NCBI RefSeq assembly: GCF_001909285.1
Contig: NZ_MRSV01000001.1
Span: 887,331-951,330 of the forward strand
Source of the DNA: Exiguobacterium profundum
Lineage (GTDB): Bacteria > Bacillota > Bacilli > Exiguobacteriales > Exiguobacteriaceae
Direction of reading: 5' to 3'
Length of the DNA: 64,000 nucleotides
Both the position numbers and the translations under genes were made by a program. The notes beneath the pieces were generated by a model. It searched no databases. It was not told where the DNA came from and saw nothing but the letters and a program-made list of their open reading frames with translations. Below are positions 1-64,000 of the stretch, in pieces. How positions within the stretch are numbered: the stretch's first letter is position 1; every line of letters begins with the position of its first letter.

Positions 1-631
1 ACTCAAACGGTTCCACAAGCACGTGGACCGCCTCGATGCGATCAATCCGATATTGCCGAAGCCCCAGTTCGGAGAGCCCGAAGACGTACCACTTCAAATC
101 AAGGAGTGCCATACCGACTGGTGCAACGGTGAACGTGCGTTGCCCGTTCGTCGTCCGATAGGTCATCTTCATCTTGTTTCGACGTTCGATCGCCTGATAG
201 ATTTCTTTCGTGAACGGCGCTTTGGGAATTTGTTTGTTCCCGAGCCACAGGATGTTTCGCTCCAATCGGCTAATCTTCTCTGCGAGGTCGTGCGGCAACT
301 CGTTCACATACCAGTCGGACAATGTACTTCGTATATCCCCAAATGGCACGTCAGGGATGTGTTCCATCCATTTGAGCGTGAGATAGAGCGCAACGGCTTC
401 TTGTTCGCGGAGATGGAGCGGGGGCAATAAACGATTCGGCAACATCTCATATCCTCCGCCGATTCCAGGTACGCTCCAAATCGGATAACCGAGCTCTTCG
501 AGCGATAGCATGTCCCGTTGAATCGTCCGGATGGAGGCGCCTGTCTCCTGAGCCAGTTCTTCAGCCGTGAAGCGTCGTCCATGATTGAGTAGCCGAATCA
601 ATTGTAAATGTCTTTTTCTCATTCGTTTCAT
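1..631 (-). CDS. HTH-WYL transcriptional regulator (YafY/DeoR-like), truncated by window edge
   Basis: The minus strand is open from about 631 to the left edge, so the C-terminus is missing. The protein starts MKRMRKRHLQLIRLL and has an N-terminal winged helix of the HTH_11 type (RFTAEELAQETGASIRTIQRDM), followed by a WYL-type segment in which the motif DLKWYVFGLSELGLRQYRIDRI is visible near the edge. Such proteins are DNA-binding regulators whose WYL domain senses a ligand or nucleic acid. No strong ribosome site is visible; ATG codons at 640, 631 and 622 are all in frame, so the start is uncertain. It diverges from the DHFR-like gene at 698, which may be a target. Family call is solid; the regulated genes are inference. 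Confidence 0.75.
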   Translation of the reverse strand, partial: MKRMRKRHLQLIRLLNHGRRFTAEELAQETGASIRTIQRDMLSLEELGYPIWSVPGIGGGYEMLPNRLLPPLHLREQEAVALYLTLKWMEHIPDVPFGDIRSTLSDWYVNELPHDLAEKISRLERNILWLGNKQIPKAPFTKEIYQAIERRNKMKMTYRTTNGQRTFTVAPVGMALLDLKWYVFGLSELGLRQYRIDRIEAVHVLVEPFE

Positions 632-697
632 TCCCGTCATCTTTTGTCGTGTTTATTGATTAAACTGAATGTATCACGAATCAAGGAGGAAAACAGG

Positions 698-1216
698 ATG
701 CCGAATGTAGTGTTATATATTGCGATGAGTTTAGACGGAAAGATTGCTCGGTCAAACGACCAACTCGATTGGTTATTCGCTGTCGAGGGGGATGGGGACA
801 ACGGCTATGCTGAATTTTTCAAGACCGTTGGTGCTGTCATCATGGGACGGAAGACGTATGAGGAAGTGTTGAAGTTAGAAGAGGGAATGTATCCATACAA
901 AGACATCCCGAACTACATTTTGACACGTCAGGCTAACCGTGAGGCCGAGCATGTCACATTCACGGACGAACCAATCAAAGAACTCATCAATCGGTTAAAG
1001 CAAGAAGTTGATCAAGATATTTGGCTCATCGGTGGTGGGGAAGTCATCAAAGCCGCGATGGAGCATGACTTGATTGATCGTTATGAGATTGCGATTGCGC
1101 CGGTCGTGTTAGGAGAGGGAATCCCTCTTTTCCCAGAAGGTACTAAAGAGACGAAACTTCGACTGACGAGTCACCACGCCTCCGGTCAATTTGTGATGGT
1201 GATATATGAACGATAA
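698..1216 (+). CDS. Dihydrofolate reductase-family protein (RibD C-terminal domain, YyaP-like)
   Basis: A 172-residue protein starting MPNVVLYIAMSLDGKIA, typical of the RibD_C/DHFR-like family of NADPH-dependent reductases. Visible family features are the SLDGKIA opening, GAVIMGRKTYEEVL near residue 50 and the C-terminal IWLIGGGEVIKAAMEHDLID nucleotide-binding loop. The start at 698 is chosen because AAGGAGG lies 8-14 bases upstream; an upstream in-frame ATG near 608 lacks a ribosome site. The physiological substrate is unknown for most members. It diverges from the WYL regulator and ends at a hairpin terminator, so it is probably monocistronic. Confidence 0.85.
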   Translation: MPNVVLYIAMSLDGKIARSNDQLDWLFAVEGDGDNGYAEFFKTVGAVIMGRKTYEEVLKLEEGMYPYKDIPNYILTRQANREAEHVTFTDEPIKELINRLKQEVDQDIWLIGGGEVIKAAMEHDLIDRYEIAIAPVVLGEGIPLFPEGTKETKLRLTSHHASGQFVMVIYER

Positions 1217-1220
1217 GTGA

Positions 1221-1252
1221 GCATCGAGTCCACATAAGGGCTCGATTTTTTA
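1221..1252 (+). terminator. Rho-independent terminator
   Basis: The inverted repeat ATCGAG/CTCGAT separated by 12 bases is followed by six T residues, directly after the stop of the DHFR-like gene. Confidence 0.7.
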
Positions 1253-1371
1253 TAACAAGGAAAAATATTCATTTTGTAGAATTTTTTACACCTTAGCATG
1301 TTAGTTGATGATGGAAATTGGATATATGTAGAGAGTGGAAGTGACATGACAAATGTGAAGGGGACCAACTA

Positions 1372-2442
1372 ATGTTCATGAGTCTAATCGCCAATTCGTG
1401 TATTTCTTTTACTGGCATCTATTTCATCTCGAAGATCATGAACTATCATACGAGACATGTGCACATCCAAAAATTCATCATCGGTGTGCTCTCAGGATGT
1501 TTCGGGATTTTTCTAATCACGCAAAGTATTGAATTTGAGAATGCGGTAAAAATTGATTTTCGTTTTCTCGTCCTCCTTTTACTCGGGTTTTATCGTTTGG
1601 TCTCTCCGTTGTTTATCGCAGCTACAATCATGTCGATTCACCGATTCAGCTACGGTATCGACTTTTACTCGATTGTGGCATGTGTCGCCCTCTTTACGAT
1701 GGTGATCGGGACGATCCTGACATATCGAATCGTCTGGCTACAGAAGCGGCTTTTCCAATTCGGTCTTACGTTGAACGTGTGGACATGTTTAGTTGCAGCA
1801 ATGGGGATTCTTGTTGGAGGCGGTTTTACAGAACGTGCTCTCGATGTCGCGTTGTTGGTTACAATGATCAGTTTCCCAATCGGATTGTTGATCACCATGC
1901 TGAATATTGATTTATATCTCATCCATCACCGTGTGAGAGAGTATAAAGTTTCAGCGGAAACCGACCATTTGACGGGTCTGGCAAACCGCCGAGCATGGGA
2001 GATGCAGATGAAAAAGTTCAAAGGACAATATACGACATGTAATGTATTGATTTTAGATATTGACCACTTCAAACAAATCAACGATCAATATGGTCATGCG
2101 AACGGCGACGAGGTATTGAAACAATTTGCAGAACTCTTGCACCGAGAAACAAGGAATCAAGACATTAAAGCACGGATCGGTGGAGAAGAATTTGGTATTT
2201 TGATTCCAATGCTTTCTCAGAGTGAGGTGGTCAACGTAGCGGAGCGGATTAGACATAGTATATCGAAACATGAGTTCAAGCTACTCAAAAAACAAAAAAT
2301 TCAGTTATCCGTTTCGATTGGGATTGCGAACGGAAAGAGCGAGAATCTACGTGAGATGATTCGTCTGGCAGATGATTGTTTATATCAGACGAAAAATAGT
2401 GGTAGAAATCGTACACATGTGACGGAAACTATAGTTGGATAA
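1372..2442 (+). CDS. Membrane-bound diguanylate cyclase (5TM-5TMR_LYT + GGDEF)
   Basis: A 356-residue protein with about six hydrophobic segments in residues 1-185, resembling the 5TM-5TMR_LYT sensor domain, followed by a complete GGDEF domain at about 190-350. The catalytic motif is GGEEF at residues 270-274 and the inhibitory I-site is RNQD at 261-264, the canonical five residues before it, so an active, product-inhibited c-di-GMP synthase is predicted. The start ATG follows AAGGGGA by 7 bases. It stands alone between terminators. It is one of two c-di-GMP enzymes in this window, which also carries a c-di-GMP-dependent Pel system. The sensed signal is unknown. Confidence 0.9.
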   Translation: MFMSLIANSCISFTGIYFISKIMNYHTRHVHIQKFIIGVLSGCFGIFLITQSIEFENAVKIDFRFLVLLLLGFYRLVSPLFIAATIMSIHRFSYGIDFYSIVACVALFTMVIGTILTYRIVWLQKRLFQFGLTLNVWTCLVAAMGILVGGGFTERALDVALLVTMISFPIGLLITMLNIDLYLIHHRVREYKVSAETDHLTGLANRRAWEMQMKKFKGQYTTCNVLILDIDHFKQINDQYGHANGDEVLKQFAELLHRETRNQDIKARIGGEEFGILIPMLSQSEVVNVAERIRHSISKHEFKLLKKQKIQLSVSIGIANGKSENLREMIRLADDCLYQTKNSGRNRTHVTETIVG

Positions 2443-2444
2443 AC

Positions 2445-2476
2445 AAAGCGTGTCGGTCATCCCGATACGCTTTTGG
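2445..2476 (+). terminator. Rho-independent terminator of the diguanylate cyclase gene
   Basis: AAGCGTGTCGG and CCCGATACGCTT form a stem with a four-base loop followed by a T-rich stretch, starting right after the stop codon. Confidence 0.7.
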
Positions 2477-2482
2477 ATTGTA

Positions 2483-2515
2483 TAAAAACTGCAGACCATT
2501 AAGATGATCTGCAGT
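2483..2515 (-). terminator. Rho-independent terminator of the deacetylase gene
   Basis: On the minus strand ACTGCAGA and TCTGCAGT form a stem followed by five T residues, immediately downstream of the polysaccharide deacetylase stop. It is convergent with the terminator just to its left. Confidence 0.7.
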
Positions 2516-3249
2516 CATGGGGTCGCTCGTTCGCTTAAATGCGGTTCCCACACATCGGAAAAGTTGTGAACCGGGTGGGCACCTTCTAAGGTCCGGAATT
2601 CATAATCTCGTTCTTTCGCATAGCGGATGATTGTATCAAGTGCTTTCGGGGTCATCGAGTGATCGTGCGCCAAAATGATGGAAGCAATATTCGCCGTACG
2701 ATTCGCTTCGAGGAGGTCGAATACGCGTTGTTCGACGCGTGCATTGTCTTTCTTATATACATGGTCGAGACTGCTGACATTCCAATCCCATATTTCAAAA
2801 CCGGCATCGGTCATCGCCTGCCAGTGTGCGGGTGTCATGCCGGCGTCGCTCCCGTAAATCGTCCGGGCCATGTTCGTATGAATGCCTGTCACTTCATAGA
2901 TAAGTGCTTGTACTTCCTGCATCTGACGTACGGCCGTCAACGGTGTTTCATAAAATTCATCCCGTTCGTGCCGCATCCCGTGTAAGGCAATCAGGTGACC
3001 TTCCGCAATCATGCGATGAAGCAGATGCTCATTTCCTTCGATATTCTTCCCGAGGATGAAGAAGGTTGCCTTCACTTGATGTTTCTTCAAGACATCGAGT
3101 AGCTTTCCCGTTTTCCAGTTCGGTCCATCATCGAGCGTCAAATAGATAAGACTCGGGTCGTTATAGGCCTTCGGATCCGGGATCGCAGCCTGAGACAAAG
3201 ACCCAATCAATAGAAAGATCGACATGAGTAAAAGAACGCGTTTCATCAT
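2515..3249 (-). CDS. Secreted polysaccharide deacetylase (NodB homology, CE4)
   Basis: A 244-residue protein with an N-terminal signal peptide (MMKRVLLLMSIFLLIGSLSQA) and a NodB domain. The motif-1 aspartates are seen in LTLDDGP at about residue 40, ATFFILG follows, the metal-binding histidines appear in ALHGMRHER, and a late IILAHDHSMTP carries the final histidine. CE4 enzymes remove N- or O-acetyl groups from peptidoglycan, chitooligosaccharides or exopolysaccharides outside the cell. The substrate cannot be read from sequence. The second metal histidine sits in MRHER rather than the usual HSxxHP, which is a family variation. It has its own terminator and no obvious operon partner. Confidence 0.85.
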   Translation of the reverse strand: MMKRVLLLMSIFLLIGSLSQAAIPDPKAYNDPSLIYLTLDDGPNWKTGKLLDVLKKHQVKATFFILGKNIEGNEHLLHRMIAEGHLIALHGMRHERDEFYETPLTAVRQMQEVQALIYEVTGIHTNMARTIYGSDAGMTPAHWQAMTDAGFEIWDWNVSSLDHVYKKDNARVEQRVFDLLEANRTANIASIILAHDHSMTPKALDTIIRYAKERDYEFRTLEGAHPVHNFSDVWEPHLSERATP

Positions 3250-3299
3250 TCAATTCAAAACTCCCTCAAATCAAAACCAAGTGACATGTGATACATACT

Positions 3300-3782
3300 T
3301 TACCATATGTCCGAGACATCGAGACGATAAATTTGTTCGTCAAGTTCTGTCGCGAAAAAGGTGAATTTCAATTTCTTCAATAGCGCGATCGATGCCGTGT
3401 TCGTCCCATGCACACCGGCTTTGAACTCTTTCGCTCCTTGACCATTCAAGTGACGAATCAATCCCGACATCACTTCAAATGCATAGCCTTGACGCGCTCG
3501 CGTGGGTACGATGGTGTAGCCAATCCAATAGGTCGTACCTTCTTGCTGAATATAGACATCACCAATCAATTCATCCGTCGCTTTGTCAATGATGGCGAGT
3601 TGCATGCCTTGAAGAAACGATTGTTCACCGAGTAGGACGTTTTCATATTCCTCACGGGTGAGCCCTTTGAAGGATTGATGTTTCATCCAGTCCAAGTCAT
3701 TTCGATAGATCATAAATGATTCGATGTCTCTTGTTTCGAACGGTCGAATGAGGCAACGGGTTGTCGTAATCATGGTTGTCAT
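3300..3782 (-). CDS. GNAT-family N-acetyltransferase (RimJ/RimL-like)
   Basis: A 160-residue protein starting MTTMITTTRCLIRPFETRD, the usual opening of the Acetyltransf_3 branch (RimJ/RimL-like) of GNAT enzymes. WIGYTIVPTRARQGYAFEV near residue 88 corresponds to the acetyl-CoA-binding motif A (R/Q-x-x-G-x-A), and NTASIALLKKLKF matches the C-terminal motif of the fold. The start is placed just after the stop of the small membrane protein upstream; an upstream in-frame extension overlaps that gene and is rejected. The acceptor substrate is unknown. Confidence 0.8.
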   Translation of the reverse strand: MTTMITTTRCLIRPFETRDIESFMIYRNDLDWMKHQSFKGLTREEYENVLLGEQSFLQGMQLAIIDKATDELIGDVYIQQEGTTYWIGYTIVPTRARQGYAFEVMSGLIRHLNGQGAKEFKAGVHGTNTASIALLKKLKFTFFATELDEQIYRLDVSDIW

Positions 3783-3787
3783 ACCAT

Positions 3788-4069
3788 TCAAACCAACTTC
3801 TTTTCTTTTTTGAAAAGACTTATCAATAGTAACGCCAGACCACTCAAGAAAATGATAGGGAAAATAAACCACATAATCAATCCAGCCCATCCGTTCTGTA
3901 CACTGATTGCGTACGAGAGTCCGATGGAAAACGCTAAGGCTGGTGATATAGGAATCATAAGAGCGATTCCCCATATTCTAAATTTTGTGTTTCGTGCTTC
4001 GCCTGTACTGAACCAATACGCCACGAATGCACCTAAACCTGCGATGAGATATCCGATTGCGATCGCCAT
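3788..4069 (-). CDS. Small hydrophobic membrane protein, unknown function
   Basis: A 93-residue protein with three likely transmembrane segments (residues 1-20, 30-52 and 60-86) and a lysine-rich C-terminal tail (LFKKEKKLV) that would face the cytoplasm. I do not recognise the family. It ends a few bases before the GNAT acetyltransferase start, so the two are probably cotranscribed. A weak GGGA ribosome site lies upstream of the ATG. Confidence 0.6.
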   Translation of the reverse strand: MAIAIGYLIAGLGAFVAYWFSTGEARNTKFRIWGIALMIPISPALAFSIGLSYAISVQNGWAGLIMWFIFPIIFLSGLALLLISLFKKEKKLV

Positions 4070-4153
4070 TCCATCAATCCCTTCTTCGATACGATGATTG
4101 TTTGACCTCGTCCTTACTTTCCATGTATATCACGAAAAATCCTGTCATAAATC

Positions 4154-4186
4154 AAAAAGACCGAGCCCTTCAGGGACTCGGTTTGT
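4154..4186 (-). terminator. Terminator of the gluconate operon
   Basis: On the minus strand ACCGAGTCCC/GGGCTCGGT with a TGAA loop is followed by TTTTT, just downstream of the kinase stop at 4189. Confidence 0.75.
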
Positions 4187-4188
4187 CA

Positions 4189-5688
4189 TTATACGTGCTT
4201 CCGCTGAAACGCAGAAATCGCTTCATATTCCTCAGATAGGTGACGTGACAGGCGGATGTAGATCGGCAAGAGTTCGCGATACACATTCGTCGCTTCCATG
4301 TCCGGTGTATGCTCATGGGTCACTTGAGGTACTTCTTGGAACTCCTCGATGTCCCCGAAGGCATATTCCCCGAGCATGACAGCCCCGAGACATGAACTTT
4401 CATGACTCTCCGGCACGACGACCGGCGTATCGAAGATGTCTGCCATCATCTGACGCCACAAGCTCGATTGGGCAAAACCACCTGTCGCATGGATGCGGTT
4501 CGGGGCGCCCGTCAACTCATCGAGTGCGAGCATGACCGTATAGAGGTTAAAGATGACCCCTTCCAATACGGCGCGGATGAAATGTTCGCGCTTATGGTGA
4601 ATGCTGAGCCCGAAGAATGAACCGCGAGCGTTCGAATCCCAAAGTGGAGCCCGTTCACCCATCAAATACGGATGGAACAACAGTCCGTCCGCACCCGGTT
4701 TGACCGTCTCGGCGATTCGCGTCAACACATCGTACGCGTCGATCCCGAGTCGTTTCGCCGTCTCGACCTCACTTGCTGCGAACTCGTCACGGAGCCAGCG
4801 GAGGATGATGCCGCCGTTATTGACTGGTCCACCGATTACCCAATGCTTGTCCGTCAGCGCGTAACAAAAGATACGACCTTTTGGATCTTCGATCGGTTCC
4901 GAGACGACTGTCCGGATAGCGCCACTTGTCCCGATTGTCACGGCGACGACGCCTTGTTCGAAGGCACCGACCCCGAGGTTCGAGAGCACGCCGTCGCTCG
5001 CCCCGATGACGAGCGGGAAGTCCCAGCCGAGCGTCTCGGTCACGTCTGGTGTCACATGTAAAATTTCTGTTGTCGGCACGAGTTCAGATAAACGATCTGG
5101 TGTCACACCGGCAACCGTCAGTGCTTCCGCATCCCAATCTCGTTGTTTCAAATTGAACAACCCCGTCGCCGAGGCGATGGAGTGGTCGACGACGAAGCGT
5201 CCCGTCAACCGATAGAAGACATACTCTTTGATGGAGACGAACTTGGCCGTCTGTTCAAAGACGTCAGGGTGTTCCGTTTTCAACCAGCGCAATTTCGACA
5301 GCGGCGCCATCGGGTGGACCGGGGTACCGGTGCGCATATGGAGGACGCTCGCATCAAAGTCGCGTTTGATTTCTTGCGTAAACGGGTTCGCCCGACTGTC
5401 GGCCCAAGTGATGCTGTTCGTGAGCGGACGTCCTGCCGCATCGAGCGCAATCAAACTATGCATCGCCGAGCTGAACGATGCGAAGCGAATCGGACCGTCC
5501 GCTTTGGCACGGACCGCCGAGACGGCTTCAAGCACGGCCCCGTAGATGACGACCGGGTCTTGCTCGGCCGTCTCCGTATCGGGCGTGAGAAGCGGATACA
5601 ACACGTTATGTACCGCCAATTGTTGATGACCGTTGAACAGGACAGCTTTCGTACTCGTCGTCCCGATATCGACCCCAATCGTAAACAC
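4189..5688 (-). CDS. gntK: Gluconokinase (FGGY family)
   Basis: A 499-residue FGGY kinase phosphorylating D-gluconate to 6-phosphogluconate in the cytoplasm. The N-terminal ATPase half opens with FTIGVDIGTTSTKAVLF; the C-terminal half has the nucleotide-binding VAVTIGTSGAIR and the ATGGFAQSSLWRQMMAD signature. Length matches the Bacillus GntK family (about 510). The start is GTG at 5688, with GGAAGTG just upstream. It is the last gene of the 6PGDH-gntP-gntK operon, separated from gntP by about 16 bases, and neighbours make gluconate the best substrate over xylulose or glycerol. Confidence 0.88.
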   Translation of the reverse strand: MFTIGVDIGTTSTKAVLFNGHQQLAVHNVLYPLLTPDTETAEQDPVVIYGAVLEAVSAVRAKADGPIRFASFSSAMHSLIALDAAGRPLTNSITWADSRANPFTQEIKRDFDASVLHMRTGTPVHPMAPLSKLRWLKTEHPDVFEQTAKFVSIKEYVFYRLTGRFVVDHSIASATGLFNLKQRDWDAEALTVAGVTPDRLSELVPTTEILHVTPDVTETLGWDFPLVIGASDGVLSNLGVGAFEQGVVAVTIGTSGAIRTVVSEPIEDPKGRIFCYALTDKHWVIGGPVNNGGIILRWLRDEFAASEVETAKRLGIDAYDVLTRIAETVKPGADGLLFHPYLMGERAPLWDSNARGSFFGLSIHHKREHFIRAVLEGVIFNLYTVMLALDELTGAPNRIHATGGFAQSSLWRQMMADIFDTPVVVPESHESSCLGAVMLGEYAFGDIEEFQEVPQVTHEHTPDMEATNVYRELLPIYIRLSRHLSEEYEAISAFQRKHV

Positions 5689-5704
5689 ACAATCACTTCC
5701 TAAC

Positions 5705-7047
5705 TTAGATGATGAATAGGCTAATCAAGAACACGACGGCAAAGCCGGTGAGTCCGATAATCGTTTCCATGATCGTCCATGACTTGAGCGTGTCTTTCAC
5801 GTCAAGACCGAAGTAACGGTTGACGAGCCAGAAACCTGAATCGTTGACGTGTGAGAGGACGGTCGCCCCTGAGGCGATGGCGATGACGATCAAACCGAGT
5901 GCCGCGCCTGTGATGTTTTGGATTTCAAGTAGCGGTGTGATGAGTCCGGCTGCCGTGACCATCGAGACCGTTGCCGACCCTTGGGCGACACGGACGACCG
6001 TCGCGATCAAGAAGGCGAGGACGATTGCCGGAAGTGGTGAGCCGGCCATCATTTCACCGAGGACGTCACCGACACCTGAGTCGATGAGCACTTGTTTAAA
6101 CACACCACCGGCTCCTGTGACGAGGATGATGATTCCGGCTGGTTCGAGTGCTTTCGTTGCGATCTCTTGTACTTCGTCACGTGAATACCCACGGCGTGTC
6201 CCGAGGAAGACGAATGTGAGGAGCGTCGCGATCGTCAAAGCGACAAACGGGTGTCCGAGGAACGTCAAGAAATCACGGACGGCGTTACCTTCATCCAAGA
6301 GAACCGCCGAGAGCGTGTTCGCCAAAATCAACACGAGCGGAATCAAGATGAGTGACAAGATCATTTTGAAGCTCGGCAGTTCTTTCGATGTGTCGATTTC
6401 TTCAAACTCCATGTAATCCGGAATCGTCACATGAATCTTCTTAGCAATATACTTCCCAAAAACAGGACCGGCTAAAATCATGGCCGGAATCCCGGCGAGG
6501 ACACCGAACAAGATGACCCAACCAAGGTCAGCGCCAATCAAGTTGGCGACAGCGATCGGACCAGGTGTCGGTGGGATGAAGCTGTGTGTGACCGCGAGAC
6601 CCGCAAGGAGTGGTATACCGTAGTAGAGAAGCGAGCGTCCCGTTTTTTTGCGAGTTTGTATACGATTGGAACGAGAATGATAAAACCGACATCGAAGAAG
6701 ACCGGGACGGCGACGATGAATCCGGTAATCCCGAGCGCCCATTGTGCCTTGTCTTCACCGAACTTGCTGACGAGTGTTTGGGCAAGACGTTCCGCGCCAC
6801 CCGATACTTCAAGCATCTTCCCGAACATCGCGCCAAGACCGACGACGACGGCGACGAAGCCGAGCGTTCCGCCCATCCCGTTTTGGATGGAGGCAATGAC
6901 ATCCCCGAGTGGCATGCCGGCTGCGACCCCGACGATTAAACTGACAAGTAATAACGAAACGAATGCGTGAAGCTTTGTTCGAATGACCAAAAATAAGAGC
7001 AAGAAGATCCCGGCTAAGGCGATCAAAATAAGTGTTGAGCCAGACAT
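5705..7047 (-). pseudogene. gntP: Gluconate permease GntP, interrupted by a one-base frameshift
   Basis: Two overlapping minus-strand frames together make a full GntP-family gluconate:H+ symporter: the N-terminal 130 residues (starting MSGSTLILIALAGIFLLLFL, ATG at 7047) and the C-terminal 310 residues ending at 5705. The frames join at the run of seven T (minus-strand A) at 6643-6649, at LAKK followed by TGRSLLYYGIPLLAG. The span is 1343 nt; one extra A gives 1344 nt, i.e. 447 residues, the normal family length with 12-14 membrane helices. As read, the protein would stop with an unrelated tail of about 40 residues. Possible causes are a real mutation, slippery-tract phase variation, transcriptional slippage, or a sequencing error. 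Confidence 0.85.
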
Positions 7048-7136
7048 TGAGTATTCCCCCTAAATTCCGAATATGTAACCGTTTACAGTTTCTGACAAAG
7101 GAAAAGGCCATGTCCCCGTGACCTTTTCCACACATG

Positions 7137-8018
7137 TTACTTCTTGACGACCGCGTGACCACCGAACTCGTTGCGGAGTGCGGCGACGACTTTTCCTGAG
7201 AACGTGTCGTCTTCGAGAGAGCGATAGCGCATCATGAGCGAAAGGGCGATGACCGGTGCCGCGGCTTGCAGGTCGAGCGCCGTTTCAATCGTCCATTTGC
7301 CTTCACCGGATGAATGCATGACCCCACGAATCTCATCGAGCTTCGCATCTTTCTTGAAGGCATTCTCCGTGAGTTCCATGAGCCATGACCGGACGACCGA
7401 CCCGTGATTCCATACACGAGCGACTTGTTCATAGTCGTAGTCGAACGGGCTCTTCTCCAAGATATCGAATCCTTCGGCAATCGCCTGCATCATCCCATAC
7501 TCGATGCCGTTATGGATCATCTTCAAGAAATGACCGCTTCCGGCAGGACCCGTATACAAGTAGCCGTTCTCGACAGACAAGTCTTTAAAGATTGGTTCAA
7601 TTGTCGGCCACGCATCCGCGTCACCCCCGACCATCGTACAGGCACCGTTTCGAGCCCCGTCCGTCCCACCGCTCGTTCCGCAGTCGAAGAATTTGATCTC
7701 TTTTTCGGCGAACTGTTCGGCGCGCGCGACCGAGAGCTTGTAATTCGAGTTCCCCCCGTCAATCACGATGTCGCCCGGTTCGAGTCGCTCATACAATTCC
7801 GCGAGCACCGCTTCCGTGACGTCTCCGGCAGGGACCATCGTCCAGATAATGCGTGGCATCGACAACTTGCTCACGACTTCCTCGAGTGTCGGCACAATCG
7901 TAAAGGCGTCCGATGTGACGTCCCCGACGTCCGTCCCGACGACCGTGTGTCCGTGGTCGCTCAAGTTGAGTGCCAAGTTGTAACCCATCTTACCTAAACC
8001 AATCAAACCAATTTCCAT
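7137..8018 (-). CDS. gnd: 6-phosphogluconate dehydrogenase, decarboxylating (short form, YqeC-like)
   Basis: A 293-residue enzyme converting 6-phosphogluconate to ribulose-5-phosphate. The Rossmann motif is MEIGLIGLGKMGYNLALNL; the substrate signature IVIDGGNSNYK, the GTSGG loop and the catalytic lysine region GSGHFLKMIHNGIEYGMM are present. The length fits the short YqeC/GntZ-like form rather than the 470-residue form. GGGGTGA lies 5 bases before the ATG. It is first in the gluconate operon, so gluconate is imported, phosphorylated and oxidised by one transcript. A close paralogue is encoded at 29337-30221. Cofactor preference (NAD or NADP) is not settled here. Confidence 0.9.
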   Translation of the reverse strand: MEIGLIGLGKMGYNLALNLSDHGHTVVGTDVGDVTSDAFTIVPTLEEVVSKLSMPRIIWTMVPAGDVTEAVLAELYERLEPGDIVIDGGNSNYKLSVARAEQFAEKEIKFFDCGTSGGTDGARNGACTMVGGDADAWPTIEPIFKDLSVENGYLYTGPAGSGHFLKMIHNGIEYGMMQAIAEGFDILEKSPFDYDYEQVARVWNHGSVVRSWLMELTENAFKKDAKLDEIRGVMHSSGEGKWTIETALDLQAAAPVIALSLMMRYRSLEDDTFSGKVVAALRNEFGGHAVVKK

Positions 8019-8036
8019 ATTGTCACCCCTGAAAAA

Positions 8037-8049
8037 GAATTTTTTTCCG
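8037..8049 (-). promoter_or_regulatory. Candidate operator (proximal), gluconate operon
   Basis: CGGAAAAAAATTC on the minus strand lies just downstream of the predicted start site. It is the inverted form of the motif at 8098-8110 and of a copy upstream of the RpiR gene at 12431. Both look like halves of a GGAA(A/T)nTTCC palindrome. Binding by the RpiR protein is inference. Confidence 0.4.
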
Positions 8050-8060
8050 TCTTTTTGTTT

Positions 8061-8088
8061 ATCATATCAAAATAAATTCGATTTACAA
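8061..8088 (-). promoter_or_regulatory. SigA-type promoter of the gluconate operon
   Basis: On the minus strand TTGTAA (8083-8088) and TATGAT (8061-8066) are separated by 16 bases. The start site would be near 8054, about 36 bases before the dehydrogenase ATG. Confidence 0.6.
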
Positions 8089-8097
8089 GTATGATTA

Positions 8098-8110
8098 CGG
8101 AATTTTTTTC
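8098..8110 (+). promoter_or_regulatory. Candidate operator (distal), gluconate operon
   Basis: CGGAATTTTTTTC sits about 10 bases upstream of the -35 box and is identical to 12431-12443 in front of the rpiR-family gene. With 8037-8049 it brackets the promoter. The motif is low complexity in its centre, so the evidence is the exact shared flanks and the placement. Confidence 0.4.
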
Positions 8111-8116
8111 TTTTTT

Positions 8117-8155
8117 TAAAAAAAAAGCGTCCCGGCTTAATTCGTAGGCGGGACG
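8117..8155 (-). terminator. Terminator downstream of the MFS gene
   Basis: On the minus strand CGTCCCG and CGGGACG flank a 15-base loop, followed by a run of at least nine T. It isolates the MFS transporter from the gluconate promoter. Confidence 0.65.
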
Positions 8156-8192
8156 ACGGACAGGCACTCTTATGACGGACAGGCACTCTTAT
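8155..8192 (+). repeat. 19-bp perfect tandem duplication
   Basis: The unit GACGGACAGGCACTCTTAT occurs twice head to tail (8155-8173, 8174-8192) in the gap between the MFS gene and the terminator. No coding frame or structure explains it; probably a replication-slippage product. Confidence 0.85.
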
Positions 8193-8287
8193 ATAGATAC
8201 AAGAACGAACGATCAATCTTTGAGATTAAATAAAATTCCCGAAATGCGATACAGGCGTTGATTAGTAACAAAGTGATTGCGGTAACC

Positions 8288-9493
8288 TTAAGACGAAACT
8301 TTCATTTGGTTCAGCCTGTCAAATAGCTTCGCATACAGCCCCATACCGATGAGTGCCGACAGCAAGATGAGTGTGAACACAGCGAGCGGGGAGAGAAATC
8401 CTGATGCAAATACCGTCACTGGTGCGAGGAACTTGCCGATTGTGTTTTGGAGCGTATCGGTCGCGAGGTATTGTCCACGTGACTCGATTGGTGCATAGTG
8501 ACTAACGAAACTCTGACTGACGGGAGAACGAATCAGCTCCCCGAACGTGAACATGGTCGTGACGATGAGCAAGTACCAGATATTTGATGAGAAGGCGACG
8601 AGAAACGTCCCGAAACCTCCTAGGAAAGTCGACAATAGTAAAACACGCCGTTCGTCCCACGCCCGAAACACACGTGTGACAGGAATGATGAAGACGACGA
8701 ACAAGAGGCCGTTATATGCAACGAGCCAGCCGAATAAGACTGTATTCGAGACGTTGAACGTGGCCGGAGTTTGTTCAATCAAATAGACAGGTAAATACAC
8801 GTCTAGCTGCATGATTGGGATTAAGGCGAATACGCCAGCAATCAGATAGAGGCGGAAAAGCGGGTCAATCAAAATCGTCGCATACGACCGCCCTTGGGTG
8901 AAAAATGTCGTTGCGACCGTCTTCTCGGTCGAGACCGGTCGTGTCTCACTGGTTAGAACCGCGAGCAAACCCCCGTAACAAAAAAGAACAAGGGCGCAGC
9001 CGAGGAGGAGCGCCTGACGATACTCGAAAAAGAGGACCGCACCAAGAAGCGGACCGAGAACAGCACCGATATTGTTCGAAGCCATAAACGTCGCGAATAC
9101 ATTCCGTAAATGTTCAGTCGGAACGAGGTCGGCGACCATCGCCGAGCTGGCCGGTTTGTAGATGGCACCCATAAAACCGATGCTGATGTAGGTGATGTAA
9201 TCGACATAGGCGTTCGTTGATAAAGCGAAAACGAGGAATAGGAAACCTTGTGAGAACGTCCCGGCGAGCATGACGGGGCGGCGACCAATCTCATCTGCAA
9301 GCGAACCGCCAATCAAGCTGCCGACTAGCAGGAACAACGGTGGCACGGCCATGAGTAGTCCGGCTAGCTCGACACCGAGCGTCCGGGCGAAATAGACGGT
9401 GATGAATGGAAAGTACATCCAAAACAAGAGGTTGAATAAGCCTTCGCCGAATAAGCGGACTTTCAGATTGAGGTCCCAACGGTATAATTCCAT
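8288..9493 (-). CDS. MFS transporter (drug-efflux type)
   Basis: A 401-residue major facilitator with about 12 membrane helices. The signature loop 2-3 motif is GGSLADEIGRRPVML near residue 63, and the N-terminal half has the GAVLGPLLGAVLF antiporter-like motif C around residue 145, as in proton-driven drug exporters such as Bacillus YttB-like proteins. Start ATG is preceded by GAAAGGAGC. It is monocistronic with its own terminator. The substrate cannot be inferred. Confidence 0.85.
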   Translation of the reverse strand: MELYRWDLNLKVRLFGEGLFNLLFWMYFPFITVYFARTLGVELAGLLMAVPPLFLLVGSLIGGSLADEIGRRPVMLAGTFSQGFLFLVFALSTNAYVDYITYISIGFMGAIYKPASSAMVADLVPTEHLRNVFATFMASNNIGAVLGPLLGAVLFFEYRQALLLGCALVLFCYGGLLAVLTSETRPVSTEKTVATTFFTQGRSYATILIDPLFRLYLIAGVFALIPIMQLDVYLPVYLIEQTPATFNVSNTVLFGWLVAYNGLLFVVFIIPVTRVFRAWDERRVLLLSTFLGGFGTFLVAFSSNIWYLLIVTTMFTFGELIRSPVSQSFVSHYAPIESRGQYLATDTLQNTIGKFLAPVTVFASGFLSPLAVFTLILLSALIGMGLYAKLFDRLNQMKVSS

Positions 9494-9644
9494 AGATATG
9501 CTCCTTTCAAGAGTCTCTCTTTAATGTAAGAGGTCGTGGAGAGAAAGAATAGACTTATGTTGCGGGATTTGCTAGACTAAAAATAGAAATAGCGAATATA
9601 TAGGCGCTTGTTTGCGTTGTACTATAAAACGAACGTATGTTTGT

Positions 9645-9682
9645 AAAATGACCTCCGATATAATCATCGGAGGTCATTTTTA
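9645..9682 (-). terminator. Bidirectional-looking hairpin terminator
   Basis: AAAATGACCTCCGAT and ATCGGAGGTCATTTT form a long stem with a short loop, with T runs on both sides. It directly follows the stop of the open minus-strand frame at 9680-9817, which suggests it once served a gene there. Confidence 0.65.
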
Positions 9683-9817
9683 TTGTGTCGTCTTCATCGA
9701 TTTAAAGCTATGGGCGAAAGATCCCTCAAATAGTTCGTCATTTTCAGGCAACAATTTTCCAATCATCGAGAGGTGTCGGGTAACCTGTGCGCATTGCTCG
9801 GTGTGACTCAGCGATCG
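9680..9817 (-). pseudogene. Possible 3' gene remnant in the 9494-9864 gap
   Basis: The 371-base gap between the MFS gene and the c-di-GMP enzyme holds an open minus-strand frame of about 45 codons, with no proper start, ending in TAA right before a strong terminator. It reads SLSHTEQCAQVTRHLSMIGK, then LLPENDELFEGSF and a short tail, with ordinary amino-acid composition. The upstream end is a stop codon with no ribosome site. I read this as the tail of a deleted gene; I do not recognise the family. The rest of the gap holds only the two terminators and the MFS upstream region. Confidence 0.3.
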
Positions 9818-9830
9818 TCAAAATCCTAGT

Positions 9831-9860
9831 AAAAAATCGACCCCCGTCACGGAGGTCGAA
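9831..9860 (-). terminator. Terminator of the MHYT-GGDEF-EAL gene
   Basis: On the minus strand a TCGACC-rich arm pairs with GGGGGTCGA and is followed by TTTTTT, directly after the stop codon at 9865. Confidence 0.75.
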
Positions 9861-9864
9861 CGAA

Positions 9865-12324
9865 TTAACTTGATGATGCTTTCTTATATTGTTGGAAGAA
9901 GACTTCGATTTCTTCCGCCGGCAAAGGACGATTGTAGAAATATCCTTGTGCCTGATTACATGATTCGGCTTTCAGAAAAGCGACTTGGTTCTCTGTTTCG
10001 ACCCCTTCCGCGATGACGTTCAAATCGAGTTCGTGCGCCATCCGGATGATTGTTTTGACAAGAGCTGCATCTTTTTCGTCGCTCTTGATATTTTTCGTGA
10101 AGTGTTGGTCGATCTTGAGCGTATCGATTGGGAACAGTTTCAAATAACTGAGGGAGGAATACCCGGTTCCGAAATCGTCGATGGAAAGATGGACGCCGAG
10201 GGCGACGAGTTCATGCATCGTTTCGATGGCGCGATCCGCACTTTGGATGACACTCTCGGTCAACTCAAGCTCTAAATATTGTGCCGCAAGACCGGATGAG
10301 GCGAGTGCCCGATTGACGACCTCCGGTAAATCTTTTTGTGCAAACTGAACGGCCGAGATGTTGACGGCGACTCGGAACGGGGGAATCCCCGCATCTTGCC
10401 ACGCCTTGTTTTGACGACACGCCTCATTTAAAACAAACTCGCCGAGACGATGGATGCTCCCTGTTTCCTCAGCAATCGGAATAAACTCACCAGGTGAAAT
10501 CATCCCGAGATCCGGGTGTTGCCAACGGACGAGCGCTTCCATACCGATGATGGTTTCCGTCTCCAACTGAATTTGCGGTTGATAATGTACAGAGAACTCG
10601 CCACGACCGATGCCTTTACGGAGCGCCATTGATAAGTTCGAGCGGCGGGACACTGATTCGTTCAATTCGTTCGTGAAGAATTGATAGCCGTTTTTACCGT
10701 CCGCCTTCGCCCGGTACATGGCGATATCGGCATTCTTAATCAATTCCTCGGCCGTATCGCCATCGGACGGATGGAGACTGATTCCAATCGAGGCACCCGT
10801 GAACACTTCTTCATTCTCGAGTTCAAACGGAGGATGGAGGACGTTGATGAGTTCCTGTGCGTGATGGGCTGCCAAGTTACTTTTCGTATCAGGCGATAAG
10901 ATGATGAACTCATCCCCACCGAGTCGGGCGAGCGTGTCCGTCTTTTTAATGGTCGACTCGATCCGATTGGTTACTTGTTTCAAGAACTGGTCGCCAATCG
11001 AATGGCCGAAGCGATCGTTGATGACTTTGAAATTGTCCAAGTCGATATAGTATAGCGCGAACGGCTCTTGCTGGGATTGACCGAGAAGAGCATCGAGTCG
11101 GTCACTGAACAGGCGGCGGTTCGGGAGTCCCGTGAGTGGATCCAAATACACGAGATCATTGATTTGCGCCTCAATCCGTTTCCGTTCGCTGATGTCACGG
11201 ATGATACTACTGAAGAAGATTCCTTTCTCTGTCTTCCACGTGCCGAGAGACATTTCAATTGGTACTTCGACGCCGTCCTTTCTTAGTCCGATGAGTTCCA
11301 CCGTTTGACCGATGACGCGTTTTTCACCCGTTGCTTCGTAGCGACGCATTCCACGTTCATGCGCCTCGCGGAAACGTTCTGGAATAATGGCGACAATCGA
11401 TTGTCCGACCATCTCGTCAGTCGTGTAACCGAACAAGTCGGTCGCTCCTTGGTTCCACTGTAGAATGACACGAGTGTGGTCAGCGACGATGATGGCATCC
11501 GAGGCGGATTCGATGATGGATTCGAATTTCAACTCGAGTTCTTCCGACTGTGCCTCCAGTTGCGAAGCCGTCCGGAGCGAGATGTACATCAAAATGAAAA
11601 GTGTCATGACGCTCGCTGCGATGACGTAGGCGAGGAGCGTACTGTCGACCGAGTATCCACTGACCGGTTGCGTTCCCTCGCTCATCTCTGTGAAACGAGC
11701 CGCGCCCATCCCGACGTAATGCATGCCGGAAACGGCGACCCCGATTAATACAGAACTGGCAAGGCGACGCCAATGGAATCGGGAGACGTTTGGGATATAG
11801 AAAAGGATATACAGGCCGACGAGCGAAGCCACAAAGGCGACGATGGCAGAAGCGATCCACATGACCGGGTCATAGGTAAGAATCGCATTCATCTGCATCG
11901 CTTCCATCCCGATATAGTGCATCGAAACAACTCCGACACTAATCAAGAAGGCACCAAAGACGAGTTGAATTGGTCTTGTCTCAGGGTGACTGATGATCCA
12001 GAAAGCAAGACCGGAAGCGACGACGGCCGGCACGATGGATAATAATACGATGCCGAGATGGTACGTCACATCATCGTGCAAGTGAAACGCCAGCATACCG
12101 ATGAAGTGCATGGCCCAAATGCCGAGACCGAGGCTGAAGGCGCCAGCTACGACCCACCTGAGTCGCGAGGCGTGCTTCGCATATTTCAAACGACTGCTAA
12201 TATCGAGAGCGACACCGGCAGCGAAGATGGCGACAGCGATGGAAAGAATGACGAGTGGTAAGTTATATGAGCTACTCAGGTGATGTTCGATGAGAAACAG
12301 TCCTTTCGATTTCAAATGGTACAA
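9865..12324 (-). CDS. dgcW: MHYT-PAS-GGDEF-EAL c-di-GMP turnover protein (DgcW/YkoW-like)
   Basis: An 819-residue membrane protein. Seven helices form an MHYT sensor with repeats MHFIGM (72-77), MHYIGM (135-140) and MHYVGM (201-206), proposed to bind copper and sense O2, CO or NO. A PAS domain follows (about 265-380), then GGDEF (motif 469-473, intact) and EAL (EALVRW, DDFGTGYSSLSYLK and AEGVET, all intact). The I-site position reads KKTD, lacking the arginine, so product inhibition may be weak. Architecture and length match B. subtilis DgcW (YkoW). The start is unclear: TTG at 12324 has no ribosome site, while AAAGGA near 12300 precedes no standard start codon. Divergent from the RpiR gene. 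Confidence 0.85.
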   Translation of the reverse strand: MYHLKSKGLFLIEHHLSSSYNLPLVILSIAVAIFAAGVALDISSRLKYAKHASRLRWVVAGAFSLGLGIWAMHFIGMLAFHLHDDVTYHLGIVLLSIVPAVVASGLAFWIISHPETRPIQLVFGAFLISVGVVSMHYIGMEAMQMNAILTYDPVMWIASAIVAFVASLVGLYILFYIPNVSRFHWRRLASSVLIGVAVSGMHYVGMGAARFTEMSEGTQPVSGYSVDSTLLAYVIAASVMTLFILMYISLRTASQLEAQSEELELKFESIIESASDAIIVADHTRVILQWNQGATDLFGYTTDEMVGQSIVAIIPERFREAHERGMRRYEATGEKRVIGQTVELIGLRKDGVEVPIEMSLGTWKTEKGIFFSSIIRDISERKRIEAQINDLVYLDPLTGLPNRRLFSDRLDALLGQSQQEPFALYYIDLDNFKVINDRFGHSIGDQFLKQVTNRIESTIKKTDTLARLGGDEFIILSPDTKSNLAAHHAQELINVLHPPFELENEEVFTGASIGISLHPSDGDTAEELIKNADIAMYRAKADGKNGYQFFTNELNESVSRRSNLSMALRKGIGRGEFSVHYQPQIQLETETIIGMEALVRWQHPDLGMISPGEFIPIAEETGSIHRLGEFVLNEACRQNKAWQDAGIPPFRVAVNISAVQFAQKDLPEVVNRALASSGLAAQYLELELTESVIQSADRAIETMHELVALGVHLSIDDFGTGYSSLSYLKLFPIDTLKIDQHFTKNIKSDEKDAALVKTIIRMAHELDLNVIAEGVETENQVAFLKAESCNQAQGYFYNRPLPAEEIEVFFQQYKKASSS

Positions 12325-12430
12325 AGAGTGAAGCAGTTAAAAAGTGCTTTATTAGAGTAGCACACTCGGGAATCACGCTTCTTGCCTACTTTTGTAAGGT
12401 GGGTCAATCATTTGCATGAATCACACATTG

Positions 12431-12443
12431 CGGAATTTTTTTC
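12431..12443 (+). promoter_or_regulatory. Candidate operator upstream of the RpiR gene
   Basis: CGGAATTTTTTTC is identical to 8098-8110 in the gluconate promoter region and lies 44 bases before the RpiR start codon, followed at once by the palindrome CGAAACGTTTTCG. This fits autoregulation plus control of the gluconate operon by the RpiR protein; inference. Confidence 0.4.
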
Positions 12444-12486
12444 GAAACGTTTTCGTTAGATTGAAGAAGAGAAAGGGTGATTCTTG

Positions 12487-13335
12487 ATGGAAACGATGAA
12501 CGGGACGGCCCGCATTCGTGGTGCCTATTCGACACTGAGTAAAAAAGAACAACGCATTGCCGACTACATTTTAAAGCAACCAGAACAAATCGTTCATCAT
12601 ACCATCAATCAGGTGGCAGATGACCTCGATGTCGCGGAATCCACTGTATTCCGTTTTTGTCAGCGTGTCGGATTTAAAGGCTATCAGGCGTTAAAAATTG
12701 CACTCGCCTCAGATGTCGTCGCGCCGCTTCAAGATATTCATGAAGATATTACCGAGACGGATACGGCACTCGAAATCGCAGAGAAAATTTTTTCGACGAA
12801 CGGTAAGACGATTGAATCGACCCGTCAGATTTTAGATGGTGCCTCTCTTGAGAAAACGGTGGAGTTGTTTCTTGGGGCGCGCCGCATCGAATTTTTCGGG
12901 AGCGGCGGGTCGGCCGTCGTCGCACTCGATGCGTACCATAAGTTTGTGCGGAGCGGGCTTCAGGTGAGCGCGATGCTCGAGTCGCATATGCAGCTCATGT
13001 CAGCCTCACAGCTGACGGCAGAAGACGTCGCCGTCGTCATCTCGCATTCCGGTGCTTCGAAAGAGACGCTCGATATCGCGAAACTGTTAAAAGAGAAAGG
13101 TGTCCCGACAATCGCCATCACGAACTATGCGAAGTCACCTCTTTCGAAGATTGCGGACGTGTCTCTGTTTACGGTGTCTCAAGAAACGGCATTTCGCTCA
13201 GAGGCACTCGCTTCCCGCATTGCGGAACTCAGTCTGATTGACGCCTTGTTTACAGCCGTCATGATTCGGCGAGGGGACGCGGCCCGAGCATCGCTTCAAC
13301 AGATGCGCGAGGCGATTGCCAATCGACGTGTATAA
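12487..13335 (+). CDS. MurR/RpiR-family transcriptional regulator (likely gluconate regulator)
   Basis: A 282-residue protein with an N-terminal HTH_6 domain (residues 1-77, VAESTVFRFCQRVGFKGYQALK as recognition region) and a C-terminal SIS phosphosugar-binding domain (about 120-260, with EFFGSGGSAVVA and ISHSGASKETLDIA). RpiR proteins respond to phosphorylated sugars. The ATG at 12487 is preferred over the TTG one codon upstream; AAAGGGTG lies 8 bases upstream. A 13-bp motif shared with the gluconate operon promoter points to 6-phosphogluconate sensing. It stands alone with its own terminator. Confidence 0.85.
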   Translation: METMNGTARIRGAYSTLSKKEQRIADYILKQPEQIVHHTINQVADDLDVAESTVFRFCQRVGFKGYQALKIALASDVVAPLQDIHEDITETDTALEIAEKIFSTNGKTIESTRQILDGASLEKTVELFLGARRIEFFGSGGSAVVALDAYHKFVRSGLQVSAMLESHMQLMSASQLTAEDVAVVISHSGASKETLDIAKLLKEKGVPTIAITNYAKSPLSKIADVSLFTVSQETAFRSEALASRIAELSLIDALFTAVMIRRGDAARASLQQMREAIANRRV

Positions 13336-13340
13336 CTTCA

Positions 13341-13378
13341 AAAATCTCCCCTCTCTTAGAGAAGGGAGATTTTTTTAT
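13341..13378 (+). terminator. Rho-independent terminator of the RpiR gene
   Basis: AAATCTCCC and GGGAGATTT, with an inner CTCT/AGAG stem, are followed by a run of seven T. The A run on the other side suggests it also terminates the convergent small gene. Confidence 0.8.
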
Positions 13379-13381
13379 TTA

Positions 13382-13624
13382 TTAACGATTGACGGTCTCA
13401 CCACGGTGGGCGGCACTTGATCCGGAAATTCCAGCGATTGATGTCAAGATGAGCGCGACAAAGCTCCAAATCGAAGCTTTCGAAGCCGCTTCGGTTTCCA
13501 ATAACTCTGTATTTTGTGCGACTGCGTCCGCAATCGCTTCCTCGTCGACGGATTGCTTGATCGTTTCCACGCGCTCTGTCAATTGATCGCTCAAATCGGT
13601 TGTAATTTGGTCATTTTTTTGCAT
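13382..13624 (-). CDS. Small tail-anchored membrane protein, unknown function
   Basis: An 80-residue protein starting MQKNDQITTDLSDQLTERVE: a charged, probably helical N-terminal 45 residues, then one hydrophobic segment (SIWSFVALILTSIAGISG) and a short polar tail. I do not recognise the family. No good ribosome site precedes the ATG, so expression or the start is doubtful. It sits between the RpiR gene and the amaP/asp23 operon, on the opposite strand. Confidence 0.5.
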   Translation of the reverse strand: MQKNDQITTDLSDQLTERVETIKQSVDEEAIADAVAQNTELLETEAASKASIWSFVALILTSIAGISGSSAAHRGETVNR

Positions 13625-13649
13625 GTTTTAATTTTTTACAGGTTAAGAT

Positions 13650-13674
13650 GTTTCAAGTTCAGATGAGCGGGAAT
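13650..13674 (+). promoter_or_regulatory. Sigma-B-like promoter of the amaP-asp23 operon
   Basis: GTTTCA (13650-13655) and GGGAAT (13669-13674) are separated by 13 bases, close to the sigma-B consensus GTTTAA-N12-14-GGGTAT. The operon's Staphylococcus counterpart is sigma-B dependent. Confidence 0.5.
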
Positions 13675-13757
13675 CACTACGACTACCGATTGGTATTGCG
13701 ATTCTGAATCAAGGGTTCGCAACATGAATGATGTGAATGAAAAAGGAGATTGTTGAG

Positions 13758-14300
13758 ATGAATGGATTAAATCGAGCCCTCTTGGTCTTAACGGGCATCG
13801 TCGGGTTGCTAAGTGTAGGTATTCTATTGCTTGGCGTCTACGATGTCCCACAACTCACCCAATATACAGATCAATGGCAAACACAAGACTGGTATATCTA
13901 TACGATTTTAACGATTGGGATATTCCTGGCTGTGATCTTCCTCATCATGCTGATGACGGGACTGGTTGCAAGGCCGAAACCAAAGCGTTATACGATTCAG
14001 ACCGGTGAAGGTCGAATCACTGTCTCAAAAGAGACGATTAAAAAATCGGTATACGAGTCATTGAAACAATTTCAAGGACTGCGTACACCGAACGTAAGCG
14101 TCGACATCGACTCAAAGCGAGAACGTGTCCGCGTCTTCATCGACTGCGCCGTGTTCAATCGCGAAAGGTTACCGACTCTCGGTAAAGACATTCAGACACA
14201 TGTGAAAGAGCGGATTGAATCGTTGATGGAAGTGCCGGTAGCAGATGTGACATTGAATATCCACGATACGAAGCTCAAGACGTCTGAGCGCGTCATATAA
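13758..14300 (+). CDS. amaP: Alkaline shock response membrane anchor protein AmaP
   Basis: A 180-residue protein with two N-terminal membrane helices (about 6-26 and 45-72) and a cytoplasmic Asp23-like domain (TGEGRITVSKETIKKSVYE onward). AmaP tethers Asp23 to the membrane in staphylococci. The start at 13758 has AAAAAGGAG 9 bases upstream; the ATG at 13737 has none. First gene of the amaP-DUF2273-asp23 operon behind a sigma-B-like promoter. Confidence 0.85.
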   Translation: MNGLNRALLVLTGIVGLLSVGILLLGVYDVPQLTQYTDQWQTQDWYIYTILTIGIFLAVIFLIMLMTGLVARPKPKRYTIQTGEGRITVSKETIKKSVYESLKQFQGLRTPNVSVDIDSKRERVRVFIDCAVFNRERLPTLGKDIQTHVKERIESLMEVPVADVTLNIHDTKLKTSERVI

Positions 14301-14312
14301 GGAGGTGCTGTG

Positions 14313-14519
14313 ATGGCTACGAAAACCCAACTAAAACCTTATCGCTTCCGACTCGTCGGGGCATTGATCGGTCTCATCATCGCGGTACTGTTCCTGACGC
14401 TCGGATTTGGGCCGACACTTCTCATTGTGACGCTCACATTGATTGGTTTTCTAATCGGGAAATGGCGTGACGGTGCACTGCGTATCGAGGAATGGATCAC
14501 ATTCTTCACACGAGATTGA
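14313..14519 (+). CDS. DUF2273 small membrane protein
   Basis: A 68-residue protein with two closely spaced hydrophobic segments (residues 15-50) and a basic, charged tail (KWRDGALRIEEW). This family is found between AmaP and Asp23 genes in many Bacillota, as here. GGAGGTG precedes the ATG at 14313. Its role in the cell-envelope stress complex is not known. Confidence 0.8.
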   Translation: MATKTQLKPYRFRLVGALIGLIIAVLFLTLGFGPTLLIVTLTLIGFLIGKWRDGALRIEEWITFFTRD

Positions 14520-14574
14520 CCCTCGTGGTCAATCGGTAAAACAGACTCATAAACAAAAAAGGAGAGCATGAATC

Positions 14575-15024
14575 ATGGCAAACGAAAACTTAAACGTAAC
14601 AACGAATGAAACGAACGAACAACAGGCACGACAAAACAAATTGACGTTCGAGGAACAAGTCATCAAAAAAATCGCAGGTCTCGCGACGAGTGAAGTCCAA
14701 GGAATCTTGTCGATGAGCGGTGGCTTTATGAGCGGATTGACAGACCGATTCCGCAGCACAGAAGACATCACGAAAGGAATCGGCGCTGAAGTCGGAGAGA
14801 AGCAAGTCGCGCTCGATTTGCGTGTCATCGTCGAATAAAGAAAAAACATCCCGTCCGTCTTCAATGAGACCGTCACAAAAATCAAGAAGGCGATGAACGA
14901 TATGACTGGTCTTGAAGTTGTCGAGGTGAATATGCACGTCGAGGACGTCATGACACGTGAGGAATTCGAAGCAAAGAGCAAGTCGAACGACGCTGAAACG
15001 GAGCCGTCACGCGACCTTGTATAA
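14575..15024 (+). pseudogene. asp23: Asp23/Gls24-family envelope stress protein, interrupted by an in-frame TAA
   Basis: The frame starts MANENLNVTTNETNEQQ and carries the family signature QVIKKIAGLATSEVQGIL, but meets TAA at 14836-14838 (codon 88), right after VALDLRVIVE. The same frame then continues without any shift for 61 codons with clear Asp23 sequence (PSVFNETVTKIKKAMNDMTG, VVEVNMHVEDVMTREEF) to TAA at 15022. Relatives have YGKNIP where this reads stop-R-KNIP, so two adjacent base changes (TACGGA to TAAAGA) would explain it. Either the product is truncated and probably inactive, the stop is read through, or it is a base-calling error. Confidence 0.8.
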
Positions 15025-15034
15025 CCGAAGCGCT

Positions 15035-15068
15035 GACCTGGACCTCTCAAAAGGTCCAGGTTTTGTTT
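15035..15068 (+). terminator. Terminator of the amaP-asp23 operon
   Basis: CCTGGACC and GGTCCAGG form a stem with an eight-base loop followed by TTTTGTTT, 12 bases after the asp23 stop at 15024. Its position supports 15024, not 14838, as the original gene end. Confidence 0.75.
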
Positions 15069-15148
15069 GAGTAGAAAAGGGTTAGTTCCTGGAGAATCGT
15101 GGAATTACTAAAGATAGACGGAAGCCCTAGAGATGAGAGGAAAACGCC

Positions 15149-15535
15149 ATGCACAACATTGAATTTTTTTCACCATTTTATTATGAGACGTTTAAGCAAC
15201 TTGCGAGACACTTAGAAGACCCGGGCAGCGTCGACCGAAAATATTTCGCCGCCCTGTACGTCATCGCCGGGAATGATTGCGTCCGTGACATGTTGCTTCC
15301 TTATATTGACCTACAAACAGGTGTGATTCGAACAGCTCAAATTATCGACGAGAACACATTCACGAAAGAGACGCTCGTCCTCGTCAAATTGGTTATCCAT
15401 TTATATAACTCGAAAGAATGGGTGCTTCCGACCGAGTTGATCGCCTTGCCGGAAGAGTACTATAAACTGGCGATGCAAGGCATTACGTTATGTAGAAATG
15501 AGCAATTTGATGAGATTAAGATTCCCAGCGATTGA
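15149..15535 (+). CDS. Conserved hypothetical protein (DUF6075-like)
   Basis: A 128-residue soluble protein (MHNIEFFSPFYYETFKQLAR). The pattern of an early F-F-x-x-x-F-Y-x-T-F segment, a central ALYVIAGNDCVRDML and a later LVKLVIHLYNSKEWV resembles DUF6075 proteins of Bacillota; this is recalled similarity, not a search result. No catalytic motif is apparent. GAGAGGA lies upstream of the ATG. It is a single gene between terminators, so its context gives no function. Confidence 0.6.
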   Translation: MHNIEFFSPFYYETFKQLARHLEDPGSVDRKYFAALYVIAGNDCVRDMLLPYIDLQTGVIRTAQIIDENTFTKETLVLVKLVIHLYNSKEWVLPTELIALPEEYYKLAMQGITLCRNEQFDEIKIPSD

Positions 15536-15608
15536 AGATACGACTAGATATTACTTCAATAAGCGTTTTTATAGTACTTTTGTGAATTTGTTTTCTGCTG
15601 ATCTGATA

Positions 15609-15659
15609 AGTGACAAAAGACGTCTGCTCCCCATCTTGGAGCAGACGTCTTTTGTCACT
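15609..15659. terminator. Bidirectional terminator with a 21-bp perfect stem
   Basis: GTGACAAAAGACGTCTGCTC and its exact complement flank a 7-base loop. Both arms contain the AAAAGACG/CGTCTTTT core, so it can terminate both the DUF6075-like gene and the convergent catalase, whose stop codon lies inside the right arm. Confidence 0.75.
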
Positions 15660-16533
15660 TCCCTTTTAAATGATCTGTTACTTTCTTCGCCATTTTTTCA
15701 ACACTTCTAGGGTGATCTAAATCGTGATGTAGCGTCGCATCAGGTCGATTCATCACCGGCTTTTGTCCTTGTGGTGCAGGATCACTCAGATAAATGAAAT
15801 CTCCCGAACCGTCTGGCGCAGAACCAGTTGCCCATTTCCCTTTGCTTGATTCATTCCCTTCGGAAAGATCCCAAAACTCGAGTCCATGTTTTTCAGCTTC
15901 CTTTTCGTCTTTCGCTGGGAAACTTGCCGGGACCACTACTCCGTTCTTCTGTTCCAGTTCATCGATGGCGGCCATCCATTGGTATTGATGGTATCGATCA
16001 CGTGCTAACATTTTACGAAATACTTTACGAACTCCTTCGTCTTCTGTCATATGGTACAGTCTTGAAACTTGAAGCCGCCCCTGCGTCTCAGCATGTAAAT
16101 TTGAACGCATATCGGCTAGGAGGTTTCCACTGGCTACAATGTAAGACCCGTTCCATGGAACGCCATTCGAGTTCGTTGGCATACCTCCAAGTCCGCTGAC
16201 AATCAAATGTTGAGGATTCATTCCACCAAGGATAGCCGCGGTAGCAGGATCTTTTGCGGCCTCAGCCTGTTCTGCTGGTGATGCCTCATCGAGTAACTGC
16301 GAGATGAGAGCACATAGCATTTCAACGTGACCGATTTCTTCTGTTCCGATGTCCATCAGCATGTCTTTAAATTTTTCTTCACCCCGACAATTGAAGCCTT
16401 GGAACAAATATTGCATCATGACGGTCATTTCCCCAAATTGACCACCAAGTACTTCTTGAATTTGTCGAGCTAACTGTGGGTCTGGACGATCAACCTGTAC
16501 TTCAAACTGTAATTCTTTTTGATGAAGAAACAT
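15655..16533 (-). CDS. Manganese catalase
   Basis: A 292-residue di-manganese catalase that disproportionates hydrogen peroxide. Metal ligands of the ferritin-like four-helix bundle are visible: GGQFGEMTVMMQYLFQGFNC gives the first glutamate, TEEIGHVEML the Glu/His pair, and NLHAETQGRLQV plus ARDRYHQYQWM the second half. The C-terminal lid (FWDLSEGNESSKG) is typical of the Bacillus YjqC/YdbD type. AAAGGAGGAATTGG precedes the ATG at 16533; an upstream TTG-initiated extension is rejected. Divergent from the Rieske oxidoreductase, with a shared control region. Confidence 0.93.
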   Translation of the reverse strand: MFLHQKELQFEVQVDRPDPQLARQIQEVLGGQFGEMTVMMQYLFQGFNCRGEEKFKDMLMDIGTEEIGHVEMLCALISQLLDEASPAEQAEAAKDPATAAILGGMNPQHLIVSGLGGMPTNSNGVPWNGSYIVASGNLLADMRSNLHAETQGRLQVSRLYHMTEDEGVRKVFRKMLARDRYHQYQWMAAIDELEQKNGVVVPASFPAKDEKEAEKHGLEFWDLSEGNESSKGKWATGSAPDGSGDFIYLSDPAPQGQKPVMNRPDATLHHDLDHPRSVEKMAKKVTDHLKGK

Positions 16534-16645
16534 CCAATTCCTCCTTTGTGTATAAAACGAGTGAAATAGCACAACAATCAACTTGTTCCACTCATTTCAC
16601 AAAGTGAAACATTTTACCACTAGATTATAAATTTGATGCCATTTT

Positions 16646-16671
16646 GTTTTCGTTTAGAGAATGAGGGGTAA
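16646..16671 (+). promoter_or_regulatory. Sigma-B-like promoter of the Rieske oxidoreductase gene
   Basis: GTTTTC (16646-16651) and GGGTAA (16666-16671) are 14 bases apart, a good match to sigma-B promoters. On the other strand, GTTTCA at 16605-16610 with GGAACA about 15 bases on may be a weaker one for the catalase. Confidence 0.5.
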
Positions 16672-16729
16672 CTCAACTAGGCATTTGTATTTAGACGAGA
16701 GAAGAGCGTTAAAAAAGGAGGATGATTTC

Positions 16730-18256
16730 ATGTTTGAAAACAGTCCAACGTCATTTTGGCGAGATATCGCCAAAGAGCAATCTACAACTTCAGTACATCA
16801 AGATCTTTCATCAGAAGTTGTCGTGGTAGGAGCAGGGATTACGGGTGTATTGACTGCCCTTTTATTGGCTGAACAAGGGAAACAAGTTATGTTAGTCGAA
16901 GCGGCTAGGTTGGGGACGGGGACGACGGGATATACGACGGCAAAAGTAAGTGCACAACACGGTGTGGTCTACGCCGAGCTTCTTGAATCATTTGGTAAAG
17001 AAAAAGCTCGTCTTTATTACGAAGCGAACATGGAAGCTATTCAGTTCTTATCCGATCAGGTTAATGCCTTTGGGATTGAATGCGACCTAGAGCCACAGGA
17101 TGCCTATATGTATGCAGAGTCCTCTGAGGGGACGGTTGAGCAGTTGGTACAAGAAGAAAGAGCTTACAAAACAATCGGAATCGATGGTGAGGATGCAACG
17201 AATGAAGTAAATCATAAATTACCGTACCCAGTCAAAAAAGCAATAGTCATGCGGAATCAACTTCAATTCCATCCGGTCAAATATCTACAGGGATTGATGG
17301 AGCGGTTCATTGAACTAGGAGGAACATTCTACGAAATGACACGAGTCTCTGACCTCGAATATGGAACGCCGAATCGTCTAAAGACAGAAGCCGGACATAC
17401 AATTTCTACAGATGATGTCGTCATTGCGACGCATTATCCATTCAACGACTTCAAAGGGGTGTACTTTTCGAAAATGGAAGTGGAGCGATCGTATGTCGTA
17501 TCTGCAGAAGTTCCGAGTTCAGATTTTCCTGAAGGGATGTATATTAGTATAGACTCTCCAAGTCGTTCTCTCCGTCATGTAAAAATGGAGAATGGAAATA
17601 AATTGGCGCTGTTCGGCGGGGAGAATCATACGAGTGGTCAAAAGGAGCAGACACGGATGTGTTATGAGAATCTTGGAGTGTTTGCCAACCGCTATTTTGG
17701 CGTCGAATCTTTCACTCATCATTGGTCAGCTCAAGATTTGATTACTCTTGATCACGTGCCCTATATCGGACAAATGACAAAAGACACCCCTCATGTCTAT
17801 GTAGCTACAGGATTTTCAAAGTGGGGAATGAGTCAAGGAATCATTGCGTCGCGACTTATCACAGATTTAGTAATGGGCAGAAAGAATCGGTATGAAGCGT
17901 TATATGATCCTTCCCGGTCGAAAAGCAAACTTTCAGACATTAAACAATTTGTAAAGACGAATGCCGATGTGGCAAAAGAGTTTGTCAAAGGAAAAGTACA
18001 TTCGTCAGATAAAACGCTAGACGACCTCGGATTTGATGAAGGCAGTTTGATTGATCATGAGGGAGATCAAGTTGCAGCTTACCGAGATAAGGACGGTCAT
18101 ATCAGTATGGTTGGCTCTACATGCACTCACTTGGGGTGTACCGTGAGTTGGAACCAAGCCGAGCGTTCATGGGACTGTCCATGTCACGGGTCTCGATTCA
18201 AACCGAATGGAGAAGTCATCGAAGGACCGGCCGTGAAAAATTTACCACAGAAATAA
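16730..18256 (+). CDS. FAD-dependent oxidoreductase with C-terminal Rieske 2Fe-2S domain (YhfW-like)
   Basis: A 508-residue protein. The N-terminal DAO-type FAD domain has VVVVGAGITGVLTALLLAEQ near residue 30 and GTTGYTTAKVSAQHG. The C-terminal Rieske domain has CTHLGC at 465-470 and CPCHG at 483-487, the Cys-His pairs of a 2Fe-2S centre. Length and order match B. subtilis YhfW. The start at 16730 has AAAAAAGGAGG 7 bases upstream; the longer frame lacks a ribosome site. Substrate unknown. Stress context (catalase, CotF-like genes, sigma-B-like promoter) suggests a redox protective role; inference. Confidence 0.87.
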   Translation: MFENSPTSFWRDIAKEQSTTSVHQDLSSEVVVVGAGITGVLTALLLAEQGKQVMLVEAARLGTGTTGYTTAKVSAQHGVVYAELLESFGKEKARLYYEANMEAIQFLSDQVNAFGIECDLEPQDAYMYAESSEGTVEQLVQEERAYKTIGIDGEDATNEVNHKLPYPVKKAIVMRNQLQFHPVKYLQGLMERFIELGGTFYEMTRVSDLEYGTPNRLKTEAGHTISTDDVVIATHYPFNDFKGVYFSKMEVERSYVVSAEVPSSDFPEGMYISIDSPSRSLRHVKMENGNKLALFGGENHTSGQKEQTRMCYENLGVFANRYFGVESFTHHWSAQDLITLDHVPYIGQMTKDTPHVYVATGFSKWGMSQGIIASRLITDLVMGRKNRYEALYDPSRSKSKLSDIKQFVKTNADVAKEFVKGKVHSSDKTLDDLGFDEGSLIDHEGDQVAAYRDKDGHISMVGSTCTHLGCTVSWNQAERSWDCPCHGSRFKPNGEVIEGPAVKNLPQK

Positions 18257-18267
18257 GTAAATCCATC

Positions 18268-18297
18268 CAGCGAGACGAATCATCGTCTCGTTTTTTC
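18268..18297 (+). terminator. Rho-independent terminator
   Basis: CGAGACGA and TCGTCTCG with an ATCA loop are followed by TTTTTT, 12 bases after the oxidoreductase stop. Confidence 0.8.
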
Positions 18298-18449
18298 GTT
18301 ACGAGATTGTAATGTATTCTAAAAGTTTATTATTTCTTTTTTTTGAAATATTAAAAAGTTCCAATTGAGGCGCATGTAACATAGATAGCTTACTTAAAAA
18401 TAGAGAATTGTATGATTTTCTATTGCACAATAAAGCTACTTAAAAAAAT

Positions 18450-18474
18450 GTTTGGGGATGTTTGAGGTGGGAAC
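18450..18474 (+). promoter_or_regulatory. Sigma-B-like promoter of the DUF2512/CotF-like operon
   Basis: GTTTGG (18450-18455) and GGGAAC (18469-18474) are 13 bases apart. The rest of the 18300-18530 gap is AT-rich without other recognisable elements. Confidence 0.45.
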
Positions 18475-18531
18475 ATCTGACTGTACGATAGAAAAAAGAT
18501 AGACAATTCTTTTTGGGAAGGAGTGGATGAC

Positions 18532-18888
18532 ATGCAAGTTAATCATGGGAAAGCATTAGGGATTAAGCTCCCGGCGGTACTCGTAGTCTTTCTTCTCGTC
18601 CTGACAATCGGCTTTTCAGTTCCCTGGTATCATGCGGCTTGGATTGCCCTTGTCATAGGAATCATCGCTTATGCGCTTGGTGATCTATTCATATTGCGGA
18701 AATTTGGGAATATCCCAGCGACAATGGCGGATTTCGGGCTTGTCTTTTTAATTAGTTGGTTCTTTTTATGGATGCTGGACTTTGATTTAGCGGTCAATTC
18801 AAATTTTGTCATGATGGCCCTCTACACTGCTCTTGCCACTGCCGTTTTCGAATATCTTTTCCATAAATGGTTATTAATAAATAAATAA
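18532..18888 (+). CDS. DUF2512 family membrane protein (YndM-like)
   Basis: A 118-residue protein with four hydrophobic helices and the family motif YALGDLFILRKFGNIPATMADFG between helices 2 and 3, as in B. subtilis YndM. Function unknown. AAGGAG lies 9 bases before the ATG at 18532; the GTG at 18523 is less well placed. First of three genes behind a sigma-B-like promoter. Confidence 0.8.
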   Translation: MQVNHGKALGIKLPAVLVVFLLVLTIGFSVPWYHAAWIALVIGIIAYALGDLFILRKFGNIPATMADFGLVFLISWFFLWMLDFDLAVNSNFVMMALYTALATAVFEYLFHKWLLINK

Positions 18889-18944
18889 AAGTACGAGGAG
18901 CCGACAAACAAACGTCTAAACGATAAAATAAGGAGGAAAATAAA

Positions 18945-19145
18945 ATGGCAGAGAATAAGCTCGCCATCCATGAAATTTTAGAAATTCATGAGATGTTGAC
19001 ATTGAAGCAAGCTGCACTTGTTAAAGGATATGTGAGCGAACCGCTTATTAAGGATAAGGAACTACAGAAAATTGCTCGCAATTACTTGAAGAACACTGAG
19101 CAAGCAATCAGTGAATTGAAGCAACTGTTACCGAACAAGGTATAA
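18945..19145 (+). CDS. Small CotF/YraG-like protein
   Basis: A 66-residue, helical, lysine-rich protein (MAENKLAIHEILEIHEMLTL) matching the short N-terminal half of spore-coat CotF-family proteins, as in the B. subtilis yraG/yraF and yraE/yraD pairs. AAGGAGG precedes the ATG. It is followed 13 bases later by the gene for the second half, a typical two-gene arrangement. No other sporulation gene is seen; a general-stress role is inferred. Confidence 0.65.
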   Translation: MAENKLAIHEILEIHEMLTLKQAALVKGYVSEPLIKDKELQKIARNYLKNTEQAISELKQLLPNKV

Positions 19146-19158
19146 GGAGGAAATCCAT

Positions 19159-19455
19159 ATGGGAATCCAGGAAAATTTAAAGCGACCAAGTAAAAAACGG
19201 GACGAGTTGATTGCGACCGATTTGCTCATCACTGCAAAGTCGGCCGTTCGGGCTTACTCGGTCGCTGTGACTGAAACAGCTTCACCTGAGGTACGGAAAG
19301 TGCTCGTCAAACAGTTGAATCAAGCAATTGAAAATCATGCGGAAATCGCTGATTATATGATCAAGAACGATATGTATATGGCGTACGACATCGAAAAACA
19401 ATTGCAATATGACAAAGAAAAAAATAAAAAAGCGAAAGAGTATGTCAAAAAGTAA
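19159..19455 (+). CDS. CotF-family (spore coat-like) protein
   Basis: A 98-residue helical protein with a ferritin-like pattern (DELIATDLLITAKSAVRAYS, TETASPEVRKVLVKQLNQ, MIKNDMYMAYDIEKQLQYD), characteristic of the CotF family. AAGGAGG lies 7 bases before the ATG. It forms an operon with the preceding 66-residue partner and the DUF2512 gene, ending at a strong terminator. Confidence 0.75.
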   Translation: MGIQENLKRPSKKRDELIATDLLITAKSAVRAYSVAVTETASPEVRKVLVKQLNQAIENHAEIADYMIKNDMYMAYDIEKQLQYDKEKNKKAKEYVKK

Positions 19456-19527
19456 AGATGTCTAACTGTCATATCATCATGTTAAAGCCATGCAAATGGA
19501 TACGAAAAAGAATGAAGCGAATCCATC

Positions 19528-19582
19528 AAAACATCCCACGAATCTGCCGATAAAGAAGGCATACACGTGGGATGTTTTTTTA
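19528..19582 (+). terminator. Terminator of the CotF-like operon
   Basis: AAACATCCCACG and CGTGGGATGTTT flank a 25-base loop and are followed by five more T. Confidence 0.7.
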
Positions 19583-19697
19583 GCATTTCCATTGTAGAAA
19601 CTACCAGATACTTGTACAATCATGTAAATGAAAGTCAGAATTTATTATAATCTAACGAAGCGTTTGAATGGAAATGGATGAACCCATTTTTTTCTTT

Positions 19698-20492
19698 TTA
19701 TTCCGCGCTCTTTGGACGTTGTTTCGAAGACACGGTCAACGCTTTGATCCCGTAACGTGTATCAAGGTCACGCAACTCTTGAATGCGGTCTTTTGACCAT
19801 TGATCTTTTGCTACGGTCGTGTAGTTGAAGCTTTCCCACATCACGCCATCCACATATGGATACGTATACGTCTTCAATGTCGCAAATCCCCAGTTTTGAA
19901 TGAGAGAAAGGGAAGGGTGATTGGATTTGATCGTCTTCATGAACTGACTCATCCCGTCACGTTGCGCTTTTAAAATGGTCGGTTGTTCCGAGTGCTCATT
20001 ATCGATGTTGCCGACGGTATCTAAGAACGCACCATCCAATCCTTTGGCGACGATTTGTTTCTCCACTTCACGCGTCAACAACTCACGATAGTGGGTTGAC
20101 GTCATATCGACTAAATAAGAATCCCATTCCGCATAATGAACACGTTGTCCGTTGCGGTGGAAGAAGTCCGACTCGTTCATCTGACTGATGAAATCGACGT
20201 TCCAATTGTCAGCTTCCATCGTGTTGATGTAGCCGTACACTTTTGTCCCATATTTCTGTAACTCTTTGATTTGCGCTGCAGTATAATAAACAGGCTCGAT
20301 GATGACAAGGTCATACTGTTGCATCTTTTTAATTTTGGTCTTTGTCGGCATATCGTAATAAATTTTGTACGATTCGACGTTTGCGAGCGGATTGCTCGCT
20401 TTAGCGACCGCTTGTTGCGGCGTCAAAAACGCCAATCCAACGAGAAATGCACAACAGATGGTCACGATTCGTTTGGCTGAGAAAATAAACAT
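19698..20492 (-). CDS. Secreted GH114 / PelA-hydrolase-like glycosidase
   Basis: A 264-residue protein with a signal peptide (MFIFSAKRIVTICCAFLVGL, cleavage near AVAKA) and a single TIM-barrel domain of the GH114/endo-alpha-1,4-polygalactosaminidase type. YDLVIIEPVYYT, the acidic GLDGAFLDTVGN near residue 160 and DGVMWESFN near 225 supply the conserved Asp and Glu. Such enzymes cleave alpha-1,4-linked galactosamine polymers, the type of linkage in Pel. Directly divergent from the Pel operon, whose own PelA lacks a hydrolase domain, so it is the likely matrix-cleaving partner. Its leader carries a candidate c-di-GMP riboswitch. The substrate assignment is inferred. Confidence 0.8.
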   Translation of the reverse strand: MFIFSAKRIVTICCAFLVGLAFLTPQQAVAKASNPLANVESYKIYYDMPTKTKIKKMQQYDLVIIEPVYYTAAQIKELQKYGTKVYGYINTMEADNWNVDFISQMNESDFFHRNGQRVHYAEWDSYLVDMTSTHYRELLTREVEKQIVAKGLDGAFLDTVGNIDNEHSEQPTILKAQRDGMSQFMKTIKSNHPSLSLIQNWGFATLKTYTYPYVDGVMWESFNYTTVAKDQWSKDRIQELRDLDTRYGIKALTVSSKQRPKSAE

Positions 20493-20499
20493 AAAAAAA

Positions 20500-20615
20500 C
20501 CCTCCTGATAGTTATCAGAGAGCGGCTGCGGCTATTGCAGACTGGCGATCGGTATCTAAAAAGATCGACGACCCATGTCTTTGCGCCCTTACTTTTCAGT
20601 AAGTTTGCCCGTCTC
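20500..20615 (-). promoter_or_regulatory. Candidate cyclic-di-GMP-I (GEMM) riboswitch with expression platform
   Basis: Read on the minus strand, the 5' leader of the GH114 gene contains GGGCAAAC, a CUUAC-UGAAAA-GUAAG hairpin with a GAAA-type loop, then GGCGCAAAGAC and a P3 arm closed by GACxUGG and CCAxGUC: the order and key bases of c-di-GMP-I aptamers. P1 would pair GAGACGG (20609-20615) with CCGCUCUC (20518-20525). The same CUCUC is the 5' arm of a competing hairpin (20500-20522) that engulfs the GGAGGG ribosome site and is followed by seven U. The structures exclude each other, so ligand binding would open the gene (ON switch). Identification is by eye. Confidence 0.7.
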
Positions 20616-20688
20616 GATATGAAATTTTTGTCGACAATCCATTGAAAGTCCTACTACTAAAATACCACGTAAAGGAATGAGTGACACT

Positions 20689-21915
20689 ATGATTTATACC
20701 CAACACCGCACATCCATCAAATGGATTGAAATGATTGTGACTATTTTACTTATCGGCATTTTGGACTATACATTTAGTCTTTCTTTGTCAGATTGGGCGA
20801 TTGACCCGTTAATTTTTTATATCCTCCTGTTTTCTTTACGATATGGTTTGCTCGGTGCCTTCGTCAGTTTCGCGTTGACGAGTCTCTACCATTTCTCATT
20901 CCTCTTGATGGAAGGCTCAGACTTGCTCTTATTCCTTTACGATACGAATGAACTGGCTTGGATTTTGCTACACTTCTTCGTCGCGCTTAGTGCGGGTGTC
21001 TTCAGTACTTCTTATCGGGAGCGTTACCAGTCGCTCCACATTCGTCAAGAAGAAGTGATTGATGAGAACGAACAACTGAAACAGACGATACAACAACTAC
21101 AAGAGTCGCAAGGGGAGATGCGGAAGCGGGTGCTCGACTCGACTTATACGCTCTCAAAAATTTATGAGATTGGACTACAACTTGATCAGGATGCGACCGC
21201 TTTAGTACGTGATCATTTAATTGGAACGTTCACGCGTGTCTTCCGTGCTCGTCAACTCGCTTTATATCATGTGGATGCATCGCGGCGCACACTCCGTCTT
21301 CATGTCCGTTCCGGAGAGGTAGAACGTTTGCCCCAGACGCTTTTCATCGATTCGGAGGAGGGAATTTTCGCACGGATGTTCCAATCAAAAAAGCCGACGC
21401 TTCGTTTAGCAGATGAGCTAGATGGACCGCTTCTCGTTGCACCGATTTGTTATGAAGGAACGGTGAAGGAAGTCTTGGTCGTCCATGAAATCGATATCTT
21501 ACGCTTACGTAGTCATGAGATGAACATGATGAAACTCGTCTTGGATTGGACGGGAACGCGCATTGAAAAGGCCGATGCCCTCGAATGGATGCTCGTCAGC
21601 GACCAACTCGTCGACGGGACGCACATGTTCCGTATGGAAGCATTCGAACAAAAAGTGGCCCAACAAGTACTTCGTCATGAGCAATATGGTCAACCGTATA
21701 GTACGGTCACATTGCCTGTAGAGGGTGTGGACTTGTCATTGATTGAAATGGAATTGATTTTGAGACAGTCGATGCGTGAAATTGACGTTATCGGATATGA
21801 CGAAGACGATCGCATCCTTCATTTTCTCCTCCCAGGTACACCGGTTGAATCAGCCGAACGATTCAAGGAACGGATTGAGCATGTCTTCTATGTGAAAGGT
21901 GGGAAACGCCTATGA
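20689..21915 (+). CDS. pelD: PelD, c-di-GMP-responsive Pel regulator
   Basis: About 408 residues. Four N-terminal membrane helices (to about residue 110), a coiled coil, a GAF domain (about 150-290) and a C-terminal degenerate GGDEF domain. The GGDEF site reads DEDDR, so no cyclase activity is expected, but REID at residues 363-366 keeps the RxxD inhibitory-site pattern that binds c-di-GMP in PelD. It activates Pel synthesis at the membrane. ATG at 20689 gives a 12-base spacing to AAAGGA; ATG at 20677 abuts it. First gene of pelDEA(DA)FG, overlapping pelE by ATGA. Confidence 0.88.
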   Translation: MIYTQHRTSIKWIEMIVTILLIGILDYTFSLSLSDWAIDPLIFYILLFSLRYGLLGAFVSFALTSLYHFSFLLMEGSDLLLFLYDTNELAWILLHFFVALSAGVFSTSYRERYQSLHIRQEEVIDENEQLKQTIQQLQESQGEMRKRVLDSTYTLSKIYEIGLQLDQDATALVRDHLIGTFTRVFRARQLALYHVDASRRTLRLHVRSGEVERLPQTLFIDSEEGIFARMFQSKKPTLRLADELDGPLLVAPICYEGTVKEVLVVHEIDILRLRSHEMNMMKLVLDWTGTRIEKADALEWMLVSDQLVDGTHMFRMEAFEQKVAQQVLRHEQYGQPYSTVTLPVEGVDLSLIEMELILRQSMREIDVIGYDEDDRILHFLLPGTPVESAERFKERIEHVFYVKGGKRL

Positions 21916-22826
21916 CCGGTTGGATGATTCTTCTTTTCTTCCTTCTGCATGCGACGGTCCTTTTCGTCTTGTATCGACTGATTGTACGACCGAAAGTCGA
22001 TGCGACGGAAAAGGGAGTCTGGCTCTCGATATTTCTCGTCAGTGCCGTCATCCCGATTGTCGGAGAACTGTTTGGTTTGATTGGATATGTGATTGCCCGA
22101 CGCTTCGCCTCACCGAAGACGCTTCTCGACTACGATGAGTACATCAACTTTGAGACGGTCAACTTAGAACGCTTGCAGCAACAGGCGAAAGAAGATTTAG
22201 ATCTCGTCCCATTGACGGAAGCCTTACAGATGGACGGGAACAAACGGAAACAATCGATCACACAACTCATGTCGACACCGCTCATGAATACAGAAGAATA
22301 TTTACACTTAGGTCTCGAACACGAGGATACGGAAACGGTCCACTATGCAGCGACTGTCCGAAACACATTGTTTGACCGATACGATTTGATGTTAAAACAG
22401 CGAATCGCACAAGTGAATCCGGAGCGACCGGAGACGATTTATCCGGTAATCGAGACCGGGATCTCGTTCTTGGATAGCGGTCTCTTGGATCAAGATATGC
22501 AAATGCGCATCCAGCAACGGATATTATTTCACCTCGATCAATTGAGTGAGTACGACGAAACAGACGAAACGTACTTACGCACGAAAGCCCGCCTCTCGTT
22601 CCGCTCGGGTGACTTGGAAACGGGAGAACGATTGGCTGAGGCGCTCACCCTTTATCATCCAAAAGTACCCGATGGATATGTCATGTTGATTGAACACCAC
22701 ATGACGAACGGCGATTGGACGTCCCTACGTCCTACCCTCGACCGCCTGCATCAACATCTCGATTTGCAAGACATTCCAGAGGACTATCGCTTTGTCATTC
22801 AACAGTTAGAAGGTGCCCATATATGA
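21912..22826 (+). CDS. pelE: PelE, Pel synthase complex membrane/TPR protein
   Basis: 304 residues: two N-terminal membrane helices (3-25, 35-65, ending GLIGYVIARRF) followed by a cytoplasmic helical region with TPR-like repeats (residues 130-300). The 4-base ATGA overlaps with pelD and pelA show tight cotranslation. PelE works with PelD, PelF and PelG in the inner-membrane synthase. Identity rests on position and architecture, since PelE diverges strongly in sequence. Confidence 0.82.
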   Translation: MTGWMILLFFLLHATVLFVLYRLIVRPKVDATEKGVWLSIFLVSAVIPIVGELFGLIGYVIARRFASPKTLLDYDEYINFETVNLERLQQQAKEDLDLVPLTEALQMDGNKRKQSITQLMSTPLMNTEEYLHLGLEHEDTETVHYAATVRNTLFDRYDLMLKQRIAQVNPERPETIYPVIETGISFLDSGLLDQDMQMRIQQRILFHLDQLSEYDETDETYLRTKARLSFRSGDLETGERLAEALTLYHPKVPDGYVMLIEHHMTNGDWTSLRPTLDRLHQHLDLQDIPEDYRFVIQQLEGAHI

Positions 22827-24664
22827 ATAAATCGATTACGACGTATATCGCGTCTTTGTTCTCTTTACTCATCGCGATGATTGTCGTCGTCCAGTTTTTA
22901 CGGCTTGACTATGGTCATCGGCTCATCCCAAAAGAAGCACATGAGCCGAAATCCTTTACGACACTCGCGGGTGAGGTGAGAGCGGTGGAGGGGGATCCGG
23001 TTCAAATCTACATCCATCAGAATGACGACGATTTGTCGACAGCTGTTTTGAATAACTTTAAATATGCGCTCGACTATGCAAAGTTGCCTTATACCTCGAT
23101 TGAAGCAGAGGCCATCGCATCGATTGAGCCTTCTCCACGACACGTTCTCGTCGTCAGCGGAGAAAATACGAAATCATGGCCGTACGAGGCAATTCGGTCG
23201 TTCGTTGAAAAAGGTGGACGGCTCTACGTTGCCGGACGATTCATCGATCAAGACTGGGCAGACCTGGTCGGCGTAAGCGATTTTGGGGACTTTAAAGATG
23301 GAGTCAACGGGTTGATTTTCGAACAAGAAATTTTCCCTGGGTATGTCGACTTGCCTCAAGACTCAGGGTTATTCGTCCACAGCATTGCTGACGTCAAACT
23401 GAAAGAAGAGGCGGACGTCCTCATTTCTGCCAAAAACGAACCAATATTATGGCAGTCTCCTTATGGGAAGGGCGAAGTGATGTTTTGGAATACGACGTCG
23501 TTGACGGATAAGAACTCACGCGGCTTGATGGTGCAGACGCTTTCGATGCTGTTCCCAGCGTTCGTCATGCCACAAGCTGGCATCAAGGTCGTTCACCTTG
23601 ACGACTTCCCGGCACCGGTACCAAATTATTCGAATCCGGTCATCACGAAAGAATATGATTTGTCCATCAAAGAGTTCTTCTCAGAGATTTGGTGGAGAGA
23701 CATGAAGCAAATCGGTGCTGACTACGACGTCACTTATTCTGGTTTCTTGATCGGCAGTTATAAAGCGACGAATGAAGAGACGACAGAACAGCTCATCGAA
23801 AAAATTCGGGCACCGATGCTCGAATATGGTCGCGGTTTACTCCAAACGAATGGGGAAGTCGGGCTACACGGGTTCAACCACCAGCCACTCGTCATGGGAG
23901 ATGAAGTGATGGACCCGGAGCTTGGATATACAAAATGGGACAGTCAGGAAGATATGCGTTCCGCCATTGACCGTGTCGTTGAGGCGTTTGACTATTACTT
24001 GCCGAATGAGCGGATCCGCAGCTATGTGCCACCATCGAACATCATCGGTCAATCCGGACTTGAAGTGTTGAACGAGAAGTTTCCGAAAGGGCTGATTGTC
24101 GCAGGACTCTACAGCGGAGATGCGACGAAAGGAAGTTACATTCAAGAGTTCGGACCCGACCCGGTCTATCCGAACTTGTACGATTTTCCTCGCGTATCGA
24201 GCGGATACAACGAGACACCGGATGATCTATTTGTCGTCATTGATGCCGTCGCCAACTTCGGACTCGTTTCCCACTTCATTCACCCGGATGATGTGTTAGA
24301 TGACTATCGCTCGAAAGGGAAAGGGTGGGAGATGATGAAAGAATCGTTTGGAGGTCTGTTCCAGACACTCTACTCCAAATATCCACATCTCGAGGGCTTG
24401 AGCCAATATGACGCGTATCGAAAATATAAGCTTTATCAAGATGCGCAAATCGATGTGGCTTACACGAATGATGCTATCGATATCAATGCCCAACAACTGC
24501 CTGTCCCGTCGACGTTACTCGTTCGTGTGCAACCTGGGAAACGTCTCGATACAGGGACGTTCGATTATGGTGAAGTCAAGCCATTTGATGAGAATGGTAC
24601 ATTGTATCAAGTTGAATTGAGAGACACGTCTGTTCGTCTCCCGATATTGGAGGGTCGCCCATGA
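22823..24664 (+). CDS. pelA: PelA-type Pel deacetylase (membrane-anchored, no hydrolase domain)
   Basis: 613 residues. An N-terminal membrane anchor (residues 5-26) exposes a glutamine-amidotransferase-like region (about 60-240) and a CE4-like deacetylase domain (about 250-560) with KVVHLDDFPAPVP for the metal aspartate and GLHGFNHQPL for the HxxxH pair. It corresponds to the PelA(DA) form of Gram-positive Pel clusters, removing acetyl groups from the GalNAc polymer at the cell surface. The start ATG at 22823 overlaps the pelE stop; AGAAGGTG precedes it. The hydrolase function appears moved to the divergent GH114 gene. Confidence 0.85.
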   Translation: MNKSITTYIASLFSLLIAMIVVVQFLRLDYGHRLIPKEAHEPKSFTTLAGEVRAVEGDPVQIYIHQNDDDLSTAVLNNFKYALDYAKLPYTSIEAEAIASIEPSPRHVLVVSGENTKSWPYEAIRSFVEKGGRLYVAGRFIDQDWADLVGVSDFGDFKDGVNGLIFEQEIFPGYVDLPQDSGLFVHSIADVKLKEEADVLISAKNEPILWQSPYGKGEVMFWNTTSLTDKNSRGLMVQTLSMLFPAFVMPQAGIKVVHLDDFPAPVPNYSNPVITKEYDLSIKEFFSEIWWRDMKQIGADYDVTYSGFLIGSYKATNEETTEQLIEKIRAPMLEYGRGLLQTNGEVGLHGFNHQPLVMGDEVMDPELGYTKWDSQEDMRSAIDRVVEAFDYYLPNERIRSYVPPSNIIGQSGLEVLNEKFPKGLIVAGLYSGDATKGSYIQEFGPDPVYPNLYDFPRVSSGYNETPDDLFVVIDAVANFGLVSHFIHPDDVLDDYRSKGKGWEMMKESFGGLFQTLYSKYPHLEGLSQYDAYRKYKLYQDAQIDVAYTNDAIDINAQQLPVPSTLLVRVQPGKRLDTGTFDYGEVKPFDENGTLYQVELRDTSVRLPILEGRP

Positions 24665-26079
24665 AAATAGGAATTGTTGTCGAAGGGAGTTATCCATATG
24701 TGAGCGGCGGCGTATCGAGCTGGGTTCACATGCTGATGGAACAGATGCCGATGCATGAGTTTGAGATTATCTCAATCATGCCGAATCCGAAGACAGAGGC
24801 AGATTATCGCTATAAGTTACCGAAGAACGTCACAGGCGTCACCACGCTCGCCCTCAATCAACGGACGACACGGAAACGTCGACCGGAAGCGTTATCGGAA
24901 GCGGAACGGGAGCGAATCAAGACGTGGATGACATTCGGTCAAGTCGATTCGTCCATCTATCCGATTCTTGAAAATCAAATCGGGACACCAGAACAATTCT
25001 TCTCGAGTCGTCTCTTCTATCAGCTCGTCACGGAGAGCTATCAAGAAGAAGGGCAGGCCGGTTCGTTTATCGATTACTTTTGGATGTGGCGCAGTATGTA
25101 TGCGCCTGTCCTTGATTTACTCCAAGCCGGATTACCTCAGGTCGACCTCGTGCACGCGGCCTCGACCGGATATGCGGGTCTGATTGCGAGTGCGATGAAA
25201 GAACGACAAAACATTCCGTTTCTTTTGACTGAACACGGCATCTATTCGCGTGAACGGGAAGAAGAACTGTTGCAGGCATCTTGGATTCCGGCTGAGTTTC
25301 GCTCCCATTGGATTCAGTTCTTCCACCACATTTCCCGGGAAGCGTACCGAAAGGCAGATGACGTCATCACACTCTTTGAACGAAACGGCGAGTTGCAACG
25401 TCAGCTCGGTGCACCTGTTGAGAAATTAAGTATCATTCCGAACGGGATTGACGTGACGGGCTTGTCTGCTCTCGGGCATGTGCCGGGAGTGGATAAACTA
25501 CGAATCGGTGCCATCGTTCGCGTCGTTCCAATCAAAGATATTAAAACCATGATTTATGCGGCGAAACTGTTACAAGACATGCTCGTCCCGTTCGAACTGA
25601 CCATTATGGGACCACTTGATGAGGATAAGGAGTATGCGACGGAGTGCGAGATGCTCATTCGGCAACTCGAGCTTGAACAGTCCGTCTTGATGGTCGGAAA
25701 AGTCGATATTCGACAACACCTTCCCGAATTCGATGTTTGTTTGTTGACGAGTATCTCCGAAGGACAACCGCTTGCTGTACTAGAAGGTATGGCCGCTGGT
25801 GTCCCGTGGATTGTGACGGACGTCGGGGCCTGTGCGGAACTCGTGAACGGGCGACCGGATGAACCGTTCGGTCCGGCCGGATTTGTCGTTCCGCCGGTCA
25901 ATCCACGGCGAATCGCAGAGCGTTGCGCCTGGTTCCATCAAAATCGTGAAGATGCGCGCCGACTCGGACGAAACGGGCAACAGCGAGTCGAGACGTACTA
26001 TCGCACCGATCAGTTTATCGATGCATATCTACACTTATATGAAGAGAGGAGAGCGGTATATGGCGGGCATCGGGTTTAA
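24661..26079 (+). CDS. pelF: PelF, cytoplasmic Pel glycosyltransferase (GT4)
   Basis: 472 residues starting MKIGIVVEGSYPYVSGGVSS, the hallmark opening of PelF. GT-B fold with C-terminal nucleotide-sugar motifs IGAIVRVVPIKDIKTMI and LTSISEGQPLAVLEGMAAG (the EX7E pair). It polymerises the Pel chain from UDP-activated HexNAc. It overlaps pelA by 4 bases and pelG by 20 bases. Confidence 0.93.
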   Translation: MKIGIVVEGSYPYVSGGVSSWVHMLMEQMPMHEFEIISIMPNPKTEADYRYKLPKNVTGVTTLALNQRTTRKRRPEALSEAERERIKTWMTFGQVDSSIYPILENQIGTPEQFFSSRLFYQLVTESYQEEGQAGSFIDYFWMWRSMYAPVLDLLQAGLPQVDLVHAASTGYAGLIASAMKERQNIPFLLTEHGIYSREREEELLQASWIPAEFRSHWIQFFHHISREAYRKADDVITLFERNGELQRQLGAPVEKLSIIPNGIDVTGLSALGHVPGVDKLRIGAIVRVVPIKDIKTMIYAAKLLQDMLVPFELTIMGPLDEDKEYATECEMLIRQLELEQSVLMVGKVDIRQHLPEFDVCLLTSISEGQPLAVLEGMAAGVPWIVTDVGACAELVNGRPDEPFGPAGFVVPPVNPRRIAERCAWFHQNREDARRLGRNGQQRVETYYRTDQFIDAYLHLYEERRAVYGGHRV

Positions 26080-27520
26080 GTTACAACAGTTGTTTCAAGA
26101 AGACTACTTCTCTTCACGAATCAAAGCATATGCATTTGCCGGGCTCGTCACATCAGGACCATGGCTGATCGTCATCGTCACGATTGCCCTCATGCAGTGG
26201 CTGACGAGCTATCTATCTATCGCTACACTCGAAGAACGCACGACGTTCAATTTGATCGTCTCTTACAGTTTTATTTTTTCGCAAGTCTTTCTCGGCGTGC
26301 AGCAGCTCGTTGTCACGAGGTACTTGGCGGATTGTTTTTATGAGAAACGATATGAAGACATCTTCCCGGCGTTCATCGGGATGATGAAGACGACGGTCGC
26401 CATCGCGTCGCTGTTGTTCGCTATCTTCCTCATGTTCTCTGAACTCCCTGCTTTATTGAACGCGTTGGCATTCGTCCTATTCATGACGGTCAACCTCATT
26501 TGGGTACACTTCTTGTTCCTCAGTGCGGCCAAGTTCTATCAGGCGGTAGCCTATAGCTTTGTGGCCGGTGGCATCGTCTCAGTCGCCGCGGTCCTCATCA
26601 CGGACCAGTTCTTGATGCAATATTTGACGGAGTCCTACATGAAGAGCTTCGCGTTGACAGCGAGTATGACACTCGGTCTTGTCGTCACGTTGTTCGGCTT
26701 GTTCACATCGATGCTCCTTACGTTCCCAAACCGTAGTACGGTCGGTCAGTTCTCGTTCTATCGCTATTTTGACCGCTACCCGGCACTCTTTTGGACCAGT
26801 TTTCTCTATAACATCGGGATCTGGGTCGGCACATGGATCATCTGGTTCGCGGAAGGAGGGAGTGTCCACCTCGACACATTCCGCTATCATCCGATCTATG
26901 ACACAGCTATCTTCCTCTCTTATTTGACGATCATTCCGACGATGACGATATTCGTTGTGTCGGTCGAGACGCGTTTTTATGAGCGGTATCGCGTGTTTTA
27001 TGGATACGTGAACGAAGGTGGGACGTACCAACAGATTCAACGTTCGAAAGCGGCCATGCTCCTCGTCTTACGACAAGAGTTGCAACGACTGTTCCGAAAT
27101 CAAGGGCTCGTGTCGCTTCTCTTTATTCTGTTCGCGGCCGTCTTGTTCCCGCTACTAGGTCTGTCACCTGAGATTCGGGATGTCTTTCAAATGACGACGA
27201 TTGGTGCCTTTTCAAACGCCATGGTGCTCGTTCTCACGCTCGTCCTGCTCTATTTTGAAGATCATCGGGGAGCGGCGTATACATCGGCACTCTTCATCAC
27301 GATGAATGCAGGGTTGACGTTCTTGCTATTACCACTTGGACCAGACAGTTACGGTCTTAGTTTTGCGATTGGTTGCACGATTGCGTTCGCGTTCTCACTC
27401 ATTCGCTTGATTCGATATGTATCCGAGATTGATTATCACACGTTTAGCCGAAGCGAAACACCTCCGCGTACGGATACATTCCGTCGTGTCGGGGACTGGC
27501 TCAATGATCGCTCGGCTTAA
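26060..27520 (+). CDS. pelG: PelG, Pel exporter (12-TM, MOP-like)
   Basis: 486 residues with about 12 membrane helices. MAGIGFKLQQLFQEDYFSSR followed by AYAFAGLVTSGPWLIVIV is the typical PelG N-terminus. AGAGGAG lies before ATG 26060; the in-frame extension to 25859 lies within pelF and is rejected. PelG passes the growing Pel polymer across the membrane. Confidence 0.92.
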   Translation: MAGIGFKLQQLFQEDYFSSRIKAYAFAGLVTSGPWLIVIVTIALMQWLTSYLSIATLEERTTFNLIVSYSFIFSQVFLGVQQLVVTRYLADCFYEKRYEDIFPAFIGMMKTTVAIASLLFAIFLMFSELPALLNALAFVLFMTVNLIWVHFLFLSAAKFYQAVAYSFVAGGIVSVAAVLITDQFLMQYLTESYMKSFALTASMTLGLVVTLFGLFTSMLLTFPNRSTVGQFSFYRYFDRYPALFWTSFLYNIGIWVGTWIIWFAEGGSVHLDTFRYHPIYDTAIFLSYLTIIPTMTIFVVSVETRFYERYRVFYGYVNEGGTYQQIQRSKAAMLLVLRQELQRLFRNQGLVSLLFILFAAVLFPLLGLSPEIRDVFQMTTIGAFSNAMVLVLTLVLLYFEDHRGAAYTSALFITMNAGLTFLLLPLGPDSYGLSFAIGCTIAFAFSLIRLIRYVSEIDYHTFSRSETPPRTDTFRRVGDWLNDRSA

Positions 27521-27561
27521 CAATCGCAGCAGATGAACTTTCAGAAAATGGGGTGAAGCAC

Positions 27562-28578
27562 ATGAAAACAATTTTTGTGACAGGTGGCGCGGGGTATATC
27601 GGGACACACACGACGGTGCAATTGCTTGAGGAAGGATACGAAGTCGTCATTTTGGACAACTTGTCCAATAGCCGACAAGAGGCGATTCAGCGAATCGAGA
27701 TCCTGACTGGAAAGACGGTCACCTTATACGTGGGCGACATTCGAGATCAGGAATTGCTTGATGAAATCTTCTCCACGCACTCGATTCATGCGGTCGTTCA
27801 CTTCGCGGGTCTAAAGGCAGTCGGCGAATCCGTCAGCCAACCACTTCACTACTATGACAACAACGTAGCTGGGACGCTCGTCTTGTTACGGATGATGAAT
27901 CAATTTGGGATAAAACGTATCGTCTTCAGTTCATCGGCGACCGTTTACGGAATCCCAACCACATCTCCGGTCGATGAATCGTTCCCGCTCAGTGCGACCA
28001 ATCCATATGGACGAACGAAACTGATGATCGAAGAGATATTGCGCGACCTTTATACAGCTGATTCTTCTTGGTCGATTGCGATTCTTCGCTATTTCAATCC
28101 GATTGGCGCGCACGACTCCGGGACGATCGGCGAAGATCCGTTCGATGTCCCAAACAACTTGATGCCATACATCACACAAGTCGCGGCCGGGCGTCTAAAA
28201 GAGCTTCAAGTGTTCGGGGATGACTATCCGACGCATGACGGGACAGGCGTGCGCGACTATATCCATGTCGTAGATTTGGCGCTTGGTCATTTGAAGGCGT
28301 TGGAGTATGTGGGGAAATATGAAGGGGTGGAGGCGTTCAACCTCGGGACAGGGAAAGGATACAGCGTCCTTGATTTGCTTCAAACGTTCCAACAGGAGAG
28401 CGGACAGACGATTCCTTATCAAATCACGGATAAACGAGACGGAGACGTCGCGGCGATATTTGCCGACCCGCAAAAGTCTAAGGCCATTCTTGGCTGGGAA
28501 GTGCGACATGACATTGAAGCGATGTGTCGGGACGCTTGGCGTTGGCAATCGAATAATCCGAAAGGGTACAGTGAATAA
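27562..28578 (+). CDS. galE: UDP-glucose/UDP-GlcNAc 4-epimerase (first copy, Pel-linked)
   Basis: 338 residues, SDR fold: TGGAGYIGTHTTVQL NAD-binding motif, SSSATVYG, YxxxK as NPYGRTKLMIEE, and the RYFNPIGAH and YIHVVDLA signatures. GGGGTGA precedes ATG 27562, 40 bases after pelG, so it is probably the sixth gene of the Pel operon, supplying UDP-GalNAc or UDP-Gal. A second galE lies in the galactose operon at 44691. Whether it acts on N-acetylated sugars cannot be told here. Confidence 0.88.
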   Translation: MKTIFVTGGAGYIGTHTTVQLLEEGYEVVILDNLSNSRQEAIQRIEILTGKTVTLYVGDIRDQELLDEIFSTHSIHAVVHFAGLKAVGESVSQPLHYYDNNVAGTLVLLRMMNQFGIKRIVFSSSATVYGIPTTSPVDESFPLSATNPYGRTKLMIEEILRDLYTADSSWSIAILRYFNPIGAHDSGTIGEDPFDVPNNLMPYITQVAAGRLKELQVFGDDYPTHDGTGVRDYIHVVDLALGHLKALEYVGKYEGVEAFNLGTGKGYSVLDLLQTFQQESGQTIPYQITDKRDGDVAAIFADPQKSKAILGWEVRHDIEAMCRDAWRWQSNNPKGYSE

Positions 28579-28591
28579 ATCCTATGAAGTA

Positions 28592-28626
28592 GGCGGTCAT
28601 CACACGATGGTCGTCTCTTTTTGTGT
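28592..28626 (+). terminator. Terminator of the Pel-galE operon
   Basis: CGGTCATC and GATGGTCG pair fully when two G-U pairs are allowed, with an ACAC loop, followed by TCTCTTTTT. Confidence 0.55.
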
Positions 28627-28649
28627 TAGATTGGATAGCGAACGGGAAC
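28625..28649 (+). promoter_or_regulatory. Weak sigma-B-like promoter
   Basis: GTTAGA and GGGAAC are 13 bases apart, 36 bases before the FMN reductase gene. The -35 match is poor, so this is tentative. Confidence 0.25.
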
Positions 28650-28684
28650 ACCTAATGGAACGTCATTTACTTAGGAGGGATCGG

Positions 28685-29299
28685 ATGAAAGCTTTGTTTT
28701 TGAACTGTTCGCTAAAAGGTGGAGACACGACGTCCCATACGGAAGGATTGATTCGTGACATCATCCCACACTTCGATGCGCTCGACGTCGAATCCGAGAT
28801 TGTTCGGATTGTTGATTACAACGTCAAGTTCGGTGTGACGGAAGATGAAGGGGATGGGGACGAGTGGCCACAGATTTTTGAGAAAGTGAAGGCCGCGAAT
28901 ATTGTCGTGATTGGGACACCACTCTGGCTCGGGGAGAAGAGTAGCGTCGCCACCCAAGTGATCGAACGGCTATATGGCGGTAGCGGACTGACGAACAAAT
29001 CAGGACAGGCGATTTACTACAACAAGGTCGGTGGAGTCGTCGTCACGGGGAATGAGGATGGGGCGAAACACGCCTGTGCTTCGATTCTATATGGATTGTC
29101 CCACATCGGTTTCACCGTGCCGCCGAATGTCGACACGTACTGGGTCGGAGAAGCGGGACCAGGTGATTCGTACCTTGATGCTGGACGAGAAAATGAATTC
29201 ACGAAGTCTCACGGAAAGACGATGGCATATAATCTCGTCCATTTTGCGAGAATGCTTAAAAACCATCCAATTCCGGCAGAAGGGAATACGATGGAATGA
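28685..29299 (+). CDS. NAD(P)H-dependent FMN reductase / flavodoxin-fold oxidoreductase
   Basis: 204 residues, FMN_red fold: MKALFLNCSLKGGDTTSHTE carries the phosphate-binding loop, ANIVVIGTPLWLGEKSSV the second FMN loop, and GGVVVTGNEDGAKHACASIL the third. The start has TTAGGAGGG 6 bases upstream. Likely a flavin or quinone-type reductase; the electron acceptor is unknown. Monocistronic. Confidence 0.85.
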   Translation: MKALFLNCSLKGGDTTSHTEGLIRDIIPHFDALDVESEIVRIVDYNVKFGVTEDEGDGDEWPQIFEKVKAANIVVIGTPLWLGEKSSVATQVIERLYGGSGLTNKSGQAIYYNKVGGVVVTGNEDGAKHACASILYGLSHIGFTVPPNVDTYWVGEAGPGDSYLDAGRENEFTKSHGKTMAYNLVHFARMLKNHPIPAEGNTME

Positions 29300-29300
29300 G

Positions 29301-29332
29301 TAAAGGTCTCGACCAATCGGTCGAGACCTTTA
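29301..29332. terminator. Bidirectional terminator
   Basis: AAAGGTCTCGACC and GGTCGAGACCTTT flank an AATC loop between two convergent genes. Confidence 0.75.
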
Positions 29333-29336
29333 TGGC

Positions 29337-30221
29337 TTACTCTTTCTTCTCCACCGCATGCCCACCGAACTCGTTCCGTAATGCCGCGACGACCTTGCCC
29401 GAGAACGTATCCTCTTGAAGCGAGCGTTGACGCATCATGAGGGAGAGTGCGATGACCGGTGTCGGGACGTCGTACTCGAGTGCCGTCTCGACCGTCCATT
29501 TGCCTTCACCGGATGCATGCATGACCCCGCGAATGTCGTCGAGCTTCGCATCTTTCGAGAAGGCACTCTCCGTCAGTTCCATGAGCCATGAGCGAATGAC
29601 CGACCCGTGATTCCAAACGCGTGCGACATCTTCATATTCATAGTCGAACGGACTCTTCTCGAGCACTTCAAAGCCTTCGGCAATCGCCTGCATCATCCCA
29701 TACTCAATCCCGTTATGCACCATCTTCAAAAAGTGACCACTTCCGCTCGGTCCTGCGTACAAATAGCCCTGGTCGGTCGAGACGTCTTGGAAAAGTTGCT
29801 CGATCTTTCCGAACGCCTCCAAATCGCCTCCGATCATCGTACACGCCCCGTGACGGGCACCTTCCATCCCACCACTCGTCCCAACGTCGAAGAAATAAAT
29901 CAGTTTTTCTTTGAAATGGTCGGCACGCCGCATCGATTCCTTATAGTTCGAGTTCCCTCCGTCGATGACGATGTCGCCCGGCGAGAGAAGATTGTGCAAG
30001 TCGTTCAAGACGTGTTCGGTCACGTCACCCGCCGGCACCATCACCCAGACGACGCGAGGGGCTTGAAGCGCGGAAACGACCTCCTGCAAAGAGGCTTTCG
30101 TCTCAAATTGACTCGTCGATACGTTTCCCGGGTCATACCCGACGACACGATGCCCATTGTCTGTCAAATTCAGAGCCAAATTGAGGCCCATTTTACCAAG
30201 TCCAATCATACCGATTTCCAT
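29337..30221 (-). CDS. gnd: 6-phosphogluconate dehydrogenase, decarboxylating (second copy)
   Basis: 294 residues, closely similar along its length to the gluconate-operon copy at 7137 (MEIGMIGLGKMGLNLALNL, IVIDGGNSNYK, GSGHFLKMVHNGIEYGMM). GGGGTGG lies 5 bases before the ATG at 30221; the longer frame is rejected. It stands alone and lacks the GGAA-T7 motif, so it may be the constitutive pentose-phosphate enzyme while the first copy is gluconate-induced. Confidence 0.9.
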   Translation of the reverse strand: MEIGMIGLGKMGLNLALNLTDNGHRVVGYDPGNVSTSQFETKASLQEVVSALQAPRVVWVMVPAGDVTEHVLNDLHNLLSPGDIVIDGGNSNYKESMRRADHFKEKLIYFFDVGTSGGMEGARHGACTMIGGDLEAFGKIEQLFQDVSTDQGYLYAGPSGSGHFLKMVHNGIEYGMMQAIAEGFEVLEKSPFDYEYEDVARVWNHGSVIRSWLMELTESAFSKDAKLDDIRGVMHASGEGKWTVETALEYDVPTPVIALSLMMRQRSLQEDTFSGKVVAALRNEFGGHAVEKKE

Positions 30222-30347
30222 TCGTTCCACCCCATTTGTAAGATTTAGTCCTCTATAGGGCATACCCGAAATAACGATTGCTCAAAAGGACAGCTTGCCC
30301 GAGATGTAGAATGATATAAGTGCAACAGTGATGAGAGGAGGGTGGCG

Positions 30348-31226
30348 ATGTTTGAAAATGTATTTCGACTGGCCGTAGACGTCAGGCATCGATTCAAAGA
30401 CCATCATATTAATGACTACAGTGCCACATTGGCGTTTTTTTGGTTTTTATCCATCTTTCCGACGTTTTTTGTCTTTTTTGCCGTGATGGCATGGTTTCAA
30501 ATCGATGATGCGCTTCTCATCGAACAGATTGAGACACTCATTCCAGGGTCAAGTGTGCGTGAACTGTTATCTATCGTCTATGACGTGAGCGGAAATTTGA
30601 ACGGTGGACTGTTATCAGTCAGTGCCATCATCGCGTTTTGGTCGGCCTCGAACGGGACGGCGCGACTCGTCAAGCTGACGGTGTTCGCATATGGGGAGAC
30701 GGAAGCGCGCGGCTATATCTTCCGACGATTGATCGGGTTGCTCGTGATTTTAGCAGGGAGCATCGGGGCGGTCATCTTGATTGTGTTTCATCTATTCGGT
30801 CAAGAATTTGTCGAATTGATTTATGCCCTCTATCCAAAAGTCGAAGAATTCGACCGCTTGTCGACTCTGACGCGCTATACGGTCTCGACGCTCATCTTGA
30901 TCATGGCTTTCTCACTCTTTTATAAAATCGCGCCACAACAGCGAGTACGGTTCATCGAAACACTTCCTGGAGCCGTGTTTGCGGTCATCTCGTGGCAATT
31001 GCTGTCGACCGGATACAGTGTCTATGTCGAACGCTTCTCGATTCTAGGGGACACGTATGGCACGATTGGTGCGGTGATTCTACTACAAATTTGGCTCTAT
31101 CTGACAGCAGCAACGATGCTGATTGGGGCAGAAATCAATGCGGCATGGCCCTACCATATGACCCGCCAACCGACCCGGACCCATTTCCCGAAACAAAAAA
31201 AGGGATATCGTGATTATTCTTTGTGA
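30348..31226 (+). CDS. YihY/virulence factor BrkB family membrane protein
   Basis: 292 residues with six membrane helices and the family motifs ALAFFWFLSIFPTFF-like near residue 30, FWSASNGTARLVKLT near 100, and TYGTIGAVILLQIWLYLTA near 240. Often mislabelled RNase BN; transport function is unproven. GAGAGGAGGG precedes ATG 30348. The LCP gene follows 68 bases later. Confidence 0.88.
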   Translation: MFENVFRLAVDVRHRFKDHHINDYSATLAFFWFLSIFPTFFVFFAVMAWFQIDDALLIEQIETLIPGSSVRELLSIVYDVSGNLNGGLLSVSAIIAFWSASNGTARLVKLTVFAYGETEARGYIFRRLIGLLVILAGSIGAVILIVFHLFGQEFVELIYALYPKVEEFDRLSTLTRYTVSTLILIMAFSLFYKIAPQQRVRFIETLPGAVFAVISWQLLSTGYSVYVERFSILGDTYGTIGAVILLQIWLYLTAATMLIGAEINAAWPYHMTRQPTRTHFPKQKKGYRDYSL

Positions 31227-31294
31227 ACATGCTTTAAAACAACCCGTGGCATGGGAATAAACTAGTACTATTTCACGGAAGAAGGTGTGGCCGC

Positions 31295-32218
31295 ATGGCG
31301 AAACATCGTAAACCATCAAAGTGGAAAATCGTACTAGGGGTTGTAGCAGGCGTCATGGCCTTGGTGCTCATCACGGGTGGCGCGTTCGTCTGGTCAATGG
31401 TAAAAGAAGTCGATGACACCGTCGCACAAGTGAATGACAACTTGAAAATCAGCAAAGAGCGCAAGCAGGTCGAGACCATTGAACGCAAAGAGTCTGTTTC
31501 CATTCTCTTGCTTGGAATTGACCGACGCGGGACCGAACAGGGACGGAGTGACTCAATCATCGTGCTGACACTCAATCCGGAACTTGATGAAGGAGCGATG
31601 CTCTCGATTCCCCGGGATACAAAGACTGAAATCGTCGGGAAAGGGACACGTGATAAGATCAATCATGCCTATGCGTTCGGTGGGGCCGAAATGGCAATGA
31701 ATACGGTCGAGAATTTCCTCGACATCCCAATCGATTATGTCATCGAGACGGATATGGAGGCATTCAGCGACGTCGTGGATGCACTCGGAGGCATTACCGT
31801 CATGAATAAATTTGCGTTCTCGACAGAAGATTACACGTTTCCCGTTGGTGAGGTGACGTTAGACGGAGAAGCGGCACTCGATTACACGCGGATGCGCTAT
31901 AACGATCCAAACGGTGACTTCGGACGTCAAGAACGTCAGCGTGATGTCGTCGCCGCCATCATCAAAAAAGGACGGACGGACTTCTCACTCGACAAGGTCA
32001 CCGCGTTACTCGAGGTGGTCGGCGATCAGGCGAAGACGAATATCGAGCTCAATGAATTCGTCTCTTTGTCGACGGACTATATGAACGCGTTCCGCAACGC
32101 GAGTATCTTACGGCTTGAGGGTGCGGGCGGATTAGAGGGGGACGGCATCTATTATTGGAATCCGGAATCTTCTTCGTTGAATGGCGTTCAGGAAGAGTTG
32201 AAACGATTGATGGAGTAA
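31295..32218 (+). CDS. LytR-CpsA-Psr (LCP) family ligase
   Basis: 307 residues: short basic N-terminus, one membrane helix (about 12-34), and an extracellular LCP domain with LLLGIDRR, GRSDSIIVLTLNPE, MLSIPRDT, KINHAYAFGG, ALDYTRMRYNDPNGDFGRQE, the conserved Arg and Asp residues that bind polyprenyl pyrophosphate. LCP enzymes attach wall teichoic acid or capsule to peptidoglycan. The nearby YwqE-type phosphatase and the capsule locus suggest capsule, but teichoic acid is equally possible. Confidence 0.92.
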   Translation: MAKHRKPSKWKIVLGVVAGVMALVLITGGAFVWSMVKEVDDTVAQVNDNLKISKERKQVETIERKESVSILLLGIDRRGTEQGRSDSIIVLTLNPELDEGAMLSIPRDTKTEIVGKGTRDKINHAYAFGGAEMAMNTVENFLDIPIDYVIETDMEAFSDVVDALGGITVMNKFAFSTEDYTFPVGEVTLDGEAALDYTRMRYNDPNGDFGRQERQRDVVAAIIKKGRTDFSLDKVTALLEVVGDQAKTNIELNEFVSLSTDYMNAFRNASILRLEGAGGLEGDGIYYWNPESSSLNGVQEELKRLME

Positions 32219-32248
32219 ACTGTCTGACCCAAGTCGGACAGTTTTTTT
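32218..32248 (+). terminator. Terminator of the LCP gene
   Basis: AACTGTC and GGACAGTT flank an 11-base loop followed by seven T. Confidence 0.75.
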
Positions 32249-32306
32249 GTGTTTTTTATGAAACGGAAAGTGGGAGAAATAAAGAGATGCCAAGGAGGGA
32301 TGAGTC

Positions 32307-33512
32307 ATGAAATGGGAAACGATTGAAGAGGTGCTCCTCGAACTCGGGGAGACCTCGCAAGAAAAGTGGGAACGGTTGTTTGAGAAGTGGTCGGATCATC
32401 GTTGGCACGACCATGAACGCCCTTCTGAAAAAACAAACGTCTTGTTGGTGGATGCCGGTTTTATCCTGACTGACGGACGAGCGAACCTCGAGGCTCTCCA
32501 TCAATGGTTAGCCGATCATGTCCAAACGACGGTGAGTGATCTCTATCTCGTCTCCCTGTTTCCGTATCAAACGAAACAACAGGACACAGCCATCGACTCG
32601 CGGGTGCAACTGTTCGAAGACTTAGGACGTTTCACCGATGAGTTCGATTTGATTTACGAGATGACGCCTGAAGCATGGAATGAGTCACAACTCGACCTTG
32701 TCACCGTAACAGATGAACTGATTGAACGTCTGGCGTATGGAGCGACGAAAATCCGTGTCCATGTCGAGTCGTTTCGCGGAATAGAACCGGAACGAGTCAA
32801 ACACATCCTCAAACTGTGGCGTACGATTATGCATACGTATAAGCCGAATGCACAGCTCATCGTTGCCAATGAACGTGTCGATTCAGTCCTAAACTTTGAG
32901 GAAGAGGCGGACGTCGTCTGTCATTTCGACTTATCCAGTCATGTCATTTTAGCGTTTGCGCAGGCCAATGTGACACGATTGACCGATTGGGCGAGACAAG
33001 TTCATTCACTGAGAGCCAATCAAACATATTTCAATTTCCTATCTTCAGCGGAACGTGATCCGTTTGAGAAAAATCTGATGGACACTAACCCAGATGTGAT
33101 TCTCGCAGCCCACAGTGTATTGTTGTCGCTTCAAGGGATTCCGTTGATTGATTACCGAACTTTATTTGGGGTGTCGCAACCGGTTGAACAGGAAGATCTC
33201 GTCCGAGCATTGAAACGCGATCCGGATCGACTTCGTGTTTATGAAGGGATATTGAGCCAATTGAATGTGAAACGACTCCATCCTGCCTTGTCCCCTTACA
33301 TTGGTCAAGAGGTCCTAAATCTCGATCGGCGCGTTTTCGCTGTTAAGCGAACGCATCAAGAGGAGACCCTACTGTTATTGACGAATATGAGTGAAGAGAC
33401 GGTGCAGACGGATTGTGAAGGGACGAGTCTCTTTACAGAAGAATGGATGACAAATGTAACGCTTCGCCCGTATGAATATGTTTGGCTAAAACAATCACAC
33501 AATGGAGAGTGA
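32307..33512 (+). CDS. Sucrose-phosphorylase-like GH13 protein with substituted catalytic residues
   Basis: 401 residues following the order of GH13_18 (sucrose/glucosylglycerate phosphorylase) barrels: YLVSLFPYQ (LPF region) at 80-87, AIDSRVQLFEDLG (DYxxVD region) near 95-107, QLDL at 128-131, TYFNFLSSAERDP at 240-252 and ILAAHSVLLSLQGIPLIDYR near 265-284. At the three catalytic positions the family Asp-Glu-Asp appears as His152 (IRVHVES), Ala187 (LIVANER) and Ala248-Glu249 instead of His-Asp. It is also about 80 residues shorter than active members. A non-catalytic binding or regulatory protein is likely. GGAGGG precedes the ATG; the phosphatase gene follows after 6 bases, so the two share a transcript. 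Alignment is from memory. Confidence 0.6.
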   Translation: MKWETIEEVLLELGETSQEKWERLFEKWSDHRWHDHERPSEKTNVLLVDAGFILTDGRANLEALHQWLADHVQTTVSDLYLVSLFPYQTKQQDTAIDSRVQLFEDLGRFTDEFDLIYEMTPEAWNESQLDLVTVTDELIERLAYGATKIRVHVESFRGIEPERVKHILKLWRTIMHTYKPNAQLIVANERVDSVLNFEEEADVVCHFDLSSHVILAFAQANVTRLTDWARQVHSLRANQTYFNFLSSAERDPFEKNLMDTNPDVILAAHSVLLSLQGIPLIDYRTLFGVSQPVEQEDLVRALKRDPDRLRVYEGILSQLNVKRLHPALSPYIGQEVLNLDRRVFAVKRTHQEETLLLLTNMSEETVQTDCEGTSLFTEEWMTNVTLRPYEYVWLKQSHNGE

Positions 33513-33518
33513 ACACTC

Positions 33519-34286
33519 ATGATTGATGTACATTGTCATTTGTTGCCTGAAGTAGATGATGGACCACGTACAATGGAAGCATCCCTTCAACTCGCGAAAC
33601 GTGCGGTGGAAGAAGGGGTAACATCGATTGTCGTGACACCACACGCGTATCATCCGTACTTTGAGACGCAGCATCATGACATCACGCAAGAAGTCGCGCA
33701 TCTACAAAAACGACTCGATGATGAACAGATCCCCTTGACCTTGTATGTTGGACAAGAGATTCGAATTTTTGGAGAAATGGTCGAAGCGTTGGAGTCCGGA
33801 GAGGCACATTCGCTCGCTGGGTCACGATATGTCCTCGTGGAACTGCCGAGTCAAAGTCTACCAGCTTATACGGAGTCCTTATTCTTTCAACTACAGGCGG
33901 CTGGATACGTTCCGGTCATCGCGCATCCGGAGCGGAATCGTGAGTTTGCACTCCATCCAGAAAAATTGCATCATCTCGTATCGTCGGGTGCGTTGTCCCA
34001 AGTGACGACAAGCAGTTTGACAGGGCAGTTCGGAAGACAGATTCGAGAACTCGCACTCACGTTCATCAGTCACGGGCTGAGTCACATCGTCGCCTCCGAT
34101 GCCCATAACGTGGAACATCGTGATTTTAATTGGTTAGCGGCGAGACAGGAAGTCATCAACGAATTAGGGGAAGAGATGTGGCAACAGCACCTCCACTTTA
34201 CGGAGGAGATGTTAGCGGATGAACCGATTTCGGTGAATCCTCCACGTTTACCTGAGAAAAACTGGCGAGGACGTTGGAAGTGGTGA
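33519..34286 (+). CDS. PHP-type tyrosine-protein phosphatase (CpsB/YwqE family)
   Basis: 255 residues with the metal ligands of the PHP fold: DVHCHLLP (2-9), DDGP, VTPHAYHP, GQEIR, AHPERN and SDAHN. Members are Mn-dependent phosphatases of bacterial tyrosine kinases that control capsule production. The cognate kinase pair here is probably at 52058-53480, about 19 kb away, rather than adjacent as usual. Cotranscribed with the degenerate GH13-like gene. Confidence 0.9.
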   Translation: MIDVHCHLLPEVDDGPRTMEASLQLAKRAVEEGVTSIVVTPHAYHPYFETQHHDITQEVAHLQKRLDDEQIPLTLYVGQEIRIFGEMVEALESGEAHSLAGSRYVLVELPSQSLPAYTESLFFQLQAAGYVPVIAHPERNREFALHPEKLHHLVSSGALSQVTTSSLTGQFGRQIRELALTFISHGLSHIVASDAHNVEHRDFNWLAARQEVINELGEEMWQQHLHFTEEMLADEPISVNPPRLPEKNWRGRWKW

Positions 34287-34331
34287 AGTAGAAGTTAAAT
34301 ATATTGATTATGAACAAAAGTGTAGGTGTTT

Positions 34332-34376
34332 TTACGATTTATGCATGGAATCAACCGATGCATAAATCGTTTTTTA
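34332..34376 (+). terminator. Rho-independent terminator
   Basis: ACGATTTATGCAT and ATGCATAAATCGT form a 13-bp stem followed by TTTTT. Confidence 0.8.
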
Positions 34377-34507
34377 TATTGAACTTGATTTAGCATGTAA
34401 AAAATAAAAAAATCAAAAATAGATGGTCGTAAAAATGAAAGCGCAACTAATTACGGATTTAACAAGTGCTATACAAAAAGAAAAAGATAGGAATAGGTGG
34501 AATGGTC

Positions 34508-35659
34508 ATGGGGAACACAACGCCACGTAACTCTAAATGGATGAGGACATACAATCGTGCACTGATTATTAGATTGATTCGGCTTCATCAGCCGGTATCA
34601 CGGGTTGAACTTGCTAAGAAGACGAGTTTGACGAAACCGACGATTTCGAACATTGTTAACGAATTGAAGGAAGAGGGATTAATCAATGAGCGCGAGCTTG
34701 GGGTCTCAAGCGGCGGACGTCGCCCAATCATGCTCGAACTTGCTGCGAGCGACCGTTTTGTCATCGGAATCGATGCGACACAGCGAAAACTGCATGGCGT
34801 CGTCACAAACATCCATGGAGAGTTACTTGACGAAGCATGGCACGACGAACGGTTTGACACGAACGAGGAGTTCATCGACGCGATTGTCGCTCTCTACACC
34901 ATATTGAACAAACGAGCTATAGGGAATGTCATTGGACTTGGTGTTTCTGTGCACGGAATGGTCGAGGCGGGTGAAGGGGTTGTCTTATTTGCCCCACGTT
35001 TTCACTTGCATGATATCCCTCTCAAGCGCGAACTGGAGAAACGCCTCGGGCAGCACGTATTCGTTGAGAACGATGTGCGGACACTCGCCCTTGGTGAATT
35101 GTACTTCGGGGAAGCGATTGGTATCGAGGAATTCTTCTACGTGTATGCCGGTTATGGAATTGGGGGAGCCTATGTCCACGCGGGCGAATTGATTGACGGC
35201 GAGCATCATATTGCTGGGGAGATTGGACACATGCGCATCATGCTCGACGGACCAATCTGTTCGTGCGGTAATCGTGGTTGCCTAGAGGCAGTCGCCGGGG
35301 AACGTGCCATATTGAATGAGGCTCGTCAGCTCTCGCATGAACTGACACTTGATGATCTTCGTGACGCTGTCCATTTGAATCAAGATGTCCGAAAATTATA
35401 CGAACGGGCCGGCGAATATATCGGTATTGCCACGCTCAATATGATCCACCTTTTGAACCCGGGACGTATTCTTCTCGGAGGTCCACTATTCAACTATGCG
35501 CCAGACGTCGTCACGAACATTCAGGAGCGTGTCGCCCAAACGGCGCTCACCCTTGACGCCCGACAGACCGATATCCGTGTCGTCTCGTGGAACGCCAGCC
35601 AAGGGGCACTCGGAGCCGCAGCGCTTATCACGAACGAGATGTTCGGTGAAATCCAATGA
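34508..35659 (+). CDS. ROK-family transcriptional repressor (NagC/XylR type)
   Basis: 383 residues: N-terminal MarR-like helix-turn-helix (PVSRVELAKKTSLTKPTISNIVNEL, about 28-52), then a ROK sugar-binding domain with GYGIGGAYVHAGELI, the HIAGEIGHM motif and the zinc-binding CSCGNRGCLE. AGGTGG is 7 bases before ATG 34508. It lies directly upstream of the galactoside operon in the same orientation, separated by a terminator, and a palindrome typical of ROK operators overlaps the start-site region there. It is the likely galactoside-operon repressor. Confidence 0.87.
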   Translation: MGNTTPRNSKWMRTYNRALIIRLIRLHQPVSRVELAKKTSLTKPTISNIVNELKEEGLINERELGVSSGGRRPIMLELAASDRFVIGIDATQRKLHGVVTNIHGELLDEAWHDERFDTNEEFIDAIVALYTILNKRAIGNVIGLGVSVHGMVEAGEGVVLFAPRFHLHDIPLKRELEKRLGQHVFVENDVRTLALGELYFGEAIGIEEFFYVYAGYGIGGAYVHAGELIDGEHHIAGEIGHMRIMLDGPICSCGNRGCLEAVAGERAILNEARQLSHELTLDDLRDAVHLNQDVRKLYERAGEYIGIATLNMIHLLNPGRILLGGPLFNYAPDVVTNIQERVAQTALTLDARQTDIRVVSWNASQGALGAAALITNEMFGEIQ

Positions 35660-35666
35660 AACCATG

Positions 35667-35699
35667 AATCGCCTTTCTATTAGGGAAAGGCGATTTTTA
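35667..35699 (+). terminator. Terminator of the ROK gene
   Basis: AATCGCCTTTC and GAAAGGCGATT flank a short loop followed by TTT. Confidence 0.7.
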
Positions 35700-35710
35700 A
35701 TTTCTTTATA

Positions 35711-35724
35711 AGAAAGCGTTTACA
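35711..35724 (+). promoter_or_regulatory. cre (CcpA) site overlapping the -35 box
   Basis: AGAAAGCGTTTACA matches the cre consensus TGWAANCGNTNWCA except for the first base. It overlaps the -35 box TTTACA, so CcpA would block the operon when glucose is present. Confidence 0.6.
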
Positions 35725-35748
35725 ATATAAATCAGGGCATGCTATAGT
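35719..35748 (+). promoter_or_regulatory. SigA-type promoter of the galactoside operon
   Basis: TTTACA (35719-35724) and TATAGT (35743-35748), spacer 18. Confidence 0.6.
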
Positions 35749-35758
35749 CTATGTGTAG

Positions 35759-35783
35759 TTAGATAATAAATTTAATTTACTAA
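35759..35783 (+). promoter_or_regulatory. Candidate ROK repressor operator
   Basis: A 25-bp imperfect palindrome with TTAG at the left end, CTAA at the right end and AAATTT at the centre, placed just after the expected start site. The ends resemble XylR-type operators (TTAG...CTAA). Confidence 0.5.
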
Positions 35784-35825
35784 GTAAGGGGTGACACTCT
35801 CAACGACACGTTTGGAGGGGTAGCG

Positions 35826-36272
35826 ATGCAAAAAGAGACACCATTGAAAGATCAGTTTCACACAATCTTCGGTCGCTACGGGGCGACTAGGATGTTCGCA
35901 CGAAAGGACTTTGCCTTCGATGAAATGGAAGCGCTAACGGGGGATGAGACGAGCATCATCATTACGCGCTCTAGACGCGATGGTATCTTCCGTCTTTATG
36001 ATGACGAGACGCGTGATATCCGATTGTTCCGAGCATCGACGCTCTCGCATGACGTGTCGTTCGACGACATGGACGGCCTGTTTGAACTTTTGCTATGGCG
36101 CTTGAAAGAACAGGACGCACTGCCGTTCGGGGCGGACCTCTACGTCGTCGGCCCATACATAGACGGACCGAAGCTCGATTTGGAACTGATAGCGTACACA
36201 TTAACATGGCTCGGGGATCGCCCGATGTCAGACCATCTTATTCGGGAGTTATGCCATCGGATTGTGGCGTGA
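35826..36272 (+). CDS. Unknown protein, first gene of the galactoside operon
   Basis: 148 residues (MQKETPLKDQFHTIFGRYGA), soluble, acidic, without signal peptide or membrane helix. I do not recognise the family. Notable stretches are RMFARKDFAFDEMEALTGDE, SRRDGIFRLYDDETRDIRLF and ADLYVVGPYIDGPKLDLELI. TTTGGAGGGG precedes the ATG. It is followed 18 bases later by the sugar-binding lipoprotein gene and lies downstream of the operon promoter, so it is coregulated with galactoside uptake. Confidence 0.7.
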   Translation: MQKETPLKDQFHTIFGRYGATRMFARKDFAFDEMEALTGDETSIIITRSRRDGIFRLYDDETRDIRLFRASTLSHDVSFDDMDGLFELLLWRLKEQDALPFGADLYVVGPYIDGPKLDLELIAYTLTWLGDRPMSDHLIRELCHRIVA

Positions 36273-36290
36273 CAACACATTCAAAGGAGA

Positions 36291-37598
36291 ATGAACATAA
36301 AAAAAACGACGATTGCACTCGCATCATCTGTCTTAATGCTCTCATCTTTACTCGCTGCCTGCGGCGATGACGAACAAGCGGCGGCGACAACGGAAGACGG
36401 CAAACCTGTCATCACATGGTGGGGTTGGGCGCCACAACCTGAAGTCGGGGAAGAAATGGCGAAGGCGTTCAACGAATCGCAAGATGATTATGTGGTCAAG
36501 TTTAAACGCCTCGAAGACTACGAGCAACAGCTTCAAGTCGCGATGCTTGGTGGAGATGGTCCGGACGTCATTGGTCTCAAAGAACCGATGATTCCGCAAT
36601 ACAAGGATCGCCTTGTACCAGCGAAAGACTATATGGATAAAGCGGCCGGAGAAGGATGGAAAGATAAATTAATCGAACTTGGTGTCGAACAGACAACAGT
36701 AGACGGTGAACAGTATGCGGTACCAGTCGGATTCACAGGACAGGCATACCTCATGTACAACAAAACACTCCTCGACAAATATGGCGTGACACCTCCGAAA
36801 ACTTATGATGAGACGGTTGCGGCGATTGACAAAATCAACGCATCTGGCGACAAGGTCATCCCGATGCAACTAGGCGCGAAGGACGCGTGGGTTGGCGTTG
36901 ACGTTTTCAACGTCTTGAGCCACCAGGTCGCACCAGGTTACATCCAAGAAGTACTAGCGGGTGACGCGAAGTGGACGGATAAAGAGATGGTCGAGACGGC
37001 TGAACTTTGGCAACAACTGTACGAGGACAAAGTGTTCCAAGAAGGCGCTTTGGGTCTTGCGACATACATGGACGGCATGAACAACTTCTTCGACAAGAAA
37101 GCAGCGATGTGGGTCATTGGTTCATGGGAAGCCCACTCGATGACGACGGTCGAGAAGCGTGACAAGTGGAACAACTTCGAAGACGAGATTGGTTTCGTCC
37201 CAATGCCAAACCTTGCAGGTGGCACAGAACAACCGGTCATCGCATCAATCGACATGGCACTCGGTGTCAACAAAGAATCGAAACAACAAGAAGGTGCGGC
37301 TGCCTTCATCGCCTACATGACGCAAGGTGAAGGACAGGCGCTATACATGGAGAAGTTTGAGATGGCACCAGCCATTAAAGACATCGAAGTAGCATACGAA
37401 GACAAGTTCACCAATGATGTTGAACGTGAGTCGTACAAAATCTTGAACGAAACGGTGAAGAACGCTGTCGCAGGACGCGGAATCCGTGACCCGAAAGTCT
37501 ACGACGCACTCGGAAAAGAACTTCAAAACATCGCTGCCGGACAAGATGCGAAAGAAGCACTCGCACGCATCCAGGCGATTGCGGACCAAGGTAAATAA
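36291..37598 (+). CDS. ABC transporter sugar-binding lipoprotein (family 1)
   Basis: 435 residues: lipoprotein signal peptide with lipobox LLAAC, then a family-1 solute-binding protein (ITWWGWAPQPEVGEEMAKAF, MLGGDGPDVIGL, YAVPVGFTGQAYLMYNKTLL). It captures galactosides outside the cell. The only ATG (36291) is 1 base from the ribosome site AAAGGAG; two codons later ATA AAA AAA sits at ideal spacing and would start a canonical MKK signal peptide if it were ATG. So the ancestral start may have mutated to ATA. Confidence 0.88.
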   Translation: MNIKKTTIALASSVLMLSSLLAACGDDEQAAATTEDGKPVITWWGWAPQPEVGEEMAKAFNESQDDYVVKFKRLEDYEQQLQVAMLGGDGPDVIGLKEPMIPQYKDRLVPAKDYMDKAAGEGWKDKLIELGVEQTTVDGEQYAVPVGFTGQAYLMYNKTLLDKYGVTPPKTYDETVAAIDKINASGDKVIPMQLGAKDAWVGVDVFNVLSHQVAPGYIQEVLAGDAKWTDKEMVETAELWQQLYEDKVFQEGALGLATYMDGMNNFFDKKAAMWVIGSWEAHSMTTVEKRDKWNNFEDEIGFVPMPNLAGGTEQPVIASIDMALGVNKESKQQEGAAAFIAYMTQGEGQALYMEKFEMAPAIKDIEVAYEDKFTNDVERESYKILNETVKNAVAGRGIRDPKVYDALGKELQNIAAGQDAKEALARIQAIADQGK

Positions 37599-37602
37599 TC
37601 AA

Positions 37603-37643
37603 ACGAGCGCCAGTAGCCAGACTCACTGGCGCTCGATTTTTTG
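37603..37643 (+). terminator. Intra-operon attenuator hairpin
   Basis: GAGCGCCAGT and ACTGGCGCTC with a 10-base loop are followed by GATTTTTT, between the binding protein and the permease genes. Such hairpins let the binding protein be made in excess. Confidence 0.65.
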
Positions 37644-37665
37644 AATCTGAAAGTGAGGGAACCTT

Positions 37666-38619
37666 ATGCAACAAGCAACCGATTTGACCAAGTCCAAGCC
37701 GAAGCTCACATCGGTACCACCGAGCGCACCGAATCCGATTCGTAAGAAAGAGCGGATGAAGCAGCACTTGATCGGCTGGGCGTTCGTCGCTCCGACCGTC
37801 CTGTTCGTCATCGCTTTCATATATTACGGAATCTTCTACAACGCCTATCACTCACTCTTTTCATGGGACGGAATCTCGTTTGAGAAAGTGTATATCGGTT
37901 TTGAAAACTTCGGCCGGATGTTCAAAGACCCAGAATTTTATAATGCGCTCAAAAACACGGGAATCTTCACTGTATTGACGGTCACGATTCAGGCGGGTCT
38001 CGGGCTCGTATTGGCCTATTTGCTTCACACGAAAGGCATGGGGCGCACGTTCTTCAAATCGGTGTTCTTCTTCCCGGTCGTCTTGAGCCCGGTCGTCCTC
38101 GGGGCGGCGTTCACGCAAATTTTTGACTTCCAGTTCGGATATATCAACGAATTCCTTCGCATGATTGGTCTTGGTGCGTTTGAACAGAACTGGCTCGGCG
38201 ACCAAGACGTTGCGCTCTACGCTATCATTCTGATTAACATCTTCCAATGGACAGGCTCGTCCATGATCATGTATTACATGGCGATGCTCGCAATCGAGCG
38301 GGAAGTGTTCGAGGCGGCTAATATCGACGGGGCAGGATTTTGGCGTACGCTTTGGAGTGTCGTCTTCCCGAACTTGAAAGGGACGACGTTCACACTGACG
38401 ATCCTCGGGGTCATCGGTGGTTTAAAGACGTTCGACATCGTCTGGATCTCGACACAAGGAGGGCCAGGTAACTCGACCGAGGTCATCTCGACATACCTGT
38501 TCCGTAAATCGATGTTGCATCAAGAGGTCGGCTATGCCAGCGCTGTCGCCGTCATCTTGCTTGCGATTGCACTCGGCATCACGTACTTCCAGATGCGTGT
38601 ACAGAAGAAAATGGACTAA
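37666..38619 (+). CDS. ABC sugar permease, MalF/UgpA type
   Basis: 317 residues with six membrane helices and the EAA loop EAANIDGAGFWRTLWSVVFP near residue 220. It forms the membrane channel with the next gene. GAGGGAACC precedes the ATG. No ATPase gene is in this operon; a shared MsmX-type ATPase is expected elsewhere. Confidence 0.9.
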   Translation: MQQATDLTKSKPKLTSVPPSAPNPIRKKERMKQHLIGWAFVAPTVLFVIAFIYYGIFYNAYHSLFSWDGISFEKVYIGFENFGRMFKDPEFYNALKNTGIFTVLTVTIQAGLGLVLAYLLHTKGMGRTFFKSVFFFPVVLSPVVLGAAFTQIFDFQFGYINEFLRMIGLGAFEQNWLGDQDVALYAIILINIFQWTGSSMIMYYMAMLAIEREVFEAANIDGAGFWRTLWSVVFPNLKGTTFTLTILGVIGGLKTFDIVWISTQGGPGNSTEVISTYLFRKSMLHQEVGYASAVAVILLAIALGITYFQMRVQKKMD

Positions 38620-38631
38620 GGGGGAGAACAG

Positions 38632-39417
38632 ATGGAACTGCAAACAAAGAAAGGAAGATGGTTCACCAATATCGGTCTGTCACTCATGGCAATCCTCTGG
38701 TTGTTCCCGATCTTCGTCATGTTCAAGGAAAGCTTACGTGTCAATGGCTTCAACAACTACATCGCGACGCTACAAAATCCGAACTTCCCACAATTCGTCT
38801 TTAACAGCTTCATCGTCGCCTTCTTCATGATCTTGATTTCCATCTCATTTCTTGCATTTGCGGCGTTCGGTTTCTCGAAGCTCCAGTTCGCCGGGAAGCG
38901 CCTTTTATTTAATCTCGTTCTGGCGGGATTGATGTTACCGGTCGCCTCGCTCATCGTGCCACTCTTCTTCACGTTGCGCACACTTGACGGGCTCAATAGC
39001 TATTGGGGATTGATTGGTGCCGAAATCGCCTTCTTCCTTCCGTTCGGACTCATGCTCATCAAGAGTTACTTCGACGAGCTGCCAAACGAATTGATGGAAG
39101 CAGCGCATATCGACGGGGCGTCGACGTTTCAAATCTTCTATAAAGTCATGATGCCACTCGCCAAGCCGGCACTCGCAACAGCGACGATTTACGCGTTTCT
39201 CAACTCATGGAACGAATACTTGATGGTACTTACGTTCATGACAGACCCGGCCAAACAGACAGTAACGATGGCACCGACCTTCTTCACGGAAGCGCTCGGC
39301 GGAGACCCTGGTAAATTATACGCCTCGCTCGTCTTGATCAGCTTGCCGACGATGGTGTTTTATATCTTTTTCCAACGCTTCTTACAAAAAGGCATGACTT
39401 CAGGAGCGGTCAAATAA
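38632..39417 (+). CDS. ABC sugar permease, MalG/UgpE type
   Basis: 261 residues with six membrane helices and the EAA loop MEAAHIDGASTFQIFYKVMM near residue 160. Starts 12 bases after the first permease with GGGGGAG upstream. Partner of the MalF-type subunit. Confidence 0.9.
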   Translation: MELQTKKGRWFTNIGLSLMAILWLFPIFVMFKESLRVNGFNNYIATLQNPNFPQFVFNSFIVAFFMILISISFLAFAAFGFSKLQFAGKRLLFNLVLAGLMLPVASLIVPLFFTLRTLDGLNSYWGLIGAEIAFFLPFGLMLIKSYFDELPNELMEAAHIDGASTFQIFYKVMMPLAKPALATATIYAFLNSWNEYLMVLTFMTDPAKQTVTMAPTFFTEALGGDPGKLYASLVLISLPTMVFYIFFQRFLQKGMTSGAVK

Positions 39418-39435
39418 TCGATTGAGGTGAACAGC

Positions 39436-41424
39436 ATGTATTTAGGAGTAGATTATTATCCAGAACAGACTGATCGTGCACTTTGGGACGAGGATGTCCG
39501 CTTGATGAAAGAACTCGGTGTCAACGTCATCCGGATGGCGGAATTTGCCTGGACGATGATGGAACCGTCCGACGGTGAGTTTGACTTCTCATTTTGGGAT
39601 GAGGTCGTCGAAACCTTCGGCGAACACTTTGACATCGTGCTCGGCACGCCTACGGCGACACCGCCCGCGTGGCTTATTGAAAAGTATCCGGACATCCTTC
39701 CGGTGACGAAAGACGGGGTGCGTATCAGCTTCGGAGCTCGTCGTCACTATACCGTCAACAGCCCTGTCTACCGCGAATACTCTGAACGAATCACCCGCAA
39801 GATGGCGGAGCGGTATGGTCGTCATCCACGTGTCATCGGTTGGCAGACGGACAACGAGTATGGACATGAACAGTCGGACCGTTCGTACGGTGACGTCGAC
39901 CAAGAGGCGTTCCGGGAATGGCTGAAAGAACGCTACGAGACGCTCGACGCGCTCAACGCGGCTTGGGGGACCGTCTTCTGGAGCCATACATATACGGCAT
40001 GGACACAGATTCCGGTCCCTCGCACCGTGTTCCAAGAACACAATCCGTCGCTTCTCGTCGATTTTGACCGCTTCTGCTCGGACGCATATCGCTCGTTTAA
40101 CAAGCTCCAGGTCGACACGCTCCGCCCGCTCATCCACGAGGATGCGTTCATCACGCATAACCTGGTATATAGCGACATGGCGATCAACCAGCAGCAGATG
40201 GCACAAGATCTCGACTATGTCTCTTTCGACAACTATCCGGTATGGGGCGGGTTGCCAGAACCAAACCGTTTCGAGAAGACGGCGCACGATCATGATTTGT
40301 GCCGTTCTTCGAAACAAGGCAAAGGATTCTGGGTGATGGAACAGTTGAGCGGGGCCCAAGGATGGAGCCGCATCGGCTACTTACCACGACCTGGTCATAT
40401 CCGTCTCTGGACACATCAGGCTGTCGCGCGTGGCGCCGAGGCGATTGTCTACTTCCGATTCCGTGCCGCGGATTTTGGGACGGAAGAGTTCTGTCACGGC
40501 ATCATTGACCATGACGGGAAACCGAAACGGAAATTCGAAGAAGTGAAGCACGTCATGTCGGAGCTTCATGCGCATGGCGACATGATCAACGCGGCTGCGT
40601 ACAAATCGGACGTCGCCGTCTATTTCGACCAAGAGAACCTATGGGCGTGGACACACCAACCGCATTCGGATGCGTTCAACTTCAAACAGGAGTTCGTTCG
40701 CTTCTACGGTGCGGCCGTCCGCCAAGGCGTCAACACGGACATCGTCTTCCCAGGAGACGCGCTCGACTCGTATAAGCTCGTCATCGTCCCGCTCTATTTC
40801 CTCGGAAATGATGTGTTTGACGAGACGCTCATCGACTATATCGAAAAGGGTGGGCATGTCATCTTCACCTACCGTACAGGCGTGAAAGACCCGATTAACC
40901 GTTGCCACAACTTGACGCTACCAGGTAAGTTTGCCGAATACGCGGGTATCGAGATTGATGAGTACGAGAGTTTGCAGACCGTCCAATCGAACGAAGTCCG
41001 ACTCGGTGACCAAGTTTCTGAGGCGAACATTTGGTGTGACTTGATTACACCGAAAGGCGCCGACGTATTGGCAACATATGAAAAGGCCTTCTATAAAGGG
41101 ACTGCGGCAATCACACGGCACACGTATAAAGGAGACGTGACATACATCGGTTCATCGGTCGATGACGAGATGCTCGATGCAGTTTATCATCAGGCGCTCA
41201 CACGCGCTGGGATCGACGCGACCCGACTTCCAGACGATGTCGAGAAGGTCGACCGTCAAGGAGACGGGCAGGTGATCCGCTTCTACCTGAACCATTCGAC
41301 CGAGGTTAAATCAACGGTTGACCTCGATGGCACGTGGCAGACGCTTGACGGGAGAACGGTAACAGGCAAGCTCGAACTTAAACCGCTCGATGTTGTCCTA
41401 TTGAAACAGGAGGTGAAGGCATGA
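39436..41424 (+). CDS. Beta-galactosidase, GH42
   Basis: 662 residues, cytoplasmic. TIM barrel (1-380) with acid/base Glu141 (WQTDNEYG) and nucleophile Glu302 (WVMEQLSGAQGW), then the trimerisation domain (about 390-590) and a small C-terminal beta domain. Hydrolyses terminal beta-galactosides. GAGGTGA is 7 bases before ATG 39436; an earlier GTG is less well spaced. Overlaps the alpha-galactosidase start by 4 bases. Confidence 0.92.
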   Translation: MYLGVDYYPEQTDRALWDEDVRLMKELGVNVIRMAEFAWTMMEPSDGEFDFSFWDEVVETFGEHFDIVLGTPTATPPAWLIEKYPDILPVTKDGVRISFGARRHYTVNSPVYREYSERITRKMAERYGRHPRVIGWQTDNEYGHEQSDRSYGDVDQEAFREWLKERYETLDALNAAWGTVFWSHTYTAWTQIPVPRTVFQEHNPSLLVDFDRFCSDAYRSFNKLQVDTLRPLIHEDAFITHNLVYSDMAINQQQMAQDLDYVSFDNYPVWGGLPEPNRFEKTAHDHDLCRSSKQGKGFWVMEQLSGAQGWSRIGYLPRPGHIRLWTHQAVARGAEAIVYFRFRAADFGTEEFCHGIIDHDGKPKRKFEEVKHVMSELHAHGDMINAAAYKSDVAVYFDQENLWAWTHQPHSDAFNFKQEFVRFYGAAVRQGVNTDIVFPGDALDSYKLVIVPLYFLGNDVFDETLIDYIEKGGHVIFTYRTGVKDPINRCHNLTLPGKFAEYAGIEIDEYESLQTVQSNEVRLGDQVSEANIWCDLITPKGADVLATYEKAFYKGTAAITRHTYKGDVTYIGSSVDDEMLDAVYHQALTRAGIDATRLPDDVEKVDRQGDGQVIRFYLNHSTEVKSTVDLDGTWQTLDGRTVTGKLELKPLDVVLLKQEVKA

Positions 41425-43325
41425 TTGTTCGTCACGACAATCGGTTCGCCCTCATCGGAACGAATCTCACGTACGTGTTTGATGTCGATTCACGAGGTCG
41501 TCTCATCCATCAGTATCTCGGCGGACGCCTGCATGAATTAGACATCATAGAACTACCAGACGCGCGCGTTCTGCACTCGTCGTTCGAGACACCAGAAGGG
41601 GTGGCCGCTTACGAGTTCACCTCGTTCGGCGACCTTGTCTATACGGAACCGACGTTGAAGAGTCATACGACGACAGAACGATTGCACGCTTTCTCACTCG
41701 GTGATGCACGTATCGCTGGAGAGACACTCGAGCTCGATTTGATCGATTCAATTCAATCACTTCAAGTGACGCTCCAGTTCACGCTTCATCCGGTTTACGA
41801 CATCATCTCACGCAAGATGACCATCACGGCAGGAGAAACGGTCACGCTCGAGAGCGCGCAGTCTTTCAGCCTCGGACTCATTGAGCGCGAGATGCGACTC
41901 AGTCATTTCAGCGGGGCGTGGACGAGCGAGTTCCAGCTCCAGCAAGGGACGCTCCTCCCAGGCAAGAAAACAATCGAGAGTCGTCGCGGATTGACGAGCC
42001 ATCAAAGTAATCCGTGGTTCGCGCTCGACAGTGACGCGACGGAGACAGACGGGGAGGTCGTCTTTGGATTCCTCGGTTACTCCGGCAACTGGGCGATTCA
42101 TTTTGAAAAAGACGAGTTTGGCTTTACACAGGTGACGGGCGGGATCAATCCGTTCGACTTCGCGAAGACGCTTCAAGTGGGTGAGTCGTTCACGACGCCA
42201 CCGGCCTATATCGGCTATACGCAACGCGGGTTCGGTGGTATGAGTCAGAACGCCCATGACTTTGAGCGCGACGTCATCATGCCGGAAGCGACACGTGACG
42301 TGTTACGCCCGGTCCTTTACAACTCCTGGGAGGCGACCTATTTCGATGTCAGCGAGGATGGACAAAAACGTCTCGTCGATGAGGCGGCCGCGATTGGCTG
42401 TGAGTTATTCGTCGTCGATGATGGTTGGTTCGGTGAGCGTCACTCGGACGCGGCCGGACTCGGGGATTGGCACGTCAACACGACGAAGTTCCCGAACGGG
42501 CTCGACCCGCTCGTCCGCTACGTCGAGGAGAAAGGCCTCCAGTTCGGGCTATGGGTCGAACCGGAGATGGTCAATCCGGATTCAGATTTGTATCGGGCTC
42601 ATCCGGAATGGATTTACTATACGGACGGACGCCCGTCGACGACGTCGCGGAACCAGTTCGTCTTGAACCTTGCACTGCCTGAAGTGGAGGCGCACGTGAC
42701 GGCGTGGCTCGATGAATTGCTCGGACGACACGCGATTCGTTACATCAAGTGGGACATGAACCGCGCCTTCTCAGAACCGGACAGTCCACGCATGGAAGAT
42801 GCGAAGGAACTATGGCTCCGTCATGCGGAAGCCGTGTATCGCATCCTCGACACGTTGCGGGAGAAACATCCGAATGTCGCGTTCGAGTCCTGCGCAGGTG
42901 GTGGTGGACGAATCGATCTCGGTGTGCTCTCACGCGTCGAGCAGGTCTGGACGAGCGACAACACGGACGCGTTCGACCGCCTCGCGATTCAAGAAGGTTT
43001 CTCATACGCCTACAACGCCAAGATGATGAGCTGCTGGGTGACGGACTCACCGAACTGGTTGAACAATCGTTCGTTGCCGCTCGCGTATCGGTTCGTCAGT
43101 GCGATGCAAGGCACGCTCGGTATCGGTGGCAACCTACTAGAATGGACACCAGATGAGCTTTCAGAAGCGAAAGAATGGATTGCGACGTACAAGACGATCC
43201 GTCCGATTGTGCAGCACGGGACGAGCCATCGCCTCGCTTCACTCAAACGGGACGGCTTCCATGCCGTCGGCTATACGAACGGCGAAGACTATATCGTCCT
43301 CGTCAACGCCGACCGTCGTCAGTAA
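41421..43325 (+). CDS. Alpha-galactosidase, GH36, with premature TAA
   Basis: 634 residues as read. N-terminal beta-supersandwich, then TIM barrel with nucleophile Asp445 (KWDMNR), CAGGGGRIDLG and acid/base loop SDNTDA at 512-517, all intact. Releases galactose from alpha-galactosides such as melibiose or raffinose-type sugars. The stop TAA at 43323 is followed in the same frame by 54 codons that continue the C-terminal beta domain (see next entry). The catalytic barrel is whole, but loss of the terminal domain may destabilise it. Overlaps the GH42 stop (ATGA). Confidence 0.88.
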   Translation: MIVRHDNRFALIGTNLTYVFDVDSRGRLIHQYLGGRLHELDIIELPDARVLHSSFETPEGVAAYEFTSFGDLVYTEPTLKSHTTTERLHAFSLGDARIAGETLELDLIDSIQSLQVTLQFTLHPVYDIISRKMTITAGETVTLESAQSFSLGLIEREMRLSHFSGAWTSEFQLQQGTLLPGKKTIESRRGLTSHQSNPWFALDSDATETDGEVVFGFLGYSGNWAIHFEKDEFGFTQVTGGINPFDFAKTLQVGESFTTPPAYIGYTQRGFGGMSQNAHDFERDVIMPEATRDVLRPVLYNSWEATYFDVSEDGQKRLVDEAAAIGCELFVVDDGWFGERHSDAAGLGDWHVNTTKFPNGLDPLVRYVEEKGLQFGLWVEPEMVNPDSDLYRAHPEWIYYTDGRPSTTSRNQFVLNLALPEVEAHVTAWLDELLGRHAIRYIKWDMNRAFSEPDSPRMEDAKELWLRHAEAVYRILDTLREKHPNVAFESCAGGGGRIDLGVLSRVEQVWTSDNTDAFDRLAIQEGFSYAYNAKMMSCWVTDSPNWLNNRSLPLAYRFVSAMQGTLGIGGNLLEWTPDELSEAKEWIATYKTIRPIVQHGTSHRLASLKRDGFHAVGYTNGEDYIVLVNADRRQ

Positions 43326-43487
43326 AAAAAAAATCGTTTGCGTGTGAAGCTACGCGGGCTCGATCCTGAACGGACGTACGAACTAGAAGGACGCCACGTG
43401 AGCGGACGCTATTTGATGGAACAAGGCATAAACCTCACACAACAAACAGACTATGACGCGTATTGCCTGGTCATCCACCCGGCATGA
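43326..43487 (+). pseudogene. In-frame C-terminal remnant of the GH36 alpha-galactosidase
   Basis: After the TAA at 43323-43325, the same frame reads KKNRLRVKLRGLDPERTYEL and continues through GRYLMEQGINL to a TGA at 43485, 23 bases before galK. LRVKLRGLDPERTYELEG is typical of the C-terminal domain of GH36 enzymes. The stop sits at the head of a run of ten A, so a slippage event is possible, though the reading frame is unchanged. Confidence 0.75.
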
Positions 43488-43509
43488 GCGATGGAAGGGA
43501 TGAAGCCGC

Positions 43510-44694
43510 ATGCTTTCATTTAACATGGAACAGCTGAAACAACAATTCGAGGAGGTGTTTGCCACCTCAGCAGACCGGTCGTTCTTCGCACCGGGACGCA
43601 TCAATTTGATTGGCGAGCATACCGACTATAACGGAGGACACGTCTTCCCATGTGCAATCACGTTCGGAACATACGGACTCGTGAAAAAGCGCGAAGACGA
43701 CCTGATTCGTGTCTATTCGCTCAATTTTGAAGAGGTTGGTATCGTCACGTTCCCGGTGACGGACGAGACGTACGAGGCGAGCCACGACTGGGCGAACTAC
43801 GTGAAAGGGGTCGTCACGCTTCTCAGGAAAGACGGACACGACCTCAACGGGTTCGACTTCTTCCTTGCGGGCAACATCCCAAATGGGGCGGGTCTCTCGT
43901 CATCAGCCTCCCTCGAACTCGTAACGGCATACATGTTAAATGAAGTGTACGGTCTCGGTCTCGAACGGCTTGACCTCGTCCGACTCGGACAACGGGTCGA
44001 GAATACGTTCATTGGTGTCAATAGCGGTATCATGGACCAGTTCGCTATTGGAATGGGCAAAGCGGGGCAGGCGATGCTCCTCGATTGCGAGACGCTCCAT
44101 CATGACTATGCACCGATTGTCCTCGACGGGTACGACATCGTCATCATGAACACAAACAAACGTCGGGAACTCGCCGACTCGAAATATAACGAACGTCGGC
44201 GCGAATGCGACACTGCACTCGGCTTGATTCAACCGAAATGTGAAGTCAATTCTCTCGGACAATTGTCGATGGAAACGTTTGAACAAGTCGCGCTCGACTT
44301 GCCAGAGACACTTCGTAAACGGGCGCGTCATGCTGTTTCTGAGAACGAGCGGACAATACTCGCCTACACTGCTCTACAGGAAGGACGACTCGAGACGTTC
44401 GGTCAGTTGATGAATGCGTCGCATGCATCGCTCCGGGATGATTACGAAGTGACCGGCATCGAGCTAGACACGCTCGTTTCAGCCGCGCAAGGGTGTGACG
44501 GCGTCATCGGTGCTCGCATGACGGGGGCCGGATTCGGTGGTTGTGCCATCGCCATCGTCCGTCAAGACAAGACGGGATCGATGATTCAGGAAACTTCGGA
44601 TCGATATGTGTCGACAATCGGTCACGCACCGACGTGTTACGTCGCCTCGGTCGGGGACGGGGTACGAGAACTCGTAGAGGAGGAAGTGAAATGA
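43510..44694 (+). CDS. galK: Galactokinase
   Basis: 394 residues, GHMP kinase: GRINLIGEHTDYNGGHVFP galactose-binding signature (about 25-43), GAGLSSSASLE ATP loop near 120, and GARMTGAGFGGCAIAIV near 335. Phosphorylates galactose to galactose-1-phosphate. GGAAGGG precedes the ATG at 43510. Overlaps galE by 4 bases. Confidence 0.95.
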   Translation: MLSFNMEQLKQQFEEVFATSADRSFFAPGRINLIGEHTDYNGGHVFPCAITFGTYGLVKKREDDLIRVYSLNFEEVGIVTFPVTDETYEASHDWANYVKGVVTLLRKDGHDLNGFDFFLAGNIPNGAGLSSSASLELVTAYMLNEVYGLGLERLDLVRLGQRVENTFIGVNSGIMDQFAIGMGKAGQAMLLDCETLHHDYAPIVLDGYDIVIMNTNKRRELADSKYNERRRECDTALGLIQPKCEVNSLGQLSMETFEQVALDLPETLRKRARHAVSENERTILAYTALQEGRLETFGQLMNASHASLRDDYEVTGIELDTLVSAAQGCDGVIGARMTGAGFGGCAIAIVRQDKTGSMIQETSDRYVSTIGHAPTCYVASVGDGVRELVEEEVK

Positions 44695-45695
44695 GTATAC
44701 TCGTTGTTGGCGGTGCCGGCTATATCGGTTCGCACGCCGTTCGTACATTGTTGAAAGAAGGGGAAAACGTCGTCATTCTCGATAATCTTCAGACAGGACA
44801 TGTTGAATCGATTCCACAGGATGTCCGTTTTTATAAGGGCGACCTGCGTGATCGAACGTTCTTGAAAGATGTTTTCATAAAGGAATCAATCACAGACGTC
44901 CTTCATTTCGCAGCGAACTCCCTCGTTGGCGAATCAATGACGGACCCGCTCGCCTACTATGACAACAACGTCTTCGGGACGCAAATCCTCCTCGAGACAA
45001 TGCGCGATGCGTCAGTGAAACGGATTGTCTTCTCCTCGACGGCCGCGACTTATGGTGACCAGACCATGATGCCGATTGACGAGACGGCGCTTACGAATCC
45101 GACGAACACATACGGGGCGACAAAGCTCGCGATGGAGTCGATGATTCGTTGGTGTGACCAGGCACATGGTATCCGCTCGGTCGCACTCCGTTACTTTAAC
45201 GTCGCTGGCGCGATTGCGACCGGTGAAATCGGCGAAGACCATGACCCGGAGACGCATCTCGTCCCAATCGTTCTGCAAGTGGCGAACGGACAGCGTGACG
45301 CGATTACCGTGTTTGGTGATGACTATGCGACGGAAGATGGGACATGTATCCGTGATTATATCCACGTCCAAGACCTCGTCGATGCGCATATGTTAGCGCT
45401 CCGTTATTTACGAGAAGACGGTGCGAGCGACGTTTTCAACCTCGGGACAGCGAACGGGCTATCAGTGCTCGAAATTATCGAGGCGGCACGTCGCGTGACG
45501 GGACATGACATTCCGGTCTTACTTGGTGAACGCCGCGCCGGGGACCCGGCTAAATTGATTGCCTCGTCTGACAAGGCAAGACGTATCCTCGGATGGACAC
45601 CGACCCGTTCCGACGTCGAGACGATTTTGACGGACGCTTGGAACTGGCATGTGACACATCCATTCGGCTATCAGGTGAAAGAGGTGAGACGATGA
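44691..45695 (+). CDS. galE: UDP-glucose 4-epimerase (second copy, Leloir)
   Basis: 334 residues: VVGGAGYIGSHAVRTLL, SSTAATYG, NTYGATKLAMES (YxxxK), RYFNVAGA, YIHVQDLVDAH. Converts UDP-galactose to UDP-glucose. Located between galK and galT with 4-base overlaps on both sides, a translationally coupled Leloir set. Confidence 0.94.
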   Translation: MSILVVGGAGYIGSHAVRTLLKEGENVVILDNLQTGHVESIPQDVRFYKGDLRDRTFLKDVFIKESITDVLHFAANSLVGESMTDPLAYYDNNVFGTQILLETMRDASVKRIVFSSTAATYGDQTMMPIDETALTNPTNTYGATKLAMESMIRWCDQAHGIRSVALRYFNVAGAIATGEIGEDHDPETHLVPIVLQVANGQRDAITVFGDDYATEDGTCIRDYIHVQDLVDAHMLALRYLREDGASDVFNLGTANGLSVLEIIEAARRVTGHDIPVLLGERRAGDPAKLIASSDKARRILGWTPTRSDVETILTDAWNWHVTHPFGYQVKEVRR

Positions 45696-47221
45696 TCGAT
45701 GTGATGATTGAGGCACTCGTCGACGCGGCGATTCGTGAAGAGCTGATTGACGAGCAGGACCGTATCTATTCACGGAACCGCGTGCTCGCAAAACTGAATA
45801 AGCTCGACTTTGAAATCCCACGTTTTGTGTCAGAGCTGTCAATCCCCGAGTTGCTCGAACAAGTGGTCGAGTATGCAGTGGGGGCGGACATTATCGAGCC
45901 GATCCTTGAAGAGAAGGACCGCTTCATGGCGGAAATCATGGATATCTTCGTATCCAAGCCATCGGAAGTGACACGTCATTTCAATGAGCTCCTCGAGACA
46001 GATGTGACAGCGGCGACTGACTATTTCTATCGGATGAGTCAGGCGTCAAATTATATCCAGACACGTCGTATCGCGAACAATATCACGTATCAGGCACCGA
46101 CTCGCTATGGCACGCTCGATATCACCATCAACTTGTCGAAACCGGAGAAGGACCCGCGTGAGATTGCACTCGCTCGAATGCAACCGACCTCGACATCGAA
46201 CTATCCAAAAGGATTACTCGCGATTGAGAACGAAGGATACAGCGGTCACTTGAAACACCCAGCGCGTGCGAATCATCGCATCATCCCGCTCACGCTCGGT
46301 GGACAGCCATGGTCGTTCCAGTATTCACCGTACCTCTATTACAATGAGCACTCAATTTTACTGTCGAACGAGGTGCGTGACATGGTCATCGACCGAGGAG
46401 CTTTCGAGCGTCTGCTCGACTTCATCACGCAGTTCCCACACTACTTCGCCGGGTCGAATGCAGACTTGCCGATTGTTGGAGGCTCGATTTTGACGCATGA
46501 CCATTACCAGGCCGGCCGCTACCGGTTCGCGATGGACGATGCGCGAGTCGTCTCGACATATCGTTCTGAACGCTATGATCAAGTCGATATCGAGACGCTG
46601 TACTGGCCGCTCTCGGTCGTCCGTCTCCGCTCCAATCAAAAAGAGCAGCTTGTCATGTTGGCGAACCAGTTGCTCGGATATTGGCGCGATTATGAGGACA
46701 CCGTTAGTGAAGTCATTCCGTATACAGAAGGTGTCCCACACAATACGGTGACGCCAATTGCAAGACGCCGAAACGGACGTTACGAGCTCGATCTCGTCTT
46801 GCGAAACAACCGAACGAGCAAGGCGCATCCGGACGGTATTTTCCACCCGCACGCTGATGTGCATCATATCAAGCGTGAGAATATCGGCTTGATTGAAGTA
46901 ATGGGGCTCGCCGTCTTGCCAGCGCGCCTGAAGACAGAACTTGAGCAAGTTGTTCACTATGTGGCCGGCGAGGACGTCGATATCAAAGTGATGCATCAAG
47001 AGTGGGCCGATGAGTTACGGAAGAAGTCGGGCGACCCGAAAACGATTGTCGATCAAGCGGTCGTCGATAAATTTGTGAAAGGTCTTGAGGATGCTGGTGT
47101 CTTTAAACAGACGAACGCTGGGCAGGAACGATTTGATACGTTCATCCGGTCACTCCTTAGCCATGTCGATAAAGTGGAGTACGGAACACCAAGGTCGGGA
47201 ATGAGAGAGAAAACGAACTAA
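45692..47221 (+). CDS. galT: Galactose-1-phosphate uridylyltransferase (Gram-positive type)
   Basis: 509 residues, the long GalT2 type found in Bacillota. SNYPKGLLAIENEGYSGHLK, GGQPWSFQYSPYLYYNEHSI and GGSILTHDHYQAGRYRF (HxH active-site region) are visible. Transfers UMP from UDP-glucose to galactose-1-phosphate. Overlaps galE by ATGA. Confidence 0.93.
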   Translation: MIDVMIEALVDAAIREELIDEQDRIYSRNRVLAKLNKLDFEIPRFVSELSIPELLEQVVEYAVGADIIEPILEEKDRFMAEIMDIFVSKPSEVTRHFNELLETDVTAATDYFYRMSQASNYIQTRRIANNITYQAPTRYGTLDITINLSKPEKDPREIALARMQPTSTSNYPKGLLAIENEGYSGHLKHPARANHRIIPLTLGGQPWSFQYSPYLYYNEHSILLSNEVRDMVIDRGAFERLLDFITQFPHYFAGSNADLPIVGGSILTHDHYQAGRYRFAMDDARVVSTYRSERYDQVDIETLYWPLSVVRLRSNQKEQLVMLANQLLGYWRDYEDTVSEVIPYTEGVPHNTVTPIARRRNGRYELDLVLRNNRTSKAHPDGIFHPHADVHHIKRENIGLIEVMGLAVLPARLKTELEQVVHYVAGEDVDIKVMHQEWADELRKKSGDPKTIVDQAVVDKFVKGLEDAGVFKQTNAGQERFDTFIRSLLSHVDKVEYGTPRSGMREKTN

Positions 47222-47235
47222 AGGTGGTAGTACGA

Positions 47236-48198
47236 GTGAAACAAGCGACGATTCAAAACACCAACGGCATGAGACTATCCGCCATCGATTATGGTTGTGC
47301 GATGACGGAACTGACGGCCCCGGACCGGGAAGGAAACCTAGACTCGGTCATCTTGAAATACGGGGACGTCTCACAATACTTAGAAAATCCGGTCTATCTC
47401 GGGTCAATCGTAGGGCGGATTGCCGGACGGATTCGTGACGCAGAGATTGAGGGTGTCGCCTTGACCCCAAGCGAGGCGCCCCATCATATTCACGGAGGCG
47501 AGAAAGGCATCACGTCCCGTTATTGGGAGATGGATGCGGACGAACAGTGTATCCAGTTCACATATCTCAGCCCGGACGGAGAAGAAGGGTATCCCGGCAA
47601 CGTCTTCTTCAAAGTGTTGTACGAACTGACGGATCACAATGAACTGATTGTCACGATGACGGCGGAAACAGACCAACTGACGTGGGTCAACCTGAACCAT
47701 CACAACTATTTCAATCTTGGCGGACGCCCGACCATCCACGACCATGAGCTGACGCTACCAGCCGATTCGGTCGGGGTGCTCGACGCGGATTCGCTGCCGA
47801 CAGGAGAGTTGCGTGATGTGAGCGGGACACCGTTTGACTTCCGAGACGGAAAAGCTTTCCGAGAGGCGCTCGTGTCAGGAGACGAGGCGATTGAACGGGC
47901 GAGCGGTCTTGATCATCCTTTTATCTTAAAGGATGGACCGATTCGATTGCACGACCCGATGAGCGGACGGACGATGACGGTCGAGACGAATCAACCGGTC
48001 ATGGTCGTCTACACAGGGAATTTCTTGAGTGAAGAGACACCGGTGACGCTCGACGGTCGACAGAAACATAGCGCAATTTGTCTCGAAGCCCAGGCGTTCC
48101 CAGATGCCCCGAACCATCCAGACATCGCAACCTCAATCGAACTGAAACCGGGTGAGTTGTATCACTCGCGGACGGTGTATCGGTTTGGGGTGGAATGA
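47236..48198 (+). CDS. galM: Aldose 1-epimerase (galactose mutarotase)
   Basis: 320 residues: VGRIAGRIRDAEIEG, HHIHGGEKGITSRYWEMD, LNHHNYFNLGG, LDHPFIL and the C-terminal catalytic glutamate in ICLEAQAFPDAPNHPD. Interconverts alpha and beta anomers ahead of galK. Start GTG 47236 has AGGTGG 7 bases upstream; the GTG at 47224 is within the ribosome site. Last gene of the operon. Confidence 0.93.
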   Translation: MKQATIQNTNGMRLSAIDYGCAMTELTAPDREGNLDSVILKYGDVSQYLENPVYLGSIVGRIAGRIRDAEIEGVALTPSEAPHHIHGGEKGITSRYWEMDADEQCIQFTYLSPDGEEGYPGNVFFKVLYELTDHNELIVTMTAETDQLTWVNLNHHNYFNLGGRPTIHDHELTLPADSVGVLDADSLPTGELRDVSGTPFDFRDGKAFREALVSGDEAIERASGLDHPFILKDGPIRLHDPMSGRTMTVETNQPVMVVYTGNFLSEETPVTLDGRQKHSAICLEAQAFPDAPNHPDIATSIELKPGELYHSRTVYRFGVE

Positions 48199-48215
48199 AT
48201 TCATCACTACCATTC

Positions 48216-48256
48216 AAAAAGGAGGCAACCGATTTAAGTCGGTTGCCTCCTTTTCA
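48216..48256. terminator. Bidirectional terminator between galM and the bgl operon
   Basis: AAAAGGAGGCAACCGA and TCGGTTGCCTCCTTTT form a 16-bp stem with a 6-base loop, A and T runs on both sides. Confidence 0.85.
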
Positions 48257-48257
48257 A

Positions 48258-51660
<3,403 letters not shown>

Positions 51661-51699
51661 GTCCGTTCCCTTCCTTTTCCCATAATTTTGGTTTGCGTC

Positions 51700-51792
51700 A
51701 AATAAAAAACCTGACTCGTGTCAAACGAAGAACGTGAAATCACGTCATTCATCCGACTCGAGTCAGGTTATGCCCACTAAAGGTAACATTCC
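51700..51792 (-). promoter_or_regulatory. RAT antiterminator site and leader terminator of the bgl operon
   Basis: On the minus strand GGAATGTTACC, an 8-base loop region and GGGCATAACC (51766-51792) match the ribonucleic antiterminator of BglG/LicT systems. The AACCTGACTCG arm is shared with a terminator (ACGAGTCAGGTT then TTTTATT, to about 51700). A phosphorylation-controlled LicT-type protein would bind and allow read-through when substrate is present. No such gene is in this window. Confidence 0.75.
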
Positions 51793-51829
51793 TGCGCAGG
51801 ATACCGTTCAGTTGTTATTTGATAATTGA

Positions 51830-51867
51830 AATGTAGCATGTAGCAATTCAAAATGTCAACGCTTACA
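51830..51867 (-). promoter_or_regulatory. bgl operon promoter with overlapping cre site
   Basis: On the minus strand TTGACA (51854-51859) and TACATT (51830-51835) with an 18-base spacer. TGTAAGCGTTGACA (51854-51867) is an excellent cre site covering the -35 box. The rest of the 51868-52057 gap holds the EPS upstream region. Confidence 0.65.
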
Positions 51868-51936
51868 TTTTACTTTTTTTGTTTTCTTTTCCTCCCTACA
51901 ACGTAAAAGAAGAAAGCGGAACGGCATCATGACATG

Positions 51937-51956
51937 ATGTTGCGAAAAAATGATAA
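51937..51956 (+). repeat. 20-bp direct repeat, copy 1
   Basis: ATGTTGCGAAAAAATGATAA is repeated exactly at 60060-60079. This copy lies about 100 bases before the first EPS gene. Confidence 0.8.
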
Positions 51957-52057
51957 ATCCTTCTTTTCAATTATCAAGATGAAGGGGGTAAGAAGGTACT
52001 ACAGTTAACCTGCGCCTGATTTCGGTCATTTAATCTGTCTGTAGGGAGGAAACCAAC

Positions 52058-52816
52058 ATGAAGGAACAAACGACGATCGTGGGCGATCTCGTGGAAGTTC
52101 TCAAGAAAAGTAAGAAATGGATGTTCGTGAGTATGGTTCTCGTCGGACTCTTAGCTTACTATTTGAGCACTTCATTTATCCAGCCGAAATATGAGGCGTC
52201 CACACAAGTGCTACTCGTTACACAACAAGAAGACAACCGCGTAGACAGTTCGGAAGTGTTATCCTCGCTCTCACTCGTCAATACGTATCGCGTCATCATG
52301 AAGAGCCCGGCTGTTCTTGAGAAAGTCAAAGAACAGGTGCCGAGCGCACCAGACCCGCTCTCGGATGCACTCACCGTAGAAAGTGAAGAGGAATCGCAAG
52401 TCATCAATGTGTTCGTCACCGCGAACGACCCGGTCGTGGCAGCGGAAACGGCCAATGTGATCAGTGAAGTGTTCGTTTCTGAAATTCCGGATCTGATGAA
52501 CATCGACAACGTTCGAATTTTATCTCCAGCCGAAATTCCGGAAGCGCCTGTCTCACCGAACGTACTGCTCAACACGGTAATCGGTCTTTTCGCCGGATTC
52601 TTGTTAGGTGGATTCATCGGTCTATTACGCCACGTCTTTGATAAACGCATCCGGAATGAGCAAGAAGCGGAACGGTTGCTGGATTTGCCAGTCATCGGAT
52701 CGATTCCGACAATCGAACGCCGGGATAAGAAAAAAAAAAATGTGAAAGAAGCGACACCCCAAGTGAAAGGAGACGTTTCGCATGTTCGGTCGAAAAAAGA
52801 ACGCCAATCGTCTTGA
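52058..52816 (+). CDS. Wzz/CpsC-type chain-length regulator and kinase activator
   Basis: 252 residues: two membrane helices (about 22-45 and 168-190) around an extracellular Wzz domain, and a cytoplasmic C-terminus with the proline-rich PEAPVSPN motif before helix 2. The C-terminal tail activates the tyrosine kinase encoded next. AGGGAGG precedes the ATG. A run of ten A near 52728 is read in frame. Overlaps the kinase gene by 35 bases. Confidence 0.88.
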   Translation: MKEQTTIVGDLVEVLKKSKKWMFVSMVLVGLLAYYLSTSFIQPKYEASTQVLLVTQQEDNRVDSSEVLSSLSLVNTYRVIMKSPAVLEKVKEQVPSAPDPLSDALTVESEEESQVINVFVTANDPVVAAETANVISEVFVSEIPDLMNIDNVRILSPAEIPEAPVSPNVLLNTVIGLFAGFLLGGFIGLLRHVFDKRIRNEQEAERLLDLPVIGSIPTIERRDKKKKNVKEATPQVKGDVSHVRSKKERQSS

Positions 52817-53480
52817 TTATAAAAAACGGGATCTCGTCACGTTGGCGAATCCGAAGTCACCGATTTCTGAACAATATCGGACAATTCGGACCAATCTGGA
52901 GTTCACGTCCGTCGGCCATAAGTTACAGATGATCACGATCACTTCCGCTTCGTCCGGGGAAGGGAAGTCGACCACGGCGGCAAACCTAGGGGTCGTCTAT
53001 GCGCAACTCGGAAAAAATGTCGTCATCATCGATTGTGATATGCGCAAACCGACGGCACACCAAACGTTTCAGATGTCAGCACATGCGGGATTGTCTACCG
53101 TATTGGCCGGTCGCGTCACGCTCGAACATGCGCTCCAAAAAACGGATATTCCGCGTCTGACCTTGCTGGCGGCCGGTCCGATTCCACCGAATCCGACCGA
53201 ACTGATCGCCTCGTCACGCATGACGGACCTCCTGAGTGATTTGCGTGAACAGTTTGATATCGTGATTGTCGACACACCTCCGATGATGCACGTCGCCGAT
53301 GCTCGACTGTTGGCCAACGTATCCGATGGGACGATTCTCGTGATCGGTTGCGAGAACTCAGATCGTCAGCTCGTCCTGAAGGCGAAAGAACAACTTGAAC
53401 GGACCGGGTCACAACTTCTCGGCCTCGTCCTCAACAAACGTTCTTCTCGTGATAACAACACCTACTACGCATACGAGTGA
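52782..53480 (+). CDS. CpsD/YwqD-type bacterial tyrosine kinase
   Basis: 232 residues: Walker A ASSGEGKST at 56-64, Walker A' IIDCDMRKP near 82-90, Walker B IVDTPPM, and a C-terminal tyrosine cluster (NTYYAYE) for autophosphorylation. Controls polysaccharide chain length and production with the Wzz partner. The matching phosphatase is probably the PHP protein at 33519. Confidence 0.92.
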   Translation: MFGRKKNANRLDYKKRDLVTLANPKSPISEQYRTIRTNLEFTSVGHKLQMITITSASSGEGKSTTAANLGVVYAQLGKNVVIIDCDMRKPTAHQTFQMSAHAGLSTVLAGRVTLEHALQKTDIPRLTLLAAGPIPPNPTELIASSRMTDLLSDLREQFDIVIVDTPPMMHVADARLLANVSDGTILVIGCENSDRQLVLKAKEQLERTGSQLLGLVLNKRSSRDNNTYYAYE

Positions 53481-53490
53481 GGTCTCGGAC

Positions 53491-54705
53491 ATGAATATTC
53501 TACACATCAATGCCATCAACGAAGTGAAAAGCACCGGTCGGATGTGTAAAGAGCTCGCATCCGTTCATGCCTCTTACGGACACAACGTCCGAATCGCCCA
53601 TGCGACCGGACCGGTGACCGAGACGAGTGTGGTGGTCGGACAGGCGTGGGAAACGAAGCGACATGCGCTCCACGCCCGTGTGACGGGGCGGCAAGGGTAC
53701 ACATCCAAACGGTCGACCGCTGATTTGATCGCCTTCATGGACAGCTTTCGGCCGGACGTGGTTCATCTTCATAATCTTCACGCCAATTACCTTCATCTCC
53801 AGACGTTGTTTGAGTATTTGGCGAAGCAGGACATCGCCACAGTCATGACGCTTCACGACTGTTGGCTATTCACTGGGAAATGTACTCACTATACGGCGGT
53901 CGGATGTGCGCGCTGGAAGGACGGATGTGGACAGTGCCCACTCTTAAAAGAAGACATCCCGAGCTGGTTTTTAGACCGGACCGGCGAGATGTTGGCGGAC
54001 AAGCGGAAATGGTTCAACGCCATTCCACGCTTGGCAGTAGTGGGAGTGTCGGATTGGATCACGATGGAAACCCACTTCTCGATTCTGCAACACGCGTCCA
54101 TCATTCGTCGCATCTACAACTGGGTCGATTTGGAGACGTTCACACCGAAAGAGGTAGCCCCACTTCGGGCACGCCTGGGGTTGACGGGACAACACATTCT
54201 TCTCGGTGTGGCGAGTCATTGGACCGAGGCGAAAGGATTGTCTGCCTTCATGGAGTTGGCCACGGCGAGACCGTCCGACCAAATCGTCTTAGTCGGACAG
54301 ATGCCTGAACAACATGACTTGCCGGCGAATGTGCTTCACATTCAGGAGACACATGACCCGAGCGAATTGGCTTCTTACTATGCCGCGGCAGACGTCTTGT
54401 TGAACCTGTCAGAGGAAGAATCATTTGGAAACGTGACGGCAGAGGCACTCGCCTGTGGCACGCCAGTTCTCGTCCTCAATTCCACGGCCAGTCCGGAACT
54501 TGTGACAGAACGGACCGGTGTCGTCGTCGCCACGCGATCGGTCGAAGATGTAATGGACGGACTCGATCGTCTCCATCACGCCTCGATCTCACGAATCGCT
54601 TGTGCGAACGAAGCGCGTCAACGGTTCGACTTATTCGACCGGGCGGAGGACTACCTGCACGTATATGAGGAGCTGCAAACCGAGAAAGTGAGGAACGCTT
54701 TATGA
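53491..54705 (+). CDS. Glycosyltransferase family 4 (WcaL-like)
   Basis: 404 residues starting MNILHINAINEVKSTGRMCK. The motifs PDVVHLHNLHANYL, TLHDCWLFTGKCTHY with a CxxxxDGCGQC cysteine group, and SEEESFGNVTAEALACGTP (EX7E) fit GT4 enzymes of colanic-acid type loci. Sugar unknown. ATG at 53491; the earlier in-frame start lies inside the kinase gene. Confidence 0.87.
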   Translation: MNILHINAINEVKSTGRMCKELASVHASYGHNVRIAHATGPVTETSVVVGQAWETKRHALHARVTGRQGYTSKRSTADLIAFMDSFRPDVVHLHNLHANYLHLQTLFEYLAKQDIATVMTLHDCWLFTGKCTHYTAVGCARWKDGCGQCPLLKEDIPSWFLDRTGEMLADKRKWFNAIPRLAVVGVSDWITMETHFSILQHASIIRRIYNWVDLETFTPKEVAPLRARLGLTGQHILLGVASHWTEAKGLSAFMELATARPSDQIVLVGQMPEQHDLPANVLHIQETHDPSELASYYAAADVLLNLSEEESFGNVTAEALACGTPVLVLNSTASPELVTERTGVVVATRSVEDVMDGLDRLHHASISRIACANEARQRFDLFDRAEDYLHVYEELQTEKVRNAL

Positions 54706-55628
54706 CACCACTCGTATCCATCATCATCCCCGTCTATAACGGGAGCGATTATTTACGGACATGTATCGACAGCGCCTTAGCCCAGACGCATCCTTCGATT
54801 GAAGTGATCGTCGTCAACGACGGCTCGACTGATGACGGGAAAACGGCGGCGATTGCGACAAGTTACGGCAAGAAAATTCGCTACGTGGAAAAGGAAAATG
54901 GGGGCGTCTCGAGTGCGTTGAATCGTGGGATTGAAGAAATGAACGGAGACTATTTCTCCTGGCTCAGTCACGATGACGTGTACGAACCGACAAAGATCGA
55001 ACGACAGCTCGCCGCATTGCACGAGCAACATCTCCCGATGAACCAGACAATCGTCGTCACAGGGACGGCGTTCATTGACGAAAAGGGGGAGGCGATCCGA
55101 CGGGTGCAACGGAAAGTGAGCGGATTCTATTCGAGTCAGGACATGTTCCGTCACTTGCTGTTGTCCTCGACTTTGAACGGATGCGCGCTCTTGATTCCGC
55201 GACGAGCGTTCGAACATCGGCGTTTTTCGTTAGAGGACCGCTTCATTCAAGACTGGATCTGCTGGGTCGAGTTGGCGCTCGATGGGTTCGACTTTTACGT
55301 GATGCGTGAGCCGCTCGTCTATTCACGGATTCACGGCGAGCAACAAAAAAAAAAAATCGCACATCGAGCCACGATGGAATCGAATCGCTATCTGAAGCGG
55401 CTACTCCAGGACGTCGAGGTGCGTGATAACGGAGAGGAATTGACCGCCATCATTCTGAAACACACGTTTAAAGAAAATGCGGCGGACGTACGGGAACAGT
55501 ACTTAACGACACATGATGTGAATCGTTACTTTGGACCGCTGGAATATCGGTGGCTTCGCTGGAACGGTATCCTGTTTTCAAACCTGCTGTCTCTATATCG
55601 AGGGATGACCAATCTGATTTATCGCTAG
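54702..55628 (+). CDS. Glycosyltransferase family 2
   Basis: 308 residues: VSIIIPVYNGSDYLRTCIDS, VNDGSTDDG, ENGGVSSALNRGIEEMNG and the DxD-like SHDDVYEP near residue 90, all GT-A family 2 features. QDWICWVEL is the acceptor-region ED motif variant. A run of A near 55346 stays in frame. Overlaps the preceding gene by 4 bases. Confidence 0.88.
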   Translation: MTPLVSIIIPVYNGSDYLRTCIDSALAQTHPSIEVIVVNDGSTDDGKTAAIATSYGKKIRYVEKENGGVSSALNRGIEEMNGDYFSWLSHDDVYEPTKIERQLAALHEQHLPMNQTIVVTGTAFIDEKGEAIRRVQRKVSGFYSSQDMFRHLLLSSTLNGCALLIPRRAFEHRRFSLEDRFIQDWICWVELALDGFDFYVMREPLVYSRIHGEQQKKKIAHRATMESNRYLKRLLQDVEVRDNGEELTAIILKHTFKENAADVREQYLTTHDVNRYFGPLEYRWLRWNGILFSNLLSLYRGMTNLIYR

Positions 55629-55643
55629 AAAGGAGGGGTTGAG

Positions 55644-56690
55644 ATGACGATCTATTTAGTCAATATGGCGCTGTTGGTCGGTTGGGGACTGTTGTTGATC
55701 CGTAACGAGATTCCGAGTCGCCGTGCTTGGTTCGTATCTTTCGCCACGATTCAATGGATCGTCTTGTCAGGCTTCCGAGACGTCACCGTCGGGGCAGATA
55801 CCGCGCAGTACAAGGCACTCTTCCTTCAGTCGCAAACGTTGCCGCTCGGTGCGTTCACCGACCGTTTCTTTGAAATCGTCTTCACGGAGAGCGAGGACCC
55901 GGGGTTCTACCTGTTCCAACGTCTCATCCAGTACGCGATCACGGACTATCAAGTGTATCTCGTTCTCATCGCGATGATCTTCATGATTCCGCTCGGCTAT
56001 TTCATCTACAAATACTCGAGCGAACCGCTCATCAGCTTCCTGCTCTTTTCGGTCCTCTTCTACGAATTCTTCGCCGTCACCGGGTTACGGCAAACGGTGG
56101 CGACCGCGCTCGTCGTGCTCGTCGGCTACCATTTCGTGCGGGCGCGGAAGTTGGGCTGGTTCCTCCTGCTCGTATGCATCGCCATGACGATTCATAAATC
56201 TTCGCTCATCTTCGTCCCGTTCTACTTTTTAGCGAACAAGCAACTGACCAAAGCGTATTTGATGACCATGTTCGGGGTCATCGTCGGATTGTTCGTCTTC
56301 CGGAATCCATTCTTCGACCTGCTCGTCCAAGTGTCTGGCTACGATACGTACAGCGCCATGGACGGCGCCGGGGCGGTCAACTTCAGTCTGATGTTGCTCT
56401 CCGTCCTCTTCGTGGCATTATGGCGAAAAGATCAAATTTTAGCGAACAATCCATCCGCCATCCATTTCTTCAATGCGCTGTTACTCGCCGCCTGTCTCTT
56501 GCCGTTGACGTTCTTGAACCCATCCATGATGAGGCTCGTCCAATACTTCTCGCTCTTCCTGCTGTTGATGATTCCGGAGATTGTCGGCACGTTCGAGCGG
56601 CGGGAACGACTCGTCGTCTATTACTCGGCGGTCATGTTGCTCGGTCTCTTGTTTATTCGCGAAGCGCCGGTGTATTCGTTCTTTTGGTAA
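55644..56690 (+). CDS. EpsG-family polysaccharide polymerase (Wzy-like)
   Basis: 348 residues with about ten membrane helices and the EpsG features FRDVTVGADTAQYKALF near residue 45, TGLRQTVATALV near 150 and IHKSSLIFVPFYF. Polymerises lipid-linked repeat units outside the membrane. GAAAGGAGG precedes the ATG. Confidence 0.83.
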   Translation: MTIYLVNMALLVGWGLLLIRNEIPSRRAWFVSFATIQWIVLSGFRDVTVGADTAQYKALFLQSQTLPLGAFTDRFFEIVFTESEDPGFYLFQRLIQYAITDYQVYLVLIAMIFMIPLGYFIYKYSSEPLISFLLFSVLFYEFFAVTGLRQTVATALVVLVGYHFVRARKLGWFLLLVCIAMTIHKSSLIFVPFYFLANKQLTKAYLMTMFGVIVGLFVFRNPFFDLLVQVSGYDTYSAMDGAGAVNFSLMLLSVLFVALWRKDQILANNPSAIHFFNALLLAACLLPLTFLNPSMMRLVQYFSLFLLLMIPEIVGTFERRERLVVYYSAVMLLGLLFIREAPVYSFFW

Positions 56691-56708
56691 AACGAGGAGG
56701 TGAAGCAT

Positions 56709-58271
56709 ATGTCGACACGCATGACGCTAGACGAGGCAGCCAGTAACCGCAAAATCAAGATCGGGGCGGTCATGTCCTACACGCAAATCTTTTTCGGCAT
56801 CTTATCTGGTCTCATCTATACGCCGTGGATGATTCATGAGATCGGGCAGGCGAGTTACGGGTTGTATATGCTGACCATCTCTCTCATCAGTATGTTCGCG
56901 ATGGACTTCGGGCTCGATGCGGCCGTCTCACGATTCATGAGCAAGTATATGGCGGAGGGGGACCACGAGCGAGCAGGACGATTTTTAGGCATCGCCTATA
57001 AACTGTTCATCGCCATCTCACTCGTCCTCTTCCTCATCCTCACCGTCGTCTACTTCTTCTTGGACTCGATTTACTCGAGTTTGACGGCGACCGAGCTCGA
57101 ACAGTTGAAAGTCCTCTATGTGATCGCGGGACTGTTCATCGTCGTCTCTTTCCCGACGAAGCCATTCTCTGGCATTCTCGTATCCCATGAACAATTCCTC
57201 TTCTCGAGTGCCCTGCATCTCGCTGAGAAGGTCGGGACGGTCGCTTTGATGGTCACCGCGCTTCTTCTCGGCTATGGGTTGTATGCCCTCGTCATCGTCA
57301 ATGCGCTGGTGGGCACGATCGTCTTACTCATCGAGTACGTCTTCATTCGGCGCAAGACTCTCGTCCGTGCCAACTTTCAGAATCGAGAGAAGGGGATTTA
57401 TCGGGACATCTTTAGCTTCACGTCCTGGAGCACGATTACGCTCGTCGCCCAACGCTTCGTGTTGAACATTACCCCGAGTTTACTGGGGATTCTAGCGGGC
57501 AGTGCCTCGATTGCCCTCTTTTCCGTCGGGATGGTCATCGAAGGGTATGTCTGGACCATAGCGGCCTCGCTCGGTTACTTATTCCTTCCGAAAGTCAGTC
57601 GGATGTTGTCCCGAAACGATCGTGAGGCCATCGGGTACCTCTTCGTCCGCATCGGTCGGATTCAACTGTATATCGTCGGACTCATCCTCGCCTCGTTCTT
57701 CATCCTCGGTCGCGAGTTCATGCACCTATGGGTCGGACCAGACTTCACCGATTCCTACGTCATCGCACTTCTCTTGATTGCACCGAGTGTGATCACGTTG
57801 ACGCAAGACATCGGCAATACGACACTCATTGCCGAGAACAAAGTGAAGTATCGGGCGTTCGCTGCCCTCATCGTGGCCGCCATCAGTATGACGCTCTCAC
57901 CACTGTTGATTCCACACTTTGGTCCGATCGGTGCGGCCATCGCCATTTGTATCGGCAACATCGTCGGACTCGTCTTCTATATGAACGTGATTTACCATCG
58001 GGTCCTCGGTCTCGACATCCTCGACTTTTTCCGCAAGTGCCATCTGAAGCTCTTGCCCGGTATTCTCCTGTACACGCTCATCGGCTGGGGGATCCAGTTC
58101 TTCTTCCCGTCCTCGAACTGGTTCGGCTTCGGGGTGAAGGGAATCGTGCTCATCAGTATTTACGCCGTAATCATGTGGGGACTCGCATTTGATGAGACGG
58201 AGAAAGCCATGTTCCGCCAAGTGTTCGCTCAATTGAAACTACGCATCCTATCCATTCACCACACATCCTAG
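56709..58271 (+). CDS. Polysaccharide flippase (Wzx/MOP family)
   Basis: 520 residues with 14 predicted helices. IGAVMSYTQIFFGILSGLIY and GLDAAVSRFMSKYMAEGD near residue 75 match MOP-family Wzx proteins. Translocates lipid-linked repeat units. AGGAGGTG precedes ATG 56709. Confidence 0.87.
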   Translation: MSTRMTLDEAASNRKIKIGAVMSYTQIFFGILSGLIYTPWMIHEIGQASYGLYMLTISLISMFAMDFGLDAAVSRFMSKYMAEGDHERAGRFLGIAYKLFIAISLVLFLILTVVYFFLDSIYSSLTATELEQLKVLYVIAGLFIVVSFPTKPFSGILVSHEQFLFSSALHLAEKVGTVALMVTALLLGYGLYALVIVNALVGTIVLLIEYVFIRRKTLVRANFQNREKGIYRDIFSFTSWSTITLVAQRFVLNITPSLLGILAGSASIALFSVGMVIEGYVWTIAASLGYLFLPKVSRMLSRNDREAIGYLFVRIGRIQLYIVGLILASFFILGREFMHLWVGPDFTDSYVIALLLIAPSVITLTQDIGNTTLIAENKVKYRAFAALIVAAISMTLSPLLIPHFGPIGAAIAICIGNIVGLVFYMNVIYHRVLGLDILDFFRKCHLKLLPGILLYTLIGWGIQFFFPSSNWFGFGVKGIVLISIYAVIMWGLAFDETEKAMFRQVFAQLKLRILSIHHTS

Positions 58272-58282
58272 GAGGGAACAAG

Positions 58283-59434
58283 ATGAAACGACTCAAGGTC
58301 ATGACGATTGTTGGTACCAGACCCGAAATCATTCGATTGTCCGCCGTGATGGCACGTCTCGAAGCCTCCGAGGCAATCGACCATGTGCTCGTTCATACGG
58401 GACAAAACTATGATTACGAATTGAATCAAATTTTCTTTGAAGACTTCGGACTCCGGACACCGGATTATGTGTTAGACGCCTCGGCGGATGGTCCGATGGC
58501 GACGATCGGGAATATCCTCATCGCCATCGATCCCGTGCTCGCATCCGAGCGTCCGGACGCGGTCTTGCTACTCGGGGACACGAACAGCTGTCTCGCAGCC
58601 ATCGCCGCAAAACGTCATCACATTCCCATCTTCCATATGGAGGCAGGGAATCGCTGTTTTGATGAACGGGTCCCGGAGGAGACGAATCGTCGCATCGTCG
58701 ACCATATCGCCGACATCAATCTGACCTATAGTGACATCGCACGCGAGTATCTGCTTCGTGAAGGGTTACCGGCGGACCGCATCATCAAGACGGGGAGCCC
58801 GATGTACGAGGTGCTCCATCGTCAACGGGAGAAGATCGAGCGGTCAGACGTGCTCGAACGGCTCGACTTGGAGCGAGATGCCTATTTCGTCGTATCGGCC
58901 CATCGCGATGAAAACATCAGTGATGACGAGAACTTTTTCGATCTCGTCGACACGCTCAATGCGGTCGCGACCACGTACCAGCTCCCCCTCATCGTCAGCA
59001 CTCATCCTCGGACGGCAAAACGCATTCGTGAGAGTGGGGTGCGTCTCCATCCAAACATTCGTACCCTCAAGCCGCTCGGCTTCAGTGACTACGTCCACCT
59101 GCAACTCCATGCGAAGGCCGTGTTGTCGGACAGCGGTACGATCAGTGAAGAAAGCTCGATTCTTGGAATCAAAGGGTTGAATATCCGACAAGCGCATGAG
59201 CGTCCGGAGGCGATGGAGGAAGGGGCGGCAATGATGGTTGGATTGAAGCGGGAACGGGTGCTTCAGGCGCTTCGAATCTTAGAAGAGACGGAAGGTCCGA
59301 TGCGACTCGTGAACGATTATGGCATGCCGAACGTCTCCGATAAAGTGCTCCGCATCTTGTTGTCCTACACGGACTATGTGATGCGAGAAGTGTGGAAGCA
59401 ACATACGGTGTCGACCGAGAAGAAAGAGGTGTGA
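58283..59434 (+). CDS. Non-hydrolysing UDP-HexNAc 2-epimerase (CapG/WecB-like)
   Basis: 383 residues: MTIVGTRPEIIRLSAVM, HTGQNYDYELNQIFFEDFG, HMEAGNRCFDERVPEETNRR, SAHRDENI and SDSGTISEES. The NRCFD variant and the presence of CapE- and CapF-like genes nearby favour CapG, which makes UDP-L-FucNAc from UDP-N-acetyl-L-talosamine, over WecB (UDP-ManNAc). AGGAGGG precedes the ATG. Confidence 0.85.
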   Translation: MKRLKVMTIVGTRPEIIRLSAVMARLEASEAIDHVLVHTGQNYDYELNQIFFEDFGLRTPDYVLDASADGPMATIGNILIAIDPVLASERPDAVLLLGDTNSCLAAIAAKRHHIPIFHMEAGNRCFDERVPEETNRRIVDHIADINLTYSDIAREYLLREGLPADRIIKTGSPMYEVLHRQREKIERSDVLERLDLERDAYFVVSAHRDENISDDENFFDLVDTLNAVATTYQLPLIVSTHPRTAKRIRESGVRLHPNIRTLKPLGFSDYVHLQLHAKAVLSDSGTISEESSILGIKGLNIRQAHERPEAMEEGAAMMVGLKRERVLQALRILEETEGPMRLVNDYGMPNVSDKVLRILLSYTDYVMREVWKQHTVSTEKKEV

Positions 59435-59437
59435 GCT

Positions 59438-60076
59438 ATGGATTATATGACGTTCAAACGAATTTTTGACGGGACGCTCAGCGGAGTCGCGCTCCTTCTT
59501 CTCGCACCGTTTCTGCTCCTTATCGCCCTCTCGATCAAAATCGATTCAAGGGGTCCCGTCTTTTTCAAACAGGAGCGCATCGGATTACGGGAGACACGTT
59601 TTTGGATGTATAAGTTCCGGACGATGCATCAGGACACCCCGAACGATGTCCCGACACATCTGTTTAACGACTCCACGAAACATATCACGCGCGTTGGGGC
59701 GTTTCTTCGCAAGACGAGTCTCGATGAATTGCCACAGCTCGTCAACATTTTAAAAGGCGAGATGGCCATCGTCGGACCGAGACCCGCACTGTGGAACCAG
59801 GACGACTTGGTCGAGGCTCGTCGACAAGTGGGTGCGACAGAAGCGCTGCCGGGGCTGACCGGATGGGCACAAGTGAAGGGGCGCGATGAGCTTCCGATTG
59901 AAGTGAAGGCGAAACTCGACGGGGAATACGTTCGCCAGATGAGCTTATGGTTCGATCTGCGCTGTATCGCCTTGACCGTCAGGAACGTTTTGCTCCGGGA
60001 AGGAATCGTGGAAGGGGCGCCACCACCGAGCCCGACGTCTGAAGAAAAGAAGATGATGCATGTTGCGAAAAAATGA
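59438..60076 (+). CDS. Priming sugar-phosphate transferase (bacterial sugar transferase family)
   Basis: 212 residues with one N-terminal hydrophobic re-entrant helix ([20 protein letters not shown]), the small PglC-like type. Core motifs are [46 protein letters not shown] and [12 protein letters not shown]. Transfers the first sugar phosphate to undecaprenyl phosphate. Its last six codons and following bases are the 20-bp repeat shared with 51937. Confidence 0.9.
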
Positions 60077-60079
60077 TAA
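60060..60079 (+). repeat. 20-bp direct repeat, copy 2
   Basis: Identical to 51937-51956. Here it spans the end of the priming transferase gene (codons for HVAKK and stop) and the first bases of the 106-base gap before the CapE-like gene. The gap shows no clear promoter. Confidence 0.8.
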
Positions 60080-60182
60080 CGGTTTCCATTAAGTTACCAA
60101 TTTAAGTGAGACCAACCGGGTAAATGATGACATACCGCTCTTCCTACATCTGAGACTAGACAGCTACGAAAGGAGCCTTCTT

Positions 60183-61226
60183 ATGTTTTCCAATAAAACA
60201 TTGCTCATCACGGGTGGGACAGGATCGTTCGGCAATGCCGTGATGGAGCGATTCCTCGATACGAACATCAAAGAGATTCGCATTTTTTCACGGGATGAGA
60301 AGAAACAAGAAGACATTCGCAATCGCTATCATCATGACAAGTTAAAATTCTACATTGGCGATGTACGGGACCCGAACAGTGTCAAAAATGCCATGTATGG
60401 GGTCGATTACGTTTTCCATGCAGCGGCACTAAAACAAGTTCCCTCGTGTGAGTTTTTCCCAATCGAAGCGGTGAAGACGAATATTCTCGGTACGGAAAAT
60501 GTCTTGAATGCCGCCATCGAAGCGGGTGTGGAGAAGGTCATCTGTCTTTCGACGGATAAGGCGGCCTACCCGATCAATGCGATGGGAATCTCCAAAGCGA
60601 TGATGGAAAAAGTTTTCGTCGCCAAGGCCCGTGCGGTCGGACCAGACCGGACGCTCATCTGCGGGACCCGTTACGGGAACGTGATGGCCTCGCGTGGGTC
60701 GGTCATCCCATTATTCGTGGAAAAAATCAAAAAAGGGGAGCCGCTCACCGTGACCGATCCGCTCATGACGCGTTTCTTGATGAGCTTGGCCGATGCGGTC
60801 GAACTCGTCGTCTTCGCATTCCATCATGCGCATGCCGGTGACATCATGGTCCAAAAATCACCTGCCTCGACGATCGGTGTGCTCGCGGAAGCCGTGAAAC
60901 AACTGTTCGGGGTCGATCTTCCCATCAAAGTCATCGGGACTCGCCACGGCGAGAAAGCGTTCGAGACGTTGATGACCCGGGAAGAGAAAGTCGTCTCCGA
61001 GGACATGGGTGGATTCTTCCGCGTCCCGGCCGACAATCGTGACTTGAACTACGAGAAGTACTTCAGTGAAGGCAGCCAGGAGCTGACTGCTCAAGGCGAG
61101 TACAACTCGAACAATACGAGACAGCTCGATGTGGAGGAAGTGAAGGAACTCTTGTTGACGTTACCTTACATCCAGGAAGAACTCGCGAAATGGACGATTC
61201 CCGCTTCCGCGAAACGAATCGGGTGA
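60183..61226 (+). CDS. capE: UDP-GlcNAc 4,6-dehydratase/5-epimerase (CapE-like)
   Basis: 347 residues, single-domain SDR: LLITGGTGSFGNAVMERFL, DYVFHAAALKQVPSCEFFP, and the Met-Lys active-site pair in NAMGISKAMMEKV. The C-terminal ending with EYNSNNTRQLDVEEVKELL is typical of CapE. First step from UDP-GlcNAc to UDP-L-FucNAc. AAAGGAG precedes the ATG. Confidence 0.9.
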   Translation: MFSNKTLLITGGTGSFGNAVMERFLDTNIKEIRIFSRDEKKQEDIRNRYHHDKLKFYIGDVRDPNSVKNAMYGVDYVFHAAALKQVPSCEFFPIEAVKTNILGTENVLNAAIEAGVEKVICLSTDKAAYPINAMGISKAMMEKVFVAKARAVGPDRTLICGTRYGNVMASRGSVIPLFVEKIKKGEPLTVTDPLMTRFLMSLADAVELVVFAFHHAHAGDIMVQKSPASTIGVLAEAVKQLFGVDLPIKVIGTRHGEKAFETLMTREEKVVSEDMGGFFRVPADNRDLNYEKYFSEGSQELTAQGEYNSNNTRQLDVEEVKELLLTLPYIQEELAKWTIPASAKRIG

Positions 61227-61231
61227 GTGTG

Positions 61232-62467
61232 ATGACCAGAGAACGAATCGTCTTCTTATCCAATATGGCTTCCCCGTATCAAGTGAAATTCGCTGACGCG
61301 CTCCATAAATATTTTGATACTGAGTTTTGGTTTTATAGACAAATCACGGATCAACGTCCTGATTGGTGGGTCATCCCACTTGGTAAACGCTGTCGCGTCT
61401 TGAGAGGCTCCTATTTCTCGAAAAAGACGAACTATCTGTCACTCGATGTGTTTGTCCAACTCATCCGGTTTCGACCGCATATCTTGCTACTAGCCGGCTT
61501 TACCCCGTTTCACGCAATTCTCTTAAAAATTGTCAAACTGTTCGGGGTGCGCGTCGTCGTCATGAGCGAGCCAATCCGAAACGTTCGAGGTGAGACGAGC
61601 GGTGAATCGACGTTATTGACAAGAGAAAACGGCTTGCACAAGACCACACGGATTCATCGACTGTTCAAGCGGACCGATTTGATTTTCGGAATGGGAAACG
61701 TCGCACGCGATCAATTTATCAAGGAACTAGGCTTCCCTTCCGAACGAGTCGTCTCGGCGCCCTATCCGATTGATATCGAGACGCATATGTCGCACCCATT
61801 GCGTCAGAAAGGACCAAATGACCCGATTCATCTGTTGTTTGCCAATCGCTTAATTGAACGTTATCAACCGCTCGTCGCCTTGGAGGCGTATCGAATCTTG
61901 AAAGAAGAATATCCGAACCTTTCCATGTCGCTCAATCGCGACGGACACCTCGCAGATGCGTGTCGGCGATATATCGAGGACGAGCAGTTGAAGGACGTCA
62001 CGTTCCTTGACGAAATCGAGTCGTGGGAAGGATTGAATCTCGTTTACCGGAGTTCGGACATCCTCGTATTACCGGCGACCTATTCGAACGGGAACATCAG
62101 CATCATTGAAGCCTGCGCGTCCGGGATGGGGATTGTTGTCAGCCATGACGTCAACAACGTTGAGAGACATCTGCACGAAGGCATTAACTGTTACAAATGC
62201 GAACCGACGGTGGCGTCACTCGTGACCGAGCTTAAGCGGTATCTGGAACATCCTGAAAAATTGAAAGCTCACGGACAACAATCGAAAGAACTCGTGACAC
62301 CGCGACTGAACGCCAGTACTGCTGCCATCTACGCCGATTTACTCCAACCACTTTATCGCAAAGGAGATTCTCACCATGCTGAAGCTGATGTTGCTCGGGG
62401 GCGCGATGCATCAAGTTCCCATCATACAAAAAGCGAAACAACAAGGGATATTCACCGTTCTCTGTGA
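61232..62467 (+). CDS. Glycosyltransferase family 4 with read-through-like tail
   Basis: 411 residues: RIVFLSNMASPYQVKFADAL opening, PHILLLAGFTPFHAILLKIV, and the donor-site VLPATYSNGNISIIEACASG with EX7E-like spacing. The last 30 residues (GDSHHAEADVARGRD onward) are encoded within the next gene in another frame and have no family character; the natural end is expected near YADLLQPLYRK at 62360. GTG/ATG at 61229/61232 are alternative starts with a weak ribosome site. Confidence 0.8.
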   Translation: MTRERIVFLSNMASPYQVKFADALHKYFDTEFWFYRQITDQRPDWWVIPLGKRCRVLRGSYFSKKTNYLSLDVFVQLIRFRPHILLLAGFTPFHAILLKIVKLFGVRVVVMSEPIRNVRGETSGESTLLTRENGLHKTTRIHRLFKRTDLIFGMGNVARDQFIKELGFPSERVVSAPYPIDIETHMSHPLRQKGPNDPIHLLFANRLIERYQPLVALEAYRILKEEYPNLSMSLNRDGHLADACRRYIEDEQLKDVTFLDEIESWEGLNLVYRSSDILVLPATYSNGNISIIEACASGMGIVVSHDVNNVERHLHEGINCYKCEPTVASLVTELKRYLEHPEKLKAHGQQSKELVTPRLNASTAAIYADLLQPLYRKGDSHHAEADVARGRDASSSHHTKSETTRDIHRSL

Positions 62468-63632
62468 CTATCTACCGGATAATCCAGGTCGACTCGTGGC
62501 CGATCGCTATTACTGTACGAGCACGCTTGATCGGGAAGCAGTCCTCGCCATCGCGAGAGAAGAAGGCATCGATGGGATTGTCGCTTATGCCTCCGACCCG
62601 GCGGCGCGAACGGCCGCCTATGTCGGAGAAGCGCTCGGTTTAGTGACGAACTCGCTAGAAACGGTCGAAACGTTGACGAATAAAGCGAAGTTTCGAACAT
62701 TCCTACAGCGACATGGCTTTGCCGTCCCGGAAGCCTTTGCGTTTACCGAACTAGAAATAGCCGTCGAAACGTTACGGAATCGAGCGGGCGAGTACATCAT
62801 CAAACCGGCCGACGCCTCTGGGAGTAAAGGGGTCAACAAATGGAGTCGGGGGAACGGAATTGAGCAGCTTCGCCGCCATCTCCGATCGGCATTTACGATG
62901 TCGTTCAATCAGGAAGTGGTCGTGGAGGAGTTCATTACCCGAGACGGCTATCAACTAGCGGGTGATGGATTTGTCGTCGACGGGGAGTTAGTGTTTCGTT
63001 GTTTCGGAAACGGACATTTCAATGTGAACGGAGTCAACCCGTTTGCCCCGATTAGTGCGAGTTTTCCAAGTGTGCATCCACCTCACGTGCTCGAACAGGT
63101 ACATGAGACGTTGCAACGGATGTTGACTGAAGTCGGCTTCAAACAAGGGGCGTTCAATTTTGACATCTTCGTCAAAGGAGAAGACGTTTATCTGATGGAT
63201 ATCGGTCCACGGAACGGAGGAAATTACATCCCACAAATCATCGAACAAGCGACAGGCGTCGACTTGGTCCAGGCGACGATTGATGTCGCACTCGGGATGC
63301 CGGTGACGCTCGAGATGAAGCCGGTGACCGTACCGTCCGCCTATTTCATCATCGGTAGTCAAGAAAAGGGTCAGTTCATGGGTGTCCATTTCGATGAGGA
63401 CGCATATACGATTCGACAAGCGAACATCTATTACAACGTCGGAGATGTGGTCCCACGCTTCGAAGGGGCAAATCAAGCACTCGGTAGTTTGATTCTAGAG
63501 TTTGAAGACGTTGAGACGATGCTTCGACTCGTTGAACATCCCGAGCGATGGCTGACCTTTCACATCCAGTCAACCGAAGAAACGGAGGGAGAATCATGGA
63601 CATCGTCGTCACCGGTGCGAACGGTTTTTTAG
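62376..63632 (+). CDS. ATP-grasp family protein in the capsule locus
   Basis: 418 residues with a carbamoyl-phosphate-synthase-like N-terminal domain (MLKLMLLGGAMHQVPIIQKA) and ATP-grasp core: YIIKPADASGSKGVNKWS, EVVVEEFI and VYLMDIGPRNGGNYIPQI for metal and ATP. Such ligases form amide bonds and in polysaccharide loci may add an amino acid to a sugar carboxylate or amine; the reaction is inference. AAGGAG precedes the ATG. It overlaps the preceding gene by 92 bases and the next by 37. Confidence 0.78.
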   Translation: MLKLMLLGGAMHQVPIIQKAKQQGIFTVLCDYLPDNPGRLVADRYYCTSTLDREAVLAIAREEGIDGIVAYASDPAARTAAYVGEALGLVTNSLETVETLTNKAKFRTFLQRHGFAVPEAFAFTELEIAVETLRNRAGEYIIKPADASGSKGVNKWSRGNGIEQLRRHLRSAFTMSFNQEVVVEEFITRDGYQLAGDGFVVDGELVFRCFGNGHFNVNGVNPFAPISASFPSVHPPHVLEQVHETLQRMLTEVGFKQGAFNFDIFVKGEDVYLMDIGPRNGGNYIPQIIEQATGVDLVQATIDVALGMPVTLEMKPVTVPSAYFIIGSQEKGQFMGVHFDEDAYTIRQANIYYNVGDVVPRFEGANQALGSLILEFEDVETMLRLVEHPERWLTFHIQSTEETEGESWTSSSPVRTVF

Positions 63633-64000
63633 GCAGACACCTCGTTCACGCCTTAGAGCGGGCTGGGCATCTCGTCCTCCCGATCACCCGTTCGACATCA
63701 TCCGTGGAACGAAGCTACTATCTGCGTCGAGCCGACGCCGTCTATCATGTGGCCGGAGTGAACCGCCCTGAACGAGTCGAAGAATTCACGACCGGAAACG
63801 TCAACTTGACCGAGGCGATTGCAATCGAATTGCTGTCCTATAATCGGGTCCCGGTCATTTTCGCCTCGTCGATTCAAGCGACTCAAGACAATCCTTACGG
63901 AAACAGTAAACGAGAAGCGGAGGACATTTTGCGGCTGTACGGTCAACGGAGCGGGGCACCGGTTCACATATATCGGCTCCCGAACCTGTTCGGCAAATGG
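63596..64000 (+). CDS. capF: CapF-like NAD-dependent epimerase/reductase, truncated by window edge
   Basis: 135 codons before the edge: MDIVVTGANGFLGRHLVHAL, YHVAGVNRPERVEEF and SSIQATQDNPYGNSKREAED. The AGVNRP and SSIQA motifs are characteristic of CapF, the bifunctional C3-epimerase and NADPH reductase of UDP-L-FucNAc synthesis. GGAGGGAG is 5 bases before the ATG. The cupin-type C-terminal domain lies outside the window. Confidence 0.87.
   Translation, partial: MDIVVTGANGFLGRHLVHALERAGHLVLPITRSTSSVERSYYLRRADAVYHVAGVNRPERVEEFTTGNVNLTEAIAIELLSYNRVPVIFASSIQATQDNPYGNSKREAEDILRLYGQRSGAPVHIYRLPNLFGKW

Follow-up and report, generated by a model that had tools for sequence, protein, structure and literature searches.

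The window (the whole stretch of DNA that was analyzed: 64,000 nt of Exiguobacterium profundum, NZ_MRSV01000001.1, positions 887,331 to 951,330, forward strand) carries a gene for a PelA-type hydrolase, pelAH, and, divergent from it, a pel operon followed by galE.

19698..20492, minus strand: pelAH, PelA-type hydrolase with a signal-peptide-like start (PF03537, 45.2 bits; 264 aa)
20677..21915, plus strand: pelD, divergent, RxxD (REID) motif present (synteny and alignment over 14 PelD)
21912..22826, plus strand: pelE (position and homology among loci)
22715..24664, plus strand: pelADA, a deacetylase-only pelA, true start probably inside the frame (PF09960, 317.7 bits)
24661..26079, plus strand: pelF (NF038011, 368 bits)
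25859..27520, plus strand: pelG, true start probably inside the frame (PF16933, 461.5 bits)
27553..28578, plus strand: galE (TIGR01179, 459.5 bits)

The order pelD-E-A(DA)-F-G, with a PelD that retains RxxD, is that of the Gram-positive pel locus (pelDEADAFG), and it agrees with a preliminary description of this DNA, which had proposed a divergent Pel operon with a c-di-GMP-responsive PelD. No Pfam match was obtained for pelE, and PelD had no match in Pfam or among PDB structures; RE[ILV]D was conserved in all 14 PelD aligned. Binding of c-di-GMP by the PelD I-site is described in PMC7112168, and the RE[ILV]D of these PelD is, judged from sequence, predicted to be such a site. The divergent pelAH/pel layout in bacilli was likewise in print in 2020 (PMC7112168). 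About 8 kb from the riboswitch described below, a protein with MHYT, PAS, GGDEF and EAL domains is encoded (9865-12324, minus strand), so the organism possesses c-di-GMP enzymes.

The leader of pelAH, which is transcribed away from pelD, contains the following features.

20533..20619, minus strand: c-di-GMP-I riboswitch aptamer (RF01051; cmscan 65.7 bits, gathering 35, E 1.2e-10)
20609..20619, minus strand: candidate P1 5' arm UAUCGAGACGG (best duplex with the 3' region, -10.8 kcal/mol, ends adjoining the core)
20513..20525, minus strand: candidate P1 3' arm CCGCUCUCUGAUA, overlapping the strand that hides the ribosome site (duplex and constrained folding)
20502..20522, minus strand: hairpin CUCUCUGAU / AUCAGGAG covering the Shine-Dalgarno (ViennaRNA)
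20500..20505, minus strand: Shine-Dalgarno GGAGGG (sequence)
20493..20499, minus strand: U7 between the hairpin and the start codon (sequence)

The aptamer ends 40 bases before the pelAH start codon, and its 5' edge lies 57 bases from the pelD start. A c-di-GMP-I aptamer had been proposed here from motifs (GGGCAAAC, a GAAA loop, GGCGCAAAG, a closed P3, the ribosome-site hairpin and U7), all of which are present in the sequence, and the covariance model bore the proposal out with a match spanning model positions 1-87, the full model (Rfam cmscan of the whole window). No other Rfam family was above its cut-off in the 64 kb, and a genome search gave no second RF01051 in the strain's own genome. 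The short P1 3' arm proposed earlier, CUCUC, falls within a longer possible arm (20525-20513, opposite the 5' arm at 20619-20609); P1 lies outside the Rfam RF01051 model, and the helix itself is hence a prediction. With the core taken from the Rfam alignment, P2 and P3 pair without mismatch and the pocket C (the C that we take to bind the ligand) is present in 11/11 leaders. At the putative site where G rather than A would set c-di-GMP sensors apart from cGAMP sensors, the window reads GGGC. The element is very probably a riboswitch that controls pelAH.

P1 and the ribosome-site hairpin use one common strand, and the two computed pairings are mutually exclusive; a short P1 (CGG/CCG) is compatible with the hairpin in the window's core-forced fold. 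The letters of the 5' arm and the hiding strand vary among leaders (GAGACGG/CCGCUCUC in the window, GAUGG/CCGUC and AUAG/CUAU in Fictibacillus, GAUGG/CCAUC in G029 and Ectobacillus, AAUGG/CCAUU in Alkalicoccus). When own arms were compared with swapped arms over eight leaders, 759 of 40,320 permutations were equally good; own versus shuffled arms gave a Fisher combined p of 0.021 over eight groups, with no group alone below p 0.047. These comparisons lend modest support, at the level of pairing and not of ligand dependence, to the alternative 5'-arm helix being real. The best 5'-arm duplex adjoins the core in 12/15 leaders when the arm is cut there.

The hydrolase of intact strain s48, 95% identical to the window protein, matched the Pseudomonas PelA hydrolase domain 5tcb by sequence in the PDB (E 1.7e-08), and 5tcb was also the top Foldseek match of its AlphaFold model (mean pLDDT 89.4; E 2.4e-16). 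Through this homolog the Pel-type hydrolase named in the preliminary description is backed by both sequence and fold. The label GH114, which came from a name only, was rejected: PF03537 matches, yet the best structural relative is the hydrolase domain of PelA, and PelAH is therefore the better name. E220, the candidate catalytic Glu, is invariant in 16/16 PelAH aligned and was paired with E213 of Bacillus cereus (PMC7112168) by position only. The preliminary description overlooked the early end of the pelAH frame, which leaves 264 aa against 285 aa in intact strains s48 and SL-9 (21 residues missing). When placed on the s48 model, the truncation interrupts helix 259-268 and takes away strand 272-275, leaving the barrel incomplete. 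Modeled in this way, a barrel enzyme without its last strand would probably be unstable, and PelAH of the window strain is probably defective, a sequencing error being possible; because it is 21 residues short and lacks the final barrel strand, the enzyme may be dead. The early in-frame stop lies at 19698-19720 (minus strand); the sequence around it differs from s48 in several places, and the frame is open beyond it.

Distribution of the riboswitch

RF01051 was found above its cut-off before pelAH in Exiguobacterium, Pseudalkalibacillus, Halobacillus, Fictibacillus, Alkalicoccus and Ectobacillus, and in genera g13, g66 and g81, which may overlap with the six named. Across a sample of 398 Bacilli genomes, the aptamer lay directly before pelAH in 13 of the 42 with a pelAH match (3/12 in group g1, 5/5 in g2, 5/25 elsewhere) and was missing there in 29, including 9/12 in the window's genus. 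By Rfam it preceded pelAH in 6/8 non-Exiguobacterium loci (the Ectobacillus leader being interrupted by repeats), 4/8 Exiguobacterium loci and 10/20 further loci, one of them listed as RF03167 in one scan and as RF01051 in another; the sets of 8, 8 and 20 loci overlap in genomes, and their counts are not additive. Rfam scans covered 16 of 26 pelAH loci; the other 10 are on contigs that agree in length with contigs of genomes already searched, and no further RF01051 was found there. The pairing of riboswitch and pelAH, which had been noticed at this one locus, is thus found again in other genera.

Among the 19 genomes of the window's genus, RF01051 matched seven times in six genomes, before pelAH in three (G000, G015 and G016). 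In nine others, a pelAH of another, lipoprotein-like kind heads a co-directional pel operon and RF01051 is absent; G015 has both kinds of pelAH. Four g2 genomes (G132, G193, G261 and G331) have RF01051 but no pelAH match; Halobacillus AcN35-2 and Salimicrobium share the pel layout and gave no RF01051 match, and a family search around G029 (11 genomes) yielded no new case. This patchy presence suggests repeated gain or loss.

Four of the 13 genomes with an aptamer-bearing pelAH (G141, G161, G171 and G191) have this gene separated from PelG by more than 300 kb or on a different contig, so the riboswitch is tied to pelAH and not to the operon. A riboswitch on the pel operon itself was looked for and rejected: among 32 non-Exiguobacterium genomes with PelG over the cut-off (all such genomes save G306), RF01051 within 12 kb of PelG occurred only in G029, before pelAH.

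Sign of control

We infer the response to ligand, P1 in the bound state and the sign of control as follows. Without ligand, CUCUCUGAU would pair with AUCAGGAG and hide the ribosome site, and the U run that follows the hairpin in the window strain and its close relatives may halt transcription as well. With c-di-GMP bound, P1 (UAUCGAGACGG with CCGCUCUCUGAUA) would capture the hiding strand and translation would begin, making an ON switch; the PelD protein would detect the same ligand, so that c-di-GMP would start Pel synthesis and trimming together. The preliminary description had c-di-GMP turning on both PelD-driven synthesis and the hydrolase; the RxxD of PelD and the aptamer of pelAH fit its two sensors, while the ON sign is ambiguous and the hydrolase of the window is truncated.

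When core and P1 were both forced, the ribosome site was more exposed than in the free fold in 9/9 leaders (range 0.29 to 0.97), in a folding that assumes P1 and so tells what P1 would cause, not that it forms. Exposure rose from 0.16 to 0.76 in the window, from 0.04 to 0.88 in SL-9, from 0.31 to 0.97 in Fictibacillus and from 0.01 to 0.57 in G029, and only slightly in Alkalicoccus, Pseudalkalibacillus and Exiguobacterium g2; in Alkalicoccus, forcing both still left the site largely closed (0.29). Relative to core plus hairpin, the P1 state is less favorable by 1.5 to 4.5 kcal/mol in 9/9 leaders, and whole-leader ViennaRNA does not reproduce an ON switch. Because the site is closed even in the free folds of the window and s48 (both 0.16), SL-9 (0.04) and G029 (0.01), only opening would matter there, which tips the window towards ON at close to even chances. 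That the riboswitch controls pelAH and also turns it on is, as one joint claim, about evenly balanced, and we lean to ON over OFF.

Described switches offer parallels to the proposed ON design. Two of them, Bc4 and pilM, the latter a family member that senses cGAMP, are described as ON with a hairpin that uses a P1 strand (PMC9262584, PMC4759541), as in the core plus P1 state proposed for the pelAH leader, where the candidate P1 has a strand in common with the hairpin. Bc2 of Bacillus thuringiensis is also described as ON (PMC4933901). Bc2 and Bc3-5 (B. thuringiensis/cereus) resemble the pelAH element in being class I aptamers of Bacilli; the Bc2 hairpin abuts its gene and the Bc4 P1 strand is shared with the hairpin, both as in the pelAH leader with its candidate P1. 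They differ in target (a collagen adhesion protein for Bc2 and cspABCDE for Bc3-5, against a polysaccharide hydrolase here) and in acting by termination, unlike the hiding of the ribosome site proposed for pelAH.

An OFF switch is possible, if on the doubtful side. The ligand-free 5' arm would then pair with the hiding strand and core bases and leave the ribosome site open; the core formed by c-di-GMP would release the hiding strand and the site would close, making the hydrolase a dispersal enzyme, produced when c-di-GMP and Pel synthesis drop. The strongest 5'-arm pairing does extend past G11 into core bases (G12/C13) in 13/15 leaders, as expected if this helix belonged to a ligand-free, open structure. 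Forcing the aptamer core alone reduced exposure in 9/11 leaders (up in one, the same in one). Exiguobacterium g2, Pseudalkalibacillus and Halobacillus have leaders whose unconstrained fold leaves the site about half exposed (0.37 to 0.68); for G029 and the lineage of the window, on the other hand, there is no open free fold for the ligand to close. Were the long P1 part of the bound state, the site would open in all nine leaders, and Vc2, itself a translational OFF switch, needs P1 for ligand binding, whereas Cd1, also OFF, binds ligand without detectable P1 (PMC9262584). The f36 genomes have a separate terminator that lies behind the aptamer and coexists with it, and core forcing raised its probability from 0.76 to 0.96 (G171), from 0.89 to 0.98 (G161) and barely, from 0.945 to 0.950, in G191, in the direction of OFF; because of this separate terminator, sign and mechanism may differ among lineages. 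Precedents fall on both sides: all seven functional class I switches of Clostridioides difficile are described as OFF (PMC6366702), with the PPEP-1 protease under such a switch and its substrates under class II (PMC11477304) as a working model, against the Bacillus switches Bc2 (PMC4933901) and Bc3-5 (PMC4759541), described as ON.

It is improbable that the aptamer is real and regulation absent or minor in the window strain, with the hydrolase truncated and the leader a decaying remnant. The early stop, the several nearby changes relative to s48 and the lost final strand fit such decay, as does Bc1 of B. thuringiensis, a conserved aptamer described as having hardly any response in vivo (PMC11218506); against it, the leader is nearly identical to that of intact s48 and close to that of SL-9. 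Since the leader is near-identical to that of s48 and the reading frame continues uninterrupted beyond the stop, any decay is recent.

Pure transcription-terminator control through the hairpin and U7 is very improbable: a U run directly follows the hairpin in the window, s48 and Alkalicoccus (U7) and in SL-9 (U5), and the Bc2 terminator abuts its gene as well (PMC4933901), but the ribosome site lies inside the hairpin, a simple terminator scan found none, and Exiguobacterium g2, Pseudalkalibacillus and Halobacillus have the hairpin without a U run. Hiding of the ribosome site is, because of these three lineages, the common feature, and termination is at most an add-on in g1 and Alkalicoccus.

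Discussion

Neither the aptamer class nor the enzyme nor the locus is new. PelA of Pseudomonas aeruginosa matches the PelAH hydrolase by sequence and fold and has hydrolase and deacetylase in one pel-operon protein, whereas the window has pelAH and pelADA separate; we know of no riboswitch for the P. aeruginosa protein. Hydrolysis by P. aeruginosa PelA reduces adherent biomass and yields secreted Pel, and the reason exopolysaccharide loci encode a hydrolase acting on the polymer they produce is described as unclear (both PMC9894940).

Closer to the window is B. cereus ATCC 10987, with pelDEADAFG and a divergent pelAH; there, PelD must bind c-di-GMP for Pel to be made, and strains that lose pelAH form more biofilm, so that an anti-biofilm role of B. 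cereus PelAH is in print (PMC7112168). The word riboswitch is absent from that paper. The nearest working model is that of C. difficile, in which PPEP-1 and adhesins are inversely controlled by two c-di-GMP riboswitch classes (PMC11477304). As here, a secreted enzyme that cuts surface material is under a c-di-GMP-I riboswitch and its substrates under the same ligand; unlike here, protease and adhesins are both controlled by RNA, whereas at the pel locus RNA would control the hydrolase and a protein, PelD, would control the synthase.

Among the open-licence PMC papers listed in the searches, none was found that describes this riboswitch in front of pelAH, the repeated occurrence of that pairing in several genera or the fact that it does not depend on the pel locus; PMC8876208 contains both 'pelDEADAFG' and 'riboswitch', the latter in its reference list. 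On balance we think it somewhat more likely than not that one messenger sets both sides of Pel turnover at two levels, acting on synthesis through the PelD protein and on cutting through the recurrent pelAH riboswitch, that the riboswitch stays with pelAH far from pel, and that the hiding and freeing helices were rebuilt in different lineages, perhaps with opposite signs. A c-di-GMP riboswitch on a Pel hydrolase offers a direct test of what the enzyme is for: if ON is true, trimming is part of building; if OFF is true, the hydrolase serves leaving. The leader RNA of pelAH is short and suits simple assays, and the answer is checkable across lineages because the pelAH riboswitch occurs in several genera.

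Several minor observations were made alongside. A perfect 10-bp palindrome, TTGTCGACAA, lies just upstream of the aptamer (20628-20637; single copy in the window, 0.16 expected), is present in s48 too and imperfect in SL-9, and is a possible operator between the divergent genes. Within the genus, RF01051 also precedes a transglutaminase-like protein in G010 and G013 (PF01841; L005, L006), whose leader is, by eye, the same as that at the second match of G016 (L007), and a lipoprotein-like protein without a Pfam match in G003 (L002). The genomes with a co-directional pelAH (L011-L020) have a second, longer pelAH homolog away from pel, in frames of 429-494 aa with a repeat-rich tail. In G109 (G109:C1:2967886-2967972), RF01051 and a distant pelAH homolog share a strand, with the aptamer 7.4 kb upstream of the gene. 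The pelAH aptamer of Ectobacillus antri (L038:7431-8000) has more than 400 nt of repeats between its two halves (a 124-nt unit in 2.7 copies, plus a 51-nt direct repeat), and its 3' half, read by eye, stands just before the gene.
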